Shown in pieces: positions 1 through 64,000 of a stretch of 64,000 bases of DNA; within the stretch, counting starts at the first letter, position 1, and every line of letters starts with the position of its first letter. The stretch covers positions 53,553 to 117,552 of the forward strand of contig JAFRLY010000046.1 of NCBI GenBank assembly GCA_017431005.1, given 5' to 3'. The DNA is from Clostridia bacterium (lineage in GTDB: Bacteria; Bacillota; Clostridia; Christensenellales; Aristaeellaceae). The notes beneath the pieces were generated by a model. The model worked only from the letters and a program-made list of their open reading frames with translations. It ran no database searches and was not told where the DNA came from. The translations under genes and the position numbers were made by a program.

Positions 1-20
1 TGATTTCTCCCGGGACGCGA

Positions 21-49
21 AAACAGAGGGATTTCTCCCTCTGTTTTTT
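21..49. terminator. Bidirectional rho-independent terminator
   Basis: A perfect 11-bp stem (AAACAGAGGGA at 21-31, TCCCTCTGTTT at 36-46) with a TTTC loop is followed by a T run on the plus strand. On the minus strand the stem is also followed by TTTT. It lies 18 bases past the GH31 stop, so it probably ends that gene and also a plus-strand gene left of the window. Confidence 0.8.
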
Positions 50-67
50 CGTTATGGAAACGACCGA

Positions 68-1618
68 TCACGCCTCTTCCCGGATCAAATAAGGAATGTC
101 CGAAAGCGTCGTATTCACCGTGATAGTCCGCCCACCTTCATAAGCCGTTCCGTTCCAGGCTTTCCAGCGTCCCTTCGGCAACTGTACAGTTTTGGTGACA
201 GCTCCTTTCTCTGTGACCGGCGCCGCCAGTAACCCACTGCCCAGCATAAACTGTCCTGCAGCCTGCTCCATCCCCTCCTCCGGGAACTCGTAGGCCATGG
301 GGCGTACGATGGGCTCACCGGTTTCCATGGCATGCTTCGCCAGGCGGAAGATCAGATCACCCAGCCGCGTATGCAGCCGCATGGCTTTCCGGACCAGCGC
401 TGCGTTCTTCGGGCTCAGTACCCGCCAGGGCGCAGCCGACACCTGCATCATCCCCATCAGCGCACTGGCCTGGGCCCAACGGACAAACAGCTCCTCATCC
501 AGTTCCTTCCGGCCGGCAAAGCTGCCGATTTCTCCCCCGCCGACCATGTCCGGGCATCCGTAGGCATAGCCCAGCAGCCCCTGCAGAACCGTGTTGGGAA
601 TCAGCGTATTGATGCCAAAGGTATCCCAGCTGTGTTTCTTATCCTGCAGGCGCGTTACTACAGGCCGCCCTCCGTATTTCCAGGCTGCCCGGAATTCATT
701 CAGCGGATAGCTTTCCCCAATCCGGTTGTACAGGCTCGTCTGCTCCCTGGCTGCGACCCGCCGGAAGGTCAGATCGTCATCCCGGTAGAAATAGCAGTCC
801 CCGGCGTCAAACTTGAAGCCGTCGATCCCGTAATCCCGCATCAGACCGTCCAGCTGCTCATGGTACCAGGCGGCAGCCTCCGGATTGGTCAGGTCCAGCA
901 CAGCGCTGAACCCGTTCCACCATTCCCGGCAGGCCGGAACGCCTGAGGCATCCCGGATCAGCCACCCGCTGCGTTTCAGCTGCAGGAATCGGTCTCCGGC
1001 GCAGGAAACCACAGGGGTCACCCACAGCATGACCAGGAAGCCCATTTCATGCAGCCGGGAGATCAGTGCCGCCGGGTCCGGAATCCTGCGGGTGTTGAAA
1101 GTGAAGCTTCCGTAATCCTCCGCCCAGCCCTCGTCAATCATCAGGATTCCGGGCTGCAGCCTGTTTTCCAGCACATCCCGGGCATAGCGCAGAATGTTTT
1201 CAGTCGTCTGCTCTTTTCCCAGCTCAATCCATGTATTGTACTGCGGTCGGTCAAAAAAGCGGCGGTCCGGAACCTGCTTTACGAATGGAAAATGCGTACG
1301 CATCGCGGCCAGATAGGCTCCCTTCAGGCTGCTGAAGCCTTTCTCCGGCAGGATGGCTGCTTCCCCCTCGCACCGGATGCTCCCGTTCTCCATCCTGAGC
1401 GTAAAGGCCTTCTCACTCCAGATATACCGCCCGCAGGAGGAAAGGAAAAGCGGCGCGTACTGATCCCCTTCCCGTTCTCCCCGCAGATCCAGAAAAATAC
1501 AGCTGTCCCGGTGAAAAGGCATTTCATACCCGTGATTCACGGCCCCGCCCCACCAGAATTCATTCTCCAGTATGCCCAGCGTCAGATTACACATATTCCC
1601 ACATCTGGTCCTCTTCAT
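68..1618 (-). CDS. GH31-family alpha-glycosidase
   Basis: This 516-residue protein is a retaining alpha-glycosidase of the GH31 type. The barrel carries the family nucleophile motif GFKFDAGD near residue 270, preceded by the MIDEGWAEDYGSF strand and the MLWVTPVVS strand. A late PDMVGGGEIGSF segment sits where the acid/base aspartate region of GH31 usually lies. It is shorter than most GH31 enzymes (650-800 residues) because the N-terminal sandwich is reduced. No signal peptide is seen, so it is probably cytosolic and acts on imported oligosaccharides. It has its own promoter and lies downstream of the terminator that closes the GH3/esterase operon. The start is uncertain: the ribosome binding site is weak, and an ATG eight codons in is possible. 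The linkage cleaved (glucose, xylose or galactose) cannot be read from sequence alone. Confidence 0.82.
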   Translation of the reverse strand: MKRTRCGNMCNLTLGILENEFWWGGAVNHGYEMPFHRDSCIFLDLRGEREGDQYAPLFLSSCGRYIWSEKAFTLRMENGSIRCEGEAAILPEKGFSSLKGAYLAAMRTHFPFVKQVPDRRFFDRPQYNTWIELGKEQTTENILRYARDVLENRLQPGILMIDEGWAEDYGSFTFNTRRIPDPAALISRLHEMGFLVMLWVTPVVSCAGDRFLQLKRSGWLIRDASGVPACREWWNGFSAVLDLTNPEAAAWYHEQLDGLMRDYGIDGFKFDAGDCYFYRDDDLTFRRVAAREQTSLYNRIGESYPLNEFRAAWKYGGRPVVTRLQDKKHSWDTFGINTLIPNTVLQGLLGYAYGCPDMVGGGEIGSFAGRKELDEELFVRWAQASALMGMMQVSAAPWRVLSPKNAALVRKAMRLHTRLGDLIFRLAKHAMETGEPIVRPMAYEFPEEGMEQAAGQFMLGSGLLAAPVTEKGAVTKTVQLPKGRWKAWNGTAYEGGRTITVNTTLSDIPYLIREEA

Positions 1619-1674
1619 TTCTTCAGAGCCATATTCCTCTGTAAAACAAGATATCCATGCGCAGAATTTCTAAA

Positions 1675-1704
1675 ATTATGTCATTTTTTGATGTCTTTTG
1701 TCAA
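1675..1704 (-). promoter_or_regulatory. Sigma-70-type promoter of the GH31 gene
   Basis: On the minus strand TTGACA (1704-1699) is followed after 18 bases by CATAAT (1680-1675), about 57 bases before the GH31 start. This gives the GH31 gene transcription independent of the operon upstream. Confidence 0.7.
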
Positions 1705-1750
1705 GTTTAATATGTGTTGGTTCATATATACTCACTGACTTTTTCCAAAA

Positions 1751-1776
1751 GAAAAAAAGAGGAGTCCGTAGACTCC
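1751..1776 (-). terminator. Terminator of the sugar-import/GH operon
   Basis: On the minus strand the stem GGAGTC-TACG-GACTCC (1776-1761) is followed by TC and a run of seven T. It lies 19 bases after the esterase stop and closes the operon that begins at the ABC ATPase. Confidence 0.75.
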
Positions 1777-1794
1777 CCCTCATTATGAAGCCTG

Positions 1795-2805
1795 TCAGCC
1801 TGACGGTGTATTCGCAATCGTCTGCAGGCGTTTTTCTATTTCCTTCATGGTTTCCTCGTCCGTTCCCCGGAACCGCAGACCCGTGCGCAGTGTGATGACT
1901 TCCATGGCGGCAGCCGGCATGCCGGGTCTGTTGGGATCTGCAGGCAGGATTTCAGCCAACAGTTTCTTCCCTTCCGGGTGCTCCATCAGATATTTGAACG
2001 TGCAGTCAAGGTTCAGCGTCTTTTCTTTGTTGCCGTTGATCCTCGGACCGAAACGCGGCGGGGTCAGTCCGTCCGCGTCGATACCGCCCAGCACATCGCC
2101 CAGCCAGGCCAGGCTGTCCTCCACCCAGTTCGCGTAGCGGCTGCTGAAATCCGGCCGGTTGACGCTGAGATCCCCGGTGGTCAGGCCGTGGGCGCCGTTG
2201 CTGTAGATATGGCTTTCAAAGGCGATGCCCTTCGCGCAAAGGGCGTCGATCATATGCACAGCGTTCTTCACCGGCACCAGGTTGTCGGTCCGCGTGGCGA
2301 AAACAAAGCATGGGCAGGTATCCGCGTCCACGGCGGAAGGCACATCCGGCGCGGAAGGCAGATAATCGTTCACGCACTCCTTATCGATGACCGGGTAACC
2401 CAGAATCGCAGCATTGGGGCGATTCTTCGACATCGTCGCAGCGCAGGCCGCCAGATGGCCGCCGGCGGAGAAGCCGATGACCGCAATCCGGTCGGGCACA
2501 ACGTGCCAGGCCTCCGCGTTCTGCCGGATCAGCGCCATGGCCTGCTCATAGTCCTCCAGGGGCCGGGGCCATTCCGCCAGTTCCCCGAGGGAATAACGCA
2601 GAATGAATGCATGGTAGCCCGCCTTCAGATAAGGCATGGCTACAGGATCCGCCTCCCGGTCGGAGCAGAAATGATAGCCGCCGCCGGGAATGACGATCAC
2701 GGCGGGCCGGGCGGCGATGCCGCCGAACTCCCCGCCCGTCTGCAGCAGGTACGATGTCAGGGTAACGTTTCTTTCCTCATTGAGCACCATGAATTCCGCT
2801 TTCAT
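1795..2805 (-). CDS. Alpha/beta hydrolase, BD-FAE/acetyl-xylan-esterase-like
   Basis: This 336-residue serine esterase probably removes acetyl or aromatic esters from oligosaccharides handled by the neighbouring glycosidases. The oxyanion-hole motif PGGGY lies at residues 40-44 and the nucleophile elbow GFSAGG puts the catalytic serine at 113. The aspartate is probably in ATRTDNLVP and the histidine in NGAHGL, as in the BD-FAE/Aes-like family. About 80 residues beyond the hydrolase fold form an unassigned C-terminal extension. There is no signal peptide, so it should be cytosolic. GGAG lies 7 bases before the ATG. It is the last gene of the GH operon, 15 bases after the GH3 gene. The ester substrate is inferred from context only. 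Confidence 0.8.
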   Translation of the reverse strand: MKAEFMVLNEERNVTLTSYLLQTGGEFGGIAARPAVIVIPGGGYHFCSDREADPVAMPYLKAGYHAFILRYSLGELAEWPRPLEDYEQAMALIRQNAEAWHVVPDRIAVIGFSAGGHLAACAATMSKNRPNAAILGYPVIDKECVNDYLPSAPDVPSAVDADTCPCFVFATRTDNLVPVKNAVHMIDALCAKGIAFESHIYSNGAHGLTTGDLSVNRPDFSSRYANWVEDSLAWLGDVLGGIDADGLTPPRFGPRINGNKEKTLNLDCTFKYLMEHPEGKKLLAEILPADPNRPGMPAAAMEVITLRTGLRFRGTDEETMKEIEKRLQTIANTPSG

Positions 2806-2820
2806 AGCATCGCTCCTTCC

Positions 2821-4569
2821 TTACAGCCGGGTATCCCAGCGGCCGCAGAACACCGTGTCGTCCGCCTTGCCCCGGAAGCCGCTCTTTCCGGTAATCTTCT
2901 CCACCGCCGCCCGCACGTTTTCCCGGTTGGGGCCGTAGGCGTTGATGAAGGTATGGATGTTGGCACAGTCCACCAGATGATTTGTATAATTCAGGCTGAC
3001 GCCCACCGTGGGCACCTCCTCCGTATACCAGGGCATCTCCATGCTGTGGCCGCTGCTCCAGGCCATACGCTCCACGTTGCGCTGGGCATAGCCCTTGACA
3101 TAGATAAACACGAACACCACGTCGTATTTCTTTTTGAAATCCTCCCGGCGGCCCATCTGCATCATCTTGACGAAGTTCATCGGATGGGGGCCGTTCTCCA
3201 CCTCCAGATCGTAAAAGCTGGGACACTGGGTCACCGTGAAGCCAGCCCGCTCCAGCTCCTCCGTGATCAGGGCGCGCATGCCGTCGCCCTGATACGCCTT
3301 GCTGTTCGGCGTGCTCTGCACGTAGATGAGCAGGGCGTTTTTCCGTTGAGCCGGATCGATCGGCAGCAGCTGCCTCGGATCCTTCACCAGGGTGACGCCG
3401 GCATCCGCGGCCTGCGCGGTGAAAGCCCGGTGCTCCGGGCAGCCGATCACGTCCAGGCCGGCTTTGTCCGGATACCGCACCGCGTCGTCGTACAGCTTCA
3501 GTTTTGCCTTCAGCCCGAGAATCCGCAGCAGTGCGTCCCGCAGCCGTTCCTCCGTCACGATGCCGCGCTCATAACCGGCCTTCAGGTAGCTCAGATCCTC
3601 TTCAAAATCATTGGCAAACAGGAACATGTCACAGCCGGCGGCAATACACCGGGGTACAGCTTCGCTGCGCGCCATCACACCGGACATGCCGATCATGTGG
3701 GAGGCGTCGGATATGATCAGACCGTTGAAGCCCATCTGTCCCCGCAGCAGATCCTGCAGCAGTTCCGGTGCCAGGGACGCGGGCATAATTTCGGTATCCT
3801 TCAGGCCGGGCCGCAGCTTCCGGCTCATCTTCGGCAGGGAGATCTGGCCGGTCATGACTGCCTCCAGCCCCTCTTCAATCATGGTCCGGTAAACCCTGCC
3901 GTAGCTTGCCAGCCACTCCTCAGGCTCTGCCTCGTTGTGGGCCGGGGAAATATGCGGGTCCAGCTCGTCCCAGCCGTCTCCGGGAAAATGCTTGCAGGTG
4001 CATGCCATATGCGGCGCCGCGTCATGAATGCCCCGGATGTAGGCACGCACGCATTCGGCAACCCGATCAGGGTCGCTGCCGAAGGAACGGGTATTCACAA
4101 TCGTGTTGCGCCAGTTTTTATACACATCCGCCACCGGATTGAACATCCAGTTGACGCCGATGGCCGCCGCTTCCCTGCCGGCGGCATAACCGATATGATA
4201 GGCGGTCTCCGTTCCCTTCGCTGCGCCGGCCTCCGCGGCTGTGGCCACAAAGGTACCCTCCTTCGGCAGCACGCCGTTTCCGCCGTCGTCGCAATTGCCG
4301 GCGATAAATACCGGCACGCGGCTGTACTGCTGGAACAGCCGGTTCTGCAGCCAGACAGTGTCCTTGTCTCCGCCCTGCCAGCGCATGCCGCCGGGGCGGG
4401 CGGTTTCCATCAGGGACTGAATCTGCTGCTCATCCGCGCCCGGCACTGCCTTGAGCAGCACGAACAGCTGGCTCAGCTTCTCCTCGAGGGTCATGGACGC
4501 CAGAATCTCCTCCACCCAGCAGATTTCCCTGTCCGTCAGTTCAAACGGTTTGGCTTTCAGATCCACCAT
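2821..4569 (-). CDS. GH3 enzyme, NagZ-like clade (copy A)
   Basis: This 582-residue protein has the two-domain GH3 layout: a barrel followed by a C-terminal alpha/beta domain starting near residue 350. The motif KHFPGDG followed by LDPH keeps the Asp-x-His dyad that NagZ-type GH3 enzymes use as acid/base. IISDAS carries the nucleophile aspartate. Plain beta-glucosidases of GH3 use a C-terminal glutamate instead, so the clade is that of beta-N-acetylglucosaminidases and of GH3 phosphorylases. It has no signal peptide. The gene follows the phosphomutase gene by 13 bases and is paralogous to the GH3 gene on its other side. GAGGAG precedes the ATG by 9 bases. Whether it hydrolyses or phosphorolyses its substrate is open. 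Confidence 0.85.
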   Translation of the reverse strand: MVDLKAKPFELTDREICWVEEILASMTLEEKLSQLFVLLKAVPGADEQQIQSLMETARPGGMRWQGGDKDTVWLQNRLFQQYSRVPVFIAGNCDDGGNGVLPKEGTFVATAAEAGAAKGTETAYHIGYAAGREAAAIGVNWMFNPVADVYKNWRNTIVNTRSFGSDPDRVAECVRAYIRGIHDAAPHMACTCKHFPGDGWDELDPHISPAHNEAEPEEWLASYGRVYRTMIEEGLEAVMTGQISLPKMSRKLRPGLKDTEIMPASLAPELLQDLLRGQMGFNGLIISDASHMIGMSGVMARSEAVPRCIAAGCDMFLFANDFEEDLSYLKAGYERGIVTEERLRDALLRILGLKAKLKLYDDAVRYPDKAGLDVIGCPEHRAFTAQAADAGVTLVKDPRQLLPIDPAQRKNALLIYVQSTPNSKAYQGDGMRALITEELERAGFTVTQCPSFYDLEVENGPHPMNFVKMMQMGRREDFKKKYDVVFVFIYVKGYAQRNVERMAWSSGHSMEMPWYTEEVPTVGVSLNYTNHLVDCANIHTFINAYGPNRENVRAAVEKITGKSGFRGKADDTVFCGRWDTRL

Positions 4570-4582
4570 GACGGTTCACTCC

Positions 4583-5224
4583 TCAACTGACAATTTCCGT
4601 AAGTTCCCGGATGCTCTTCATGTTCCAGTCTCCCGCACCGTTCTCCGCAGCGTCGCCCAGGCAGGCGACCTTCATGCCGCCGGCATGGCCGGCCTCCGCG
4701 CCGGACACTGCGTCCTCCACCACCAGGCAGCGCTCCGGCGCAATGCCAAGCATGTCGGCCGCCTTGACGAACACTTCCGGATCCGGCTTGGAATGCGTGA
4801 TATTGTTGCCGTCGCTGACGGCATCGAAGTAATCCTTCAGGCCGATCTGGCCCAGGATGAACGGAGTGTTCTTGGAGGAGGAGCCGATCGCGAGCTTCAG
4901 TCCCATGGCCCTCAGGGCGTCCAGGGTCTCCTTCACCTCGTCAGACAGATCGGCGGTGCTCATCTCCTTCAGCGATTCCCGGTAGATGTCGTTCTTCTGC
5001 TGAGCCAGCCGTTCCTTGTCGGCGGGGCTCAGGGCCGGACCGGTATATTTCTCCAGCACAATTTCCAGGCTGGCCATGCGGCTGACGCCGCGCAGCCGGT
5101 TATTGATGGTGCGGTCAAACGGGATACCCATGCCGTCCGCCATAGCCTTCCAGGCCCGATAATGATATTCGTCGGTAAAGCAGATGACCCCGTCCAGATC
5201 GAAAATGACTGCCTGAAATTTCAT
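4583..5224 (-). CDS. pgmB: Beta-phosphoglucomutase
   Basis: This 213-residue HAD-superfamily enzyme converts beta-glucose 1-phosphate to glucose 6-phosphate. Seen directly are the HAD nucleophile motif DLDGVI near the N terminus, the cap signature GVSRMASLE typical of beta-PGM, GSSSKNT (motif II), the lysine in SKPDPEVF (motif III) and VVEDAVSGAEAG (motif IV). Length matches the family (about 220). A GGAGG site lies before the ATG. The gene is sandwiched with gaps of only 12-13 bases between two NagZ-like GH3 genes. Beta-PGM normally works with an inverting disaccharide phosphorylase (GH65), but none is visible here. Its partner may be one of the GH3 enzymes or may lie outside the window. Confidence 0.9.
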   Translation of the reverse strand: MKFQAVIFDLDGVICFTDEYHYRAWKAMADGMGIPFDRTINNRLRGVSRMASLEIVLEKYTGPALSPADKERLAQQKNDIYRESLKEMSTADLSDEVKETLDALRAMGLKLAIGSSSKNTPFILGQIGLKDYFDAVSDGNNITHSKPDPEVFVKAADMLGIAPERCLVVEDAVSGAEAGHAGGMKVACLGDAAENGAGDWNMKSIRELTEIVS

Positions 5225-5236
5225 GTTTCCGCCTCC

Positions 5237-6937
5237 TCAGTAACGCAGGTATTCCTTGCCGCAGAAGGAATCCACCGGGCTGACGCCCGTAAAGGGACTC
5301 CGGCCCAGCAGCTTCTCCACAACGGTGTCGATCATCAGATCATGGTTCGAATAGGCGTTGATATAGGTCTTCACCATCGGCACATCCAGCAGGTGATAGG
5401 GATTCTGCAGGGAGATAAACAGCGTGGGAACGACCTCCACAAACCATGGAATATTGTTGCCTGCGCCGAAGGGTGCGTGCCAGTTCAGACGGGCCGTGGT
5501 CTTGTTGGACGCGTTCTCCACGTTACCGATATAGATTACCAGATCATACTTGCTGCGGAATTGCTCCACCGTCTCGAAATTGATCGGCTTGGAGAAGTCA
5601 AAGACCTCCTCCTGATACGGGATCATCTCGAAGCCTTCCTTTTCCATATCGGCGATAAACCGGGCCGCCACCCGCTGCTCAGATGGGCACTTGCCCAGAA
5701 TCTCGAACAAAACCCGGTGATGCTTCTTCGGGTCGATGGGCAGCAGTCCCTGAGTATCCTTTACGAGGGTCACGGCTCTGTCGGCGCATTCCTTCGCCCA
5801 GGCCTGATGCTGCGCGCAGCCGATAACGCTCAGGCCTGCCTCTGCGGGCGCCAGCGTGCCGTTCTTCTGCTTCTCGTGCAGCTTCAGGGCTGCCTTGGCA
5901 GCGAGAATCCTGGTCACGGCCTCCTCCAGGCGCTGTTCAGACAGGATACCGGTCTCGTATCCCTTCCGCATGTATTCCAGGTCTTCCGCGTAATCCTTGT
6001 TGAACAGGAGCATGTCACAGCCTGCCTCAATGCAGTAAGGTACGGACTTCGAGCGATCCATGGCGCACAGGAAGCCGACCATGGGGCTGGCGTCCGTAAT
6101 GATCATGCCGTTGAAGCCCAACTGTTCACGCAGCAGGTTTTTCAGCAGTTCCGGAGAAAGCGTGGCCGGCATCAGTTTGTCCGGATGGTCCGGATTGAAC
6201 CGCTTCTGGTAGGCTGGCATCGCGATATGGCCCACCATCACCGTCAGCGCACCGTTATCGATCAGCGTCTTGTAAATATCACCGTAGGTTTTGTCCCACT
6301 CCTCGCAGGACAGGGCGTTGACGCTGGTCAGGATGTGCTGGTCGCACTCGTCCACGCCGTCGCCCGGGAAATGCTTGACTGATACTGCGCTACCGCATTC
6401 CTTTGCGCCGCGCATATAAGCGAGGCCGCACTGTTTCACCATTTCCGGATCGCTGCCGTAGGTGCGGACATTGGTGATCGGATTATGGTAATTGAGATCG
6501 ATGTCGACCACCGGGGCGAAGGCATAATTGCAGCCCACAGCCTGACCCTCAGCGCAGGCGATCTTCCCAAGCCGGTATGCCTGCTCCGGATCGCCGGTCG
6601 CAGCGACCTGCATCTGCTTGCCGAAGGCCGTGCCCTCCGCCACGATGCCGTCGCCGCCCGACTCCAGGTTGGCTGCCAGAAGCATCGGGATCTTCGAATG
6701 ATTCTGCAGATAGGAATAGGCGCTGAACAGTTCCTCCGTACTGCCGGCACGGAACATGACGCCGCCCGGCCCGCGGTTCAGCAGCTCATACTGCAGATAG
6801 CTTTCGTTCGGGGAATAGCCGATCGGGAAAAACAGCTGCTGCAGCTTCTCCTCCGTGGTCATGGAAGCCTTCGTTTCCTCCACCCACGCAATGTCGCTGT
6901 CGCTCAGGAAAAAGGGATTGCCTTTCAGATCGATCAT
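5237..6937 (-). CDS. GH3 enzyme, NagZ-like clade (copy B)
   Basis: This 566-residue paralogue of copy A has the same opening (a short lead, then WVEETKASMTTEEKLQQLF) and the same domain order. KHFPGDG followed by CDQH retains the Asp-x-His acid/base dyad, and IITDAS holds the nucleophile aspartate. The C-terminal domain begins around residue 340 with SVIGCAQHQAWAKECADRAV. No signal peptide is present. GAGGAGG lies 7 bases before the ATG. It sits 16 bases after the GH78 gene and 12 bases before pgmB. The two copies have diverged in the barrel loops, so they probably accept different substrates. Hydrolase or phosphorylase activity is undecided. Confidence 0.85.
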   Translation of the reverse strand: MIDLKGNPFFLSDSDIAWVEETKASMTTEEKLQQLFFPIGYSPNESYLQYELLNRGPGGVMFRAGSTEELFSAYSYLQNHSKIPMLLAANLESGGDGIVAEGTAFGKQMQVAATGDPEQAYRLGKIACAEGQAVGCNYAFAPVVDIDLNYHNPITNVRTYGSDPEMVKQCGLAYMRGAKECGSAVSVKHFPGDGVDECDQHILTSVNALSCEEWDKTYGDIYKTLIDNGALTVMVGHIAMPAYQKRFNPDHPDKLMPATLSPELLKNLLREQLGFNGMIITDASPMVGFLCAMDRSKSVPYCIEAGCDMLLFNKDYAEDLEYMRKGYETGILSEQRLEEAVTRILAAKAALKLHEKQKNGTLAPAEAGLSVIGCAQHQAWAKECADRAVTLVKDTQGLLPIDPKKHHRVLFEILGKCPSEQRVAARFIADMEKEGFEMIPYQEEVFDFSKPINFETVEQFRSKYDLVIYIGNVENASNKTTARLNWHAPFGAGNNIPWFVEVVPTLFISLQNPYHLLDVPMVKTYINAYSNHDLMIDTVVEKLLGRSPFTGVSPVDSFCGKEYLRY

Positions 6938-6953
6938 GGTGTTGCCTCCTCGT

Positions 6954-9698
6954 TTATGCTTTCAGGGTGAACAGACGCCGGACGCCCTCCCGCACCATCT
7001 GCGGATTAAAGCCCCGGAAGAAAAGGAACTGCAGGTCGTTCAGGCTCATGGCCAGGAATTCCGGATCCGCGGTCCGGATCATGTCAGCCGCTCCCGGCAG
7101 ATCCTCCTGCAGGATTCCGAGCGCTTCCGGATCGTCCTTCAGCTCGTCCAGCCGGGTATCCATTGTATATTTCAGCCGGAAATCGCGGTCCGGCTGATAC
7201 GTCTTTTCCCAAACGCCTGCAGTCAGCTCAGCCGTTTCCCCGCTGCCGGGCAGCACAGCCTCCGCCGTACACCCGAAGGGGACCCCGAAGCGGACAGTCA
7301 GCGTACCGTCTTCATTGATTTTCCAGAAGGCGGAATACTCGCCACGTACGGAATCATAGCTGCAGGATACCTCCCCTGCCTGCCAGGCGGGCTGCGGTGC
7401 GAAGCGGACCCGGGCAAACCCGGGCTCCAGGGGCTGAATGCCCGCCAGATCCCGGAATACGTATTCCATGACGGAGCCGTAGGAATAATGATTCAGGGAA
7501 TTCATGCCGGTACCGGAGACTGAGCCGTCATCCAGCACGCTGTTCCAGCGTTCCCAGATTGTTGTCGCACCGAGGTTCACGCAGTGCAGCCAGCCCGGGA
7601 AGCCTTCCTGGAAGAGGAAATACGCCGCAAGCTCCGGCAGGCCGTTCTCCGCCAGCACCCGGCACATCATCGTCGCACCGACAAAGCCGCCCTTAATCCG
7701 GAAGCAGTCCTTTTTAAAGCGGGTTTTCAGGCCTTCGGTCAGGCGGTCCCTGTTTACAAACACCCCGAAGTTCAGGCACAGCAGGTATGCCGTCTGGGTG
7801 TCGACGCACAGGCGCCCGTTGGGGCTGAAGTATTCACGCAGGATCGCGGCACGGATCTCCTCCGCCAGCGATCCGTAACGGGCCGAGTCCTCCTTGAGCC
7901 CCAGGATTTCCGCTGTCTGCGACGTCTTCATCGCCGATGCGTAATAATACATGCTGGCTACGAAGAAATCCTCCGTACCACCCTTCATGCTCTGGGGAGT
8001 CACGCCGTCCTGTGCCAGCCAGTCGCCGAAATGGAAGCCGAAGTTCCACAGCCGGGGTCTGCCGTGCTCCTCATCCTGTCGGAAAACCCACTCCACCCAG
8101 TCCCGCATCATCGGGTACTGCGCGGCCAGCTCCCCTCTGTCGCCGTAGTATGTATACAGGGTCATGGGCAGGAATGTCGCGATATCCCCCCATACGCTGG
8201 ACCCGCCCGGAGTGCCGCCGAGGTTGGGCAGGAAGTTCGCAACGGCACCGCCGTGCTTCTTCTGGTCCAGGTGCAGGTCATACAGAAACTTGCGGTAGAA
8301 GGCCCGGGTATCCATCTGGAAGCATGCCGTGGGCGAGAAAACCTGGGCGTCCCCGGTCCAGCCCAGGCGCTCATCCCGCTGCGGACAGTCTGTCGGCATA
8401 TCCAGGAAATTGCTCCGCTGTCCCCAGAAGGCGTTGGCCGCCAGGCGGTTCAGCTTCGCGTTTCCGCTTTCAAAGCGCATGGTCGTATCCAGGTCGGAAT
8501 ACACCACCCGGCCGGTAAAGTTCTCCTTCCTGATCTCCCCCGGCCAACCGGTCACGCGCACGTAGCGGAAGCCGAAATAGGTGAAATGCGCCCGCACCGT
8601 TTCCTGCCGTCCGTCCGAAACATAGATCATCCGCGCCTTCGCGGTCCGGTAATTGTCGTTGTAGAAATTCCCGTTCTGCAGGATCTCCCCGTGATCCAGC
8701 GTGACACGGGTGCCGGCCGGAAAATCCGCCGTATATTCGAGATATCCGGTAAAATTCTGCCCCATGTCCAGCACCGTCTCGCCGGCGGGAGTATGAATGA
8801 TCTCCGCAACAGGCAGACTGTCCTTCACGATGACGGGCAGGCTGTATCGGTCCGTCAGCCGGCGGTCCGGCATCGGCACAGCAGGCCGGGCAGGGTTCTC
8901 CTTCCCCTGCCGGAGCATCCGGTTCAGGCATTCCCCGTCATAAATATCGGTATACTCAAAATCGCTGCCCCGGTACTGCCAGCCATCCCCGGTGCAGAGA
9001 ACCAGCGCAGCGCCGTTCTTCCGGATCATCCACAGCTCCGCCAGAGCCCCGAAGCGGTCACCGTAAACCGCCTGCGCGCCCTCGTAACCCAGGCGGCCCT
9101 TGTACCAGCCGTTCCCGGTCAGGATTTCCAGCCGGTTCTCCCCTTTCCGGAGCAAAGCCGTCACATCATAGGTCTGCGCCTGCACCTGCTCGCTGTAATC
9201 GTTGCAGAAGGGTGCCAGCAGATCGCTGCCAGCCTTTTTCCCGTTCAGATAAGCCTCATACAGGCCCAGGCCGGTCACATACAGCCGGGCGGAAACGATC
9301 TCCGCGTCCGCGGAAAAATCCCGAAAAAACACGGGATGAAAAGTATCCTCCGGCGCCGTGCCGATCCACTGCGCTTTCCAGGGCTCCTCCATTTTTCCGG
9401 TTTCAAACCACGTCGTCCCTTCAGCTGTGTCGCCGCCGTCGCCCGTCACCTCAATGCGCACGAAATAACGGGTGCGCGGCTGCAGGGAAACCGGAACGGG
9501 CTCTCCGGCGGAGCAGAGACACTCCGCCTCCTTTTCATACATCACATTTGTAAACTCCGGATCAGCAGCCGCGGTCAGCTTTCCCCGTACCGGCCGCTTC
9601 GAGGCCGTATCCGTAACCTTCCAGGAAACAGTGATCCGCGGCAGAGAGAAGCCCATGGGTTCCCGGATACCGTTAACGCGAAGATCCGTAATTTTCAT
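6954..9698 (-). CDS. GH78 alpha-L-rhamnosidase
   Basis: This 914-residue protein should release terminal alpha-L-rhamnose from glycans such as pectin side chains or plant glycosides by an inverting mechanism. It has the family's multi-domain layout: N-terminal sandwich domains beginning ITDLRVNG, the concanavalin-like module with YLNGKKAGSDLL, then the (alpha/alpha)6 barrel. The barrel opens with the strongly conserved DMPTDCPQRDERLGW, which contains catalytic acidic residues, and continues GDAQVFSPTACF. The glutamate in ATTIWERWNS is the candidate second catalytic residue. Length fits the family. No signal peptide is seen, so it is probably cytosolic. AAAGGA lies 6 bases before the ATG. It follows the importer genes and precedes GH3 copy B. 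Confidence 0.9.
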   Translation of the reverse strand: MKITDLRVNGIREPMGFSLPRITVSWKVTDTASKRPVRGKLTAAADPEFTNVMYEKEAECLCSAGEPVPVSLQPRTRYFVRIEVTGDGGDTAEGTTWFETGKMEEPWKAQWIGTAPEDTFHPVFFRDFSADAEIVSARLYVTGLGLYEAYLNGKKAGSDLLAPFCNDYSEQVQAQTYDVTALLRKGENRLEILTGNGWYKGRLGYEGAQAVYGDRFGALAELWMIRKNGAALVLCTGDGWQYRGSDFEYTDIYDGECLNRMLRQGKENPARPAVPMPDRRLTDRYSLPVIVKDSLPVAEIIHTPAGETVLDMGQNFTGYLEYTADFPAGTRVTLDHGEILQNGNFYNDNYRTAKARMIYVSDGRQETVRAHFTYFGFRYVRVTGWPGEIRKENFTGRVVYSDLDTTMRFESGNAKLNRLAANAFWGQRSNFLDMPTDCPQRDERLGWTGDAQVFSPTACFQMDTRAFYRKFLYDLHLDQKKHGGAVANFLPNLGGTPGGSSVWGDIATFLPMTLYTYYGDRGELAAQYPMMRDWVEWVFRQDEEHGRPRLWNFGFHFGDWLAQDGVTPQSMKGGTEDFFVASMYYYASAMKTSQTAEILGLKEDSARYGSLAEEIRAAILREYFSPNGRLCVDTQTAYLLCLNFGVFVNRDRLTEGLKTRFKKDCFRIKGGFVGATMMCRVLAENGLPELAAYFLFQEGFPGWLHCVNLGATTIWERWNSVLDDGSVSGTGMNSLNHYSYGSVMEYVFRDLAGIQPLEPGFARVRFAPQPAWQAGEVSCSYDSVRGEYSAFWKINEDGTLTVRFGVPFGCTAEAVLPGSGETAELTAGVWEKTYQPDRDFRLKYTMDTRLDELKDDPEALGILQEDLPGAADMIRTADPEFLAMSLNDLQFLFFRGFNPQMVREGVRRLFTLKA

Positions 9699-9715
9699 CT
9701 TTTTTCCTTTCAGAA

Positions 9716-9751
9716 AAGGCGGGCGCGGCGTTCACGCCCTTCGCCCGCCTT
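9716..9751 (-). terminator. Partial terminator between importer and GH genes
   Basis: A 10-bp stem (AAGGCGGGCG/CGCCCGCCTT) with an inner GGCGT-type helix is followed on the minus strand by only four T, then CTG. It lies between the last permease and the GH78 ribosome binding site. It probably lowers rather than stops read-through into the glycosidase genes. Confidence 0.55.
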
Positions 9752-9779
9752 CTGGTGGTGATCTGATTTGTTTGTTTCT

Positions 9780-10790
9780 TTATGCTTTGACCGGCTGTTC
9801 GTGCGTCACGAACAGCTTGCTGAACAGCTTTTTGATGTTTTTGCTCTGTCCGGCGACCAGGTTGACCAGGAAGACGAACAGACCCATCATAGCCGTGGAA
9901 ATCGCGCCGCCCAGCTCCGCCTTGAAGACGGTGGTCAGGCCGGTCTTCATCATCACGATGGCCAGGGAGCCCATGATGATGCCGATCGTATCGCCGCAAA
10001 ACGCGCCGATATAAAGGCCCACGAAGACGGGCAGGATGTTCGAAAACAGCTCGCCCACCGTGCTAAGGGAGGAGAAGCTGGCGTCCCGCTTGCCCAGGGA
10101 AGCCCAGATGATTGTGGCGAAGCCGAAAATCAGACCGCTGTATACATAGCTGAGAATGACGTTTTTATTCTCATTGATGCCGATGTTCACGGAAGCCTGC
10201 TGATTCTTCGCCAGCAGCAGGCTCTGCTTGCCGGTGGCCGCGAGGTAGTTGTACACCGCGTAGACCGCCACCGCGCAGGCAAAGGGAATCAGCACCAGGG
10301 GGAACGTGCTCAGCTGCTTTACAAAGGATACGGAGATCAGATTGACACCGCCGCCGCCGAACACAAGGGGCGTGATCGATTCATAGACCAGCGCCATGCC
10401 GATGGTAGCGATCATGATCGGCAGCCGTCCGTAAACGTACACCAGAGACACCACCACGCTCAGCAGCACGCACATGCCGACCGCGATGACGCAGAAGAGA
10501 ATGGGGCTGTTGGTGCCGGAATCCCGGGCGATACTGCCGGCGGTGATCGCGCTCAGCAGCATGATGGAGCCGCCGGAGAAGTCGAAGCGGCCGTTCTTGA
10601 ACTGCAGGCCGATGCCCATGGCGCAGGCCACCGTCACCGCCACATTGGGGATGATGACCATCCACATCTTCCAGTTGGCCAGGAAAGGCTTGCCGTTGGC
10701 GCCGCACAGCAGCTTCATGACCACAAACATGATCACGGGCAGCATGACCGTGCCCCCGACGCGTTTCAGAATGTTGAGTGCTTTCTTCAT
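9780..10790 (-). CDS. Sugar ABC importer permease (RbsC-like), second copy
   Basis: This 336-residue integral membrane protein of the BPD_transp_2/RbsC type has repeated hydrophobic segments, for example VMLPVIMFVVMKLLCG at the N terminus and FVGLYIGAFCGDTIG near the end. It pairs with the permease encoded at 12122-13117 to form the channel of an importer. Its gene is separated from the binding-protein gene by a very strong hairpin, which would keep its message below that of the binding protein. GGAGG lies 8 bases before the ATG. The substrate is unknown. The operon's rhamnosidase suggests a rhamnose-containing oligosaccharide or a released sugar, but this is inference. Confidence 0.85.
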   Translation of the reverse strand: MKKALNILKRVGGTVMLPVIMFVVMKLLCGANGKPFLANWKMWMVIIPNVAVTVACAMGIGLQFKNGRFDFSGGSIMLLSAITAGSIARDSGTNSPILFCVIAVGMCVLLSVVVSLVYVYGRLPIMIATIGMALVYESITPLVFGGGGVNLISVSFVKQLSTFPLVLIPFACAVAVYAVYNYLAATGKQSLLLAKNQQASVNIGINENKNVILSYVYSGLIFGFATIIWASLGKRDASFSSLSTVGELFSNILPVFVGLYIGAFCGDTIGIIMGSLAIVMMKTGLTTVFKAELGGAISTAMMGLFVFLVNLVAGQSKNIKKLFSKLFVTHEQPVKA

Positions 10791-10830
10791 GGGATCTGCC
10801 TCCAGTTATCAGCAGGTTTGGATCGGGGGA

Positions 10831-10864
10831 AACCCTGCCCGGGAAGGGTTTCCCGGGCAGGGTT
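10831..10864. other. Intercistronic 15-bp perfect hairpin
   Basis: AACCCTGCCCGGGAA (10831-10845) pairs perfectly with TTCCCGGGCAGGGTT (10850-10864) around a four-base loop. It lies 8 bases after the binding-protein stop and has no T tract on the minus strand. It probably protects the binding-protein message from 3' decay and reduces expression of the downstream permease. Confidence 0.75.
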
Positions 10865-10872
10865 GGGGATTA

Positions 10873-12060
10873 TTATTTCATGTAGCCTTCCACTGTGAAG
10901 CTCTGGCAGTATTCGGTCAGGGCCTGGAAGGAGGCGTCGGGATTCACGCTGGCAAAATAGTTCTTCATGTCGTCCCAGCTGGCCAGCGCCTTGCTCAGAC
11001 GGTCTTCGTCATTGGTGGCGCCCATCGGAGAGTTGTTCACGACAGCTTCGAACTTCTCGGTGCTGTTGATGACCATGACGGCGGAATCCAGCTGATCCTT
11101 GTTTCCGGGATAGTCCTTGTACATGTTGCCGGAGATGGCTGCGTCGATCAGGGCCATGGGCCAGATGATACTTTCGAAGGCAGAGGTGGTCAGACGGATG
11201 ATGTTCTTATCGTCTCCGCAGTCAGCCATCAGGTCAGGGTCGTTGTCAAAGCCACCGGTGATGATCTTCATGTCGGGATTGCAGATGCCCATACCCTTCG
11301 CTTCCAGCACGCTGGGATAGATGAAGGTGGTGCCGGCGCAGAAGCCGATGATGCAGTCCAGGGTGTCGTGGCCGTCCTCGAAGAAGTAGTTGGCGGTATC
11401 CAGGGGGCTGAAGTTCAGCACGGTGGCGTCGCCCACGATTTCAATGGGCTCCGCGGCGGTCTCGTTGTACTTTTCGATATAGGCGCGGAAGCCGGCATCC
11501 GCAACCTGGTGCTTCGGATAGGCGTAGGAGGGGAAGATGCAGGTGGCAACCTTTTTGAAGCCGCGCGCGATGACTTCCTTCGCGTACTCTTCGCCCAGGG
11601 TGGTACCGCTGATGTAGTTGTCGCCCATCAGGCCCAGGTAATGATCCTTTTCAAGTACGCCCGCGCTGGTGCCGATATAGGCGCCGGTTTCGTCCTTCAT
11701 GTAAACGTTGTCGAAGTCGGAGAAGAAGCCCACGACCCACATGTCCGGATATTCTTCCATGATGTTGATCAGGCCGCCGTCCTGGTTGGCGATCAGGCCA
11801 ACAACATCGGAGGTATAGGCATTCTTGACGTTCTTCAGGTTGCCGGCGGGATCGTTGAAGCCGTCGCCGTAAACGATTTCGACGGTGTAGCCAAGCTCCT
11901 TGGCCATCATGTTCAGATAGGTGACATAAAATTCATACTGGGCGCCGCTGTTCAGCGCGGAGAGGTACAGGATCTTGCCCTTGCCCTCAGCGGAAGCAGG
12001 CAGGACGGCGATACCGAGCAGCATCGCGAGGGTCAGAACGACAGCAATCAGCTTTTTCAT
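10873..12060 (-). CDS. Sugar ABC importer substrate-binding protein
   Basis: This 395-residue periplasmic-binding-type protein is exported by a signal peptide (MKKLIAVVLTLAMLLG, then PASA-EGK). The mature part starts with the first lobe strand KILYLSALNSGAQYEF and continues in the type I binding-protein pattern, as in ribose/galactose-binding and BMP-like proteins. No cysteine occurs in the signal region, so there is no lipobox, which is odd for a Gram-positive binding protein. GAAGGAGG precedes the ATG. It lies between the two permease genes, flanked by intercistronic hairpins. The ligand is unknown. Confidence 0.87.
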   Translation of the reverse strand: MKKLIAVVLTLAMLLGIAVLPASAEGKGKILYLSALNSGAQYEFYVTYLNMMAKELGYTVEIVYGDGFNDPAGNLKNVKNAYTSDVVGLIANQDGGLINIMEEYPDMWVVGFFSDFDNVYMKDETGAYIGTSAGVLEKDHYLGLMGDNYISGTTLGEEYAKEVIARGFKKVATCIFPSYAYPKHQVADAGFRAYIEKYNETAAEPIEIVGDATVLNFSPLDTANYFFEDGHDTLDCIIGFCAGTTFIYPSVLEAKGMGICNPDMKIITGGFDNDPDLMADCGDDKNIIRLTTSAFESIIWPMALIDAAISGNMYKDYPGNKDQLDSAVMVINSTEKFEAVVNNSPMGATNDEDRLSKALASWDDMKNYFASVNPDASFQALTEYCQSFTVEGYMK

Positions 12061-12087
12061 GGGATTTCCTCCTTCATCATATATCCG

Positions 12088-12103
12088 CAGGCGTTATTGC
12101 CTG
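12088..12103. other. Intercistronic hairpin before the binding-protein gene
   Basis: CAGGC (12088-12092) and GCCTG (12099-12103) form a short stem with a six-base loop between the upstream permease stop and the binding-protein ribosome binding site. There is no T tract. A processing or stability element is possible. Confidence 0.4.
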
Positions 12104-12121
12104 ATCAGGATCGGGAAATGC

Positions 12122-13117
12122 TTACCGGGGCAGCGGCCCGCTCTTCTGGCGGCAGGTGATCAGTACGACGGCAAGGAAGATAATGGCCTTGATCAGGAAG
12201 GTCATCTTGGTGGGCACGCCGATGATCGGCAGGCCGACGGCCAGCAGGGAAAAGGTCAGGGAACCGATAATGGCGCAGGCTACTTTGGATTTCATGCCGC
12301 CCTTCAGGGGCATGCCGCCCAGGATCAGGGAGACCATCACGTTCATTTCAAAGCCGGTGCCGGTGGAATCGGACGCGGCGCCGGTATAGCCCATCTGGAA
12401 CAGGGAGGCTGTGACCAGGCACACCGCCAGGAAGATGTAGGGAATCACCCGGTACAGGATGATGTTCACACCGCTCTGGGAGGTGGCGGTCTGGTTGGCG
12501 CCGATGGCCCGGGCATACTTGCCGAACTTGGTGAAGTAGAAGAAGTAACTGATCACCGCGGTCTCGACGGCCAGCACGAGCACCATGAACCAGGGCTGAC
12601 GGAACAGGGTCAGGTCTATGCCGGGATTCATGCTGATGTTGCGGGTGCCGAGGTTCGAGTAGATGATGGTGCTGATACCGGAGAGCACCATCATGAATAC
12701 CACGGAAGAGATGACGGAGTACATGTGCAGCAGCTCGCCAGCGGAGCCGTTGATGATGCCGATGATCACGGCGATCACCAGGCAGGCCAGGATTGCGATT
12801 GGCAGGCTGCCGGTCGCGTTGCCGATCAGCACCAGCAGGGTGCTGTACAGGCCGACCTGCTTACCGATACTCACGTCCATGTTGCCCAGTGAGTAGATAA
12901 ACACCGCGCCGACCGCCATCAGGGCGGTGACGATAACGTCACCGATCAGCGTGGAGAGCTTGCTGGCGCTCCAGATGCTCTCCCCCTTCAGGCCGGTGGT
13001 GATCGTGAAGAACACCGCGCAGAACAGCAATCCGCCGATGGAGGCCACGGAGGAGCCGTGCTTTTTCAGCCATTGCTGCAGGGTTTGCTTTTCTCTTTCT
13101 TGTGCAATCGCAGTCAT
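12122..13117 (-). CDS. Sugar ABC importer permease (RbsC-like), first copy
   Basis: This 331-residue BPD_transp_2 permease has a cytoplasmic N terminus (TAIAQEREKQTLQQW) and about eight to ten hydrophobic segments, including VASIGGLLFCAVFFTITTG and VIVTALMAVGAVFIYSLG. The LILGGMPLKGGMKSKV stretch corresponds to the conserved cytoplasmic EAA-like coupling loop of this family. GGAGG lies 5 bases before the ATG, and the gene follows the ATPase gene by 10 bases. It forms the channel with the permease encoded at 9780-10790. Confidence 0.86.
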   Translation of the reverse strand: MTAIAQEREKQTLQQWLKKHGSSVASIGGLLFCAVFFTITTGLKGESIWSASKLSTLIGDVIVTALMAVGAVFIYSLGNMDVSIGKQVGLYSTLLVLIGNATGSLPIAILACLVIAVIIGIINGSAGELLHMYSVISSVVFMMVLSGISTIIYSNLGTRNISMNPGIDLTLFRQPWFMVLVLAVETAVISYFFYFTKFGKYARAIGANQTATSQSGVNIILYRVIPYIFLAVCLVTASLFQMGYTGAASDSTGTGFEMNVMVSLILGGMPLKGGMKSKVACAIIGSLTFSLLAVGLPIIGVPTKMTFLIKAIIFLAVVLITCRQKSGPLPR

Positions 13118-13127
13118 AGGGGCCTCC

Positions 13128-14633
13128 TTAAATCATGTACTCAATCAGGTCAGTCTGCTTCAGATCGGGATTGCGCTCCACCTGATGGGTCACCTCAAAG
13201 TCCTTCATGATGATCAGCCGGTCCGCCATGCCGATGAGCTCGCTGAGCTCCTCGGAAATCATCAGGATGGCCTTCCCCTCTTTTTTCATATCCTCAATCA
13301 GGGTGTACATAGCCTGCTTGACGCCGATATCCACGCCGCGGGTCGGGCAGTCCATGATGATGACCTCGCTGCCCTTGGCGGTCCATTTGCCGAAGGAAAC
13401 CTTCTGCTTGTTGCCGCCGGACAGGGTGTTCACATACTGTCTGCCGCCGTGGCACTTGATGCGGTAGTTGCCGATTTCCCTGTCGCTGAGCTTCTTTTCC
13501 GCCCGGGGGCTGATAAAGGTTTTTTTCTCCAGCGCCGGTATGGAGGGAAGCACAATGTTGTCCTGGATGGGCCCGTTCAGGATCAGCGCTTCGGTGTCCC
13601 GGTTTTTCGAGATGTAGCCGACACCGCTGTTGATGGCCTGCAGCGGGGTTCTGATCTCTTTTCCGTTGCGGAGCACCTTGCCGCCGGAAAGCTTCTCCAG
13701 CCCGTAGGCGATGCGGCCGATGTCATGCATGCCGCAGCCGGAAAGGCCGCCCATGCCGATAATCTCGCCCTTGTGCAGCTTCAGGTTGAAGTGCTTAATC
13801 TTTCCGAGAGAAACGTCCTGCAGCTCCAGCGCCACCTCGGCGCCGTGGCTGGTGTCATAATCCTCGCGATAATATTTATCGCCGATCTCACGGCCCACCA
13901 TCATGTAGCGGATGGTTTTCACAGCATCCGGCGCGTCCATTTCCTCCCGGGTCAGATGACCGATGATATCGCCGTCGCGCAGCACGGTCAGATCCGTGCA
14001 CTGCTCCAGTATCTCGTCCATATCGTGGGAAACGAATACAATAGCCTTGCCCTGATCCGCCATTTTGTGAATCAGCTTATACAGGATCTCGCGGCCCTCC
14101 AGTGAGAGCGCCGTGGTGGTTTCGTCCACCACCAGGATCTCCGTCTGATCGGTAACGCAGCGGACAAGCTCCACCAGCTTGCGGTCCTCAAAGGTGTACT
14201 GGTCGATCAGATCTCCGGCTTTGATGTGGCCGATGCCGAAGCTTTCCAGCACCTTCTGGGCAGCCTTCTTCATCTTCGGCATGCTGATAATGCCGAATTT
14301 AGAGAATTCCGCCTCATGGCCGGAGAAGATGTTCTGTGCCACGGTCACACCCGGAATTGTATTGGCCTCCTGCAGAATCATGGAGATTCCGGCGTCCTGC
14401 GCCTCCACCATGCTGCCCGGCTTCCAGGGCTGCCCCTTGTAGAACATCTCGCCCTTCGTGGCCGGCTGCATGCCGGAAGCGATGGACATGATCGTAGACT
14501 TACCGGATCCGTTCTCCCCCACCAGTCCGCGAATCTCTCCCCTGCGCAGGGTAAAATCGACGTCCTTCAGCGCGATAGTCGGGCCGAATTCCTTGCGCAT
14601 GTGCTTCGCTTCAAAAATGATTTCCTTTTCCAT
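13128..14633 (-). CDS. Sugar ABC importer ATPase (RbsA/MglA type)
   Basis: This 501-residue tandem ATPase energises the importer. Domain 1 has an intact Walker A (GENGSGKST) and Walker B (ILVVDETTTALS). Its ABC signature is replaced by QYTFEDRKLVEL, so the usual LSxGxxQ is missing. Domain 2 has no Walker A lysine (GGLSGCGMHD), as is usual in this subfamily, but keeps the signature TLSGGNKQKVSFGKW and the strand VIIMDCPTRGVDIG. Only one composite ATP site is therefore likely to be fully active. The ATG at 14633 is preferred over the one at 14639 because GAGAGG then sits 6 bases upstream. It is the first gene of the operon and diverges from the AraC gene. Confidence 0.88.
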   Translation of the reverse strand: MEKEIIFEAKHMRKEFGPTIALKDVDFTLRRGEIRGLVGENGSGKSTIMSIASGMQPATKGEMFYKGQPWKPGSMVEAQDAGISMILQEANTIPGVTVAQNIFSGHEAEFSKFGIISMPKMKKAAQKVLESFGIGHIKAGDLIDQYTFEDRKLVELVRCVTDQTEILVVDETTTALSLEGREILYKLIHKMADQGKAIVFVSHDMDEILEQCTDLTVLRDGDIIGHLTREEMDAPDAVKTIRYMMVGREIGDKYYREDYDTSHGAEVALELQDVSLGKIKHFNLKLHKGEIIGMGGLSGCGMHDIGRIAYGLEKLSGGKVLRNGKEIRTPLQAINSGVGYISKNRDTEALILNGPIQDNIVLPSIPALEKKTFISPRAEKKLSDREIGNYRIKCHGGRQYVNTLSGGNKQKVSFGKWTAKGSEVIIMDCPTRGVDIGVKQAMYTLIEDMKKEGKAILMISEELSELIGMADRLIIMKDFEVTHQVERNPDLKQTDLIEYMI

Positions 14634-14777
14634 CTGCATCCTCTCGCTTTGCTCGTAATAGCGGTTTCCGCATCGGTTGTATAGGCAGGCAGTTTATTTT
14701 CATGTCTAATATAACATATTTGCGTACCCGAAAACACATACATTATTCACTGGTTTTAGCACAATTTTCATATTTCA

Positions 14778-14806
14778 TTGATTTTGGTAAAATATTGTGA
14801 TATTTT
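14778..14806 (+). promoter_or_regulatory. Candidate promoter of the AraC-family gene
   Basis: TTGATT (14778-14783) and TATTTT (14801-14806) are separated by 17 bases and lie 41 bases before the GTG start. The -35 matches in five bases; the -10 is weaker. The whole 14640-14846 gap is AT-rich and must also hold the divergent promoter of the importer operon, which I could not place with confidence. Confidence 0.45.
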
Positions 14807-14846
14807 GTCTAAAAGGTCACCCTCCGGGACAGATGAGGTGAAAAAC

Positions 14847-16055
14847 GTGATTATGATGAACCTCCAGGATATCCTGCGGGATATTCTGGGCTCCTACCGG
14901 GTACAGCTCCTGAAGCTGCACCGGAACTGCACAGCGCCGGAAGCGTCCGCGCTGGATTTTCTCTTCCGGGATCATCTGTATGAGTCCTTTGATTACGGCG
15001 ACTTCGCGGCGGGAATTATGGATCTGGTGCCGGAGGACGGCGTCATCGAGTACAGGGATGATTTCGGCCTGCGCTATCTGGTATTTCATATGCGGGAGGA
15101 GGAAGACACCTTCGCTTTCTGCGGCCCCTTCACCTACCGAGCCCGCAGCGAGGACGATTTCCTGAATCTGGTCACCCGTCACAGCCTGCAGCCCGACGCA
15201 ATTGACGCCATCCGCTGGTATTTCAAGCGGATTCCTGTCATTCTGGATTATCTCGGCTGGCGGCACATGCTCACCGGCCTGCTGGCCCGCTATCTGGCCA
15301 ATCCGGATCTGAACATCAAACGGGTCGACTTCGACCACCCGGAAAAGCTGAAGCAGAAGCCGACCATTGCGCTGTCCTCCATTCCCTATACCACGGTGGA
15401 GGCCCGCTACGCGGTGGAAAACGCAATGCTCGACGCCATCCGCCGGGGCGATATCTCCGAAGCAACCTACCAGCAGAACCTGTTTATGGGCTTCACGCTG
15501 GACAAGCGGGTAGCGGATCCCCTGCAGGACGGCAAATACATGGTCATCGCCGTCAACACGGCATTCCGCAAAGCGGTGGAGCAGGCGGCCATTCATCCGC
15601 TGTATCTGGATGCGATCAGCGGCCAGTTTGTGGCCGAGATTGAAAGCGCCGGGACCGTGGATGAGCTGTACGCGCTGCTGCCGAAAATGATCCGGCATTA
15701 CTGCATGCTGGTACAGCGGCACTCCCTGGAGCGCTATTCCGGTCCCGTGCGCAGCTGTCTGAACTACATTGATTTCCACTACATGGAGCCGCTGAGTCTG
15801 GAAAACCTGGCCGGACGGTTCACGATCAATAAAAACTATCTCTCCTCCCGTTTTCACCGGGAGGTCGGCATGACCGTCACGGACTACATCAACCAGACCC
15901 GCGTCCGGCGGTCGGTCACCCTGTTGGAAAAAACGGATCTGTCCATGCAGACCGTCGCCGAGCGGTGCGGCTTTTCAGACGCCAACTACTTCACCCGCGT
16001 CTTCAGAAAAGTCAACGGCGTCTCCCCCAACGAATACCGCAGATCCCAGAAATAA
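14847..16055 (+). CDS. AraC-family transcriptional regulator
   Basis: This 402-residue regulator has two helix-turn-helix units at its C terminus: LSLENLAGRFTINKNYLSSR and SMQTVAERCGFSDANYFTR, followed by the family ending GVSPNEYR. The first 290 or so residues are an unassigned sensing region that does not show an obvious cupin or response-regulator receiver motif. The GTG at 14847 is chosen because GAGGTG ends 6 bases before it; an ATG two codons later would have a spacing of 12. It is divergent from the sugar-import/GH operon and therefore probably controls that operon in response to its sugar, which is inference from position. Confidence 0.85.
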   Translation: MIMMNLQDILRDILGSYRVQLLKLHRNCTAPEASALDFLFRDHLYESFDYGDFAAGIMDLVPEDGVIEYRDDFGLRYLVFHMREEEDTFAFCGPFTYRARSEDDFLNLVTRHSLQPDAIDAIRWYFKRIPVILDYLGWRHMLTGLLARYLANPDLNIKRVDFDHPEKLKQKPTIALSSIPYTTVEARYAVENAMLDAIRRGDISEATYQQNLFMGFTLDKRVADPLQDGKYMVIAVNTAFRKAVEQAAIHPLYLDAISGQFVAEIESAGTVDELYALLPKMIRHYCMLVQRHSLERYSGPVRSCLNYIDFHYMEPLSLENLAGRFTINKNYLSSRFHREVGMTVTDYINQTRVRRSVTLLEKTDLSMQTVAERCGFSDANYFTRVFRKVNGVSPNEYRRSQK

Positions 16056-16057
16056 AT

Positions 16058-16090
16058 AAGCCAGGGGACAGTTGCATATCTCCTGGCTCT
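16058..16090. terminator. Shared terminator between convergent genes
   Basis: GCCAGG and CCTGGC form the core of a roughly 9-bp stem (with one G-T pair) in the 42 bases between the AraC stop and the stop of the convergent minus-strand gene. The T-rich tails on both sides are short. Confidence 0.5.
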
Positions 16091-16097
16091 TATTATC

Positions 16098-17147
16098 TCA
16101 CTTTGTACCGGGGACTTTCGGATCAAACAGCGGATAATACGCATCCGGATCCCAGCCATCCCACACGTGTTCATATTCCGGCCTCGGCACAAGATCAATA
16201 CGCATCATACCGGCCGGATACCAGCCGTCCGCCGTCCGTCCAGGATGGCAGAGGGCGATGCCCGTTCCCTTCTCATCAAACAGACCGAATTCCAGACGGT
16301 ATTCCCCGGGATCCGCTGCCGGCAGCCGGAGAATGCCGTTGAACACCCGGTCCGCAAGCGGAATATGCTCCGGTGCGTCCGGCACCGGTATCGGCAGTAC
16401 ACAGCCGTTATCGCCGGCCAGCCGCAGAGCAGCCTGCGCTTTGCCGTGCCGGTAAGCTGGCCCGCGGTTCGTCCACCAGAACCGCATCGGCGCGAATCCG
16501 CCGGACGAAAGCCGCTTCGGATACGTCAGGCGCCGCAGGGCGATGCGGCAGCCGGTTACCGCGTCCGGAACGTTTTCCGCGGCCGAGGCATGCCACTGTT
16601 CCGCATAGTCGGCAGCATTCTCCGGCGCATCCGTTTCCGCGCGCACCAACACAGGCATGCGCCTGTACAGCCGCTGAATCCCCTGCTCCGCGAAAGCCTC
16701 ACAGGTATCGTACGGATTCGCGCCTATCGGCGCCAGCAGACCGCCGGCAATATCCCGCTTCAGCGTGTAATCCAGCTGTTCCGCGTCCGTAACGGGAATG
16801 ATCAGCCGTATCGGAGAAAACGCTTCCGCGGCAGCCTCCCACAGCCTGCGCCGGATTGCCTGCGGGCCGTCGGCACGCAGCGTAACGCCCAGGAGGCAGG
16901 GATGGCAGCAGAGCCCTGCGCCGTAAGCCCTGAGCGCGCTCTCCGTTTCCTCCGGGCGGCTGGTTTCCTCCCGTGAAATATGAAGAGCCAGCAGCGTCGG
17001 GCCGGAGAACTCCGGTCTCTGCCGCAGGTCCGCCTCCACAGTCCGGAACCGGTTGACGCCGGTTCCTTCCGCCGGCTCCCGGAGCTCCTCCGGGCGGCAC
17101 CGGACCACGGGATACCGTTCAAAGGCTTCCAGTGAATACTGATCCAC
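16098..17147 (-). CDS. DUF4832-like C-terminal domain protein, function unknown
   Basis: This 349-residue protein has no signal peptide. The N-terminal 200 residues look like an alpha/beta barrel-like fold with no catalytic motif I can name. The C-terminal part (FAPMRFWWTNRGPAYRHG onward) resembles the DUF4832 sandwich domain also seen in the next gene upstream. I chose the GTG at 17147 because GGAGGG lies 5-6 bases before it; an open frame extending further upstream runs into the neighbouring gene in a low-complexity Ala/Gly-rich reading that looks spurious. It starts 14 bases after the neighbouring gene's stop, so the two are co-transcribed. A role in glycan handling is inferred from the partner and the adjacent importer. 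Confidence 0.6.
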   Translation of the reverse strand: MDQYSLEAFERYPVVRCRPEELREPAEGTGVNRFRTVEADLRQRPEFSGPTLLALHISREETSRPEETESALRAYGAGLCCHPCLLGVTLRADGPQAIRRRLWEAAAEAFSPIRLIIPVTDAEQLDYTLKRDIAGGLLAPIGANPYDTCEAFAEQGIQRLYRRMPVLVRAETDAPENAADYAEQWHASAAENVPDAVTGCRIALRRLTYPKRLSSGGFAPMRFWWTNRGPAYRHGKAQAALRLAGDNGCVLPIPVPDAPEHIPLADRVFNGILRLPAADPGEYRLEFGLFDEKGTGIALCHPGRTADGWYPAGMMRIDLVPRPEYEHVWDGWDPDAYYPLFDPKVPGTK

Positions 17148-17161
17148 AGTGCACCCTCCCT

Positions 17162-18475
17162 TCACAGCACTTCGATGCTGCCAAGCGTATAGAACCCGTC
17201 CGCCTCCCGGCCTTCCGCCGCCAGCTGCAGCATCCCGAGCTCCGGCACGCCGGTATCGATTCCCAGGCTGAAGGCATAGCCTCCCCGCGGCAACTCCAGC
17301 GGCAGCGACGCCCGGACCAGCTGATCCTCCCCGGGCAGCCACTGCAGGATGTCCTCCTCCAGGGTCCAGCGCTGCTCCCGCTCCCCGTTCCGCAGGCGGA
17401 TCACAATCGGCCAGCGCTCATAGCACGGGGCAGAACCGGTGTTGCACCAAAGGAGCTTCAGCGCCAGCGTCCCGTTTTCCGCACGGGCGTATACCCGGCG
17501 CGGCTCCAGCCGGTAGCCCATCCTTCTGACCCAGTCCGCCACCCTGTCCTTCCAGGCCTCCGGCACGGTGCTCTGCTTGCTCTGGTAGGAGGAAATATGC
17601 CATTTCAGGGATTCCTCAATAATGTAATCAATGTCCCAGCCCGCCAGATACCAGTCATTCATATGCCAGCAGGCCTCGAACAGCACCGGTCCCTTCTCCC
17701 AGGCGTCATGCATGCCGAAGTTCTCGATGTTCATCGGATAATAATCCTGCATGTGGCTCCAGGTTTTGCCGTGAAAGCCGCCCATATCGCCGAGGCAGTC
17801 CACCCGGAAGCCGATATTCTTCCGGAACCTCCGGATGGCCGCCACGGAGACCGCGTCATGCAGCAGGCACTGCAGCGACGTTTTCCGGAAGCCTTCCGTA
17901 TACGCCCGGATGATGCTGTCCAGCTTTTCCGGCTCCACGAATTCCGATCCCCCGCCTTCTCCCCATGCGCCGCACAGCGCCATATCCACCGAGGAGATGA
18001 AGGGATGCCCGTCATACCGTGCGGCAAAGGCCCGGACGAATCGCGCCCAGTAATACGCGTAATCCGTGGTGTTCGGATCGATCCGCCAGAAGGGATACTC
18101 CGGATCCTCGGGAAACTTTTCCCGCAGCCATGCCGGAATATCCTCCGTCAGAGAATAGGGGGAGCAGCGCACCACAGCGTTGCAGCCCATTTTCCCTGCC
18201 CGCTCCAGCTTTTCATCCAGCACAGACCAGTCATAAACCCCGTCCTCCGGCTCCAGCCTGTTCCACGGCGCGCCGGCATAGCCCAGCCCGGAATCCGGAT
18301 GATTCCAGGTTTTCTGGTCCGGCGCGAACCTGTACTTTGCCACCGGGTTCCCCCGGTTATCCCGCACGGTCTCCGGATCCCCCATCAGGCCCGGAGCAGC
18401 AATAAAGCCGATGCCCGGATTGCACAGCAGGGCCCGGGTAATCCGGGGCTCCGCAAAGAACGGCCAATCCTTCAA
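17162..18475 (-). CDS. Barrel-type glycosidase-like protein with DUF4832 domain
   Basis: This 437-residue protein starts with a GH42/GH5-like barrel: APWNRLEPEDGVYDWSVLDE is the typical strand 2 pattern, and SSVDMALCGAWGEGGGSEF carries a glutamate at the place of the acid/base of such barrels. It ends in a DUF4832-like sandwich (LALKLLWCNTGSAPCYERWP). No signal peptide is seen. The start is TTG at 18475: GGGAGGG lies 7 bases upstream, and the TTG overlaps the TGA stop of the preceding gene as TTGA. A longer reading would cover the zinc-ribbon gene out of frame. The activity is not established; beta-galactosidase-like activity is only a possibility. Confidence 0.68.
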   Translation of the reverse strand: MKDWPFFAEPRITRALLCNPGIGFIAAPGLMGDPETVRDNRGNPVAKYRFAPDQKTWNHPDSGLGYAGAPWNRLEPEDGVYDWSVLDEKLERAGKMGCNAVVRCSPYSLTEDIPAWLREKFPEDPEYPFWRIDPNTTDYAYYWARFVRAFAARYDGHPFISSVDMALCGAWGEGGGSEFVEPEKLDSIIRAYTEGFRKTSLQCLLHDAVSVAAIRRFRKNIGFRVDCLGDMGGFHGKTWSHMQDYYPMNIENFGMHDAWEKGPVLFEACWHMNDWYLAGWDIDYIIEESLKWHISSYQSKQSTVPEAWKDRVADWVRRMGYRLEPRRVYARAENGTLALKLLWCNTGSAPCYERWPIVIRLRNGEREQRWTLEEDILQWLPGEDQLVRASLPLELPRGGYAFSLGIDTGVPELGMLQLAAEGREADGFYTLGSIEVL

Positions 18476-18705
18476 GCGTAATCCCTCCCCTGTTCCTCCA
18501 CATACCGCCGGGAAAACAGCTCGCATCCGTTCTCCCGGAAAAAAACCGCCATCCGCTTCAGCTCCTCCCGGGGGCAGTCCAGCTGCTGCCCCAGGCATTG
18601 CAGGCAGAAAAAGGTTCCTGCCGCCCTGCCCTGCAGCTTCAGGTTCAGGGCGATTTCCATGTTTCCCAGCGGGGCGCCGCAGTCCCCGCAGCCGATTCGT
18701 TTCAT
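18472..18705 (-). CDS. Small zinc-ribbon protein
   Basis: This 77-residue protein has two CxxC pairs, CGDC near residue 6 and CLQC near residue 34, with further cysteines at about 44 and 61. It probably binds one zinc ion. GGAGG lies just before the ATG, and the stop overlaps the TTG start of the next gene by three bases, so translation is coupled. I do not recognise a family. The tight link to the barrel/DUF4832 gene suggests a shared role. Confidence 0.7.
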   Translation of the reverse strand: MKRIGCGDCGAPLGNMEIALNLKLQGRAAGTFFCLQCLGQQLDCPREELKRMAVFFRENGCELFSRRYVEEQGRDYA

Positions 18706-18725
18706 GCATTCCTCCGGAAGGTCTG

Positions 18726-18757
18726 AAAAAAGGGGCGTTGCTTTCCGCAGCCGCCCC
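18726..18757 (-). terminator. Terminator of the LplABC-type importer operon
   Basis: On the minus strand GGGGCG (18757-18752) pairs with CGCCCC (18737-18732), with an inner TGC/GCA extension, followed by six T. It lies 60 bases after the binding-protein stop and 20 bases before the zinc-ribbon gene, which therefore needs read-through or its own promoter. Confidence 0.8.
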
Positions 18758-18817
18758 TCCGGTTCTTTTCAAAGGGATATCCGCTCCGGTATCCCGCGCG
18801 GTTCACCGGAAATCATT

Positions 18818-20272
18818 TTATTTTGCCAGGAACTCCTGCAGCTGACGGTTGACCTCAGCCACATATTCGTTGATCCCGGCGGCTTCCAGCTCTGCCAGGG
18901 CAGCCGGATAGTTCTCGTCGAAGTCCACATAGCCGTAGAGGATCGGAGACATCTTCTTCCAGGCTTCGTTACAGGCTGTTTCAATGGCTTCAAAGCCGGC
19001 GTTATTGAAGGCAAAGCCCAGCATCGCGGAAGGAATGGCCACGTCGTCCCAGTGCCTGTAGGTTTCAATGTACTCGTCGGTAACGTCTGCCTTGAACACC
19101 TGATAGTTCGCGTTGCGGAACATCCACTCATAGAAGTAGCCGTCGCCGCGGGCGGTTTCGCTCAGCAGCACCAGACGGCCGTTCTCGTCCAGATCCCAGT
19201 CGGTTCCCTTCACGCCGTAGAGGCAGAAGAGGTAATTCTCCTGGCTGCCCCACAGCCAGGCCAGGAACTTCAGGGCGCCTTCGGGATTCTTCGCGGAATA
19301 CGGGATGCACAGCACTTCACCGCCGGTGGCGTTGATGTAGCGCGGCTTTTCCTCCGCCAGCAGATAATTCTTCAGCACGGCGTCGGGATCAGCCGTCTTC
19401 ACGCTGCCGCTGATCTCGTTTTCCTTGCCCAGGGAGCCTTCGACCCACAGATACAGACCAGTCTGCATCCGGCTGTCGCGCTCGTTGTATTTGATGGCCA
19501 CCTCATCCTGATACAGTCCGTCCAGGAACATCTCACGGTTGAACTTCGCCACATCCTGGAAGGCCTGGGTGTGGGCGTAGCTGTAAGCCTGCTTGCTTTC
19601 CTCACCGAAGACCACCAGGTCCTGGCTGGCCACCCAGGTATACTGCTCCTCCGCGAAGTTGCGGGTCAGGGGCTTGAAGATGATGTCCGCGGGGCCCTTG
19701 AACTGCGGAAGCTGCTCCTGCACGCGCAGCGCAAACTCACGCAGATCGTCCGCCGTCTTGACCTCAGTCATGCCCACCTTTTCCAGCAGATCCTGCCGCA
19801 GGCAGACAAACTGATACATGGCGGAGGAAGGCGCGTAGGCGGAAGGAATGCCGTACTGCACGCCATTGATCCGGCCGCCGGCCATCTGGCTGTCCGGCAG
19901 GACTTCCTTCATGGATTCCGGCCATACCTTGGCAAGCAGATCATCCAGCGGCTGCGCTTCCTTGTTGTTCACCATGGTGGACAGGTCCGGCAGGCCGTCC
20001 CAATACAGGTCGATCTGCTCATTGGCCGCCAGCATCAGCTTTTTCTGATCCCAGTAGGCTTCCCAGCTCAGAAAGCGGAAGTTCACCTTCATGTTCAGTT
20101 CTTCCTTCACGCGGTCCGCAAAAGCGCCGTTCAGGAAGGCAGCCATTTCATCAGTTTCCTCACCGGGATAGAGGATCGTGATCTCCTCCAGGACATCGGC
20201 ATGCGCCAGCAGCGGCATAGCCAGCGTCAGCGCCATTATCAGCGCCAGTACAACAGCCAACAGTTTCCTCAT
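18818..20272 (-). CDS. Extracellular solute-binding protein (LplA/YtcQ-like)
   Basis: This 484-residue binding protein supplies an oligosaccharide ABC importer. The signal peptide MRKLLAVVLALIMALTL ends at about LLAHA-DV and contains no cysteine, so there is no lipobox. The mature protein begins with the family-1 type strand EEITILYPGEETDEM and contains the aromatic-rich binding-site pattern QIDLYWDGLPDLS. Length fits the large LplA-like group (450-550). It is the last gene of its operon, after two permease genes and a hairpin. As in other LplABC systems, the ATPase is not encoded here and is probably a shared MsmK-type protein elsewhere. Confidence 0.87.
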   Translation of the reverse strand: MRKLLAVVLALIMALTLAMPLLAHADVLEEITILYPGEETDEMAAFLNGAFADRVKEELNMKVNFRFLSWEAYWDQKKLMLAANEQIDLYWDGLPDLSTMVNNKEAQPLDDLLAKVWPESMKEVLPDSQMAGGRINGVQYGIPSAYAPSSAMYQFVCLRQDLLEKVGMTEVKTADDLREFALRVQEQLPQFKGPADIIFKPLTRNFAEEQYTWVASQDLVVFGEESKQAYSYAHTQAFQDVAKFNREMFLDGLYQDEVAIKYNERDSRMQTGLYLWVEGSLGKENEISGSVKTADPDAVLKNYLLAEEKPRYINATGGEVLCIPYSAKNPEGALKFLAWLWGSQENYLFCLYGVKGTDWDLDENGRLVLLSETARGDGYFYEWMFRNANYQVFKADVTDEYIETYRHWDDVAIPSAMLGFAFNNAGFEAIETACNEAWKKMSPILYGYVDFDENYPAALAELEAAGINEYVAEVNRQLQEFLAK

Positions 20273-20301
20273 GTTCTTTTCCTCCTTTTTCTCTATCTTC
20301 C

Positions 20302-20321
20302 GGACAGGCAGTCTCCTGTCC
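20302..20321. other. Intercistronic hairpin before the binding-protein gene
   Basis: GGACAGG (20302-20308) and CCTGTCC (20315-20321) form a 7-bp perfect stem with a six-base loop between permease and binding-protein genes. It lacks a T tract. It is probably a processing or stability element giving excess binding protein. Confidence 0.5.
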
Positions 20322-20344
20322 TGAAAAAGCTTTCGGTTTGCCGG

Positions 20345-21274
20345 TCATTCCTTGACGGCGCCGGTCATAATACCTCTGACAAAATAACGCTGAATGAACG
20401 GATACAGGAAGATGATCGGTCCGATCGTGATGATGGTGACCGCCATCTTCACCGTTTCAGCCGGCAGGCGGATACTTGCGGCGGCGCCGGAAGGCACCCG
20501 GCCGCTGGAAACAGCGTTCACGTTGGACACAATCGAGTAAAGATAATACTGCAGCGGATACAGGTCCCGCTGGTCGATGAACATCAGCGCATGCCACCAG
20601 TCGTTCCAGTAGCTCAGCGCGTACATCAGACCCACTGTCAGCAGCGCCGTCACGCTCAGCGGCAGCGCGATCCGGAAGAATACCGTCCAGTGACCTGCAC
20701 CGTCGATCTTTGCCGCGTCATACAGGCTGGGACTGATCGCCTTGAAATAGGTCCGCATCAGGAACATGTTCCATACACTGAACAGCGCGGGCACAAACAG
20801 CGCCAGGATATTGTTCCGCAGGCCGTACCAGTTCACGCAGACCACGTACCAGGGCACCAGGCCGGCGGAGAAGATGCTCGTGAAATTGCAGATAAACGCG
20901 ATCACGTTCCGGTACCGCATTTCCGGCAGGCTGATCGCGAAGGCGATCATGCAGGTAATCAGCATGGAGGCCAGAGTTCCGACCACCGTGACCAGAATCG
21001 TGACCCCGTAGGATCTCAGAATTCTGGCGCCGCTGTGGGCGAAGATGTAGGTATAAGTGTCCAGCGTCAGCACCCGCGGAAACAGCCGGTATCCGTCCGA
21101 GGCAATCACATCCTCCGGCGTCAGGCTGACGGTCACCGTCAGCAGCAGCGGATACAGGCAGATGAGGCCGAACGCCCCGACAAACGCGTATGCGATGATT
21201 TTCACCCAGATGTCATTCCGGCTGTGCCGGATATGATTGGTATGCTTCCGGGAAGCTTCTGTCACTGTGCTCAT
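20345..21274 (-). CDS. Carbohydrate ABC permease (LplC/YtcP-like)
   Basis: This 309-residue MalG-type permease has six predicted membrane segments, starting with IIAYAFVGAFGLICLYPLL. The cytoplasmic coupling loop reads LYDAAKIDGAGHWTVFFRIALP, matching the EAA motif (DAAxIDGA...F..I.LP) of sugar permeases. The C terminus ends in YFVRGIMTGAVKE, a typical MalG-like ending. Its ATG overlaps the TGA of the preceding permease by one base (TGATG). It works with that permease and the binding protein downstream. Confidence 0.92.
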   Translation of the reverse strand: MSTVTEASRKHTNHIRHSRNDIWVKIIAYAFVGAFGLICLYPLLLTVTVSLTPEDVIASDGYRLFPRVLTLDTYTYIFAHSGARILRSYGVTILVTVVGTLASMLITCMIAFAISLPEMRYRNVIAFICNFTSIFSAGLVPWYVVCVNWYGLRNNILALFVPALFSVWNMFLMRTYFKAISPSLYDAAKIDGAGHWTVFFRIALPLSVTALLTVGLMYALSYWNDWWHALMFIDQRDLYPLQYYLYSIVSNVNAVSSGRVPSGAAASIRLPAETVKMAVTIITIGPIIFLYPFIQRYFVRGIMTGAVKE

Positions 21275-22257
21275 CAGAACAATCCCTCCCCGTCATTGAA
21301 GCGTCTGGCTGCTGTGTTGGCCAGCAGAATCAGGATGAGGCCCATCACGCTCTGACACAGGCCGATCGCGGTGCTGAAGCCGAAGCCCATGGTTCGCATG
21401 GAGGTATACACATAGGTATCGATGACCGTGACCGCGTCAAGGACTGTCGGGTTCTGCCCGACGACGCCCCAGATCATGCCCATGTCGCCGAAGAAGATCC
21501 GTCCGATGGACATCAGCGTCAGAATCACCACGTTCGGCTTGAGCATCGGCACAGTCAGATAGCGGATCTGCTGGAAGCGGCTGGCTCCGTCGATGGTGGC
21601 GGCCTCGTACAGGGAGCCGTCAAATCCCGCCATGGCGGCCATGTAGATGATGGAATTGTAGCCGGCCCATTTCCATACATCCAGCAGAATGATAATCGTC
21701 TTCCAGTACTTCGGCTCCGCATACCACCGGACCGGCGCCGCGCCGAGCCCCATCAGAAGCCGGTTCGCCACGCCGTTCGCGCCGGTCAGAATGATTTCTC
21801 CGCTGCGTCTGTCCACCCGGAAATTGGCTGTCAGGAAGCCGTACAGAATCGCCCCGACGACGACCCAGCTCAGGAAATACGGGAAGAACATGGCGCTCTG
21901 GCTTAGCTTCTTGAACGGGCCGTTTTTCACCTCGTTCATGAAGATCGCGATAGTTACCGGCAGGATCGTGCCGAGAATCAGGCCCCAGAAGTTGATGATC
22001 AGCGTGTTCCCGATCGCGTTCCAGGCGTACGGATTGCCCTGGAAAAAGTAGGAGAAGTTCTCCAGGCCCACAAAGGGGGACCCGAAAATTCCGTCCACCA
22101 CGTTGTATTTTGTGAAAGCCATGTACATGCCGCCCATCGGCAGATAGGCAAATGCCAGAAGCAGCAGCAAAGCCGGCACGCACATCAGATACAGTGAATG
22201 GTTGTGCTTCATTTCCCACAGGAAGCCGCGCTTCCGGACGGTTCCCTGTCTGCTCAT
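21274..22257 (-). CDS. Carbohydrate ABC permease (LplB/YteP-like)
   Basis: This 327-residue MalF-type permease has membrane segments beginning LYLMCVPALLLLLAFAYLP. Its coupling loop is LYEAATIDGASRFQQIRYLT, an EAA motif. A segment including VDRRSGEIILTG lies where the sister LplB proteins carry an extracytoplasmic loop. GGAGGG lies 7 bases before the ATG. It begins 3 bases after the acyltransferase-like gene's stop and is translationally coupled to the second permease. The imported compound is unknown. Confidence 0.92.
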   Translation of the reverse strand: MSRQGTVRKRGFLWEMKHNHSLYLMCVPALLLLLAFAYLPMGGMYMAFTKYNVVDGIFGSPFVGLENFSYFFQGNPYAWNAIGNTLIINFWGLILGTILPVTIAIFMNEVKNGPFKKLSQSAMFFPYFLSWVVVGAILYGFLTANFRVDRRSGEIILTGANGVANRLLMGLGAAPVRWYAEPKYWKTIIILLDVWKWAGYNSIIYMAAMAGFDGSLYEAATIDGASRFQQIRYLTVPMLKPNVVILTLMSIGRIFFGDMGMIWGVVGQNPTVLDAVTVIDTYVYTSMRTMGFGFSTAIGLCQSVMGLILILLANTAARRFNDGEGLF

Positions 22258-22260
22258 GCC

Positions 22261-23496
22261 TCATCCCTCCTTCCAGTACGGATCCTTTCCCACGCCGGGG
22301 ACCTCTTCCTTCAGCAGGAACACACCCGTCGTATGAAACCGTTCTCCCCGGTCCCATGCACTGAACATGCCGCGCTCCAGTGCAGTTTTCGCCCTGAAAA
22401 TCCGGTAGTCCGCCTTCGCGTCGTGCAGTACCTCCAGGCGGGCCATATCGTCGCCTTCCATGGTCGGATAACAGTAGAACTGGCGCTGTACCCGGGAAAT
22501 GTTCCTTTCCGGCCCGAGGATCGCGCCGATCGCCGGATCGAACAGCCAGGATTCACTCCAGAACCCGGCGTAACGGTATTCCGGATAGTATTTTCCGAAA
22601 AAATCCAGTGCCAGCAGGCACGAGTTCCGGATTCTCTCCGGTGTGTATCCGGGGCCGCCGGGGATATGAAGGGCGATCATATAGTCTCCCTCGCCCAGAA
22701 CCTTCTCCCATTCTGTCCGTTTCAGCGTCACTGTCTTTGCCCGGATATGCCCTTCCGGAGATACGGGATTCGCGGTGATTCTCTCTCCGTCATCCTCATA
22801 AACCGTGGTGAAGGCTTCGCTGTCCGTGATTCCGTTTACCCCGTCCAGCTGGCCGTCCTGCCTGACCCGGACGCCGCCCTTCCACAGGGCAGCGACCCTG
22901 CCGGTGGTTCTGTTCCTCCAGGCTTCCGGCGTTTCCTCCCAGCGGTAAGGAATAAAATAAAACCTGTCCAGCAGGAAAATCCCGCAGGCATAGAAATTCA
23001 TGTCCCAGGAATAATCGTCAAAACTGATATCCCCCGTATCCCTGTACTTCCGCAGCTGCTTCCGGGTCATCCTTTCCGGAATGTCCCGGTCATATTCCTC
23101 CGGTACACCCCGGGCCCGCAGCGCCTTTCGCCCTTCCAGCACGCACCGCTGGGTGAACAGAAACGCGAAAGCCTCCCGGGCAAACCCTTCGAGGCAGGCC
23201 GGTTTCGGCTGGGTGAATTCACAGGCGGTGCAGCGGTGCAGAGACCGGACCGCGTCCCGGGCCATGATACCGCCCAGCTCCACCAGCTCCGGACAGGCAT
23301 TGACCGCATCCAGCGCATCCATCAGCCGGTCCTTCAACTCCCCGGTCACCTGGTTGTCTTCCAGAACTGTTGACAGCGTCTCCGCAGGAAGCAGCTTGCT
23401 GTCCGAGCATTCCAGATCCCCGATGTACTGCTCCAGGCCTTCCGGAGTGATGGGACCCGCGACGCGGATCAGTTCCTCAAAACGTTTTCTGTCCAT
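22261..23496 (-). CDS. Acyltransferase-like protein (NAT_N/GNAT_C type, DUF5596)
   Basis: This 411-residue soluble protein resembles the two-domain acyltransferase-like family whose C-terminal GNAT_C domain has the pattern HIPxG...S...A..FF...PE......SWL.DP......NI..Q. Here this is seen as ALHIPGGPGYTPERI, LALDFFGKYYPEYRYAGF and SESWLFDPAIGAILGPERNI. The N-terminal 150 residues are helical, matching the NAT_N part. The donor and acceptor are unknown. The ATG at 23496 is preferred to a GTG at 23505 because AGGGG then lies 8 bases upstream; the GTG would overlap the oxidoreductase stop. Its place between an oxidoreductase and a sugar importer suggests that it acts on the imported compound. Confidence 0.68.
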   Translation of the reverse strand: MDRKRFEELIRVAGPITPEGLEQYIGDLECSDSKLLPAETLSTVLEDNQVTGELKDRLMDALDAVNACPELVELGGIMARDAVRSLHRCTACEFTQPKPACLEGFAREAFAFLFTQRCVLEGRKALRARGVPEEYDRDIPERMTRKQLRKYRDTGDISFDDYSWDMNFYACGIFLLDRFYFIPYRWEETPEAWRNRTTGRVAALWKGGVRVRQDGQLDGVNGITDSEAFTTVYEDDGERITANPVSPEGHIRAKTVTLKRTEWEKVLGEGDYMIALHIPGGPGYTPERIRNSCLLALDFFGKYYPEYRYAGFWSESWLFDPAIGAILGPERNISRVQRQFYCYPTMEGDDMARLEVLHDAKADYRIFRAKTALERGMFSAWDRGERFHTTGVFLLKEEVPGVGKDPYWKEG

Positions 23497-23501
23497 CGGA
23501 C

Positions 23502-24755
23502 TCACCCCTTCTGATGCTGCTGCCGGAACGCGGCAATTTCCACCGTTTTTCCGGTTCTTCTGGATTCGTCGGCCGCGCAGGCCATCAGATGGCTCTCCAC
23601 AGAGCGGGTGATATCGCTGGAAACCCCCGCCGTCCTGCCCTCCAGCAGGGCCAGGAAATCCTCTACGATGCCGCTGTCCCCGCCGCCGTGGCCGCTGAAG
23701 GTCTGCCGGGGATGAATCACGGTGGATTCCGTTTCCGCGATGCCGTTCGGGGCAAACTTCGTGATCTCGATTACATTGTCGCCTTCTGACGCGCGGATCT
23801 CCCCGTTCTCACCCATGATTTTCAGGGTGCGCATCATCCGGTTGGTGAAACCGCTCAGATTAAAGGTGACTGTCACACCGTTGCAGAACTCCATCGCCGT
23901 CACCTGATGGTCGCAGACCGTGTTGTCGCAATGGAACACACAACGCCCGTAGGGACCGTTCCGGATCGCTTCACGCAGGCCTGCCTCCGTCTGATCCGCC
24001 GTCAGCACGGTGGCGGGCCACTGCCCCATCACCGGCAGATAGGCCAGATAGGCGCTGAAACGGCAGGTGTCCCGAAGCGGGCAGTCCACGCACCGCTCCG
24101 CGGCGCCATCCGGCGCGTTTTCAGCCCGGAAGTAGGTCCGGTCACCGAAGGAGGATACCCTGCGGCAGCCCGAATCCAGCAGCCAGACCAGCAGATCCAT
24201 GTCATGGCAGGATTTCTGCATCATCAGGGTGCTGGTTTCGCTTTCGTTCCGCCAGTTTCCGCGGACGAAGGAATGCGCGATATGATAATTTCCGATGTTT
24301 TCATTATGCTGTACGGTGATCACCCGGCCGATGGCGCCGGAATTCAGAACCTGTTTCACCGCCCTGAAAAAAGGTGAATAGCGAAGCACATGGCAGACCG
24401 CCACATGCCTGTCCAGCCTCCGGGCCGCCGCTTCCACTGCCAGCGCCTCCTCCGGGACAGGAGATATGGGCTTCTCCAGCAGCAGATGATATCCCTTTTC
24501 CATCGCCGGAACCGCCTGCCGGTAATGATCCCGGTCCAGCGTGGCGATAATCGCAGCTTCCCCCAGTTTCGGCAGAGTCCACAGGGGTTCGGAGGATGCA
24601 AAGCAAAGTTCTGCCGGAATGCCGAAGGTGGCAGCGGCAGCCTCCCGCCGTCCGCGGTCCTGCTCCGCAACGGCCGCAATCTCATGTCCCCTGGCAAAGA
24701 TTTCCCTGGCATAGACCATGCCGCGCTGACCCGCGCCGATCAGAACAAATTTCAT
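23502..24755 (-). CDS. Gfo/Idh/MocA-family oxidoreductase
   Basis: This 417-residue NAD(P)-dependent sugar dehydrogenase-like protein starts with the Rossmann motif VLIGAGQRGMVYA. It has the family motif EKPISPVPEEA near residue 95, whose EKP lysine is catalytic. A cysteine-rich insertion CVDCPLRDTC follows in the middle, as in one Gfo/Idh subgroup, and may bind a metal. The ATG at 24755 is chosen because GGAGAG lies 6 bases upstream; a start 15 codons earlier would lie within the operator-like repeat. It is the first gene of the importer operon and diverges from the LacI gene. Its substrate is probably the imported sugar or its derivative. Confidence 0.88.
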   Translation of the reverse strand: MKFVLIGAGQRGMVYAREIFARGHEIAAVAEQDRGRREAAAATFGIPAELCFASSEPLWTLPKLGEAAIIATLDRDHYRQAVPAMEKGYHLLLEKPISPVPEEALAVEAAARRLDRHVAVCHVLRYSPFFRAVKQVLNSGAIGRVITVQHNENIGNYHIAHSFVRGNWRNESETSTLMMQKSCHDMDLLVWLLDSGCRRVSSFGDRTYFRAENAPDGAAERCVDCPLRDTCRFSAYLAYLPVMGQWPATVLTADQTEAGLREAIRNGPYGRCVFHCDNTVCDHQVTAMEFCNGVTVTFNLSGFTNRMMRTLKIMGENGEIRASEGDNVIEITKFAPNGIAETESTVIHPRQTFSGHGGGDSGIVEDFLALLEGRTAGVSSDITRSVESHLMACAADESRRTGKTVEIAAFRQQHQKG

Positions 24756-24779
24756 ATACTTCTCTCCGATGGACACATT

Positions 24780-24833
24780 TTGTTTAGTAAACAATATCAT
24801 ACTGTTTCATTCATGTCAACAACGTTTAGTAAA
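24780..24833. promoter_or_regulatory. Pair of operator-like repeats (LacI-type)
   Basis: A 7-bp inverted repeat with a central G, TTGTTTAGTAAACAA (24780-24794), shares GTTTAGTAAA with a second, less symmetrical site at 24824-24833. The two cores begin 42 bases apart, about four helical turns. They lie just before the oxidoreductase gene and next to a LacI-family gene, whose product is the probable binder. Confidence 0.65.
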
Positions 24834-24862
24834 ATTTTTATGAAACAAAAGGGCAGAATCCC

Positions 24863-24892
24863 TTGACAAACCCGTTCCGTTTTCCCTATCAT
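24863..24892 (+). promoter_or_regulatory. Promoter of the LacI-family gene
   Basis: TTGACA (24863-24868) is followed after 18 bases by TATCAT (24887-24892), 58 bases before the GTG start. It lies about 30 bases from the second operator-like repeat, so autoregulation is possible. Confidence 0.7.
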
Positions 24893-24949
24893 AGAATACA
24901 CCGTTGTACGTTACAGACCTGATAACCGGTAGAAGAGGAGACGAATTTC

Positions 24950-25963
24950 GTGGCAAGTATCCGCGATGTCGCACGCATGGCCCAGGTTTCTCCGGCGACC
25001 GTATCCCGCATTCTGAACAACAACCAGACATATAAAACAACCGACGAAACACGCAGAAACGTGCTCCGGGCTGTGGCGGAGCTGGGCTACAAGCCGCTGG
25101 TCAAAAAAGCGGTTCAGGTTACTCCGGCTGCATCGGACCGGCAGTTTTCCGTCGGCTGCCTGCTGGCCTCCACCAAAGGCAAATACAGCGATCCCTTCTA
25201 TCTTTCCATCCTCAGCAGCATCGAGCAGGAGCTGGCGAAGCATAACGGCGCAGTCACGATGGTGCATACCGAGGAGGAGCTGGAAAACAGCGCGGTGCTG
25301 AACCGGCTGCTCGACGCCAGGCTGGACGGGCTGGTCATGATGCGCCCCCTGGCAGAGCCGCTCTTTGATCTGCTTCATTCCCGCATTCCGCATATCGTCG
25401 GCATCGACACCGGCCATATGCCCATCGACAACGTGGAATACGACCATCTGCGCGTCAGCCGGATGGCCGTTGAATACCTATATCAGAAGGGCCACCGCCG
25501 GATCGGTTACATCGGCGGCGGCGTGGGCAGCATGCCGATGAGCCGCTGCCGCCGTTTCCGCAGCTACAAGGAAACGATGACGGATCTCGGACTGGAAATC
25601 CGGCCGGAATGGGTGCTGGACTGCCAGTGGGACGACCATCTGTGCATGAAGCTGGTGGAGCAGACGCATAAAACTGTCGGCCTCCCCACCGCCTTCTACG
25701 GCTCCAGCGATCTGATGGCCATGGCCGCGCTGCGTGCCCTTTATCAGCTGGGAATCCGGGTGCCGGAGCAGGTGGCTGTCATCGGCATGAGCAATATCGA
25801 AATGAGCCAATACGCATATCCTCCCCTGACTACGATCGACGTTCCCACCGAAGAGATGGGTATTACAGCCGCCCGGGTCATGGCGGAGCGGGTCCACGGG
25901 GATACCACTCTCCCGAAGCGGATCCTGCTGCCTTCCACGCTGATCGAGCGAAGTTCTGTGTAA
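24950..25963 (+). CDS. LacI-family transcriptional regulator
   Basis: This 337-residue repressor-type protein opens with the classic LacI DNA-binding head ASIRDVARMAQVSPATVSRI, followed by the hinge region LGYKPL. A periplasmic-binding-like sensor follows, including HRRIGYIGGG and the late VAVIGMSNIEMSQYAYPPLT strand typical of the family. The start is GTG, with AGAGGAG upstream. It diverges from the Gfo/LplABC operon, and operator-like repeats lie between them. It therefore most likely represses that operon until the imported sugar or a breakdown product binds. Confidence 0.93.
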   Translation: MASIRDVARMAQVSPATVSRILNNNQTYKTTDETRRNVLRAVAELGYKPLVKKAVQVTPAASDRQFSVGCLLASTKGKYSDPFYLSILSSIEQELAKHNGAVTMVHTEEELENSAVLNRLLDARLDGLVMMRPLAEPLFDLLHSRIPHIVGIDTGHMPIDNVEYDHLRVSRMAVEYLYQKGHRRIGYIGGGVGSMPMSRCRRFRSYKETMTDLGLEIRPEWVLDCQWDDHLCMKLVEQTHKTVGLPTAFYGSSDLMAMAALRALYQLGIRVPEQVAVIGMSNIEMSQYAYPPLTTIDVPTEEMGITAARVMAERVHGDTTLPKRILLPSTLIERSSV

Positions 25964-25970
25964 AGCAAGG

Positions 25971-26006
25971 AAGCCGGGGGACTTCGCGTCCTCCGGCTTT
26001 TTCTTT
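25971..26006 (+). terminator. Terminator of the LacI-family gene
   Basis: AAGCCGGGGGAC (25971-25982) pairs with GTCCTCCGGCTT (one G-T pair) around a TTCGC-type loop, followed by a T run. It starts 8 bases after the stop codon. Confidence 0.88.
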
Positions 26007-26013
26007 TTTCCGG

Positions 26014-26874
26014 TTATTCAAACATTTTTTTCAGGTTCAGCGCCGCCTGCTTGACGGCGTTTTTCTTTTTGCCCTCCGCAACTAGCGCCTCCTGGGCTTC
26101 ACGCAGGGACATGCCGTTCCGCATCCGGTCCGTCAGGCGGGCTTCCAGGGAAAGCTCCGCTTCTGAAGCCGTTTTTTCCGGCTCCTGCAGAGGCACAATG
26201 TGCAGATCTGCCACGACGCAGTACTCTCCCTTTTCTGCCTTCTCATCTGCCTTCATGTCGGATAGCACTTCGGCAGGCGTACCATAGCGGTTTTTCTCGT
26301 GCAGCTTTGTCAGATCGCAGCAAACCGTCAGCCGGGCCTGCGGCATAATCTCTTCCATGGCTTCCAGCAGGTCCGCCACGCGGAAGGGAGATTCATGAAT
26401 CACCGCCACCCGCGGCCCACCGCAGATCTGCCGCAGCTTTTCCCGCAGATCCTTCTTTTCCCGGGGCAGAAAGCCGTAAAAGGCAAATTCCCGGGCGTCC
26501 GCTCCGCTGACGGAGACGGCCGCGATGCCTGCGCAGCACCCCGGCACCGGAACAACTTCCACGCCCCGGTCCAGGCAGGCTTTCACCAGTTCGTTTCCGG
26601 GGTCGGAGATGCAAGGGGTACCCGCGTCAGTGGTCAGCGCCGCTGTAAGGTTTTCCTCCGCGATCTGCTCTGCGATGCGGAGTCCCTTGGACTCCTCATT
26701 GTGCCGGTGGCAGCTGGTCATTCGGGTATGGATGTCAAAAACCTGGCAGAGCTTCATCGTGACCCGGGTATCCTCCGCCACGATCAGGTCCGCCTGCCGC
26801 AGGGTTTCAATGCCCCGGGGCGAAAAATCCTGCAGGTTTCCGATGGGCGTCGCCACCACATATAGCTTAGCCAT
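26014..26874 (-). CDS. rsmI: 16S rRNA (cytidine-1402-2'-O)-methyltransferase
   Basis: This 286-residue SAM-dependent enzyme adds the 2'-O-methyl group to C1402 in the decoding region of 16S rRNA. It shows the family's opening LYVVATPIGNLQDFSPR and the conserved blocks ADLIVAEDTR, ALTTDAGTPCISDPG and FYGFLP, matching the tetrapyrrole-methylase fold. The ATG at 26874 is preferred to 26880 because GGAGG then lies 9 bases away. The start lies inside the end of rsmH (8-base overlap), so the two are translationally coupled. A basic C-terminal tail (KKKNAVKQAALNLKKMF) is also typical. Confidence 0.96.
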   Translation of the reverse strand: MAKLYVVATPIGNLQDFSPRGIETLRQADLIVAEDTRVTMKLCQVFDIHTRMTSCHRHNEESKGLRIAEQIAEENLTAALTTDAGTPCISDPGNELVKACLDRGVEVVPVPGCCAGIAAVSVSGADAREFAFYGFLPREKKDLREKLRQICGGPRVAVIHESPFRVADLLEAMEEIMPQARLTVCCDLTKLHEKNRYGTPAEVLSDMKADEKAEKGEYCVVADLHIVPLQEPEKTASEAELSLEARLTDRMRNGMSLREAQEALVAEGKKKNAVKQAALNLKKMFE

Positions 26875-27829
26875 TCCCATTCTCCTCCGGCCGGCCCAGT
26901 CTCTCCGCCACCCGCAGCTTGGCGCTCCGGGCCCGGGGATTCCGTTCCACTTCGTCCTCAGACGGCTTTACCGCGCCGCCGGCCAGCACCTTCGCTGCCG
27001 GCTTCCTGCCGCAGGTGCAGATCGGCGCCTTCGGCGGACAGATGCAGGGATTCTCCAGGGTTTTGAAGCATCGCTTGACGATCCTGTCCTCCAGGGAATG
27101 GAAAGTGATCACGCAGAGCCTGCCGCCGGGCTTCAGGCAGGCCATCAGGTCCTTCAGCGCCTGCTCCAGCGGATCCAGCTCATCGTTCACGGCAATCCGC
27201 ACCGCCTGGAAGGTTCGCCGGGCAGGATGCCCTTCCTCCTTCATACGGACAGCCTTCGGGATCGCCGCGTCCACCGCGCGCACCAGATCAAAGGTGGTCA
27301 GCAGCGGATGCTCCGCCCGGTGCTCACAGATGATCCGCGCGATCCGGGCCGCCCATTTCTCCTCGCCGTATTCCCGGATGATCCGGGCGATTTCCGTCTC
27401 CGGCTCCGTGTTCAGCAGTTCAGCCGCCGTCCTGCCCCTGGTCTGATCCATGCGCATATCCAGGGGTGCATCTTCATGATAGCTGAAGCCGCGCTCCGGC
27501 GTATCCAGCTGGGGACTGGAAACGCCCAGGTCCAGCAGCGCACCGTCCAGCTTCTCCGCGCCCGCCTCCCGCAGCAGCGCGGCGGCGTCGTGAAAATTCC
27601 CGGAAAGCGCATGAAAGCCGGGGAACCGCGCAAGCCGTTCCCCGGCGGCATGAATCGCGTTCATGTCCCGGTCTATGCCGTACAGGGATGCCGTTCCCCC
27701 GGAGGCAGCCAGAATCGCTTCGCTGTGTCCGCCGCCTCCCAGGGTGCCGTCGCAGTATACCCCGCTGGGTTTTACATTCATCCATTCCAGCACTTCGCGC
27801 AGAAGCACCGGTTCATGCTGAAAGCTCAT
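26867..27829 (-). CDS. rsmH: 16S rRNA (cytosine-1402-N4)-methyltransferase
   Basis: This 320-residue SAM-dependent methyltransferase (formerly MraW) methylates N4 of C1402 in 16S rRNA. The start HEPVLLREVLEWMNVKPSG and the SAM-binding loop DGTLGGGGHSEAIL are diagnostic, as are LDLGVSSPQLD and the late VITFHSLEDRIVK. Length matches the family. It usually sits in the dcw cell-division cluster next to mraZ and ftsL, but here it is next to valS upstream and rsmI downstream. AAGGAAGGG lies shortly before the ATG. The valS-rsmH gap is 31 bases without a terminator, so valS-rsmH-rsmI is probably one transcript. Confidence 0.97.
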   Translation of the reverse strand: MSFQHEPVLLREVLEWMNVKPSGVYCDGTLGGGGHSEAILAASGGTASLYGIDRDMNAIHAAGERLARFPGFHALSGNFHDAAALLREAGAEKLDGALLDLGVSSPQLDTPERGFSYHEDAPLDMRMDQTRGRTAAELLNTEPETEIARIIREYGEEKWAARIARIICEHRAEHPLLTTFDLVRAVDAAIPKAVRMKEEGHPARRTFQAVRIAVNDELDPLEQALKDLMACLKPGGRLCVITFHSLEDRIVKRCFKTLENPCICPPKAPICTCGRKPAAKVLAGGAVKPSEDEVERNPRARSAKLRVAERLGRPEENGNG

Positions 27830-27860
27830 AGCCCTTCCTTATATACCGTTGTTGTCCGGA

Positions 27861-30518
27861 TTACAGCCCTTCCTTCAGCTCGGCGATCCGGTTTTCCAGC
27901 GCCGCGGCCTTGGCCTCGTTGGCCTCCAGCTTTTCCTTTTCCTGGGCCACCAGCTGCGCCGGCGCCTTGGCGACGAAGCCGGGATTGCTCAGCTTGCCGC
28001 GGGCACGCTCCGCTTCCCTGTGCAGGTTATCCAGCTCCTTCTGCAGCCGGGCGATCTCCTTTTCGAAGTCCACCAGGTCGCCCAGGGGGATAAACAGCTC
28101 GCCCGCCGCAATGACCGCGGAGACGTTCTTCCCGCTCACAGCGTTGCGGTCCGTGATGATTTCCACGCTTTCCGCGCCTGCCAGCTTTTTGAAATATCCT
28201 TCGCCGCCGCGCAGGGTATCGCTCCAGCCCTCCGCCGGAACCAGCATCAGCCGGGTCCGTCTGGACGGAGCCACGTTCATCTCACTCCGCAGGTTGCGGA
28301 TGGAGCGGATGATCTCCATGATGCCCTGCATCCGCTTCTCCTCTTCGGGGAAGTCGTATTCCGCTTTCGCTTCCGGCCACCGCTGCAGCATCAGGAAGCC
28401 TTCGCTGCCGGGCAGATACTTATACACCTGCTCCGTCAGGAACGGCATGAAGGGATGCAGCAGCTTCAGCAGGTTCTCCAGCACATACAGGAGTACTGCC
28501 TTCACAGTTTCCTTGCTCTCCCCTTCCTCGCCCAGCAGCCGGCTCTTGCTCAGCTCGATATACCAGTCGCAGAACTCGCTCCAGGCAAAATCGTAGATCT
28601 TCGTGGCCGCCAGACCGAAGTCCCCGTCCTCCATATGCTCGGACACGGAGCGCACAGCCTCCTGCAGCCGGGTCAGAATCCACTTGTCCGCGATCTCCAG
28701 CTTCGTCGTCTCAAAGGCCTTCCGCTCCGTAACGTTCATCAGCACGAAGCGGCTGGCATTCCACACCTTGTTCGCGAAGTTCCGGGCGGATTCCACCTTG
28801 TCGCGGCTGTAGCGGGTATCGTTGCCGGGGCTGACGCCCATCACAAGGCTGAAGCGCAGCGCGTCGGCACCGTACTCATTGACCACTTCCAGCGGATCCA
28901 CGCCGTTGCCGAGGGATTTGGACATCTTCCGTCCCAGCTCGTCCCGGACAAGGCCGTGAATCAGCACCGTTTCAAAGGGCGTCTCCCCCATGTTCTCGAT
29001 ACCGCTGAAGATCATCCGGGCCACCCAGAAGAAGATGATATCATAGCCGGTGACCAGCATGCTGGTGGGATAGAAGTATTTCAGATCCTCGGTATTATCC
29101 GGCCAGCCCAGGGTGGAGAAGGGCCACAGCGCTGAGGAGAACCAGGTGTCCAGCACGTCCTCATCCTGGTGCAGATGCGCTTTGCCGCACTTCGGGCAAA
29201 CCGTGGGGTCCTCGCGGCTGACAATCATTTCGCCGCAGTCGTCGCAGTACCAGGCGGGAATGCGATGGCCCCACCAGAGCTGCCGGCTGATGCACCAGTC
29301 ACGGATGTTCTCCATCCAGTTGTAATAAATCTTGCTGAAGCGGTCCGGCACAAATTTCGTTTTGCCGTCGCGCACAGCCTGGATCGCCGGCTCCGCCAAA
29401 GGCTTCATTTTCACGAACCACTGCTCGCTCAGCCGGGGCTCCACGGGCGTATTTTCATGACGGTAGCAGAAGCCAACGTTGTGGGTGTAATCCTCCACCT
29501 TCACCAGCAGGCCCAGTTCTTCCAGCTCAGCCACCACACGTTTGCGGCATTCCATGGGATCCATGCCCGCGTAGGCTCCGGCGTTTTCGTTCATGGTGCC
29601 GTCGTCGTTGGTGACAGTGATGATTTCGAGGTTATGCCGCTGCGCGACCTCAAAGTCGTTCGGGTCGTGGGCGGGGGTCATCTTCACCGCACCGGTGCCG
29701 AAGTCCATTTCCACATAATCGTCGGCCACGACCGGAATTTCCCGGTTCATCAGGGGCAGAATGACCTTTTTGCCGACCAGGTCCGTATACCGCTCGTCTG
29801 CGGGGTTCACAGCCACGCCGGTATCGCCCAGCATGGTTTCCGGCCGGGTGGTCGCCACCACGACGCCTTCGCTGCCGTCCGCGCCGGGATAGCGGATATG
29901 CCACAGATGGCTGGCCTGCTCCTTGTAGACCACCTCAGCGTCGCTCAGGGCGCTGCGGCAGGCAGGGCACCAGTTGATCATCCGCTGGCCGCGGTAGATC
30001 AGGCCCTTCTCATACAGGCGCACGAACACCTCGCGCACAGCCCGGCTGCAGCCATCGTCCATCGTGAACCGTTCCCGGCTCCAGTCGCAGCTGACGCCCA
30101 TGCGGCGCTGCTGGTTGACGATGCGGCCGCCGTATTCCTTTTTCCATTGCCAGGCCCGTTCCAGAAATTTTTCCCGGCCCAGGCTCTGCTTGGTCACGCC
30201 TTCCTTCCGCATGGCCTCCACGATTTTCACTTCCGTGGCGATCGCAGCATGATCCGTGCCGGGCAGCCAGAGCGTAGGATCACCCTTCATCCGGTGATAG
30301 CGGACGGGAGCATCCTGCAGCACGCAGTCCATGGCATGGCCCATATGCAGCTGGCCGGTGATGTTGGGCGGCGGCATGACGATGGTGAAGGGTTTCTTCC
30401 CTTCCTCCCGGTGAGCCACAAAGGCGCCGGCCTGCTCCCAGGCCTGGTAGATCTCGTTTTCAATCTCCTGCGGATTAAAGCGGGTCGCCATATCGGCCCC
30501 TGTGATCTTCTTGTCCAT
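27861..30518 (-). CDS. valS: Valine--tRNA ligase
   Basis: This 885-residue class I aminoacyl-tRNA synthetase charges tRNA-Val. It has the HIGH-type motif HMGHA after PPPNITGQL, the editing domain with TTRPETMLGDT, and KMSKSLGNGVDPL for the KMSKS loop. A C-terminal coiled coil (VDFEKEIARLQKELDNLHRE) is the tRNA-binding arm typical of ValRS. The ATG at 30518 is chosen because AGGAGG lies 8 bases upstream; an upstream in-frame start lacks such a site. The gene follows rpmF across a terminator. I found no T-box leader, which is notable for a Bacillota synthetase. Confidence 0.97.
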   Translation of the reverse strand: MDKKITGADMATRFNPQEIENEIYQAWEQAGAFVAHREEGKKPFTIVMPPPNITGQLHMGHAMDCVLQDAPVRYHRMKGDPTLWLPGTDHAAIATEVKIVEAMRKEGVTKQSLGREKFLERAWQWKKEYGGRIVNQQRRMGVSCDWSRERFTMDDGCSRAVREVFVRLYEKGLIYRGQRMINWCPACRSALSDAEVVYKEQASHLWHIRYPGADGSEGVVVATTRPETMLGDTGVAVNPADERYTDLVGKKVILPLMNREIPVVADDYVEMDFGTGAVKMTPAHDPNDFEVAQRHNLEIITVTNDDGTMNENAGAYAGMDPMECRKRVVAELEELGLLVKVEDYTHNVGFCYRHENTPVEPRLSEQWFVKMKPLAEPAIQAVRDGKTKFVPDRFSKIYYNWMENIRDWCISRQLWWGHRIPAWYCDDCGEMIVSREDPTVCPKCGKAHLHQDEDVLDTWFSSALWPFSTLGWPDNTEDLKYFYPTSMLVTGYDIIFFWVARMIFSGIENMGETPFETVLIHGLVRDELGRKMSKSLGNGVDPLEVVNEYGADALRFSLVMGVSPGNDTRYSRDKVESARNFANKVWNASRFVLMNVTERKAFETTKLEIADKWILTRLQEAVRSVSEHMEDGDFGLAATKIYDFAWSEFCDWYIELSKSRLLGEEGESKETVKAVLLYVLENLLKLLHPFMPFLTEQVYKYLPGSEGFLMLQRWPEAKAEYDFPEEEKRMQGIMEIIRSIRNLRSEMNVAPSRRTRLMLVPAEGWSDTLRGGEGYFKKLAGAESVEIITDRNAVSGKNVSAVIAAGELFIPLGDLVDFEKEIARLQKELDNLHREAERARGKLSNPGFVAKAPAQLVAQEKEKLEANEAKAAALENRIAELKEGL

Positions 30519-30560
30519 TCTGGTTTCCTCCTGTAGTCCGGTCAGTGCGTGCAATGCGAA

Positions 30561-30597
30561 AAACCGAAAACAACTCCGCCCGGAAGGACGGAGTTGT
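30561..30597 (-). terminator. Terminator between rpmF and valS
   Basis: On the minus strand ACAACTCCG (30597-30589) pairs with CGGAGTTGT (30578-30570), followed by TTTCGGTTTTT. It lies about 34 bases after the rpmF stop. It could end the DUF177-rpmF transcript or attenuate read-through into valS. Confidence 0.8.
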
Positions 30598-30630
30598 CAA
30601 AAACCCTTTGTGTCAAAAAGCAGTCGACAA

Positions 30631-30822
30631 TTAAGCGTCCTTCTTTTCGTCCTTGTTGACGACCTGGACGCCGTTATAATAACCGCAGTTCTTGCACACA
30701 TGATGCGACAGCATCATCTTATGGCACTGGGGGCATTCAGCGATCGAAGGCGCAGTCAGCTTCCAGTTGGCACGGCGGCTGTGCTTACGAGCTTTGGAAA
30801 TTTTTCCTTTCGGCAGAGCCAT
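30631..30822 (-). CDS. rpmF: 50S ribosomal protein L32
   Basis: This 63-residue protein is a structural component of the large ribosomal subunit. The opening ALPKGKISKARKHSRRANW and the zinc-binding pairs CPQC and CKNC are typical of bacterial L32 of the zinc-binding type. The ATG at 30822 is preferred to an upstream GTG because GGAGG lies 7 bases before it. It directly follows the DUF177 gene (2 bases), the arrangement seen in very many bacteria. Confidence 0.97.
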   Translation of the reverse strand: MALPKGKISKARKHSRRANWKLTAPSIAECPQCHKMMLSHHVCKNCGYYNGVQVVNKDEKKDA

Positions 30823-30824
30823 GT

Positions 30825-31316
30825 TCACACCTCCTCATTGTTATCAAGCAATTGTCGCAACCCGGCAAACGGATATTGAATGCCCGGTTCCGCGGGTGCA
30901 ACATCCGGGTCCCTGTATTCAAAGCCCGGGCAATCCTCCCTGCAAAGGAAACGGATCGGCAGAGCCATGACGGCGTATGACATCACCAGTTTGTCCAGAT
31001 CGACCTCATGCCCGTCGTAGGCAAAGATCTCATCATCCTCAGGATCGCCGCCCCGCAGGAACGTTTCATCGAAATCGTTTCCCACCTTTGCCTGAGCATC
31101 TGCCAGGCAGTTGGCGCAGGGGGCATGGGCAATGGTTTCCAGCTGACCCTTCACCGAAATGTTTCCATCTTCATCCGCCATGTATACGCCGGAAACCTGA
31201 CAATCGTCAATGCGCACCGTCTGGCCGCCGATTTCCTGATCCGCAATGGCCTGCAGACCGGAGAACACGTATTCCTGACCGGGATGGGATAAAGCCTCTG
31301 TGACGTTCAGCTTCAT
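30825..31316 (-). CDS. DUF177/YceD-family protein
   Basis: This 163-residue protein belongs to the YceD (DUF177) family, which almost always precedes rpmF and has been linked to 23S rRNA accumulation in plants and bacteria. The four cysteines in CANC (near residue 93) and LCREDCPG (near residue 125) form the family's probable metal site. GAGGTGAGG precedes the ATG. A near-perfect promoter lies 29 bases upstream of the start codon, so it heads the DUF177-rpmF transcript. Confidence 0.92.
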   Translation of the reverse strand: MKLNVTEALSHPGQEYVFSGLQAIADQEIGGQTVRIDDCQVSGVYMADEDGNISVKGQLETIAHAPCANCLADAQAKVGNDFDETFLRGGDPEDDEIFAYDGHEVDLDKLVMSYAVMALPIRFLCREDCPGFEYRDPDVAPAEPGIQYPFAGLRQLLDNNEEV

Positions 31317-31344
31317 GTCCTCACCTCAAAAGTGACCATTTGGT

Positions 31345-31373
31345 ATTATATCAACTGTCAAATTTCTTGTCAA
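31345..31373 (-). promoter_or_regulatory. Consensus sigma-70 promoter of DUF177-rpmF
   Basis: On the minus strand a perfect TTGACA (31373-31368) and a perfect TATAAT (31350-31345) are separated by exactly 17 bases, just before the DUF177 gene. This fits a strongly expressed ribosomal protein gene. Confidence 0.92.
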
Positions 31374-31427
31374 CAAAAAAATATAATTGCCGGAGGGGTT
31401 CCGAAGGGCTGTCTGCAAGCCCTCCGG
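31372..31427 (-). terminator. Probable ackA terminator
   Basis: CCGGAGGG (31427-31420 on the minus strand) can pair with CCCTCCGG (31397-31390), and a nested hairpin is possible within. A T-rich stretch with seven T in a row follows and overlaps the -35 box of the next promoter. Confidence 0.55.
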
Positions 31428-31450
31428 AAGCGCCTTTGGAACAGTCCTGA

Positions 31451-32689
31451 TTACAGATCCCGAACCTTGCCTACGGTAACCAGATCCAGTGTGTCGCGGG
31501 CGATCATGATTTCCTCGTTGGTCGGAATGACGCAGACCGTAACCTTGCTGTCGTCGCTGGAGATAACGGCTTCGCTGCGGGTTTTGTTCTTCTCCGGATC
31601 GATCTTCGCTCCCATGAATTCCAGGCCGTCGATCACGGCCGCGCGCAGGGCCGCGTTGTTCTCTCCGATGCCGGCGGTGAAGCAGATGATATCCACGCCG
31701 CCCATGGCCGCCGCGTAGGAGCCGATATACTTCTTGATGCCGTACACCAGCATTTCCTGCGCCAGCTTCGCGTTGGGATCACCGGCTTCAGACAGGGCGT
31801 CGATATCCCGGCAGTCGCTGCTCTTGCCGCTGATTCCCAGCAGGCCGCTCTTCTTGTTCATGATGGTCAGCACTTCATCCACGCTGATCGGATGGCCCAC
31901 AGGGGTGCCGTCGTCATTCAGGGGATTATTGGCGATAAACTGCACGACAGCGGGATCGCAGCTGCCGCAGCGGGTGCCCATCAGCAGGCCTTCCAGAGGC
32001 GTCAGACCCATGGAGGTGTCCTGGCACTTGCCGTCCTTCACCGCGCTGAGAGAGGAGCCGTTGCCCAGGTGGCAGATGATGATCTTTTTACCCACGGGGC
32101 TGATGCCTAGGAACTGGCATACCCGCTGGCTCACATAGCGGTGGCTGGTGCCGTGGAAGCCGTAGCGGCGCACATGCAGCTTTTCCTCATACATTTTGGG
32201 GACGCCGTACATATAGGCCTTCGGCGGCATGGTCTGATGGAACGCGGTGTCGAAAACGGCAACCTGAGGCGTTCCCTTCATGACCTTTTCACAGGCCTCG
32301 ATGCCCATCAGGTTGGCGGGATTGTGCAGCGGTCCCAGGGGGAAGCAGTCACGGATCGCCTGCTTCGCGGCGTCGTTGACGATGACGGAGGCGGTAAACG
32401 CGCTGCCGCCGTGCAGCACCCGGTGACCCACGGCGCCGATTTCGTCGGTGCTTTTGATCACGCCGAATTCCGGATCCTGCAGGATCTTCAGCATCAGCTG
32501 GGCCGCGGCTTCGTGATCCGGAATCGCCTCAACGATCTCGGTCTTCTTTTCGCCGGCGCTGTGCTTCAGCTTGCTGCCCTCAATGCCGATCCGCTCCACC
32601 AGGCCCTTGGCCAGTTCCTTTTCACCGTCCATATCAATCAGCTGATACTTCAGAGAGGAAGAACCCGCGTTAACCACCAGAATTTTCAT
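31451..32689 (-). CDS. ackA: Acetate kinase
   Basis: This 412-residue enzyme makes ATP and acetate from acetyl phosphate, the main energy-yielding end step of anaerobic fermentation. It shows the N-terminal phosphate-binding motif VVNAGSSSLKYQL, the substrate loop VGHRVLHGG, and the active-site region VFDTAFHQTMPP with the conserved histidine in FHGTSHRYV. GGVDIICFTAGIGEN is the C-terminal ATP-site motif. AAGGAG lies 10 bases before the ATG. The phosphotransacetylase gene that often accompanies it is not here. The ackA-DUF177-rpmF order is common in Clostridia. Confidence 0.97.
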   Translation of the reverse strand: MKILVVNAGSSSLKYQLIDMDGEKELAKGLVERIGIEGSKLKHSAGEKKTEIVEAIPDHEAAAQLMLKILQDPEFGVIKSTDEIGAVGHRVLHGGSAFTASVIVNDAAKQAIRDCFPLGPLHNPANLMGIEACEKVMKGTPQVAVFDTAFHQTMPPKAYMYGVPKMYEEKLHVRRYGFHGTSHRYVSQRVCQFLGISPVGKKIIICHLGNGSSLSAVKDGKCQDTSMGLTPLEGLLMGTRCGSCDPAVVQFIANNPLNDDGTPVGHPISVDEVLTIMNKKSGLLGISGKSSDCRDIDALSEAGDPNAKLAQEMLVYGIKKYIGSYAAAMGGVDIICFTAGIGENNAALRAAVIDGLEFMGAKIDPEKNKTRSEAVISSDDSKVTVCVIPTNEEIMIARDTLDLVTVGKVRDL

Positions 32690-32720
32690 GATTGCATTTC
32701 TCCTTTATTTGATTTGTTCC

Positions 32721-32749
32721 ATTATACAGGATTTTGCCGGAATTGAAAA
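32721..32749 (-). promoter_or_regulatory. Candidate promoter of ackA
   Basis: On the minus strand TTTTCA (32749-32744) and a perfect TATAAT (32726-32721) are 17 bases apart, in the gap after the FAD oxidoreductase gene and 32 bases before the ackA start codon. The -35 box is weak. Confidence 0.55.
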
Positions 32750-32752
32750 GGC

Positions 32753-34129
32753 TTACTGCTTCAATAAAATCTGCCTGGCCACGTGGACGCCGCTGGCGCT
32801 GGCATGGCTGAGGCTGTGGGTCACGCCGCTGCCGTCGCCGATGATATACAGGCCTTCATAAGCCGTTTCCAGATTTTCGTCGAGCTCCACTTCCATGTTG
32901 TAGAACTTAACCTCCACGCCGTAAAGCAGCGTATCGTCGTTCGCAGTGCCGGGAGCGATCCTGTCCAGCGCGTGGATCATTTCGATAATCCCGTCCAGAA
33001 TCCGTTTCGGAATCACCAGGCTCAGATCCCCGGGCGTGGCGGACAGGGTCGGGGTCACAAAACTTTCCGCGATGCGTTCCGGCGTGCTGCGCCGTCCCCG
33101 GATCAGATCGCCGAAGCGCTGCACGATGACGCCGCCGCCCAGCATGTTGCTGAGCCGGGCGATGGACTCGCCGTAGCCGTTGGAATCCTTGAATGGTTCC
33201 GAGAAGGTCTTGCTCACCAGCAGCGCGAAGTTCGTGTTGTCTGTGTGGCGTGCCGGATCCTCATAGCTGTGGCCGTTGACGGTCACGATGCCGTTCGTGT
33301 TCTCGCTGACCACAGCGCCCCGGGGATTCATGCAGAAGGTGCGCACCCGGTCCTCGAACTTCTCGGTCCGGTAAACGATCTTGCTTTCGTACAGCTCATC
33401 CGTCAGATGGCTGAAGACCTCCGCCGGCAGCTCCACCCGGACGCCGATGTCGACCCGGTTGCTGCGGGTGGGAATGCCCAGATCCCGGCAGATGCCCTCC
33501 ATCCACTTGCTGCCGCTGCGTCCGACGGAGATCACGCAGTCCCGGGCCGTCACGGTTTCCCCGTTTTCCAGTTCCGCGGCATAGCCGCCCTCCGTCCGCC
33601 GGACAGCCTTTACCGGCGTGCCGAAGAAGAAGTCCACCTTGTCCTTCAGCTCGTTATACAGGTTTTCCAGCACCACGTAATTGATATCCGTTCCCAGATG
33701 GCGCACCTGGGCGTCCAGCAGGTGCAGGCCGTTGCGCATGCACATCTGCTTGATGCCGGTATTGGCAGTGGAATACAGCTTCGTCCCCTCGCCGCCGTGC
33801 GCCATGTTGATCTCGTCCACATAGCGCATCAATTCCAGCGCCTTCTGTTTGCCCACATGCTCATGCAGGCTGCCGCCGAAATCATTGGTGATATTGTATT
33901 TTCCGTCCGAGAAAGCCCCGGCGCCGCCGAAGCCGCTCATAATGGAGCAGGTTTTGCAGCGTACGCAGCTCTTTACCTTATCACCGTCAATGGGGCATTT
34001 CCGCCGGTTCAGGGGATTGCCCAGCTCATACACAGCCACCCGGAGGGGCTTTTCCGCCTTCCGGATCAGCTCATAGGCGGTATAGATGCCGCCCGGGCCC
34101 GCTCCGACAATCAGCACATCATAATTCAT
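32753..34129 (-). CDS. FAD-dependent oxidoreductase (COG2509-type)
   Basis: This 458-residue flavoprotein begins with the dinucleotide-binding motif VLIVGAGPGGIYTAYEL and ends with GLYIIGDGSGVTHSLSHAS, the second FAD-contact motif. A cysteine-rich stretch CVRCKTCSIMSGFGGAG near residue 60 matches the COG2509 group of uncharacterised FAD dehydrogenases. The electron donor and acceptor are not known. It starts 6 bases after the trmO stop and probably shares its transcript. The protein has no transmembrane segment and should be cytosolic. Confidence 0.85.
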   Translation of the reverse strand: MNYDVLIVGAGPGGIYTAYELIRKAEKPLRVAVYELGNPLNRRKCPIDGDKVKSCVRCKTCSIMSGFGGAGAFSDGKYNITNDFGGSLHEHVGKQKALELMRYVDEINMAHGGEGTKLYSTANTGIKQMCMRNGLHLLDAQVRHLGTDINYVVLENLYNELKDKVDFFFGTPVKAVRRTEGGYAAELENGETVTARDCVISVGRSGSKWMEGICRDLGIPTRSNRVDIGVRVELPAEVFSHLTDELYESKIVYRTEKFEDRVRTFCMNPRGAVVSENTNGIVTVNGHSYEDPARHTDNTNFALLVSKTFSEPFKDSNGYGESIARLSNMLGGGVIVQRFGDLIRGRRSTPERIAESFVTPTLSATPGDLSLVIPKRILDGIIEMIHALDRIAPGTANDDTLLYGVEVKFYNMEVELDENLETAYEGLYIIGDGSGVTHSLSHASASGVHVARQILLKQ

Positions 34130-34135
34130 CTTCGT

Positions 34136-34816
34136 TCATCTCTTTCCCTGCAGCTCCGTCACGCGCAGGATCCCGTTCCGCACCTGAAAAGCCACATGAT
34201 AGCCTCCGAATTCGAAAGCGTAAATCCTTTCCGGATCCTCCTGATAGGCCGGCCGGGGATCCTCCGCCAGCACAGCCTCCAGCCCTGCCAGCAGCTCCGC
34301 CGGTGTGCCTTGCCGCAGGCTGTCCGGCAGTTCGACCAGCACACGCCGTTTCTCCGTCCGGTCCGTAAACCCGCCGGACGCTCCGGGCACGCAGTCCGCG
34401 TAAGGAAGATAAGGCTTGATATCATAGATCGGGGTGCCGTTCACCAGGTCGGCCCCCGCCACCTTCAGCACGGTTCCTTCCGCCGTTTTTTCCACGCCGC
34501 ACAGCCGCACGCAGCTGAGCCCGATCGGATTAGGGCGAAAAGGCGAGCGGGTGGCGAAAACCCCCACCCGCTGATTGCCGCCGAGCCTGGGCGGCCGCAC
34601 CGTCGGTTTCCACGTTTCCCTCCCGTTCCGGTCAAAGCCCCAGATCAGCCACAGGTGGGAAAACTCCTCCAGCCCTCTCAGCGCCTCCGGTGCCCGGTAT
34701 TCCGGCTCGAAAACGATGTCGGAAATCACCGTCTCCGCCAGCCCGCTCTGCCGCGGCACACCGAATTTGGACTCATAGGCGTTACGGATCCGCGCGATTA
34801 CCCTGATTGCTTCCAT
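34136..34816 (-). CDS. trmO: tRNA (N6-threonylcarbamoyladenosine-37) methyltransferase TrmO
   Basis: This 226-residue protein belongs to the TsaA/UPF0066 family. TrmO adds a methyl group from SAM to t6A37 next to the anticodon of a threonine tRNA. The diagnostic block VGVFATRSPFRPNPIGLSCV is present, with LEEFSHLWLIWGF before it and VNGTPIYDIKPYLPYAD after it. Length is typical. It lies 19 bases after the cellobiose phosphorylase gene and 6 before the FAD oxidoreductase gene. Confidence 0.92.
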   Translation of the reverse strand: MEAIRVIARIRNAYESKFGVPRQSGLAETVISDIVFEPEYRAPEALRGLEEFSHLWLIWGFDRNGRETWKPTVRPPRLGGNQRVGVFATRSPFRPNPIGLSCVRLCGVEKTAEGTVLKVAGADLVNGTPIYDIKPYLPYADCVPGASGGFTDRTEKRRVLVELPDSLRQGTPAELLAGLEAVLAEDPRPAYQEDPERIYAFEFGGYHVAFQVRNGILRVTELQGKR

Positions 34817-34835
34817 CTTCTGTATCCGGTTCCGC

Positions 34836-37223
34836 TTACATCACAACCGTGATGAAGTTCTCATCCTGCAGCTCTGATGCGGGAATCACGCCGGGCTCCC
34901 GCTCCGTGCCGTTCAGGATGATTTTGCGGGGGTTCCCTTCCCGGTGATCCAGGTTGGTGACAGTGATGCAGAGCTTTTTGCCGCGGAACTTCTTCTCCAT
35001 GGCAAATCCGTCCCATTCTTCTGGAATTGCCGGGGAAATCTCAATGCCTTCCGGCGTCGGCCGCAGGCCCAGAATGCCCTCCACGCAGCCCACCATGACA
35101 GTGCTGGCCGTGCCTGTCAGCCAGTGCACATGGCTCCGGCCGGCATAGGGACTTTCATGACCTTCGGTAAACTGGCCGTGGACATAGGGCTCAATCACGC
35201 GGCGGTCCGCGTCCTCATTCATGGAGGCGGGGCTCGTTTCCGCGAAATACGTGAAAGCGCGGTTACCGTGACCCAGCAGGGCCTCCGCCAGAATCGCCCA
35301 GCCCTGGCTCTGGCTGAAGATGCCGCCGTTTTCCTTCGTGCCGGGATTGAAGAGAATCATCGCCGCTCCGTCAAAGGCCCTGTACCTGTAGCAGGGCGCC
35401 ATCAGCTCCAGGCCGTAGGGCGTGTTCAGTTTTTCATAAGCGGTCCGCATGATGGTTTCAGCCTGCTCCGGGGTGGCGCCGCGGGAAATGACCGCCCAGC
35501 TCTGGGGATTCAGCCACATGGCGGCTTCCTCGTCCTTTTTGCTGCCGATGATCTGGCCGGCTTCCGTGTAGCCCCGGATAAACCGATCACCCTCAAAGCA
35601 GGTCTCATTGATGATCTTCAGCAGACCCGCGGCGGTTTCCTTCAGATAAGAAACATACTCCGGTTCATTTTTGCAGAATTCCTGCATGATGTTCAGCGCG
35701 TAATACAGCTGGAAGGCCACAAAGACGCTCTCGCCGGTTGCGCCCAGGCGCAGGCAGTCATTCCAGTCCGCGTGGAGACCCGCCGGCATGCCGTGTGTGC
35801 CCAGATGCGTCATGCTAAAATGAATCGCCCGCTTCAGATGTTCCCGCACCGTGCCGGTGTCTTTGTCAGCAAAGGGTATCTCCTCATCCAGGTAGGCCGT
35901 GTTGCCGGTTTCCGCCACATACTTGTAAACCGTCGGGAACAGCCACAGCGCGTCGTCCGCCCGGTAATGCGGATGCCCTGTTTCCTTCACGTAGCTCTCC
36001 TGCTCCGGCGTATCCTCATGGCCCGGATTGTGGGAATATTTGACCAGGGGCAGCCCGGCGCCGTGATGTACCTGCGCGCTGAGCATAAAGGTCAGCTGTT
36101 TCCGGGCGAGCTCCGGATCCAGGTGGATTATACCCTGGATGTCCTGCACCGTATCGCGGTATCCGTAGCCGTTGCGCTCCCCGCAGTAGATCAGGCTGGC
36201 CGCGCGGCTCCAGACGAAGGTCGTGAAGCACTGGAACGCGTTCCAGGTATTGACCATGGCGTTGAACCGGGCGTCCGGCGTCCGTACCTTCAGGTTTTCC
36301 AGCTCGCCGTGCCAGTAGCGGATCAGCTCCGCCTTTTCAGTATCCACAGTTTCCTTCACCTGCTGATAGGAATCCAGGATTACCCGTGCCTGGGCCTCGG
36401 TCTTCTGGCCCAGCAGGAAGGCAACCGTCCTGTCGCCGCCGGCTTCCAGCTCCAGGCTCATCTGCAGTGCGCCGCACGGATTCGCGTTGTAGTTCAGGCT
36501 GTCGTCGCACCTTCCGCTCACCACAGCCTGCGGCGCGTCAAACCGGTTCCGGCCCAGGAACTGCTCCCGCCGGCCGGTATAGGAGACCACCGGTGCGCCG
36601 GCAGCGCCGAAAAAGCGCTCGCTGCCGTTGCTGCCGTCAGGCGCCACATGGCAGTATTCGTTGATGTGCTGCAGAATATAATCCCCTTTGAACTCGGTCC
36701 GGGTGATGAACTGGGTGTACTGCATATTCACCAGATCCTGGGTATAAAAGCTCTCGCAGGTGAATTCCGCATAGCCGAACACGCTGATCTTCCGCGGCCT
36801 GTCTGACAGGTTTTCAACCTGCAGCCGCCATACCTCGTGGGTCGCGCCCATGGGAACATAATACAGTGCCCGTGTACGGATGCCGTTATAGGTACTGATG
36901 AATTCAGTGTAGCTGGTGCCGTGATGGCACTCCGTCTGATACTGCTCCAGGGGCTTCTTCACAGGCTTCCAGCTGGCGCTCCAGAAATCCCCTGTCTCCT
37001 CGTCCCGCAGATAAATGTAGCGGCCCGGCTCATCGAACTGGTTGAACATATACCGCAGGATCCGTCCCGCGGCGCCGCTCTTGACAAAGCTGTAACCACC
37101 CGCGTTCACCGTAATGATCGCGCCGTATTCCGGTGATCCCAGATAATTCGCCCATGGAGCGGGCGTATCCGGATTGGTGATCACATATTCCCGTGCCTTC
37201 TCATCAAAAAAACCGTACTGCAT
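34836..37223 (-). CDS. GH94 cellobiose phosphorylase
   Basis: This 795-residue cytosolic enzyme splits cellobiose (or a close beta-glucoside) with phosphate into alpha-glucose 1-phosphate and glucose. The N-terminal sandwich starts MQYGFFDEKAREYVITNPDT and APWANYLGSPEYGAI, typical of cellobiose phosphorylases. The barrel contains GMPAGLHADWNDCLRLG with the catalytic aspartate in DWND, and the late phosphate-site region SHVHWLTGTASTVMVG. Length matches characterised enzymes (about 810). GGAGG lies 7 bases before the ATG. Its product is the alpha anomer, so it is not the source of substrate for pgmB. It lies at the end of the nucleoside-importer run, an odd partner. Confidence 0.92.
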   Translation of the reverse strand: MQYGFFDEKAREYVITNPDTPAPWANYLGSPEYGAIITVNAGGYSFVKSGAAGRILRYMFNQFDEPGRYIYLRDEETGDFWSASWKPVKKPLEQYQTECHHGTSYTEFISTYNGIRTRALYYVPMGATHEVWRLQVENLSDRPRKISVFGYAEFTCESFYTQDLVNMQYTQFITRTEFKGDYILQHINEYCHVAPDGSNGSERFFGAAGAPVVSYTGRREQFLGRNRFDAPQAVVSGRCDDSLNYNANPCGALQMSLELEAGGDRTVAFLLGQKTEAQARVILDSYQQVKETVDTEKAELIRYWHGELENLKVRTPDARFNAMVNTWNAFQCFTTFVWSRAASLIYCGERNGYGYRDTVQDIQGIIHLDPELARKQLTFMLSAQVHHGAGLPLVKYSHNPGHEDTPEQESYVKETGHPHYRADDALWLFPTVYKYVAETGNTAYLDEEIPFADKDTGTVREHLKRAIHFSMTHLGTHGMPAGLHADWNDCLRLGATGESVFVAFQLYYALNIMQEFCKNEPEYVSYLKETAAGLLKIINETCFEGDRFIRGYTEAGQIIGSKKDEEAAMWLNPQSWAVISRGATPEQAETIMRTAYEKLNTPYGLELMAPCYRYRAFDGAAMILFNPGTKENGGIFSQSQGWAILAEALLGHGNRAFTYFAETSPASMNEDADRRVIEPYVHGQFTEGHESPYAGRSHVHWLTGTASTVMVGCVEGILGLRPTPEGIEISPAIPEEWDGFAMEKKFRGKKLCITVTNLDHREGNPRKIILNGTEREPGVIPASELQDENFITVVM

Positions 37224-37246
37224 GAGGGTGCCTCCTTCAGCAATTT

Positions 37247-37705
37247 TTATGGTTTATTTTCTTCCCCGGCCTCGGGGGTTGTTTCCGGTACAAAAGCCTT
37301 CGCGGCCGCAGAGAACAGCACCTGTCGCGTTTCAGCGCCCACAATGCCGTCCGCGTCCAGCCCGTTCTGACGCTGGAAGACGGATACAGCTTCCTTTGTT
37401 CCCGCACCGTACTGCCCGTCCACCTCGCCCGTATAATAGCCCAGGTTCTTCAGGCGGCTCTGGACGTTACTGACGTCCTCCCCGCGGGAACCGCTCCGGA
37501 GCACCGGCTCAGGAGTCGGCAGCGAGGGATCCGGCGTCACCTGCCAGACGCTGGCAGGCTCCGGCGGGATCGGCGTCGGCGTCAGGCTCATCTCCCGCAA
37601 GGTCTCCTGCACTGTCGGAATCATCCGGCTCAGCAGGATACCGCCCAGAATCAGGAGCACTGCCAGGACGATCAGACCGGCGACTGTTTTGGGATTTTTC
37701 AACAT
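37247..37705 (-). CDS. Membrane-anchored peptidoglycan-binding domain protein
   Basis: This 152-residue protein has one N-terminal membrane segment (VAGLIVLAVLLILGGILL), then a proline-rich linker (about residues 40-70), then a PG_binding_1 domain (LRSGSRGEDVSNVQSRLKN to DGIVGAETRQVLF). The domain should sit outside the membrane and hold the protein to the cell wall. No enzymatic domain is present. The ATG comes 1 base after the permease stop, and AGGAA lies 7 bases before it, so it is coupled to the nucleoside importer genes. Its role there is unknown. Confidence 0.85.
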   Translation of the reverse strand: MLKNPKTVAGLIVLAVLLILGGILLSRMIPTVQETLREMSLTPTPIPPEPASVWQVTPDPSLPTPEPVLRSGSRGEDVSNVQSRLKNLGYYTGEVDGQYGAGTKEAVSVFQRQNGLDADGIVGAETRQVLFSAAAKAFVPETTPEAGEENKP

Positions 37706-37706
37706 T

Positions 37707-38660
37707 TTATCGTTCCTCGCGGAAATAGCTCAGGCCCAGGGAAGCCGGGGGCTGATTTTCCCGCTTGTTGCGGATGCTGGACACGATCAGCACAAGAATG
37801 GTTACTACGTAGGGCAGCATCTTCAGAATCGGCTTCATGGCCATGGTCACATTGATCCAGGGCACATTGGTGATAAAACTGGATACAGAGAACAGGAAGC
37901 CGAAGACAACGGAACCGATGATGGTCAGCGGCGGCCGCCACAGCGCGAAGATAACCAGCGCAATGCTCAGCCAGCCGAAAGCTTCCAGACTCAGATATGC
38001 TTCCTGGGACGCCATGTAGTCAATGATGTAGTAAAAGCCTCCCAGACCGGCGATACCGCTGCCGATACAGGTGGCGGCATACTTATACTTCGTCACATTG
38101 ATGCCAACCGCGTCTGCTGTGGCTGGATTCTCACCCACCGCCCGCAGGTGCAGGCCTGTCTTGGTTCGGAAAAGGATCCATCCGGCCAGCACCGCGATGA
38201 TCACCGCGGCAAAGAACAGAATGCCCATGGCCTGCAGGCTGTCCTGCCGGTTCGCGAACGGCCAGCGGTACATCTGCTTCGGCCCCACCAGATAGACGGT
38301 GGCATCAAGCTTGCTCATGATGACCTTCATCAGACCCACGCCGAACGTCGTCAGCGCAAGGCCGGTAACGTTCTGGTTTGCCCGCAGGGTCACGGTCAGG
38401 AAGGAATAGATCATCCCGCAAAGCATGGCCAGCGCCAGGGAGCCAAGAATACCGAGGATCACGATCAGGAACGGCGGCAGGCTGCTGCGGCCGATGGCAT
38501 TCAGCACCAGACAGCCGCCGGCTCCGCCCATGCACATGATACCGGGAATACCCAGATTCAGGTGGCCGGCCTTTTCTGTCAGGATTTCTCCCGTGGAGCC
38601 GTAAATGAAGGTCGCGCCGAAAGCCATCGAGTCAATCAGAAAGTTCAGCCAGATGTTCAT
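37707..38660 (-). CDS. Nucleoside ABC importer permease (NupQ-like)
   Basis: This 317-residue permease has the opening typical of NupQ/YufQ: SMAFGATFIYGSTGEILTEK and HLNLGIPGIMCMGG. About eight hydrophobic segments follow, and AVGENPATADAVGINV is the conserved cytoplasmic loop of the family. It overlaps the upstream permease gene by 4 bases (ATGA). With the companion permease it should form the channel of a BMP-type importer for purine nucleosides. Confidence 0.92.
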   Translation of the reverse strand: MNIWLNFLIDSMAFGATFIYGSTGEILTEKAGHLNLGIPGIMCMGGAGGCLVLNAIGRSSLPPFLIVILGILGSLALAMLCGMIYSFLTVTLRANQNVTGLALTTFGVGLMKVIMSKLDATVYLVGPKQMYRWPFANRQDSLQAMGILFFAAVIIAVLAGWILFRTKTGLHLRAVGENPATADAVGINVTKYKYAATCIGSGIAGLGGFYYIIDYMASQEAYLSLEAFGWLSIALVIFALWRPPLTIIGSVVFGFLFSVSSFITNVPWINVTMAMKPILKMLPYVVTILVLIVSSIRNKRENQPPASLGLSYFREER

Positions 38661-39787
38661 TTCAGGGCCCCCTTTCCGGCTTTGGCCGAGTGTCCCCGGA
38701 AGTGAATCTGATAGTTGATGAAGAATTCGCTTCCGATGATGAAGAACAGGATAATGCCCACAATGACGCTGGGCATGGCGCCTGACACATCAAAGTCCTG
38801 GCTGATCTGCGCTGCGCCCTGGTTCAGCACCTGAATCAGGGCCGACGTCAGGATCATGGCCAGCGGATTGAACTTGCCGAGCCAGCTGACCATGATGGCC
38901 GTAAAGCCCTGGCCGCCGGCAGATTCTGTGGTAATCGTCTGGTCCATGCCAGCAGCGATCAGATAACCCGCCAGGCCGCAGAGCATGCCACTGAGAATCA
39001 TGGTCCGGATGACCACTTTTCCGACCTTGATGCCGACATACTGGGCGGTGCGGATGCTCTCGCCCACCACACTGATCTCATAGCCGTGCTTGGTATAATT
39101 CAGATAAATGTGCAGCCCGATGGTCAGCGCCAGCACAATCAGAATGATCAGCAGATAGTCATTGCCGAGCGTCGGCAGCTTGCCGTGCTGCAGCTTGGAC
39201 AGGGAGCTGGATCCACTGGGCACCCAGACAACCAGGAAATACGCAACCAGATAGGTGGCCACATAGTTCATCATCAGGGTAAAAAGGGTTTCGTTGGTGT
39301 TCCATTTCGCCTTGAACAGCGCAGGAATGACACCCCAAACCGCGCCGCAGCACAGAGCCGCCAACAGCATCAGCACCAGCAGCAGACCTTCCGGAATTTT
39401 GCCGCCGAGATAGAAGTCCACCGCGATGGCGCCCAGCACGCCCACCAGTGTCTGACCTTCGCCGCCGGTATTCCAGAAGCGCATCCGGAAAGCAGGTGTC
39501 AGCGCCAGGGCAATGCACAGCAGAACAGCCGTGCTCCGCAGAAACTTCCAGAACTTCCGGGACGTCCCGAAAGCGCCCTTGATAAACGCGTAGTAGAAGT
39601 CACCGATCCGTCCGGGGTTCTGCTGCAGCTTTTCAATCAGCAGAAAAGCAATCAGTCCGCAGAGCAGAAAACCCAGCAGCACGGCGCAGATCCGGATGAT
39701 CCAGCTCCGGACCGGAGAAATGGAGGCGCGTTTGCTCAGATGCATCAGAGGCTCTCTTGCCTCAGCATGCCTTTTAACCGATGCCAT
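38657..39787 (-). CDS. Nucleoside ABC importer permease (NupP-like)
   Basis: This 376-residue permease shows the NupP/YufP pattern: a cytoplasmic basic N terminus, ICAVLLGFLLCGLIAFLL as first membrane segment, and the conserved loop FRMRFWNTGGEGQTLVG. SVVGESIRTAQYVGIKV is the late coupling loop. The ATG at 39787 overlaps the ATPase stop by one base (TGATG) and has GGAGG 7 bases upstream, preferable to a GTG three bases earlier. Confidence 0.92.
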   Translation of the reverse strand: MASVKRHAEAREPLMHLSKRASISPVRSWIIRICAVLLGFLLCGLIAFLLIEKLQQNPGRIGDFYYAFIKGAFGTSRKFWKFLRSTAVLLCIALALTPAFRMRFWNTGGEGQTLVGVLGAIAVDFYLGGKIPEGLLLVLMLLAALCCGAVWGVIPALFKAKWNTNETLFTLMMNYVATYLVAYFLVVWVPSGSSSLSKLQHGKLPTLGNDYLLIILIVLALTIGLHIYLNYTKHGYEISVVGESIRTAQYVGIKVGKVVIRTMILSGMLCGLAGYLIAAGMDQTITTESAGGQGFTAIMVSWLGKFNPLAMILTSALIQVLNQGAAQISQDFDVSGAMPSVIVGIILFFIIGSEFFINYQIHFRGHSAKAGKGALK

Positions 39788-41490
39788 CACTGCTCCTCCC
39801 TTCCGCTTTCAACCGTCTTCGTCATCAGGAGGCCAACCTCTTCCTTGGTGGCCGTGCGGGCATCCACTGTACCTGTTATTGCTCCTCCGTTCATGACAAT
39901 AATCCTGTCACAGAGCGCCAGCAGCACATCCAGGTCCTCGCCGACGAAGATGACCGCCACGCCGTTCTCCTTCTGGCGGTTCAGCAGGTTATAAATTGTA
40001 TAGGAACTGTTTATATCCAGGCCGCGCACGGGATAGGCGGCCATCAGCACCTTCGGGGTGAACGCTATTTCGCGTCCAACCAGCACCTTCTGGACATTGC
40101 CGCCTGACAGCCGGCGCACAGGTGTCGACGTTCCGGGCGTGGATACCTCAAGCTCCTCTATGATCTCCTCAGCCAGAGCACGGGGTTTTTTTCTGTCAAG
40201 GAACCCCGCTTTGCCCTTGCGGTAGCTGCGCAGCATCATATTGTCCGTGATGCCCATGGAGCCGACCAGGCCCATACCCAGGCGGTCTTCCGGAACAAAG
40301 GACAGCCGGACGCCCAGTTCCCGGATCTCCAGCGGCGTTTTATGGCGCAGATTGATGATTTCATCCTCCCGAAACAGCACGCCGCCGTTATCCACCCACT
40401 TCCGGATCGCGCTGTTCCTCATGCCCCGGAAGGATACCGCGTTCATATTCACGTCGTGGAAGGCATCCTGCGCGGCCAGCTCTTTCACCCGCTTCAGGCT
40501 CTTGTGGAAAAAGGTGACAGGCTTGTCCTTCTTGGGATTCGTAAAGATGATATCCCCGCTTTCCAGTGGCTGCAGACCGACAATGGATTCCAGCAGCTCC
40601 CGCTGTCCGCTGCCGGCGATCCCGGCGATCCCCAGGATTTCCCCGCCGTTGGCAGTGAAGCTGACGTTCTTCAGCACCTGCACGCCTTCCTCATTTTTGA
40701 GATTCAGGTTCCTGATCTCCAGCCTTGGCCGGGCGTTCACCGGTTTCGAACGGTGGATATCCAGGTCGATCTTCTTGCCCACCATCATTTCCGTCAGCTG
40801 GGCCTCATTCGTCTCCGCAGTATTTACAGTGGCAATATGCTCGCCCCGGCGGAGAATGGCCACACGGTCGCTGACCTCCATGACCTCATTGAGCTTATGG
40901 GTAATGATAATGATGGATTTTCCGTCGGCCTTCATGCGGCGGAGCACGTCAAAAAGCCTGGAGATCTCCTGCGGCGTCAGCACCGCGGTCGGCTCGTCCA
41001 GGATCAGGATGTCCGCTCCGCGGTACAGCACCTTGATAATCTCCACAGTCTGCTTCTCAGAGACCGACATATCATAAACCTTTTTGGCCGGATCAATGTG
41101 GAAGCCATAGCGCTCAGCAATCCGGGAGACCTCGCCGCAGACTTCCTTCAGATTGTAGCGCTTCTCCTCCTCCACGCCCAGGACCACATTTTCCGCCGCG
41201 GTGAACAGATCCACCAGCTTGAAATGCTGGTGAATCATGCCGATGCCGTGGTCAAAAGCATCCTTCGGGGAGCGGATCACCACCTCCTGACCGTCGATCA
41301 GGATATGGCCCTCATCCGGGAAATAGATGCCGGCGATCATATTCATCAGCGTTGTCTTGCCGCATCCGTTTTCACCAAGGATGGCCAGGATTTCCCCCTC
41401 ATAAACATCAAGGTCCACATGATTGTTCGCGAGCACGGATCCAAAGCGCTTGGTAATCCCCCGCATCTGAAGAGCAAGCTTTTTTTCCAC
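39787..41490 (-). CDS. Nucleoside ABC importer ATPase (NupO-like)
   Basis: This 567-residue tandem ATPase powers the BMP-type importer. Domain 1 has Walker A GENGCGKTT, the signature-like DMSVSEKQTVEIIK and Walker B DILILDEPTAVLT. Domain 2 has GIAGIAGSGQRE in the Walker A place, as usual for the family, and an LSGGNVQKVLVGREI signature. A segment of about 60 residues between these (rich in KK, HDVNMN and RKW) is longer than in standard NupO and is not explained. The GTG at 41490 has GGAGG 7 bases upstream; earlier in-frame starts lack a site. Confidence 0.92.
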   Translation of the reverse strand: MEKKLALQMRGITKRFGSVLANNHVDLDVYEGEILAILGENGCGKTTLMNMIAGIYFPDEGHILIDGQEVVIRSPKDAFDHGIGMIHQHFKLVDLFTAAENVVLGVEEEKRYNLKEVCGEVSRIAERYGFHIDPAKKVYDMSVSEKQTVEIIKVLYRGADILILDEPTAVLTPQEISRLFDVLRRMKADGKSIIIITHKLNEVMEVSDRVAILRRGEHIATVNTAETNEAQLTEMMVGKKIDLDIHRSKPVNARPRLEIRNLNLKNEEGVQVLKNVSFTANGGEILGIAGIAGSGQRELLESIVGLQPLESGDIIFTNPKKDKPVTFFHKSLKRVKELAAQDAFHDVNMNAVSFRGMRNSAIRKWVDNGGVLFREDEIINLRHKTPLEIRELGVRLSFVPEDRLGMGLVGSMGITDNMMLRSYRKGKAGFLDRKKPRALAEEIIEELEVSTPGTSTPVRRLSGGNVQKVLVGREIAFTPKVLMAAYPVRGLDINSSYTIYNLLNRQKENGVAVIFVGEDLDVLLALCDRIIVMNGGAITGTVDARTATKEEVGLLMTKTVESGREEQ

Positions 41491-41608
41491 CGTTGATCCT
41501 CCGTCCCGTTGATAGGAGCATTCTACCATAAAAGCCAAAGGACTGCCACCCCTGAAACAGATGGCAGTCCCTTTTGCCGGAAAAACCGGCCGTTTCATTT
41601 CCGCGGAA

Positions 41609-42808
41609 TCAGAACATTTTATTCAGCAGCTCAATACCGTCGATCTGTACGTCGAAGTAGGGAGCGGAACGATATTCGGATTCATGGAAGTAGCCGTCGG
41701 AAACCACTTCGGTATCCGGAGTGAAGGCGTCGTCGGTGTCCACGTCAGCCATGTAGCTGGTCAGGGCTTCGCCGCCCACGGTGATGAAGCCTTCAGCGGC
41801 GGTGTCGTATACTTTGCGGGTGCCGGCTTCCAGCTCAGCCTTGACTTCTTCCAGCTTCTCCACAGTGCCGGCAGCAGCAGCCTGCAGGTTCACGTCAGTC
41901 AGCACGACAGAACCGGTGGCAATGGTTCCGACCCAGTCGGTGTCGATCGTTTCGCCGGCAGCCTTTTTGGTGACCAGATACTCAAAATAAGGCGCCCAGT
42001 TAATACGGGAGGCCACGATGAAGGTGTTGGGGCAGCTCTCCACGGTGGAGCCGTTGTAGGAAATATTGGGGATGTTGGCATTCTCGCAGGCAGTGGGAGC
42101 GCCCATGGAGTCAGCATGCTGGGAAATCAGGTCGACGTTGGCGGCGATCAGCGCCTCAGCGGCAGCCTTTTCTTCCTTCTCATCATACCAGGAACCGGTG
42201 AACTGCACCTTCATCTGAACATCGGGGCAGACGCTCTTGGCGCCCAGATAGAAGCTGGTGTAGCCGGAAACAACCTCAGCATAGGTAAAAGCGCCGACAT
42301 AGCCCATCAGCGGGAATTCGCCCTTCAGATTGCCAGCTTCCTTGATCTCATTCAGCTTCAGTCCGGCGGCAACACCGGCCAGATAGCGGCCTTCATAGAT
42401 GGAAGCGAAGGCATTGTGGAAGTTTGCCAGTTTCTCAGTGTGAGCCATGGTGCCGGTGGCGTGCGCGAATTCGACTTCAGGCACTTCCTTGGCAGCCTGC
42501 AGCATAAAGCTCTCATGGCCGAAGCTGTCAGCAAAAATGATGTTGCAGCCTTCATCCGCCAGATCCAGCGCGGCTTCATAGCACTCGTTGGATTCGGGAA
42601 TGTTCCGCTTAATAATGACCTGATCATCGCTCAGGCCCAGGTTTGCCTGCGCCTCCTTAACGCCGTTGATGAAGTTCAGGTCATAAGTGGAATCCTCATC
42701 GTGAAGCAGGATCACGCCCAGTTTGACGTTCGCCGGGGTCTCGGCCAGGGAAACGGCAGCCGTCAGGCACAGAGCCAGGGTCAGCAGCAGCGCTACAAGT
42801 TTCTTCAT
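41609..42808 (-). CDS. BMP-family nucleoside-binding protein
   Basis: This 399-residue exported binding protein has a signal peptide (MKKLVALLLTLALCLTAAVS, cut near SLA-ETP). The sole cysteine there is not in a lipobox context. The mature part starts VKLGVILLHDEDSTYDLNFI, and DEGCNIIFADSFGHESFM matches the BMP/Med family of purine nucleoside-binding proteins. It should deliver purine nucleosides to the permease pair downstream. The ATG at 42808 has AGGAGG 10 bases upstream. A 118-base gap separates it from the ATPase gene. Its upstream leader contains the candidate structured RNA. Confidence 0.88.
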   Translation of the reverse strand: MKKLVALLLTLALCLTAAVSLAETPANVKLGVILLHDEDSTYDLNFINGVKEAQANLGLSDDQVIIKRNIPESNECYEAALDLADEGCNIIFADSFGHESFMLQAAKEVPEVEFAHATGTMAHTEKLANFHNAFASIYEGRYLAGVAAGLKLNEIKEAGNLKGEFPLMGYVGAFTYAEVVSGYTSFYLGAKSVCPDVQMKVQFTGSWYDEKEEKAAAEALIAANVDLISQHADSMGAPTACENANIPNISYNGSTVESCPNTFIVASRINWAPYFEYLVTKKAAGETIDTDWVGTIATGSVVLTDVNLQAAAAGTVEKLEEVKAELEAGTRKVYDTAAEGFITVGGEALTSYMADVDTDDAFTPDTEVVSDGYFHESEYRSAPYFDVQIDGIELLNKMF

Positions 42809-42862
42809 GCGGTTTGTTCCTCCTCGCATCTAGCAAAAAAATGGAAAATATATGTTCACCTT

Positions 42863-42947
42863 CCGGCAGCGCCGTCTCAGCGGCTCCGGCCATGTCGGCG
42901 CTCCTGAGAGCGCGGACACAGGGTCCCCCGCCAAGGAGCGCTGCCGG
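42863..42947 (-). ncRNA. Candidate structured leader RNA between xpt and the nucleoside-binding protein gene
   Basis: On the minus strand CCGGCAGCGC (42947-42938) pairs perfectly with GCGCTGCCGG (42872-42863). Inside lie three short hairpins: GGAC/GTCC (42926-42914), GCGCTC-TCAG-GAGCGC (42913-42898) and GCCG-CTGAGA-CGGC (42884-42871). The last shares two bases with the closing stem, so that stem is 8-10 bp. This gives a four-way-junction-like element 55 bases before the binding-protein start. The T-rich stretch comes only about 13-30 bases later, so it is not a plain terminator. I do not recognise a known riboswitch class. Confidence 0.5.
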
Positions 42948-42966
42948 ATGGATCGCATCTGAAAAA

Positions 42967-43548
42967 TTAAGCTTCCGGACGCAGCAGAATTTCGCCGTCC
43001 CGGATACCGTCCACAATCGCCAGGGATTTCAGGTGTACTCCGGCTTCCCTCAGTTTCTGTCCTCCGGGCTGGAAGCCTTTCTCCACGGCGATTCCCACGC
43101 CGATGACCGTGGCTTTCCGCTGTTCGCAGAGGGACATCATCCCGCGGACAGCTTCGCCGTCTGCCAGGAAATCGTCAATGATCAGTACCCGGCTGCCCTC
43201 TGGGAGATAGCGCTCGTCAATCCGGATCATATTCTGTGTCTTGTGGGTAAAGGAGTAAACCGGCGCCTGCACCATGCCCTCGTTCTGCACCACCGTGGCG
43301 CTCTTCTTCGCAAAGACCACCGGAATATCCCCCATCGCATGCGCCGCGGCAACCGCCATTGCAATTCCGCTGGCTTCCACCGTCATAACCAGATCCGGTT
43401 TCTCTGCGCGGAATTCCTCCGCCCAGGCTTCACCCATCTGAAACAGCAGGGCTGTATCAATCCGGTGGTTCAGGAACATGTCCACCTTGACAATATCCGT
43501 CCCGATACCCTTTCCTTTTTCCCGGATCATCCGGCACAACGCTTCCAC
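42967..43548 (-). CDS. xpt: Xanthine phosphoribosyltransferase
   Basis: This 193-residue purine salvage enzyme joins xanthine to PRPP to give XMP. It shows KVDMFLNHRID, the family motif VEASGIAMAVAAAH, VVFAKKSATV, the PRPP loop VLIIDDFLADGEA and VGIAVEKGFQPGG, all typical of Xpt. The GTG at 43548 has GGAGG 6 bases upstream; an in-frame ATG eight codons earlier lies inside the operator-like repeat. It is the first gene of the run that continues with the nucleoside importer, and so couples uptake with salvage. No guanine riboswitch is visible; DNA repeats near the promoter suggest a PurR-like repressor instead. Confidence 0.93.
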   Translation of the reverse strand: MEALCRMIREKGKGIGTDIVKVDMFLNHRIDTALLFQMGEAWAEEFRAEKPDLVMTVEASGIAMAVAAAHAMGDIPVVFAKKSATVVQNEGMVQAPVYSFTHKTQNMIRIDERYLPEGSRVLIIDDFLADGEAVRGMMSLCEQRKATVIGVGIAVEKGFQPGGQKLREAGVHLKSLAIVDGIRDGEILLRPEA

Positions 43549-43563
43549 AGGCGGCCTCCAAAA

Positions 43564-43669
43564 CACGAACATTCCCTTTCGGGATGCATGAATTATACGA
43601 TGAATTCACGAACATTTCAACGTAAAATTCATTACAAAATTGTTACATTTGTGGAATTTGTCCGAACAT
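43564..43669. promoter_or_regulatory. Three CGAACAT boxes, PurR-box-like
   Basis: CACGAACATT occurs exactly at 43564-43573 and 43607-43616 (43 bases apart), and CCGAACAT occurs at 43662-43669. One copy overlaps the -35 box and spacer of the xpt promoter, and one lies between the promoter and the ribosome binding site. The core CCGAAC/CGAACAT resembles the PurR box of Bacillus and relatives, fitting a purine gene. Confidence 0.55.
43592..43620 (-). promoter_or_regulatory. Promoter of xpt
   Basis: On the minus strand TTGAAA (43620-43615) and a perfect TATAAT (43597-43592) are 17 bases apart. The start of xpt lies 43 bases downstream, and CACGAACATT boxes overlap and follow the promoter. Confidence 0.8.
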
Positions 43670-43683
43670 GGCTGTTCTGACCG

Positions 43684-43712
43684 TTAACTTTCCATCCCGG
43701 AAATGATATAAT
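43684..43712 (+). promoter_or_regulatory. Promoter of the lipid kinase gene
   Basis: TTAACT (43684-43689) and a perfect TATAAT (43707-43712) are 17 bases apart. The -10 box lies over the most upstream in-frame ATG, which supports the later start at 43765. Confidence 0.65.
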
Positions 43713-43764
43713 GTTTTCACTGCTCTTCCGTATGCACGAGCAGCCTGAAAGGAAGCCTGTTTTT

Positions 43765-44655
43765 ATGAAGAAACTGTTACTGATTATCAATCCCAACGCC
43801 GGAATAAAGCTGGGCCGCAGATATCTTCCGGAAATGATCTCAGAATTTTCCCGTGCGGACTATCTTGTTTCCGTATATGTAACCGAGCAGCGGGGGGACG
43901 CGGTAGTTTTTGCCCGGGAGCACGGCAGCGAATTCGATCTTGTGACAGCGTGCGGCGGTGATGGTTCGCTGAACGAGGTGATCACCGGACTGATTCAGGG
44001 CGGTCATTCCCCGCTTATGGGCTATATCCCCTGCGGCAGCACCAACGACTTCGCCGCCGGTCTGAACATCCCCTCAGATCCGCTGCAGGCCTGCAGAGCC
44101 ATTACGGAGGGCTCACCTCGGACCCTGGATGTAGGTTGTTTCGGAGGTGACCGTTATTTCAGCTATACAGCATCCTTCGGTGCCTTCACCGCGGTCAGCT
44201 ACTCCACACCTCAGAATGTCAAAAATGTACTGGGCCATGCAGCTTACATCCTGGAAGGTATACGCTCTCTGGCGGATATCCGCCCGATCCGCCTTCGTGG
44301 AACCGCTGACGGCATCCCGTTTGAAGGCGACTACATTTTCGGCACTGTCTGCAACTCCACATCCCTGGGCGGTGTTCTGAAACTCGAGGACAGCCAGGTG
44401 CATTTGAATGACGGTCTTTTTGAATCCCTGCTGATTCCCTTCCCTTCCGACCTGATTGCCCTGAATCAGATTCTGACCGCGCTGCGCACCCGTGCTTATG
44501 AGGATCCGCACCTGATCTTCCTCCGGGCCTCCGAATTCATCTTCCAGGCCCTGGAAGATCTCTCCTGGACTCTGGACGGCGAAGAAGCAAAAGGAAAACC
44601 CATCACCGTAATCAGGAACCTGCACAGTGCTGTTTCCCTGATGGTGATGGGCTGA
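43765..44655 (+). CDS. Diacylglycerol-kinase-like lipid kinase (DagK/YegS family)
   Basis: This 296-residue cytosolic or membrane-associated kinase phosphorylates a lipid, probably diacylglycerol, with ATP. It starts KKLLLIINPNAGIKLGRR, and it has the catalytic GGDGSLNEVITGL and PCGSTNDFAAGL motifs of the DAGK family. The C-terminal region has the usual LNDGLFE motif. The ATG at 43765 has AAAGGAAG upstream and lies clear of the promoter. The gene diverges from xpt and converges with the exopolysaccharide cluster, from which it differs in base composition. Confidence 0.93.
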   Translation: MKKLLLIINPNAGIKLGRRYLPEMISEFSRADYLVSVYVTEQRGDAVVFAREHGSEFDLVTACGGDGSLNEVITGLIQGGHSPLMGYIPCGSTNDFAAGLNIPSDPLQACRAITEGSPRTLDVGCFGGDRYFSYTASFGAFTAVSYSTPQNVKNVLGHAAYILEGIRSLADIRPIRLRGTADGIPFEGDYIFGTVCNSTSLGGVLKLEDSQVHLNDGLFESLLIPFPSDLIALNQILTALRTRAYEDPHLIFLRASEFIFQALEDLSWTLDGEEAKGKPITVIRNLHSAVSLMVMG

Positions 44656-44677
44656 TTATTTAAACATCAGGTCCTGT

Positions 44678-45631
44678 TTACATGTATTCCTGCAGCGTCT
44701 CTGCGACCCTTTGCATATCATCCTTTGTATATCGCTGATCACATGGGAGCGGCAGAATGTTTTCCGCCAGATCCTCTTCCACATCCAACCCTGTCCCCAG
44801 TACATTCGGCCAAAGAGTGGCCACATAGATTCTCCTTTTCGCCAGCTGCTTCTTGACACTCATTCCCTTCTTCATATAGAAGGGGTATGCGTAAGGCCCG
44901 GGCGGACATGGCCTCCTGATAGGATTCCTGTCTCCCAGCAGCTCAGCTAAAGTATGAAAGTTTTCCTCTCTCCGAAGCTTCACCGCTTCATAATCAATCG
45001 CGCCGAGAATATTGTGCGTCAGTCTGGACATCTGCCGCAGGCTGATTTCTTTGAACGATTCATCGTTATTGATAAAATCCTCATAGTAATCGGAAGCACA
45101 TTTTCCTTCATACCTTCCGAGAATATGCTTCATCCGGTTCATTGAGATATCAATGGGGAGTTGCTCCTGTAAGATAGTATTAGTGGAAAGATAGCCACCA
45201 TCCGGGACTCCGAAGAATTTCCGACAGGAATATAAGGTATCAATACCAGAAACAGGTCTGATGAAAAAAGCCTGGGAATTGTCAACAACAATATTCCCGT
45301 ATATGCGTCGGAACTCTTCCTGTTGCTCTGTGCTGATAAAACCATAATAATTTACAATATACACAACTTCATCCGGATTGATTTTTCTATCCAGAAGCGG
45401 AAGAAAAGACTGATTGACCCGATATTCCTCAAAAGGTATTTGTTCACGTAAAAGCATCAGTCTGACAGAATCGCACAGAAAATACGGAAGATATACCTTC
45501 TGATAATGCTTTGCCTTCACAAGATACAGTAGCGCGCATCTAGCATTATTGACTGCGATAAGATCCGAATAATACTCATTCGCAACCAGCGCCTCCAGGC
45601 CAAAGTATCCGCCGATTTCTTTTTCATTCAT
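44678..45631 (-). CDS. PLP-dependent aminotransferase-like protein (DegT-related)
   Basis: This 317-residue protein looks like a divergent DegT/DnrJ/EryC1-fold enzyme. IVVDNSQAFF carries the aspartate that would contact the PLP ring, and YSCRKFFGVPDGGYLST holds the candidate PLP-binding lysine. The conserved fold-type I opening LIAVNNARCALLYL is also visible. It is shorter than the canonical sister at 50325-51443 and lacks its typical N-terminal TxGP and GEGG signatures. The ATG at 45631 has AGGAAAGAG upstream. It is the last gene of the exopolysaccharide cluster. A sugar aminotransferase or a non-catalytic relative are both possible. Confidence 0.62.
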   Translation of the reverse strand: MNEKEIGGYFGLEALVANEYYSDLIAVNNARCALLYLVKAKHYQKVYLPYFLCDSVRLMLLREQIPFEEYRVNQSFLPLLDRKINPDEVVYIVNYYGFISTEQQEEFRRIYGNIVVDNSQAFFIRPVSGIDTLYSCRKFFGVPDGGYLSTNTILQEQLPIDISMNRMKHILGRYEGKCASDYYEDFINNDESFKEISLRQMSRLTHNILGAIDYEAVKLRREENFHTLAELLGDRNPIRRPCPPGPYAYPFYMKKGMSVKKQLAKRRIYVATLWPNVLGTGLDVEEDLAENILPLPCDQRYTKDDMQRVAETLQEYM

Positions 45632-45784
45632 TGCTCTTTCCTGCTTAAAATACATTTGCTTTATCTGCTGTTATCTTTTTCTTTTTTACTTATCCGGGTT
45701 TATAATGCACAAAAAAGCCACAATTAAAATGAAAGCTCCAGCATCCTTGTTTTCACTGTAAACCGATTCTGCTTATTTACAACT

Positions 45785-46852
45785 TCAATCCTTACATGAT
45801 TCCAATGGCTTTCGTGTCGAGAAAATTGGCATAATATCCATTTCCCCGTTATAGTATTTTTTTAATTCGTTCTTTAGTATGTTCGTTTCAGGGAGCAGAT
45901 AATCCACATAATTGAGATAATGTACCAAATATCTATTGTTTTTCAGGCAATCCGGCAACCACCCGCCGACTACGGGGTACGCGATTGAATACTTATTTCT
46001 TTTTTTCAAAATGCTGATGACTGGCAGAATGATTTTTATGCCTTTTTGATTAGGCAGAATCAATACAGGATCACATGTTTTAGCAATTCTGAACATGTTA
46101 ATTAACAGCTTCACTTTTTCTTTTTTCCAGTTTGAAGTGTCTGCGATGCTTATCTGTCCTTTTCCATGTTCTTTTTCCAATTCTTTATATATGCCTATTG
46201 TTTTGCTTACCTGTCCTCCAATCATCGGAGAATCCGACGAATACCCGAAAGAGCCAATAATTCCGATGCTTTTGTGTTTTGATGTAAGCCCCTGCTGCTT
46301 TCTGTTCCCACAGATCCAGGATAGCAGGTTTTTCATGGCATTTTGTGGTTCAAACGCGTGACTGTATTGAACAGTTTTTTTCTTCATTGTTTTTATTAAT
46401 TCTTCATTATTAACTGCATTAATAATCAAACCAGTCATTTCCTCAACATTATGCACATGAAATAAAAAACCGGTTTCACCCGTTTTGATCAGTTCTGTGT
46501 TAAAGCGCCAATCTGATGCGATCACAGGCAATCCGGCCATAAAGCCTTCACAAATTGTTGTTGGAAATCCTTCACCAGGATAGTAAGTCGGAAATAAAAG
46601 CATATAATATTCTGAAAGTAATTCGAGTCCATCATTCTGGCTTAAGATTCCTCTGTAACATACATATTGATTATTTTTATTGAAAAGTTCTTGATAATGA
46701 TCTTCGAACTCGCTTTCAATCGGTCCCCAAATATCCAGGCAGCAGTGAGCACCTTTTTCATTGGCTGATATGATTGCTTTAACGGCTTCATCTATCCCTT
46801 TTTCCGGTGTTACACGGGAAAATGTACAAAATCTTTTTTCACTTCCAATCAT
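45785..46852 (-). CDS. Glycosyltransferase family 4 with reversed domain order
   Basis: This 355-residue protein carries two halves of a GT-B glycosyltransferase in the wrong order. Residues 1 to about 183 are a C-terminal domain: FCTFSRVTPEKGIDEA is the usual strand just after the linker, LDIWGPIE and LLFPTYYPGEGFPTT follow, and the E-x7-E sugar-nucleotide motif uses Glu94 and Glu102. Residues about 195-355 are an N-terminal domain: SIGIIGSFGYSSDSPMIGGQ, then YPVVGGWLPDCL, ending where the linker would begin. Both halves resemble the same GT4 subfamily. The ATG at 46852 has GAGGAG 9 bases upstream, overlapping the end of the GH39-like gene, so expression looks intended. It is either a circular permutant or a relic of a tandem duplication. 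Confidence 0.75.
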   Translation of the reverse strand: MIGSEKRFCTFSRVTPEKGIDEAVKAIISANEKGAHCCLDIWGPIESEFEDHYQELFNKNNQYVCYRGILSQNDGLELLSEYYMLLFPTYYPGEGFPTTICEGFMAGLPVIASDWRFNTELIKTGETGFLFHVHNVEEMTGLIINAVNNEELIKTMKKKTVQYSHAFEPQNAMKNLLSWICGNRKQQGLTSKHKSIGIIGSFGYSSDSPMIGGQVSKTIGIYKELEKEHGKGQISIADTSNWKKEKVKLLINMFRIAKTCDPVLILPNQKGIKIILPVISILKKRNKYSIAYPVVGGWLPDCLKNNRYLVHYLNYVDYLLPETNILKNELKKYYNGEMDIMPIFSTRKPLESCKD

Positions 46853-46858
46853 GTTCAC

Positions 46859-48295
46859 CTACTCCTCGATCATTAATCTGATATACAGCCATTCACCGTT
46901 TTTTATTTCCAGTGCAAGCTGTCCATCCACTGTTTCCGAAGCAACCACAGTTTTCTCAGGATTCTTTTTATCCATACTGATTTGTTCCACATTGGAGTAT
47001 CCAGAATGTATATTAATTTTTAAACTAACAATTTCTTTCCCGATGTTGGAAATCAGTATGCCCTGCTCTTTATCTCCATCGGCAGCACAAACATAGACAC
47101 CTTGTCCAATCAGGTCACTCTCTGATGTCATCCGTACCTGCTTTCCCAATTCCACCAGTTTAGAAAAGGCATAAAAGGCATTATAACCAGGAAGAAGCTT
47201 CCCTTTATTATCATACAATCCGCACCAGGCGGCATATTCTCCGGTCAGCGACCCGTCATAATACATTGCACCATCAACCGGATCATTCTGCATCGTTATC
47301 AGGCTGGCTGCATAAAAGGAAGCTATGGAAGGCTGACGGATCGCTTCCCAGATTGCTTCGATATCATTCCAGTTTTCTACATAATTCCATTCATCCAGAT
47401 AAGTTTTTGTTGCGCTGTATCCATTTTTGTTCAACACATTGCGGACAAGGTTGGCCCGGAAAGTAAACTTTTTAGGATCATCTGTGTAAAGATGCCATCC
47501 CAGGAAATCCAGAGGCGTGTCCTTTCCGTCTGCTCTGATTCCTTCAAGCATTGCCTGCAGGTTTTCTTCATTCACCGATGCTTCAGTACAGATACCAATA
47601 AATATGTCCGGGAACTGCTTCTTCAATCTGCGTGCTGTTACCCTGTACAATTCATAATACTCTTCAATTGTTCCCTTCCATTGACGGTCCTGATCAGGTT
47701 CATTCCAGATTTGCCAGTACCGTATATTATAAAAAAAGCCACTGTTCCAGCCTTCATTATAATGAGCCACAATATGGGCGCATACTTCAGCCCATTTCGT
47801 ATAATCTTCCGGAGGTTGCTGATGTGGATTATCAGCTCCCGGAACACCGATAGATTCACCAAGCCGGTAATAAACCTGCGCACCTGCATCCAGGATGTTT
47901 TTTATATATATGTCTGTTTCTGTAAATCGATATGCTTTAGCATCTTCCGGATCCCGTGTCATATCCGGAAAAATACAATGTACATCAATAAAGGCGTTAC
48001 TTCCATCCGGATACTCAGTATCATGAGTCCTTACGAATGGGATCCGGCATTGACGATAATACTCTGTGGCATCAAGTATCCATTCCAAACCGTCTTCCGC
48101 AATAACAGCATGAGATTTAGGCCCATTATTGATACCATTCACCGGTTTCATTTTCCCGATAACATCCGAAAAATCAATGTTAACCATCTGAAAACTTTTC
48201 TCTGTGTTTTCCTCCTTTCCAGAGCAACCGGCCAGCAATAGAATAATTACCAGTATACCCAACTGCTCGAATACTGTTTTTACTTTTTTATTCAA
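46859..48295 (-). CDS. GH39-like lipoprotein glycosidase
   Basis: This 478-residue protein has a lipoprotein signal (ILVIILLLAGC, Cys24), so it is anchored outside the cell membrane. The barrel shows IRYWQIWNEPD with candidate acid/base Glu199 and KTYLDEWNY with candidate nucleophile Glu302, spaced as in clan GH-A family 39. A C-terminal sandwich follows from about residue 385. A GH39 hydrolase (PslG) also sits in the Psl exopolysaccharide cluster of Pseudomonas, so trimming or release of the cluster's own polymer is a reasonable guess. It overlaps the WbqC gene by 8 bases. Confidence 0.78.
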   Translation of the reverse strand: MNKKVKTVFEQLGILVIILLLAGCSGKEENTEKSFQMVNIDFSDVIGKMKPVNGINNGPKSHAVIAEDGLEWILDATEYYRQCRIPFVRTHDTEYPDGSNAFIDVHCIFPDMTRDPEDAKAYRFTETDIYIKNILDAGAQVYYRLGESIGVPGADNPHQQPPEDYTKWAEVCAHIVAHYNEGWNSGFFYNIRYWQIWNEPDQDRQWKGTIEEYYELYRVTARRLKKQFPDIFIGICTEASVNEENLQAMLEGIRADGKDTPLDFLGWHLYTDDPKKFTFRANLVRNVLNKNGYSATKTYLDEWNYVENWNDIEAIWEAIRQPSIASFYAASLITMQNDPVDGAMYYDGSLTGEYAAWCGLYDNKGKLLPGYNAFYAFSKLVELGKQVRMTSESDLIGQGVYVCAADGDKEQGILISNIGKEIVSLKINIHSGYSNVEQISMDKKNPEKTVVASETVDGQLALEIKNGEWLYIRLMIEE

Positions 48296-48989
48296 GAGTA
48301 TACCTCCCCAGCAATTCCTTTATTTCATCCAGGCTATTATACATAAGAACATCTAGGATGGAAAGATCCGGCAAAAACTCACCGTCTCCCTGAGGATAGA
48401 CAATATTTGAATCCATGTGCAAAAATGATAATTTTATTCCATTTTGCTCGAATGTATTTTTATCGTACAGTTCTTTTCCACCAATTGCATTGGTATATTC
48501 ATCGCATCCTCGTTCATGACAGATATCAATAATTCTTTGCTGCGCTCGGTGAGCATGATCCAACTGCATCTCCGTTGCTGAATAAATTGGAGTTTTAATA
48601 CCCAAATAATCAGCTGTCTTCCGGTTACAGTTTGCAAGAAAACCAGCAAGATTATCATCTTCAAACCACATAATCTCCGTAAACAGTGACATAACGTCCG
48701 AATAATAAGGCGCCTTTTTATATGCAAACTCGATTTTGTGAATCAGATTGGTTTTATCCTCTTTACTCATACTTATAGTATGCTCATTGATCAGACGATT
48801 CTGACTGGCTTTATGAATACTGAGTCCGAACAGCGCAGGCTCTCCGTTGATTTTGATCCGGTTACGATTGATCCATCCACCTTTTATATAATTTACATCA
48901 TCATAAATTATATACTCATCCGAGAGGTTCATCAATTGCCAGTATCCCAGATACGGAAAGAAATAGGGTTGCATCATTCCAAGTCTCAT
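48288..48989 (-). CDS. WbqC-family protein
   Basis: This 233-residue protein matches the WbqC family by its opening MMQPYFFPYLGYWQLM, by EYIIYDDVNYIKGGWINRN and by the pattern that follows. The family occurs in O-antigen and capsule clusters, usually next to sugar aminotransferases; its reaction is not established. It overlaps the ATP-grasp gene by 4 bases (ATGA) and the GH39-like gene by 8. With the ATP-grasp protein and the aminotransferase it may build or attach an unusual amino or amide group. Confidence 0.88.
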   Translation of the reverse strand: MRLGMMQPYFFPYLGYWQLMNLSDEYIIYDDVNYIKGGWINRNRIKINGEPALFGLSIHKASQNRLINEHTISMSKEDKTNLIHKIEFAYKKAPYYSDVMSLFTEIMWFEDDNLAGFLANCNRKTADYLGIKTPIYSATEMQLDHAHRAQQRIIDICHERGCDEYTNAIGGKELYDKNTFEQNGIKLSFLHMDSNIVYPQGDGEFLPDLSILDVLMYNSLDEIKELLGRYTLE

Positions 48990-50305
48990 TCTTCATTCAC
49001 CTTTCTTACATAGTATTTTTTGTTCATATCTCCGTTCATGCTGGCCAGCCATGTATCATAATAGCCTTCCAGATAAATCAGCATATCTTTTCCTTCATGA
49101 TCCAGCATATGCAAAATATTGTTAATTTCTTTTATTTCCCGATCCAATTCCAGATGATCTTTGCCATATAATGTGAAGTGATAGGCAATGGAACGCATAT
49201 TGTTATGATTTCTGATAATATCCCCTTCTTTATAACGATTTATCTGCAGGCTTATATCAGTTCTTCTGCACAATTCTTCTAATCCGATAATTCTCTCTAC
49301 TTGCCCCGGCCTTGCCCATAGAAAATAACTCATACTCACGTTATGTTCAAGAGGGGAATTAAACGCAGCGATTTTTCCTCTGTGTATATTTGCTAATGAG
49401 TAATCCAACGCCAACTCAAGATCACTGATTCCATATGCCTTTTTATAAATTCGCCATGCGCAAACACCATCCAGCCTGTATCCTAATTCAATATTATATA
49501 AAATCCCATCTTTATAAATACACTGAAAGAGACATGGCCCCTCCCAGCATTCAAGTCTTTGCGCAACCATTGTAAACTTTGGCAATATTTCATTTCTAAT
49601 ATATTCGTTGTATCTTCCATTGTGCACAATCATACCCAAATTATTTCTGCCATTTATATTTGCCTGAAAGTTCTCAAATACGCCTAAACAGTACACCTGA
49701 TTTTCATGAAAATATACAGATATATAAATCTCAATGCCATCAACAAACTCCTCAGCTATTACTTCTTTTGATGCAGAAAAAACTAGTGCTTTCCGGTAGG
49801 CTTCCGGAACCTCATCCGGATAATAAACCACGCTGAGGCCTTGTTGTGCACAAGAATCAACCGGTTTTATTACAACTGGAAATTTGAATCTTTGCGATAA
49901 TTCAGGAAGCGTCTCCTCCTTAAGTCTGCACCACTTCGGGGTATTCAATCCGCATTCCTCACAAATCTCTTTATAAAACGCCTTGTCACGCGCTGCCTTC
50001 CATCCATTGTCAGATGCATAAAACGGAAAATTAAGTCTCTTACAGAGAAGCCTGCACTGATCCAGACAAAACTCATGATTACCGGCATATGCCGCTGTAA
50101 CCTTCTCTTCCATGCAGCGTTTTTCCATTGTGTCCAGATCAGCTACATCCACCATCCATGCTTCATCAGCCAGTTGCTTTGCCCGTACCATTTCTTTAGG
50201 TCGATAATCTGTCACGATCGTATAAACTCCTAAAGACTGTGCATAACGGAGAGCATCCTCAGTAGATGAATCCGCACCAACAAACAGAAGTTTATGTCTC
50301 TTCAT
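48986..50305 (-). CDS. ATP-grasp domain protein
   Basis: This 439-residue protein has an N-terminal Rossmann-like domain (KLLFVGADSSTEDALRYA and TDYRPKEM) and a central ATP-grasp domain. FPVVIKPVDSCAQQGLSVV carries the ATP lysine, EVIAEEFVDGIEIYISVYF is the next strand, and LYNIELGYRLDG holds metal-binding residues. The layout resembles carbamoyl-phosphate-synthase-like and biotin-carboxylase-like ligases that join a carboxylate to an amine. The C-terminal 130 residues are unassigned. The substrate is unknown; a role in decorating the polysaccharide precursor is inferred from its overlap with wbqC and the nearby aminotransferase. Confidence 0.82.
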   Translation of the reverse strand: MKRHKLLFVGADSSTEDALRYAQSLGVYTIVTDYRPKEMVRAKQLADEAWMVDVADLDTMEKRCMEEKVTAAYAGNHEFCLDQCRLLCKRLNFPFYASDNGWKAARDKAFYKEICEECGLNTPKWCRLKEETLPELSQRFKFPVVIKPVDSCAQQGLSVVYYPDEVPEAYRKALVFSASKEVIAEEFVDGIEIYISVYFHENQVYCLGVFENFQANINGRNNLGMIVHNGRYNEYIRNEILPKFTMVAQRLECWEGPCLFQCIYKDGILYNIELGYRLDGVCAWRIYKKAYGISDLELALDYSLANIHRGKIAAFNSPLEHNVSMSYFLWARPGQVERIIGLEELCRRTDISLQINRYKEGDIIRNHNNMRSIAYHFTLYGKDHLELDREIKEINNILHMLDHEGKDMLIYLEGYYDTWLASMNGDMNKKYYVRKVNEE

Positions 50306-50324
50306 ATTATTCTTTTTTCCTTCT

Positions 50325-51443
50325 TCAATCTATCTTTTTTTGCAAAGACAAAAACATTTTACAGATCCGATCCACATCCTCAAATGCAAGGGAGGGATAT
50401 ATAGGCAGTGTCATCACCCTTTTGCTGACTGAACGTGCGACTGGCGTCTGATCCACATCAAACATACCTTCATAGCATTGGGCCTCGCTTGTTAACGGAT
50501 AGAAGTACTTTCTGGCATAAATCTGGTGCCTGGCCAACTCTTCCATAATCTCATTTCGGCTGCTTCCAAAAACCTTCTCATTTACCACAACCGGAAAATA
50601 GGAATAATTTGTTTTTACATCCTGCTGTATCGGATTCAATTTAACTCCCGGAACATTCTCCAGCCAATCACGGTATCTGGCTGCTACCTTCTTCCTCCGG
50701 TTGATATCCTCATCAATCCTTCGCAGATTGCAAATTCCCATGGCCGCACATAATTCATTCATTTTTGCATTAGCTCCGACACCAACCACTGTCTCTTCAT
50801 CCCGGATTCCAAAATTTTTCAGTTTATACAGACTGCGCCAGAAATCCAATCCTCTAAAGCTGACTGCTCCTCCTTCCACAGTATTATAGACCTTTGTCGC
50901 GTGAAAACTGAAACAGGATGCATCTCCATAGCTTCCTATGCCTTTTCCCTTATAGGTGCATCCAAAAGCATGGGCAGCATCATATATAACCTTTAAGCCA
51001 TACTTCTTGGCAATTCTATCAATTTCCTCTACCTTGCAGACGTTCCCATATACATGAACCGGGACAATAGCTGTTGTCCGATCCGTAATAAGTTCCTCCA
51101 GCTTTTCAGTGTCCAGCGTGAAGTCATCCGGATCAATATCGCAAAACACTGGATCCAATCCATTCCGGACAATAGCATGCGTCGTTGAAATAAATGTAAA
51201 CGGCGTTGTAATGACTTCCCCGCGAAGGTTCATCGCTTGCATAGTCAGTTCCAGCGCCATATGCCCGTTCGTCAGGAGATCCATCTCCTCAACACCGAGA
51301 TAATCCTTCAATGCCGCTCTCAATTGCTCATGCTTTGGTCCCATGTTGGTAAGTCGATGAGTCTCCCAGATTGATCTGATCTCATCAGCAAAATCTTCAA
51401 AAGGCGGAAGCGATGATTCCGTAACATAAATAGGTTTATTCAT
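50325..51443 (-). CDS. DegT/DnrJ/EryC1/StrS-family sugar aminotransferase
   Basis: This 372-residue PLP enzyme moves an amino group from glutamate to a nucleotide-linked keto-sugar. The opening ends LTNMGPKHEQLRAAL. VIYDAAHAFGCTYKGK contains the PLP-contact aspartate, and CFSFHATKVYNTVEGGAV contains the PLP lysine. VNYSYFPV-like NYSYFPVVVNE and IYARKYFYPL are typical C-terminal features. The ATG at 51443 overlaps the VanZ stop by one base. Which keto-sugar it uses cannot be told without the dehydratase, which is not in the window. Confidence 0.93.
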   Translation of the reverse strand: MNKPIYVTESSLPPFEDFADEIRSIWETHRLTNMGPKHEQLRAALKDYLGVEEMDLLTNGHMALELTMQAMNLRGEVITTPFTFISTTHAIVRNGLDPVFCDIDPDDFTLDTEKLEELITDRTTAIVPVHVYGNVCKVEEIDRIAKKYGLKVIYDAAHAFGCTYKGKGIGSYGDASCFSFHATKVYNTVEGGAVSFRGLDFWRSLYKLKNFGIRDEETVVGVGANAKMNELCAAMGICNLRRIDEDINRRKKVAARYRDWLENVPGVKLNPIQQDVKTNYSYFPVVVNEKVFGSSRNEIMEELARHQIYARKYFYPLTSEAQCYEGMFDVDQTPVARSVSKRVMTLPIYPSLAFEDVDRICKMFLSLQKKID

Positions 51444-52006
51444 CAAGACTGCACCCCTTTCTGTCCTTTCTTATTTCTTATCATAATCAGATGAATAGCA
51501 TATCCGAGCATGCCACCAGAAACATTGCAAATCAGGTCATCCACATCACACCAGCCCATAGCTGTCAATAGTTGAATGAATTCCACTAAGCAGGATACCC
51601 CCAGGCATGTTAGTACGACTGTCCTGATACAGTTCTTTTCTTTTCCTCTCCACTCAGGCAGAAGATATCCCAGGGGAATGAACAACAGTATATTCAGAAA
51701 CGCTGTATGCAGCGGAATAAATGTTGTAAAGACATCGTTCCATTTTCCTGTGATGATTGCCGCTGCAATCTGTTTTATTTGGACCGGATAGCGAAGTGAT
51801 CTGAATACTGTATAGAATGGAATAAGATTCACTTTGCTCCCGGAAAACAGGGTTCTGGAAAAAAGAGTAAAATAGAGAAATCCCGAAGCATACAACACGG
51901 TAATAGCGCTCAAAACAAGTCTGTAAGCTCCGGCTATCCTTTTACCTGCATTAACAGCAAAGATTCCCCCTATGACCGATATTCCGGCCAGAATAATTCT
52001 GATCAT
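51443..52006 (-). CDS. VanZ-family membrane protein
   Basis: This 187-residue membrane protein has four to five hydrophobic segments. The family core is NILLFIPLGYLLPEW followed by LVEFIQLLTAMGWCDVDDLI and NVSGGMLGYAI. VanZ proteins confer low-level teicoplanin resistance in one case, and they are often found in exopolysaccharide clusters with unknown function. It overlaps the flippase gene by 4 bases (ATGA) and the aminotransferase gene by 1, so it belongs to the operon. Confidence 0.9.
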   Translation of the reverse strand: MIRIILAGISVIGGIFAVNAGKRIAGAYRLVLSAITVLYASGFLYFTLFSRTLFSGSKVNLIPFYTVFRSLRYPVQIKQIAAAIITGKWNDVFTTFIPLHTAFLNILLFIPLGYLLPEWRGKEKNCIRTVVLTCLGVSCLVEFIQLLTAMGWCDVDDLICNVSGGMLGYAIHLIMIRNKKGQKGVQS

Positions 52007-53469
52007 TTTTCTTCGTCTTTTTCTTTCCTAATCTGCTTATTTTTCAATAGTGTTTTTACATAGATCCATAAGTATCCAAAGGCTTCAACCTTGAATAATT
52101 TGCATCCTCCGATGTATATCGTAGCACCTAAGAGAATCTGTATTATCAAAACCGGAAAATCAGACAATTTCAGCAATGTTACAGGATAGATACATACTCC
52201 CATGCCAATGGAAATCAACAGTGATGGAACAATATCCCGAACCTGGTCCGAATAGCCATAATCCAGCAATTTCTTGTTTGGCCATGAATTAATAATCTGC
52301 GCCAAAACACTTTCAACCAGCAGACTATAAGCCAAAGCATATACCCCAAACCACATTGTTGTCAAAAGAAGGATCGTTCCCACTATCTTTTTGCTTATTT
52401 CCATCCGAAGATAAAGATTGCTTTTCCCCATCGCTTTGATAGCATTCAGATTGGCCGTATGAATCGGATAAAACAAAGCACAGATGCACATAATTCTCAT
52501 AAAAGGCACTGCCTCAATCCATTTTTCCGTCAAGATCAATCTGACCAGCGGCTGAGCACAGCATGCCAACCCGATCATGATCGGAGCCATCACACAAGTA
52601 CCAGTTTTGATTGCGCGCCTGGTCATCCCTTTCACCCTTAAACTGTCGTCCTGTTCCATAGACATGGTAGGCAGCAGAACACTGTCAATGGATGTAACTA
52701 TATTTGTTATGACCAGATTCGGAAACTGCTTTCCTCGATTGAAATACGCCAGTTCCTCTGAGGAGTACATTTTCCCAATAATAAGCTGTCGGATGTTGTT
52801 ATATACCGTATCCAGAAGAGCTGAAACAAGCAACTTAGAGCCATACGTAAAAAGAGTTCTCAACCGTGTAAATTGAAAAAGCCTTTGAGGTCTCCATTTC
52901 ACCGTAAACCATAGTACAATCGTGTCAACCGTAGTATTAAACAATTGCTGGGCAACCAGAGCCCAGATTCCCGCTCCCCGGTACGCCAAAAAAATGCCGA
53001 CAGCAGCAGCGCCAACCGTTCCACCCAAAGTGGCAAAAAAGAACTTCTTGAATTGCATTGTCCTGGAAACATATGCTTGTTGTACATTCTTAAGTCCGGA
53101 AATAATCAACGTCAAGCTTAAAACCCGGATCACCGGTATCAGAGAATGATTTTCATAAAATGCAGCAATAACAGGTGCTGCTAAATAAACAGCAATATAT
53201 AAAATGCAGCATACAGTCATATTGAAATAAAATACCGTTGAAAAATCGATATTATCTGCGTTTTTTTTCTGGATCAGGGCATTGGCCATTCCACTGTCAA
53301 TGAACACGTTCAATATAGTAATGAAAACGGTTATTAACGCAATATTTCCATAAACCTCTGGCTCCAAAAGCCTTGCGAGAATAACTGAAACCAGGAAAGT
53401 AACCAATTGGGCGCCAACCCGCTCCGCAAATCTCCAGAAAAAGTTGTTGACAACCTTTTTATTACTCAT
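52003..53469 (-). CDS. Wzx-type polysaccharide flippase
   Basis: This 488-residue membrane protein of the MATE/MVF superfamily has about 12 to 14 hydrophobic segments. It opens FWRFAERVGAQLVTFLVSVI and LARLLEPEVYGNIALI, as in the lipopolysaccharide biosynthesis/TuaB-like branch. It should move the lipid-linked repeat unit across the membrane to the polymerase. A basic, lysine-rich tail (KNKQIRKEKDEEK) ends in the cytoplasm. Its start abuts the stop of the GT2 gene. Confidence 0.92.
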   Translation of the reverse strand: MSNKKVVNNFFWRFAERVGAQLVTFLVSVILARLLEPEVYGNIALITVFITILNVFIDSGMANALIQKKNADNIDFSTVFYFNMTVCCILYIAVYLAAPVIAAFYENHSLIPVIRVLSLTLIISGLKNVQQAYVSRTMQFKKFFFATLGGTVGAAAVGIFLAYRGAGIWALVAQQLFNTTVDTIVLWFTVKWRPQRLFQFTRLRTLFTYGSKLLVSALLDTVYNNIRQLIIGKMYSSEELAYFNRGKQFPNLVITNIVTSIDSVLLPTMSMEQDDSLRVKGMTRRAIKTGTCVMAPIMIGLACCAQPLVRLILTEKWIEAVPFMRIMCICALFYPIHTANLNAIKAMGKSNLYLRMEISKKIVGTILLLTTMWFGVYALAYSLLVESVLAQIINSWPNKKLLDYGYSDQVRDIVPSLLISIGMGVCIYPVTLLKLSDFPVLIIQILLGATIYIGGCKLFKVEAFGYLWIYVKTLLKNKQIRKEKDEEK

Positions 53470-54441
53470 TCAATCAGCCTTCCTTTTCCCATGGCCGCAC
53501 GTTTTCTGCCATAGTTTTAGCAGCCATGGAGAATAGCATTGCAAAAACAGGATGAGCTGTTTTTTGGCTGGCAACGCTTTCCTCAAATCTGAAAAATCCC
53601 GGCTGTAAACAATTTTCGCTTTTCTTTCCATACCAGCTAACTGAAACTCATATTTTCTCAGTGCCTGACGGAAACTTTCAGAAAACTTGTGTCCCGTATC
53701 TTCATCGGCCATTTCCAGCATATCCATCATCATGTGTATATGCCGTATCATAACAGCTTGGTTTTTTTCCATACGCAATGTCCATGATTGTTCAGCTCCA
53801 CGGCGATAAGCGGATAAGGTCTCAGAAAGATACCAAATACCCCCCCGCATTGCCCCATGCATTTGCAATGCATAATCTATGCAGTATTTGGCGGCAAACC
53901 TGGCCGGAGCATGCAGCAGTTCCGCCCTGTAGAAAAGGGAATTGGTAGCAATAAAGTTTCCTCCACCGATAATAACCTGCTCCATGGTCAGGATTCCATC
54001 TCCCTGTCTCGGCTCGATTTTACTGATGACAGACTTATCAGATGCTTTGACCATATAAGCACTATGTGCACACATATCACACTCCGGGTGCGCCTCCATA
54101 GCATCAAATTGTTTTTGTAATTTATCTTCAGAAGTCCAATAATCATCTCCTTCACAAATAGCAAGGTATTTCCCCCGTGCTTTATTCCATAACGTAATAT
54201 ATGGAGAATTTCCCTTGGAATACTGGTTCTGTGTAAAGTACACCGGTTTGATTAATTCCGGGTATCTCTCCTCATAGCTGCGAATAATGTCCGCTGTCCC
54301 ATCTGTAGACGCATCATCACTGACCAACACCTCAAATAAGAAACTGGTTTTCTGTGTTACAAAGCCTTTGAGCGCATCTTCAATATAGATTTCTTGATTA
54401 TAAGCGCAGCAGATCACACTGACCATGATCTCAGTTCCCAC
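53470..54441 (-). CDS. GT2-family glycosyltransferase (copy A)
   Basis: This 323-residue cytosolic GT-A enzyme adds one sugar of the repeat unit. VSVICCAYNQEIYIEDALKG is the standard start; VLVSDDASTDGTADIIRSY binds the nucleotide, and YLAICEGDDYW carries the DxD-like metal motif (EGDD). The GTG at 54441 has GGAGGG 7 bases upstream and sits 22 bases after the preceding gene's stop. A longer reading would overlap that gene by about 80 bases. The C-terminal third is rich in charged helices. Sugar and linkage are unknown. Confidence 0.88.
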   Translation of the reverse strand: MGTEIMVSVICCAYNQEIYIEDALKGFVTQKTSFLFEVLVSDDASTDGTADIIRSYEERYPELIKPVYFTQNQYSKGNSPYITLWNKARGKYLAICEGDDYWTSEDKLQKQFDAMEAHPECDMCAHSAYMVKASDKSVISKIEPRQGDGILTMEQVIIGGGNFIATNSLFYRAELLHAPARFAAKYCIDYALQMHGAMRGGIWYLSETLSAYRRGAEQSWTLRMEKNQAVMIRHIHMMMDMLEMADEDTGHKFSESFRQALRKYEFQLAGMERKAKIVYSRDFSDLRKALPAKKQLILFLQCYSPWLLKLWQKTCGHGKRKAD

Positions 54442-54463
54442 ATTATATCCCTCCCCCGAGCAA

Positions 54464-55501
54464 TCATATGCATAATTTTTCGAACTGCTCAAAGCTATAC
54501 TCTTTGATCGTTTTCTCAATTTCAGCTTCTTCAGTTGCCTGCGCATGCATTTCCGGGTATAATTTGTTCAATCGAACAGCCATCACAGTAAAAGCAGCTT
54601 CCTGAATTATTCTTTCCATTCCCTTCAGGCGAACATGGTTCAGCCGAGTCTGTCGAAGTAGGTATCTGTAATAAAGGTCATCTGTATCTAAGCCTAGTTC
54701 TCTTCGATCCTCCATAAGGCGCAACGTAACCCACAACGAATCCAGGCTCTTGGAGCTGAATTCTGCCTTCTGTGTAATTGAATTTGGGTTCATCCTTCTC
54801 AGATAAACAACATCACGAATTCCAAAAATTGTCCTCGCTTGCGGGAAAACTACCTGGTGCATCAGGCTGTCTTCAAACCAATATCCTTCAGGAAACTGTA
54901 TCCTGTCAAATAGTTCCCTGCGGTAAATCTTGGTACACGCATGGCCAGTCAGATCATCCAACCAGGAATGAATAATGCCTTCAGCCTGAGAGTGTTTTCT
55001 TCGTAGCAAGGGAATACCTCTGAAATTGCAATAGCTCCCCGCCACAATATCCGCATGTTCCTTATCACACCTAGACACCAGAGATTCAACTGCGTTTTCT
55101 CCCAGAAGATCATCCGAATCAAGAAACAGGATATATTTTGATTGTGAATAAAGCAAACCGGTATTTCTGGCTCCGGATAATCCTCTATTATCCTGATGAA
55201 TAATAAGAGCGTTCTCTCGGTTCCGATATCGATCTATTAATTCACCGGTATGATCTTTTGAGCCGTCATCCACAAGAATCACACGGAATGGAAACTTTGT
55301 CTTCTGCCTAAAAACTGATTGTGCACAGCGAACAATATATTTTTCAGCATTATATGCGGGAATAATAATATCCACAAAGAAACTGTCATCTGGATTGGGA
55401 AGCGATTGTTTCCGAATGCAGGATTCGCCCTTGTCTTCATGTTTTTTCTGAAGCTTAGCTATACTCTGCCAATACTGATCATCCGATGGCTTTAAACCCA
55501 T
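54464..55501 (-). CDS. GT2-family glycosyltransferase (copy B)
   Basis: This 345-residue GT-A enzyme has a lead of about 40 residues before the catalytic start VDIIIPAYNAEKYIVRCAQS. VILVDDGSKDHTGELID and NRGLSGARNTGL follow, with the DxD motif in YILFLDSDDLL. The C-terminal half contains the GHACTKIYRRELFD segment common to capsule GT2 enzymes. Its start lies 23 bases inside the end of the polymerase gene, with AGGAAGGAG before the ATG. Donor sugar is not deducible. Confidence 0.9.
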   Translation of the reverse strand: MGLKPSDDQYWQSIAKLQKKHEDKGESCIRKQSLPNPDDSFFVDIIIPAYNAEKYIVRCAQSVFRQKTKFPFRVILVDDGSKDHTGELIDRYRNRENALIIHQDNRGLSGARNTGLLYSQSKYILFLDSDDLLGENAVESLVSRCDKEHADIVAGSYCNFRGIPLLRRKHSQAEGIIHSWLDDLTGHACTKIYRRELFDRIQFPEGYWFEDSLMHQVVFPQARTIFGIRDVVYLRRMNPNSITQKAEFSSKSLDSLWVTLRLMEDRRELGLDTDDLYYRYLLRQTRLNHVRLKGMERIIQEAAFTVMAVRLNKLYPEMHAQATEEAEIEKTIKEYSFEQFEKLCI

Positions 55502-56684
55502 AATTTACTCCTTCCTGATTCTCCAGCTTTTGTGTCTGATATGTCCGTGAAACAATCAGAATCATCATCATACAATTCCAGATCGGTTTATAGCACAACA
55601 GAGACAAAGAAATCATCATAATCAGATAACCCACATAAGAGCTGAGAACGAAGATATCATTCGTCTTCCAGGCTGCACGGATATAGGCCGCCTGCATCAT
55701 AACAAAAACTATTTCCCCAATTATTCCTACTGCCAGAAGGTGCTCAATCCATAGATTATGCGCTACCAGATGATTGTATTCATTCAGGTAAGCAACTGTC
55801 CCAAACCCATACCCAAAAAGCACCCTAAAGACACTTGAATTCGCAAACCTTTCCAACAGATAGCCCCAGATTTCGGATCTCCCGGTACTGCCGTTTTCTG
55901 CAATATATTCCGTAGTATAACGTTCTGCCACGCCCTCCGGCAACAATGACAAAACTGGCTTGTAAAGCAGCACAATAAACAAAACACCTGAAACAATCAT
56001 GACCACCATGGAAAAACTAATTCTTTTCCCCCTCATTAATCCGCAGAAAACGATTGTAACGCTGATACCTGCTAACGCAAGCAGCGCACCTCTGGATCCG
56101 GTCATCAAGGAAAACAGGATAATTGCACCAGAAGGAAGAATCATCAGTAAGTTCTTCTTCCTGATTGCCAAAGTCAGAAAATAGATATATGTAAAAAATA
56201 CATATCCATTTAGATAATTCTGATCCTGAACTGCGCCATTTATGCTCAGCGTTAACCGTCCAGCTGCACTGTAATCTGAAAGATACAGCGTGATCACTAT
56301 AGTGATGATGCCTCCAGCTGCCAGGCATTTCTTCAGAAAATCGATTTCTTCTGGGCTGTAGTCATACATACCTCCTGCGCAAATAACCACTGCAATATTA
56401 AGCAGAACACGTAGAAACTGCTTAAATGTCTCATCTCTGTTAATTGAATACAAATAACTGCATGCCAGCATAAAAACATATAGCAGAATCAGTAAAATTT
56501 GCACATTGATTTCCAGATCGCTGCGAAGCTTTATCAGCAAAATAGCGCCAACAGGAAGAATAATCATAATCCGCAGGATCGACCCAATTCCAAACATCGG
56601 GATAGAGTCAAACACCATAAGCATGAAATAAACGCCAAGGCAGACCGTAACAATACTGATCCCCTTTTTCTGTAACCCTTTCAT
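55479..56684 (-). CDS. Wzy-type O-antigen polymerase/ligase
   Basis: This 401-residue membrane protein has about ten to twelve hydrophobic segments. A stretch typical of O-antigen ligase/polymerase (PF04932-like) proteins is SLMTGSRGALLALAGIS near residue 190. Further on, GSTGRSEIWGYLLERF and VLFGYGFGTVAYLNEYNHLVAHN form the large outer loop, and NHLVAHNLWIEHL includes its histidine. It should join repeat units outside the membrane. The gene overlaps the next by 23 bases. Confidence 0.88.
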   Translation of the reverse strand: MKGLQKKGISIVTVCLGVYFMLMVFDSIPMFGIGSILRIMIILPVGAILLIKLRSDLEINVQILLILLYVFMLACSYLYSINRDETFKQFLRVLLNIAVVICAGGMYDYSPEEIDFLKKCLAAGGIITIVITLYLSDYSAAGRLTLSINGAVQDQNYLNGYVFFTYIYFLTLAIRKKNLLMILPSGAIILFSLMTGSRGALLALAGISVTIVFCGLMRGKRISFSMVVMIVSGVLFIVLLYKPVLSLLPEGVAERYTTEYIAENGSTGRSEIWGYLLERFANSSVFRVLFGYGFGTVAYLNEYNHLVAHNLWIEHLLAVGIIGEIVFVMMQAAYIRAAWKTNDIFVLSSYVGYLIMMISLSLLCYKPIWNCMMMILIVSRTYQTQKLENQEGVNYGFKAIG

Positions 56685-56705
56685 GCTCTTCCAGACTCCT
56701 CTCTA

Positions 56706-57797
56706 TCATACTTCCCCTGAGTTCGCTGCGTATCTCACATATAAATTGGTATACCTATTTGCAATTACCGATGAGTCATATTGCTGTACTTTTTCAAAAG
56801 ATTGTTTGCCCATCATTTCCCGCTTATCGGAATCCTGCATCAGCAAATTCAACGCCTCCGTCATCTGTTTGCAGTTTCCGGCCTGAACAAGCAAGCCATT
56901 CTCACTGACCAGGTCTTTTACGCCACCCACATCTGTGGAAACAATTGGAAGAGAAGCTGCCATAGCCTCCAAAATAACCAGTGGCAAGCCTTCGTATTCA
57001 GAACTCATCGCGAATACATCTGCTTTTGCATAGTAATCCTGGGTATTAGTAACACTTCCCTCAAAATGGACACTTTCATTTACCCCTTCTTTGAGTGCCA
57101 ATTGTTCCAATTCCCCGCGAAGGGACCCATCTCCCAATATATATAGTTCTGTTCGTTCGTTTTTCTTGTGTAATCTGGAAAACGCCCGAATCAAAAGCTG
57201 CTGATTTTTTTGGGCTGATAATCTGCCGACACTCAGGATAACAAAAGCATTTGTTTCCTTTTTTTTCGGCGTGGCGAAACGCGCCACATCTACTGGGTTA
57301 TAGATCAGCTCCGGATCCTGTTTAAGATGATAAAATGACTTTGTCAGGATTCTGATTTCTTTGGAGATCGCTACCGGCACAGCATGTCCTGTTTTATACA
57401 GCATTCTCATCAGAACCCTTTTAGGCCATATCAACTCATACCCGGGTATATTATGTACAGTATGAAGCATTTTTCGGTGTCTCATAATTACCCAGGGTGC
57501 ACTATATACACAACCTGACAAGTGAGTATGAACAATATCTGGATTAAAAAGATCCAATTCCCTGAAAAGCGACATCATTGCCGCAGCTGAAAATCCTAAA
57601 CCTTTTCCTAAATATCGGATCTTAATACCATGATCCAGAATCGCTTGTTCTAAATCGTTATGCTTTGCTTCTCCATAAATACATATAATCTCTGTCTCCA
57701 CAGATTCACAATTCAAATGAGAAGCGAGACGTGAGACCATAACCTGTGCCCCACCGTAAGAAAAATCCGGTAAAACAACTGCAACTTTTATTATCAA
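56706..57797 (-). CDS. GT4-family glycosyltransferase, normal domain order
   Basis: This 363-residue GT-B enzyme has the usual order: N-terminal domain with DFSYGGAQVMVSRLASHL and PDIVHTHLSGCV, then the C-terminal domain with FVILSVGRLSAQKNQQLL, LYILGDGSLRGELE and the E-x7-E motif in YEGLPLVILEAMAASLPIV. The start codon appears to be TTG with only a weak GAGAAG upstream, so the start is uncertain. It gives a useful reference for the reversed-order enzyme downstream in the same operon. Confidence 0.9.
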   Translation of the reverse strand: MIIKVAVVLPDFSYGGAQVMVSRLASHLNCESVETEIICIYGEAKHNDLEQAILDHGIKIRYLGKGLGFSAAAMMSLFRELDLFNPDIVHTHLSGCVYSAPWVIMRHRKMLHTVHNIPGYELIWPKRVLMRMLYKTGHAVPVAISKEIRILTKSFYHLKQDPELIYNPVDVARFATPKKKETNAFVILSVGRLSAQKNQQLLIRAFSRLHKKNERTELYILGDGSLRGELEQLALKEGVNESVHFEGSVTNTQDYYAKADVFAMSSEYEGLPLVILEAMAASLPIVSTDVGGVKDLVSENGLLVQAGNCKQMTEALNLLMQDSDKREMMGKQSFEKVQQYDSSVIANRYTNLYVRYAANSGEV

Positions 57798-57872
57798 TTC
57801 TTCTCAGTCCCCTTCCCTGAAGGATTTCATTAGCCAGTTTCGGTTAGATGAGAATCTTTTTCTTGTACACAT

Positions 57873-59453
57873 TCATCTGTCATCCAGATAAATTCGGAGA
57901 GAGATTTCCCCGGGTCCTTCATATTTAATTGCTTTGATTTCTGAGTAGTCTCCATATTCCGGTGCATATAAGTGCGCACATTCCGAAGCATTATCACAAT
58001 TCAATGAGTATTCAAGGGAAATCATAGGATGAAAAAAGCCAGTAAGCTGTCCCACCTTAGTTTCATCCGTAATAATCAGCTCATCACCGAAAAAAAAGCT
58101 CCGTTTGACCATTTGTCCTGCCTGATCTTTCATAATTGCTATCAGATGCATATCGTCCGACATTAATATATGTACGCTGCTTCTTTCTGCCAGACGAAAA
58201 ATACCCCAGCAGTGAGATTGCTCTTTCTGATTGATCATCACCGTATTATGCGCCGGAGTACTGCGAAAAAAGTCCCGCAGTTTTGTCTGATATGCATACG
58301 TGCCGCAGTTCACAACTGCCGGTACTCCATTCTTGAATAATTCAAAACTAAGAGCATCACAGTGCGCATGTCCCGGAATGTAGGAAGGGCCTGGCTGGCC
58401 GGCATCAATTATCAGTTTCCAAGGTCCTCTCTTATAGATATAATAACCTGCATTCGGAAGCTGTTTCTTAAAGTGCGGTTCAATCCCAAAATAACTGTAT
58501 GCTGCGGATACAAGTGTTTCGATACCTTTGGCCACATTATTTCCTGTATCATTAAATAAGGGAAGTCTTGAAGCAGATTCTTCCAGAGACCAGGCAGCAT
58601 CCAACATTGGCTGTAGATAAGATTCCAATTCTCTGTCTGCCTGCCCATACTCCCGAAGAGCTGAGGTTACTTTTAACAGTCCTTCCAAAATCAGATTATG
58701 GTACATCGGGCTAAGTTCATAATGCATGCCATCTTCCAGGATTTCCTCTTTGCATTCTTGTCGCAGTTCTTTTACAGAACGATATAGCATTTTTTCATCA
58801 CGGAAAAAAACTGAACATAGCACAAGCGCCTTTAAATTCTCAAAATAATGGTTTCCAAGAATGTCCTTTTCCAAATGCCTGGACAAATAGTCATATTGCT
58901 CATGCATGGAATGAATCATAACAGATTTAGAAGATATCGACAATTCATGCTCCGCCATACCATAAAAACCAATCCAATTGGTGAGACGCAGAGCAATTGT
59001 ATACGCCTCCCATCCAGGTCCTTTCCTTGCAGACGGATTCTGTCTGATCCAACAGTCTATCAGTCTGTCCGCTTGCTTTAGATATCTTTCATCCTGCGCT
59101 CTCAAATAAGCATTCCAGAGAGGAAATAAAAACTCAAAATAATGCAAATTAAAATTCCAAAGCGGTGTTTCATCAGGATTTTCCCATCTGTTTTCTGGAT
59201 TTAGCAAACAGGTTCTGTGTAAGAATGTAAAAGTATCGTGCATCAGTTCTTCTGTGGAGAAACGTGATAAAAACACGGGATCAAGATCTAATATATATAA
59301 AGGCGGAATCGGAAATACATTATTACTGAAGCATACTTTGCATCCTAGGCTGCATTGTAATCCCGCCCATTTAGCTCCCCTTCTGATAACTTGACTTGGT
59401 TTCATTTGGGTAACTGTAGCCGCATAAAGCTGCATTTTCTTAAAAATATGCAT
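57873..59453 (-). CDS. Heparinase II/III-family protein
   Basis: This 526-residue protein has a helical (alpha/alpha) toroid (about residues 70-330, with FNLHYFEFLFPLW) and a C-terminal beta-sandwich containing YIPGHAHCDALSFELFKNG and STPAHNTVMIN, both typical of the family. Such enzymes cleave uronic-acid polymers by beta-elimination. No signal peptide is visible, so either it acts inside or is exported in another way. Proteins of this type are frequent in capsule clusters with a UDP-sugar dehydrogenase. The ATG at 59453 lies 4 bases after the chain-length gene's stop; an ATG ten codons earlier lacks a ribosome binding site. Confidence 0.85.
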   Translation of the reverse strand: MHIFKKMQLYAATVTQMKPSQVIRRGAKWAGLQCSLGCKVCFSNNVFPIPPLYILDLDPVFLSRFSTEELMHDTFTFLHRTCLLNPENRWENPDETPLWNFNLHYFEFLFPLWNAYLRAQDERYLKQADRLIDCWIRQNPSARKGPGWEAYTIALRLTNWIGFYGMAEHELSISSKSVMIHSMHEQYDYLSRHLEKDILGNHYFENLKALVLCSVFFRDEKMLYRSVKELRQECKEEILEDGMHYELSPMYHNLILEGLLKVTSALREYGQADRELESYLQPMLDAAWSLEESASRLPLFNDTGNNVAKGIETLVSAAYSYFGIEPHFKKQLPNAGYYIYKRGPWKLIIDAGQPGPSYIPGHAHCDALSFELFKNGVPAVVNCGTYAYQTKLRDFFRSTPAHNTVMINQKEQSHCWGIFRLAERSSVHILMSDDMHLIAIMKDQAGQMVKRSFFFGDELIITDETKVGQLTGFFHPMISLEYSLNCDNASECAHLYAPEYGDYSEIKAIKYEGPGEISLRIYLDDR

Positions 59454-59457
59454 ATGT

Positions 59458-60792
59458 TTATAATTCCCTATCCGACACCACAATCAGTCCTATAATTCTG
59501 CAGCCCATAGCTTTGAATTTCTCCAGTTGCCCTCGCAGAATATCCTTACGGGTAATACCCAAATGTACTGTAATAATAATATTCTTTACATATTTATATA
59601 ATGATTCCTGAACTTCTTTTTCTCTAATCGGTTCAGTATTCAGCAGAACATATTCATAACTCGTCTCCACTTCTTTCAATAGATTCATCATTTTTTCAGA
59701 TGAAAGAAGATCTTCAGGGTTTGGGGATGGTGTACCTGAAGTAATCACATTCAAATCTGCTCCATAATGCTGAATACAGTTTTCTATCGGAAGCTGTCCA
59801 ATCAACATATTCGATACTCCAGGTTTATTATGCAATCCTGAGACTTCAGCTATTTTCTGATGTCTCAAATCACAATCCATAAGCAGGACAGAATAATTGC
59901 AGGAAGCAAGTCCTGCCGCAAGATGAGCCGTTGCTGTACAAATCTCATCCCCCGGTAGAATGCCAGCAAGCAAGATCTTTTTACATTGACTTTCAGGCAG
60001 ACTAAAAATGACGTTCTCTTCAATTGATCTGGGCTCCTTCTGAATTCCTCCTTCTTTGCTTTTGTGCGTCGTTTCATCCTTCTTTCTTTTTTTAGAATTC
60101 CCTTTCTCTAATTGAAGTACGCCAAGCAGCGGAGCACCCAAAGAAAGCACATCCTGTTCCTTTATTCTGGTATCAAATATTTCCATAATAAGAATTGCCA
60201 TTACCGACAAAAAGGTTCCGATCACAACACCCAATAATACTGCTTTACTGTTACTGGGGGAAGAGCGTTTATCTGGTACTTTCGCCTCGCTGAACACCTT
60301 GACAGACGCTCCGGCTTCAACTCTTTTCATTAAGCCGGGAGCTAAATCAGCTACTGTATTTGCAAGCATAGCTGCTTCCTCAGGATTACCTGCTGTAACT
60401 GAAACCACAAGAATATTGGTGTTTTCTATCTCAGAAACCTGAACCATCTGCTGCAGAGTCTCTGCATCATAGTCAACTCCGGACGCTGCAATGACTCCCT
60501 GCATAGTTTCTTCACTTCGAAGAATTGTTGAACAGGTATACATCAGCATCATGGACGCATTGAGATCATTGGTAGTGATATTACGAGGCTCAGCTGACTC
60601 AGAAGCATTACTGATATATAACGTTGCAGCAGCTTTATAAGTCGGTGATACCATCGTTCGCGTCCAAATGAATAACGCTGCTCCGCCGATTACAGCCGCA
60701 ATGATGATTATCCAGACCTTCTTAAATAAAAGCCGTGCTACAGCTGTCAGGCTAATCTCTCGTCGTCCGTTTTTTTCCTTAATAATATCCAT
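59458..60792 (-). CDS. Chain-length protein fused to a degenerate BY-kinase domain
   Basis: This 444-residue protein has the Wzz layout: N-terminal membrane segment WIIIIAAVIGGAALFIW, outer domain, then VLLGVVIGTFLSVMAILIM as second segment near residue 190. It continues into a Wzc/CpsD-like tyrosine-kinase domain whose motifs are damaged. Walker A reads PGDEICT (residues 280-286) instead of PGEGKST, losing the lysine. Walker B reads VLLNTEP with Asn385 for aspartate. Walker A' LLMDCDLR is intact. No C-terminal tyrosine cluster exists. It should still control chain length as a co-polymerase. The ATG at 60792 has GGAGAG 6 bases upstream. Confidence 0.88.
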   Translation of the reverse strand: MDIIKEKNGRREISLTAVARLLFKKVWIIIIAAVIGGAALFIWTRTMVSPTYKAAATLYISNASESAEPRNITTNDLNASMMLMYTCSTILRSEETMQGVIAASGVDYDAETLQQMVQVSEIENTNILVVSVTAGNPEEAAMLANTVADLAPGLMKRVEAGASVKVFSEAKVPDKRSSPSNSKAVLLGVVIGTFLSVMAILIMEIFDTRIKEQDVLSLGAPLLGVLQLEKGNSKKRKKDETTHKSKEGGIQKEPRSIEENVIFSLPESQCKKILLAGILPGDEICTATAHLAAGLASCNYSVLLMDCDLRHQKIAEVSGLHNKPGVSNMLIGQLPIENCIQHYGADLNVITSGTPSPNPEDLLSSEKMMNLLKEVETSYEYVLLNTEPIREKEVQESLYKYVKNIIITVHLGITRKDILRGQLEKFKAMGCRIIGLIVVSDREL

Positions 60793-60811
60793 CCAATACT
60801 CTCCAATCAAA

Positions 60812-62353
60812 TTAGAATGTGTCGTAGTTTGAACCTTCTGTTATCCCTTTTTTATTATTTATTATAGTATCCCCACTGCGAAACAGCGTATTTGTCAGTG
60901 TCATGGTAAAGCCTCCGCTGTTATTGATGTACAGCCGCTCCAGCGTGTGGTTTCCAGACCGGGTAAATATACAGTCTGTAAAAGTGGTACCGCTTAGTTT
61001 TACATTTCCACCCCAATCAACATAGGTACATCCTTCGCTTACAAGAGGAAAACTGCAGCGTGTTTGGCATAAGTTCAGCATCAGTGTAAATGTACAATTG
61101 TACGCCTGAGGCAGAACCTCAGTGTTCCAGTAGCTGAAAGCATAGGAATGATTGAATACTGAATCAATCAGTGTCATACTCCCTGCTTCCACCCGGGCAA
61201 TATACTGGTCTCTGCGTTGTTCATTAAAGGAACAACCACGAATTGTGACCTCGGCAGCACTCGCCGAAACAACAAGATTTGCATTGATCGTACATCCACT
61301 TACTGTTAGCTCCGGTATAATATCTCCCGCCTTTGGTGTGCCATAAATCTGAAATGCAGCCCCTGATGCACTGTTCATTGTTTCCACAGTGCAATTGCTC
61401 ACTCTTAGGTATTTGCATCCGTAGCGTTCCATATATATGCAATGATCACCGCTGTATAAATCGCCGTCATTTTTGAATCTGCAGTAATCTACAGTTGTTT
61501 TTTCACAATAGCCTTGAACAGGACTTTTGCACTCTTCAAAAGTGCAGCCCCTGACTGTTATACTTTGAGGAATCACAGTGGAGCGACTGGATTTTCTGCC
61601 TCTTATTCCTGTAAGAGCATTCGTGAAATAGCAATTTGTAAAGCTTCCATATTGGTTCCAGATTTCCACAAAAATAATATTACTGGTTCTCGTATATATT
61701 TCCCCATGTGGACTTCTGCCAGTTCCCTGTTTTGTACTCCGGAACGCAATATTCTCAAAAGATACACCACCTTCAAAAGAAAGTACATGATCTGAATAAT
61801 CCGGATCACAAATGATTGAAGCACCGGGCCCAGCATTAACAGGATAAGCAAAAAACACCTTTGAGATCTTGGTTGTGATATATGATCGGATTAGATAAGT
61901 GCCACTCAACAGGACATTGGTTTCTCTGCTGTTTAAACATTTCTGAAAGGCAGCTGAATCATCCGTAATACCATCGCCTTTTGCTCCGAATTCTTCCGGA
62001 GTAATATAGGAGGTAAAGCCGGGTTCTGCAGATCCATATCCTATCAGAGAAGTATCTTCCTCAAAAGCATCCTCCGCTATTTCCGTCAGTGCTGAAGAAA
62101 AATAAGCTCTTTTTAAAGAACTGCCAGCAAACGCTTTGGGACCAATATACTTAACATTCTTGGGAATGATAACTGTTTCTACACTAGTAGTATTTCTGAA
62201 AGCTTCTTCTTCTATTATTACCGTTTCTTCCGGCAGTTTCAGAACATTTTCAGCTGATCCCGAACCCGGATCATAAAAAACACAAAGAAAAAGGAAAAAG
62301 CATACATGTCGTAACCATGATCTTTTTTCGTAGCAAGCTGACCATATACTCAT
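60812..62353 (-). CDS. LRR_5/beta-helix exported protein (pectate-lyase-3-like)
   Basis: This 513-residue protein starts with a hydrophobic export signal (HVCFFLFLCVFYDPGSGS). About 75 residues of BspA-type leucine-rich repeats follow (VETVIIPKNVKYIGPKAF). Then comes a right-handed beta-helix opening with FGAKGDGITDDSAAFQKCL, the mark of pectate_lyase_3/GH28-like and tailspike-like proteins. Many coils end in CTF, CSF or CTI. Such helices bind, cut or epimerise polysaccharides. The ATG at 62353 is preferred to 62359 because AGGGGG then lies 6 bases upstream. It sits between wecC and the chain-length gene. Catalytic residues cannot be assigned. Confidence 0.78.
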   Translation of the reverse strand: MSIWSACYEKRSWLRHVCFFLFLCVFYDPGSGSAENVLKLPEETVIIEEEAFRNTTSVETVIIPKNVKYIGPKAFAGSSLKRAYFSSALTEIAEDAFEEDTSLIGYGSAEPGFTSYITPEEFGAKGDGITDDSAAFQKCLNSRETNVLLSGTYLIRSYITTKISKVFFAYPVNAGPGASIICDPDYSDHVLSFEGGVSFENIAFRSTKQGTGRSPHGEIYTRTSNIIFVEIWNQYGSFTNCYFTNALTGIRGRKSSRSTVIPQSITVRGCTFEECKSPVQGYCEKTTVDYCRFKNDGDLYSGDHCIYMERYGCKYLRVSNCTVETMNSASGAAFQIYGTPKAGDIIPELTVSGCTINANLVVSASAAEVTIRGCSFNEQRRDQYIARVEAGSMTLIDSVFNHSYAFSYWNTEVLPQAYNCTFTLMLNLCQTRCSFPLVSEGCTYVDWGGNVKLSGTTFTDCIFTRSGNHTLERLYINNSGGFTMTLTNTLFRSGDTIINNKKGITEGSNYDTF

Positions 62354-62402
62354 CTGCATCCCCCTGAAAAGAACACATTCCCCTGTGTCACCATTGTCGA
62401 AT

Positions 62403-63623
62403 TTATAGATGATAAGTTCCTGGCAAGTGGATAACGTTCTGGCAATCCAGAATGATTTTATCTTTCAGCAGTTCCTGGTTCTCCAGAATTTCCGCATGCT
62501 TAACCATCACAATAACCATATCAACATCCTTCAGGAAGTCCTGAAGACTGAAATACTGGTTTGGTACAACCTGTTCCAATATCATTGGATCATAGACCTT
62601 CAGACCCTTTGCAAGATGTCGTTCCTGGCTTTCCAGAAGCTGAAGCGTGGGCGATTCGCGTAAATCGTCTACATTTTCTTTATACGTGAGTCCATATAAT
62701 CCAATTCTGGAAAAGTCCTCCATACCGTGCAATTTCATGATGTCATGAATACGATTCAAAACAAAATCCGGCATTCCATCATTTGTTTTCATGGATTCAT
62801 CAATCACCTTTGCCAGAGACGGATAATCTCCGACAAGAAACCATGGATCAACACTGATGCAATGCCCGCCTACACCTGGTCCGGGTTGAAGAATATTCAC
62901 TCTTGGATGCATATTGCAGATTCGAATAATTTCATATACGTCCAGATTGTCATATCTGCAGATTTTTGCCAGCTCGTTTGCAAAAGCAATATTAACAGCC
63001 CGGAAAGTATTTTCAACAACCTTGGTCATCTCTGCAGTCCGGATATCTGTTGTAACAATCTGTCCCTGACAGAAGGAACTGTAATAAGTTCTGACCTTTT
63101 CAGCAATCTGCTGATTATCTGCTCCGATGGTACGATTATTATGAATCAGCTCATAAATCATATTCCCGGGAATAATACGCTCAGGCGCATGAACCAAGTG
63201 AATATCTCTGCCCGGTTCAAATCCGCGTTCCTTAACCAGCGGTCTCACATACCGGTCCATGGTACCGGGTGAAACTGTAGATTCCACAATCAGCACTGAA
63301 CCCGGAAGACAAACCTTCAGTACCTCTTCCACAGCAGCCAGCACATACGCAGGATCAATCTTTTTACTGAATTTGTCATAGGGTGTCGGAACAGAAACAA
63401 TATACGTATCCGTCACCTGATATTCCGTCGTGAACCGGATCCCACTGCTGATTGCTTTATTAAAGAGTTCTTCCAGACCTTTTTCCTGGAAAGTAACAAT
63501 TCCTTCGTTCAGTTTTTCCACATGCATGCTGTTGTAGTCTGTTCCAACAACAGGAATCCCATGAGAAGCCATCATAAGCGCAGTAGGCAATCCAATATAG
63601 CCTAAACCGATTACATTGATCAT
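62403..63623 (-). CDS. wecC: UDP-N-acetyl-D-mannosamine dehydrogenase
   Basis: This 406-residue NAD-dependent enzyme oxidises UDP-ManNAc twice to UDP-ManNAcA. It has the Rossmann motif VIGLGYIGLPTALMMASHG, STVSPGTMDRYVRPL, the APERIIPGNMI stretch of the WecC branch and the catalytic cysteine in GPGVGGHCISVDPWFLVG. GLTYKENVDDLRESPTL is typical of the C-terminal domain. UDP-glucose dehydrogenase shares the fold, but the APERIIPG and HCISVDPWF motifs favour WecC. The matching UDP-GlcNAc 2-epimerase (WecB) would lie outside the window. It implies a uronic acid in the polymer. Confidence 0.9.
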   Translation of the reverse strand: MINVIGLGYIGLPTALMMASHGIPVVGTDYNSMHVEKLNEGIVTFQEKGLEELFNKAISSGIRFTTEYQVTDTYIVSVPTPYDKFSKKIDPAYVLAAVEEVLKVCLPGSVLIVESTVSPGTMDRYVRPLVKERGFEPGRDIHLVHAPERIIPGNMIYELIHNNRTIGADNQQIAEKVRTYYSSFCQGQIVTTDIRTAEMTKVVENTFRAVNIAFANELAKICRYDNLDVYEIIRICNMHPRVNILQPGPGVGGHCISVDPWFLVGDYPSLAKVIDESMKTNDGMPDFVLNRIHDIMKLHGMEDFSRIGLYGLTYKENVDDLRESPTLQLLESQERHLAKGLKVYDPMILEQVVPNQYFSLQDFLKDVDMVIVMVKHAEILENQELLKDKIILDCQNVIHLPGTYHL

Positions 63624-63626
63624 AAC

Positions 63627-64000
63627 TTAATTCCTTCCTTCTCCAAATTTGCGCTGGAGTCTTTCAGCCAGAACAGCACCGTTTTGCTGCCTGGTATACC
63701 GGCTGTGCATCAGCCGCCTGGCAAATTCCCGATGCTGTCCTAATTCTGAAATCTTATCCATCAGCTTATCAAAGACTTCAGCAAGCTTTTCCGGATGATC
63801 TGGTGACAGATGCACTCCTAACCCTGTTTCATCTAAGATTTCGCATGCATCTCCTTCGGCCATAAGCAGCACAGGACATCCGATTCCCAAAGCTTCATAC
63901 AGCTTTGTCGGAATACTATCCTGCATCCTGGAGCTCTTCAATGAAATAAAGCTGACAGCAGCATAATGAAGCACTGTATGAACCTGATCAAACGGCAGCG
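63627..64000 (-). CDS. GT4-family glycosyltransferase, C-terminal part (runs off the window)
   Basis: About 124 residues of the C-terminal domain are visible, starting LPFDQVHTVLHYAAV. SFISLKSSRMQDSIPTKLYEALGIGCPV includes the E-x7-E-like region and the sugar-nucleotide loop of WbuB-like GT4 enzymes. The stop lies 3 bases before the wecC start, with a GGAG-rich site inside its end. The N-terminal domain lies beyond 64000. Confidence 0.8.
   Translation of the reverse strand, partial: LPFDQVHTVLHYAAVSFISLKSSRMQDSIPTKLYEALGIGCPVLLMAEGDACEILDETGLGVHLSPDHPEKLAEVFDKLMDKISELGQHREFARRLMHSRYTRQQNGAVLAERLQRKFGEGRN

Follow-up and report, generated by a model that had tools for sequence, protein, structure and literature searches.

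The two domains of ordinary GT4 glycosyltransferases are tied together by two pieces of chain: the linker between them, and a C-terminal helix that crosses from the C-domain to the N-domain. Published accounts describe this crossing for three solved enzymes: the C-terminal helix of WsaF crosses onto the N-domain, the last helix of WaaB joins the N-domain (residues 162-180 forming the loop between the domains; PMC10556518), and the last helix of DGD2 crosses over to the N-domain (PMC12022483). To this extent they agree with the premise on which a preliminary description of the gene considered here was built, namely that the C-terminal helix of a GT4 packs on the N-domain. WsaF, WaaB, TarM and Gtf1 share with our gene an Arg..Lys pair, an E-x7-E motif and a donor domain built on the same motifs; unlike it, they carry the donor domain last.

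The gene lies within a stretch of 64,000 nucleotides from a Clostridia bacterium, referred to below as the window, and its features are collected in Table 1. That the assembly encodes the reversed (C–N) domain order is certain. The reading that we favour, with a probability of roughly 0.6, is that the gene encodes a real and working circularly permuted retaining GT4 of GT-B fold. The frame lies on the minus strand, which the preliminary description leaves unstated; it is free of stops across 355 codons and gives a protein of 355 aa from ATG 46852, or 357 aa from GTG 46858; the ATG is the likelier start because just 3 nt separate the GTG from the GAGGAG.

Table 1. The candidate permuted glycosyltransferase gene, its parts and its neighbours (positions are those of the window)
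Feature	Position	Strand	Remarks
Candidate circularly permuted GT4 gene	45785..46852	minus	one open frame; ATG 46852 (GTG 46858), stop 45785
C-terminal (donor-binding) GT4 domain, first in chain	46313..46852	minus	residues 1-180; Pfam and alignments
Joint of old chain ends	46268..46312	minus	residues 181-195, CGNRKQQGLTSKHKS; no stop, no in-frame start codon
N-terminal (acceptor-side) GT4 domain, last in chain	45788..46267	minus	residues 196-355; ends in linker, STRKP-LESCKD
Shine-Dalgarno-like GAGGAG	46862..46867	minus	9 nt 5' of ATG; inside last codons of upstream GH39-like gene
Upstream GH39-like gene	46859..48295	minus	apparently natural end
Downstream gene, 325 aa	44678..45655	minus	no Pfam or NCBIfam match at limits used

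Public profiles recognise the first half of the protein. Pfam places Glycos_transf_1 (PF00534) on residues 5-160 (2.2e-21) and reported no match on the remainder; all 15 of the PDB sequences matched (E <= 0.01) – an undecaprenyl-linked GalNAc-transferase, Gtf1 and TarM among them – align with the first half only. A profile built from the ordinary homologues finds TarM and Gtf1, the matches covering the last part of the N-domain together with the C-domain. Because Pfam sees the first half only, a C–N gene would pass in annotation as a truncated GT4. The second half came to light with a pair of half-HMMs trained on 12 proteins of ordinary order, the window protein being left out: numbered from the GTG, the C-half model matches residues 8-184 (3.6e-77) and the N-half model follows at 193-356 (2.1e-61) in the same frame. 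The reversal of domain order is far beyond what chance would give. The alignments show the catalytic motifs of the C-half to be kept (R13, K18, E94 and E102, numbered from the ATG), and GGQ is present in the N-half. Much of the preliminary description is thereby borne out, including the C-then-N order, E-x7-E at Glu94/Glu102, the GGQ, the good ribosome binding site at the start of the C-domain (GAGGAG, 9 nt before the ATG) and the membership of both halves in one subfamily.

Both halves match the same ordinary-order proteins, which rules out an origin of the halves in unrelated families. Two separate proteins are also unlikely, since no stop stands between the halves and, of the in-frame starts listed, the two closest to the joint, at codons 175 and 212 counted from the GTG, both fall inside domains. 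The chain thus holds a donor domain with the Arg/Lys pair and E-x7-E and, by the half-HMM, an N-terminal Rossmann domain of the same family; the order is C-domain, helix, N-domain and not N-domain, linker, C-domain, crossing helix. The protein is derived from a GT4 and may work like one, yet it is no standard member of the family. Its first part aligns to the last part of its homologues and its last part to their first, with the old termini joined at residues 181-195 and the new termini in the interdomain linker.

The cut can be placed by comparison with homologues. In five close homologues of ordinary order (L071-L075), exactly 15 residues separate the P of STRxP from the [FY]C that opens the C-domain (5/5). 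The window protein stops 6 residues past the P of the conserved STRKP and starts 7 residues before FC if read from the ATG, or 9 if read from the GTG; the linker is thus divided 6 + 7 or 6 + 9, as compared to 15 in the five homologues, and both new ends fall inside it; the preliminary description had the frame stop where the linker would begin. At the joint the C-half, ..SWICGNRKQQG, continues into LTSKHKSIGIIG.., while the aligned homologues end ..WIDSVR or ..WIRKYNV and begin MPKHKIGLVG or MSKKIGLVG. The partition of the linker, taken together with the alignment across the joint, therefore indicates that little or nothing has been lost or duplicated. Repeats at the break points comprise just short two-copy pairs (14-27 nt at 70-86%). 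The narrower proposition, that this is a working permutant cut so cleanly within the linker that its two tails sum to the ancestral linker (exactly 15 residues with the GTG), we regard as evenly balanced.

To look for the reversed order more widely, both half-HMMs were run on all open frames of 60 codons or more from 119 loci and from the window. The 119 loci contain 52 N–C frames, 1 C–N frame, 52 frames with a C-half only and 0 with an N-half only (an earlier pass over 116 loci had given 50, 1, 50 and 0, respectively). Removal of two truncated copies (L010 and L013) reduces the N–C frames to 50, a figure that includes the 12 training proteins and some near-identical entries (L080, L083 and L084), so that 50 of the 51 distinct genes with both halves are N–C and the sole C–N frame is the window gene (L001). 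In 6 of 6 records searched the N-half match likewise precedes that of the C-half. The C-only frames are GT4s or similar proteins whose N-domain lies beyond these HMMs; permutants of other GT4 subfamilies would escape the survey because the HMMs do not recognise their N-domains. The search for homologues of the same order, using each half and the intact protein, that the preliminary description had proposed thus returned none, and within the loci scanned C–N order is limited to the window gene. The C–N order is derived from an ordinary N–C gene, since N–C is the order in L071-L075 and in every other homologue that has both halves.

Genome tallies used the permuted protein as query; the draws overlap, and the window's own genome is counted among the matches in each, except in the tally of relatives of L072's genome, where L072's own genome is counted. 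Matches were obtained in 7 of 200 relatives and 10 of 215 genomes of the family (E <= 1e-10), in 11 of 396 genomes from the order and 41 of 391 from the class (E <= 1e-8), and in 5 of 398 genomes of the phylum and 5 of 148 relatives of L072's genome (E <= 1e-15). Within the genus one other genome matched (2.7e-10), with the C-half only and inside a frame of 1295 aa. Among the matches listed, the window gene alone covers the whole query, the next longest running from residue 7 to 253 in G695 across six stops. A single-protein scan of named genomes with the window protein found nothing, while a two-row alignment scan of these genomes found 21 relatives, four of which (L072-L075) stand at 55-57% over the C-half; a scan of viral contigs added L071 at 56%. 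Plasmids gave 21 records, in none of which a single location covers 80% of the query, and the best 20 of the 21 match the C-half only; phages gave a single record, again C-half only, and a 44-base pattern spanning the joint had no match in viral contigs.

The five close homologues are 48-52% identical to the window protein over the N-half and 52-54% over the C-half. They belong to the same subfamily in both halves and have the same motifs, but have N–C order and the 15-residue linker. Their contig titles name an uncultured Ruminococcus, Traorella, Ruminococcus, Lachnospiraceae and one IMG/VR contig, sources which we take to be bacteria of gut or rumen type. Trees of each half group the window protein with these five, its place among them being weakly supported (15-35 for the N-half and 68-79 for the C-half). 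One of the five, L071 (2476-3552), the closest homologue among viral contigs, is of ordinary order with a frame apparently broken near the start of the N-domain; it is flanked by what is presumably a UDP-galactopyranose mutase gene and by transposase-like frames.

The two halves have fared differently since their divergence from these homologues. Of the positions invariant in four close homologues the window protein keeps 0.92 in the C-half (homologues 0.87-0.97) and 0.81 in the N-half (homologues 0.85-0.94); its terminal branch is 0.66 in the C tree, against 0.38-0.57 for the homologues, and 0.68 in the N tree, against 0.21-0.31. Of the 43 alignment columns whose conservation across 21 family members reaches 85% or more, it keeps 33. 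Among the 10 at which it differs, 5 show the residue that all five close homologues have and 1 the residue of four of the five, 3 are variable among the close homologues, and 1 departs from all five: an Asn of the N-half, kept in 5/5 close homologues and 18/21 others, has become Lys. In addition, an Arg common to the five close homologues is Ile. Should the enzyme work, the faster change of the N-half would be an adjustment to its altered topology or to a different acceptor.

The faster N-half, the lost Asn and Arg, and the single instance weigh against a real, working permutant, as does the lack of a remnant of duplication. The first three also favour a different account, in which the gene is the scar of a recent recombination – the outer halves of a tandem pair having been deleted, or the gene otherwise rearranged – and is open by chance while encoding no working enzyme; half-deleted tandem copies, which do occur in the family, favour it too. 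Set against this account are the position of both new ends within a linker of some 15 residues, the joint in frame, the Shine-Dalgarno and ATG at the domain boundary, and a C-half that evolves at an ordinary rate. Moreover, in a neutral simulation the chance that no stop arises falls from 0.36 after 20 substitutions to 0.15 after 40, 0.057 after 60 and 0.0095 after 100. The open frame therefore suggests that most of the window branch was under selection, and the low chances after 60 and 100 substitutions mean that a scar fits recent death only. A recently dead gene is possible, the branch data leaving the permutation itself undated; as an explanation of the locus we consider a scar unlikely. 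A real, working permutant accords with the kept motifs, the start signal, the clean cut in the linker, the ordinary conservation of the C-half, and the setting in a polysaccharide cluster.

That cluster is AT-rich, and the gene, at 37.0% GC in a window of 53.4%, sits near its end. Among the cluster genes are a flippase, Wzz, two GT2s, an ordinary GT4, a heparinase-like gene, WbqC, DegT, an ATP-grasp and a UDP-sugar dehydrogenase, together with a Wzy_C match that lies below its cut-off. In this company the enzyme would probably add one sugar in the assembly of an exopolysaccharide repeat unit. A homologue of the downstream gene in G062 adjoins an ATP-grasp protein, as does the downstream gene itself. 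Promoter-like sites number 4, as against 4.4 expected, and terminator-like sites 0, as against 0.7. The idea that a broken upstream neighbour might have supplied the start was rejected, because the alignment of the GH39-like gene with three homologues extends as far as its end. Three further features of the region may be recorded. The two GT2 frames share 83 bases when each is taken from its first start codon (54464-54546, minus strand); a frame at 60812-62359 (minus strand), inside the cluster, combines a BspA-type leucine-rich repeat match with a pectate-lyase-like match; and just past the stop of the window gene (45700-45830, minus strand) lies a protein-like, out-of-frame peptide of 28 residues that matched nothing when compared with Pfam, NCBIfam, the PDB and plasmids, and which may be fortuitous or the end of a gene since lost.

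Two routes to the permutation may be considered. Tandem duplication (N1-C1-N2-C2) followed by loss of N1 and C2 would leave C1-N2; alternatively, one copy may have been cut and rejoined. The duplication route is plausible because the wider family contains ordinary tandem pairs, in L004 (48% identical), L003 (44%) and L117, as well as one second copy that has lost its N-half. In the latter (L111, in G1393) an ordinary GT4 gene (2034-3110, minus strand) precedes a frame of 204 aa (1498-2109, minus strand) that holds a C-half only. This frame begins where the C-half of the first copy ends and is 49% identical to that C-half and 61% to L015; it is a tandem second copy minus its N-half, and so the kind of loss needed does occur in the family. 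Both the pairs and the half-lost copy are seen in more distant family members only. Around the window gene (44001-48400) there is no remnant of the outer halves, the next best frame standing at E = 3.3, so that the tandem origin inferred in the preliminary description finds its parallels in the family and no trace in the window. An ordinary copy at the corresponding locus of relatives was looked for in four stretches, three of them around homologues of the GH39-like gene and the fourth around one of the downstream gene; none contains a match to either half at 1e-4. The exact partition of the linker would also be explained if one copy had been cut once and rejoined. An insertion splitting an ordinary gene and leaving its missing halves elsewhere was rejected, there being no second match in the own genome (E <= 0.01) and no leftover in 44001-48400.

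The genome is metagenome-like, and it might be supposed that the true gene is ordinary, or that two copies were misjoined in assembly. The assembly is 85% complete in 63 contigs, and neither the scan of named genomes nor the joint search in viral contigs yielded a second copy of the order, both of which lend the supposition some weight. Conversion of N–C to C–N by error would nonetheless take misjoining at three points, ahead of C, at the boundary of C and N and behind N, that leaves the frame unbroken and the start signal in place, whereas a collapsed tandem repeat would by the same reasoning give N–C and not C–N; the own genome has no other copy to cause the error, and the gene lies far inside a contig of 117.6 kb. 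An assembly error thus seems very improbable.

If the gene is real and working, its first half would fold as the nucleotide-sugar domain and its second as the acceptor domain, the two meeting, we infer, in one cleft. With the linker cut, the crossing helix and the new joint of about 15 residues would be the only tie between the domains. A working enzyme might also be pictured as a domain-swapped dimer whose clefts form between two chains, one giving the donor half and the other the acceptor half, a picture favoured by the shortness of the joint (some 15 residues from last helix to first strand) and by the cutting of the usual linker. Yet in WsaF, WaaB and DGD2, as far as the available accounts go, the C-terminal helix is already in place on the N-domain, so that a single chain may need no longer joint than this; we judge the swapped dimer improbable. 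In a permutant closed within one chain, the opening and closing of the GT-B fold that its catalysis requires would run on one tie instead of two, because only the crossing helix and the short joint hold the domains together.

The donor domain is last in every both-half gene that we found except the window gene. A natural C–N enzyme with ordinary homologues of about 50% identity would make a matched pair with which to ask whether the linker is needed for domain closing, and by what steps tandem genes in bacteria give rise to circular permutants. If real and active, the enzyme would be a natural test of the tolerance of the GT-B fold to a rewired chain.

Among the titles and abstract openings listed from the open full-text literature we found no natural permutant of a GT-B enzyme, a result that is provisional for the literature as a whole. 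Papers that join 'permuted' and 'GT-B' proved, in the text available, to concern GH70 or the lipocone fold. Another paper from the same literature dealt with a Tubby-like fold. Natural circular permutants explained by duplication include, in the available part of one account, saposin and swaposin and the DNA methyltransferases (PMC3320104): these have undergone the same kind of change as the window gene, with the same proposed genetic route. The examples seen in that account concern no glycosyltransferase, whereas the window gene reverses the order of whole domains in a two-domain GT-B enzyme. The GH70 glucansucrases, reported to be permuted relative to GH13 (PMC11046441), resemble the window gene in being carbohydrate-active and defined by circular permutation; they differ in having a barrel fold rather than GT-B, and in being an established family as against one gene.
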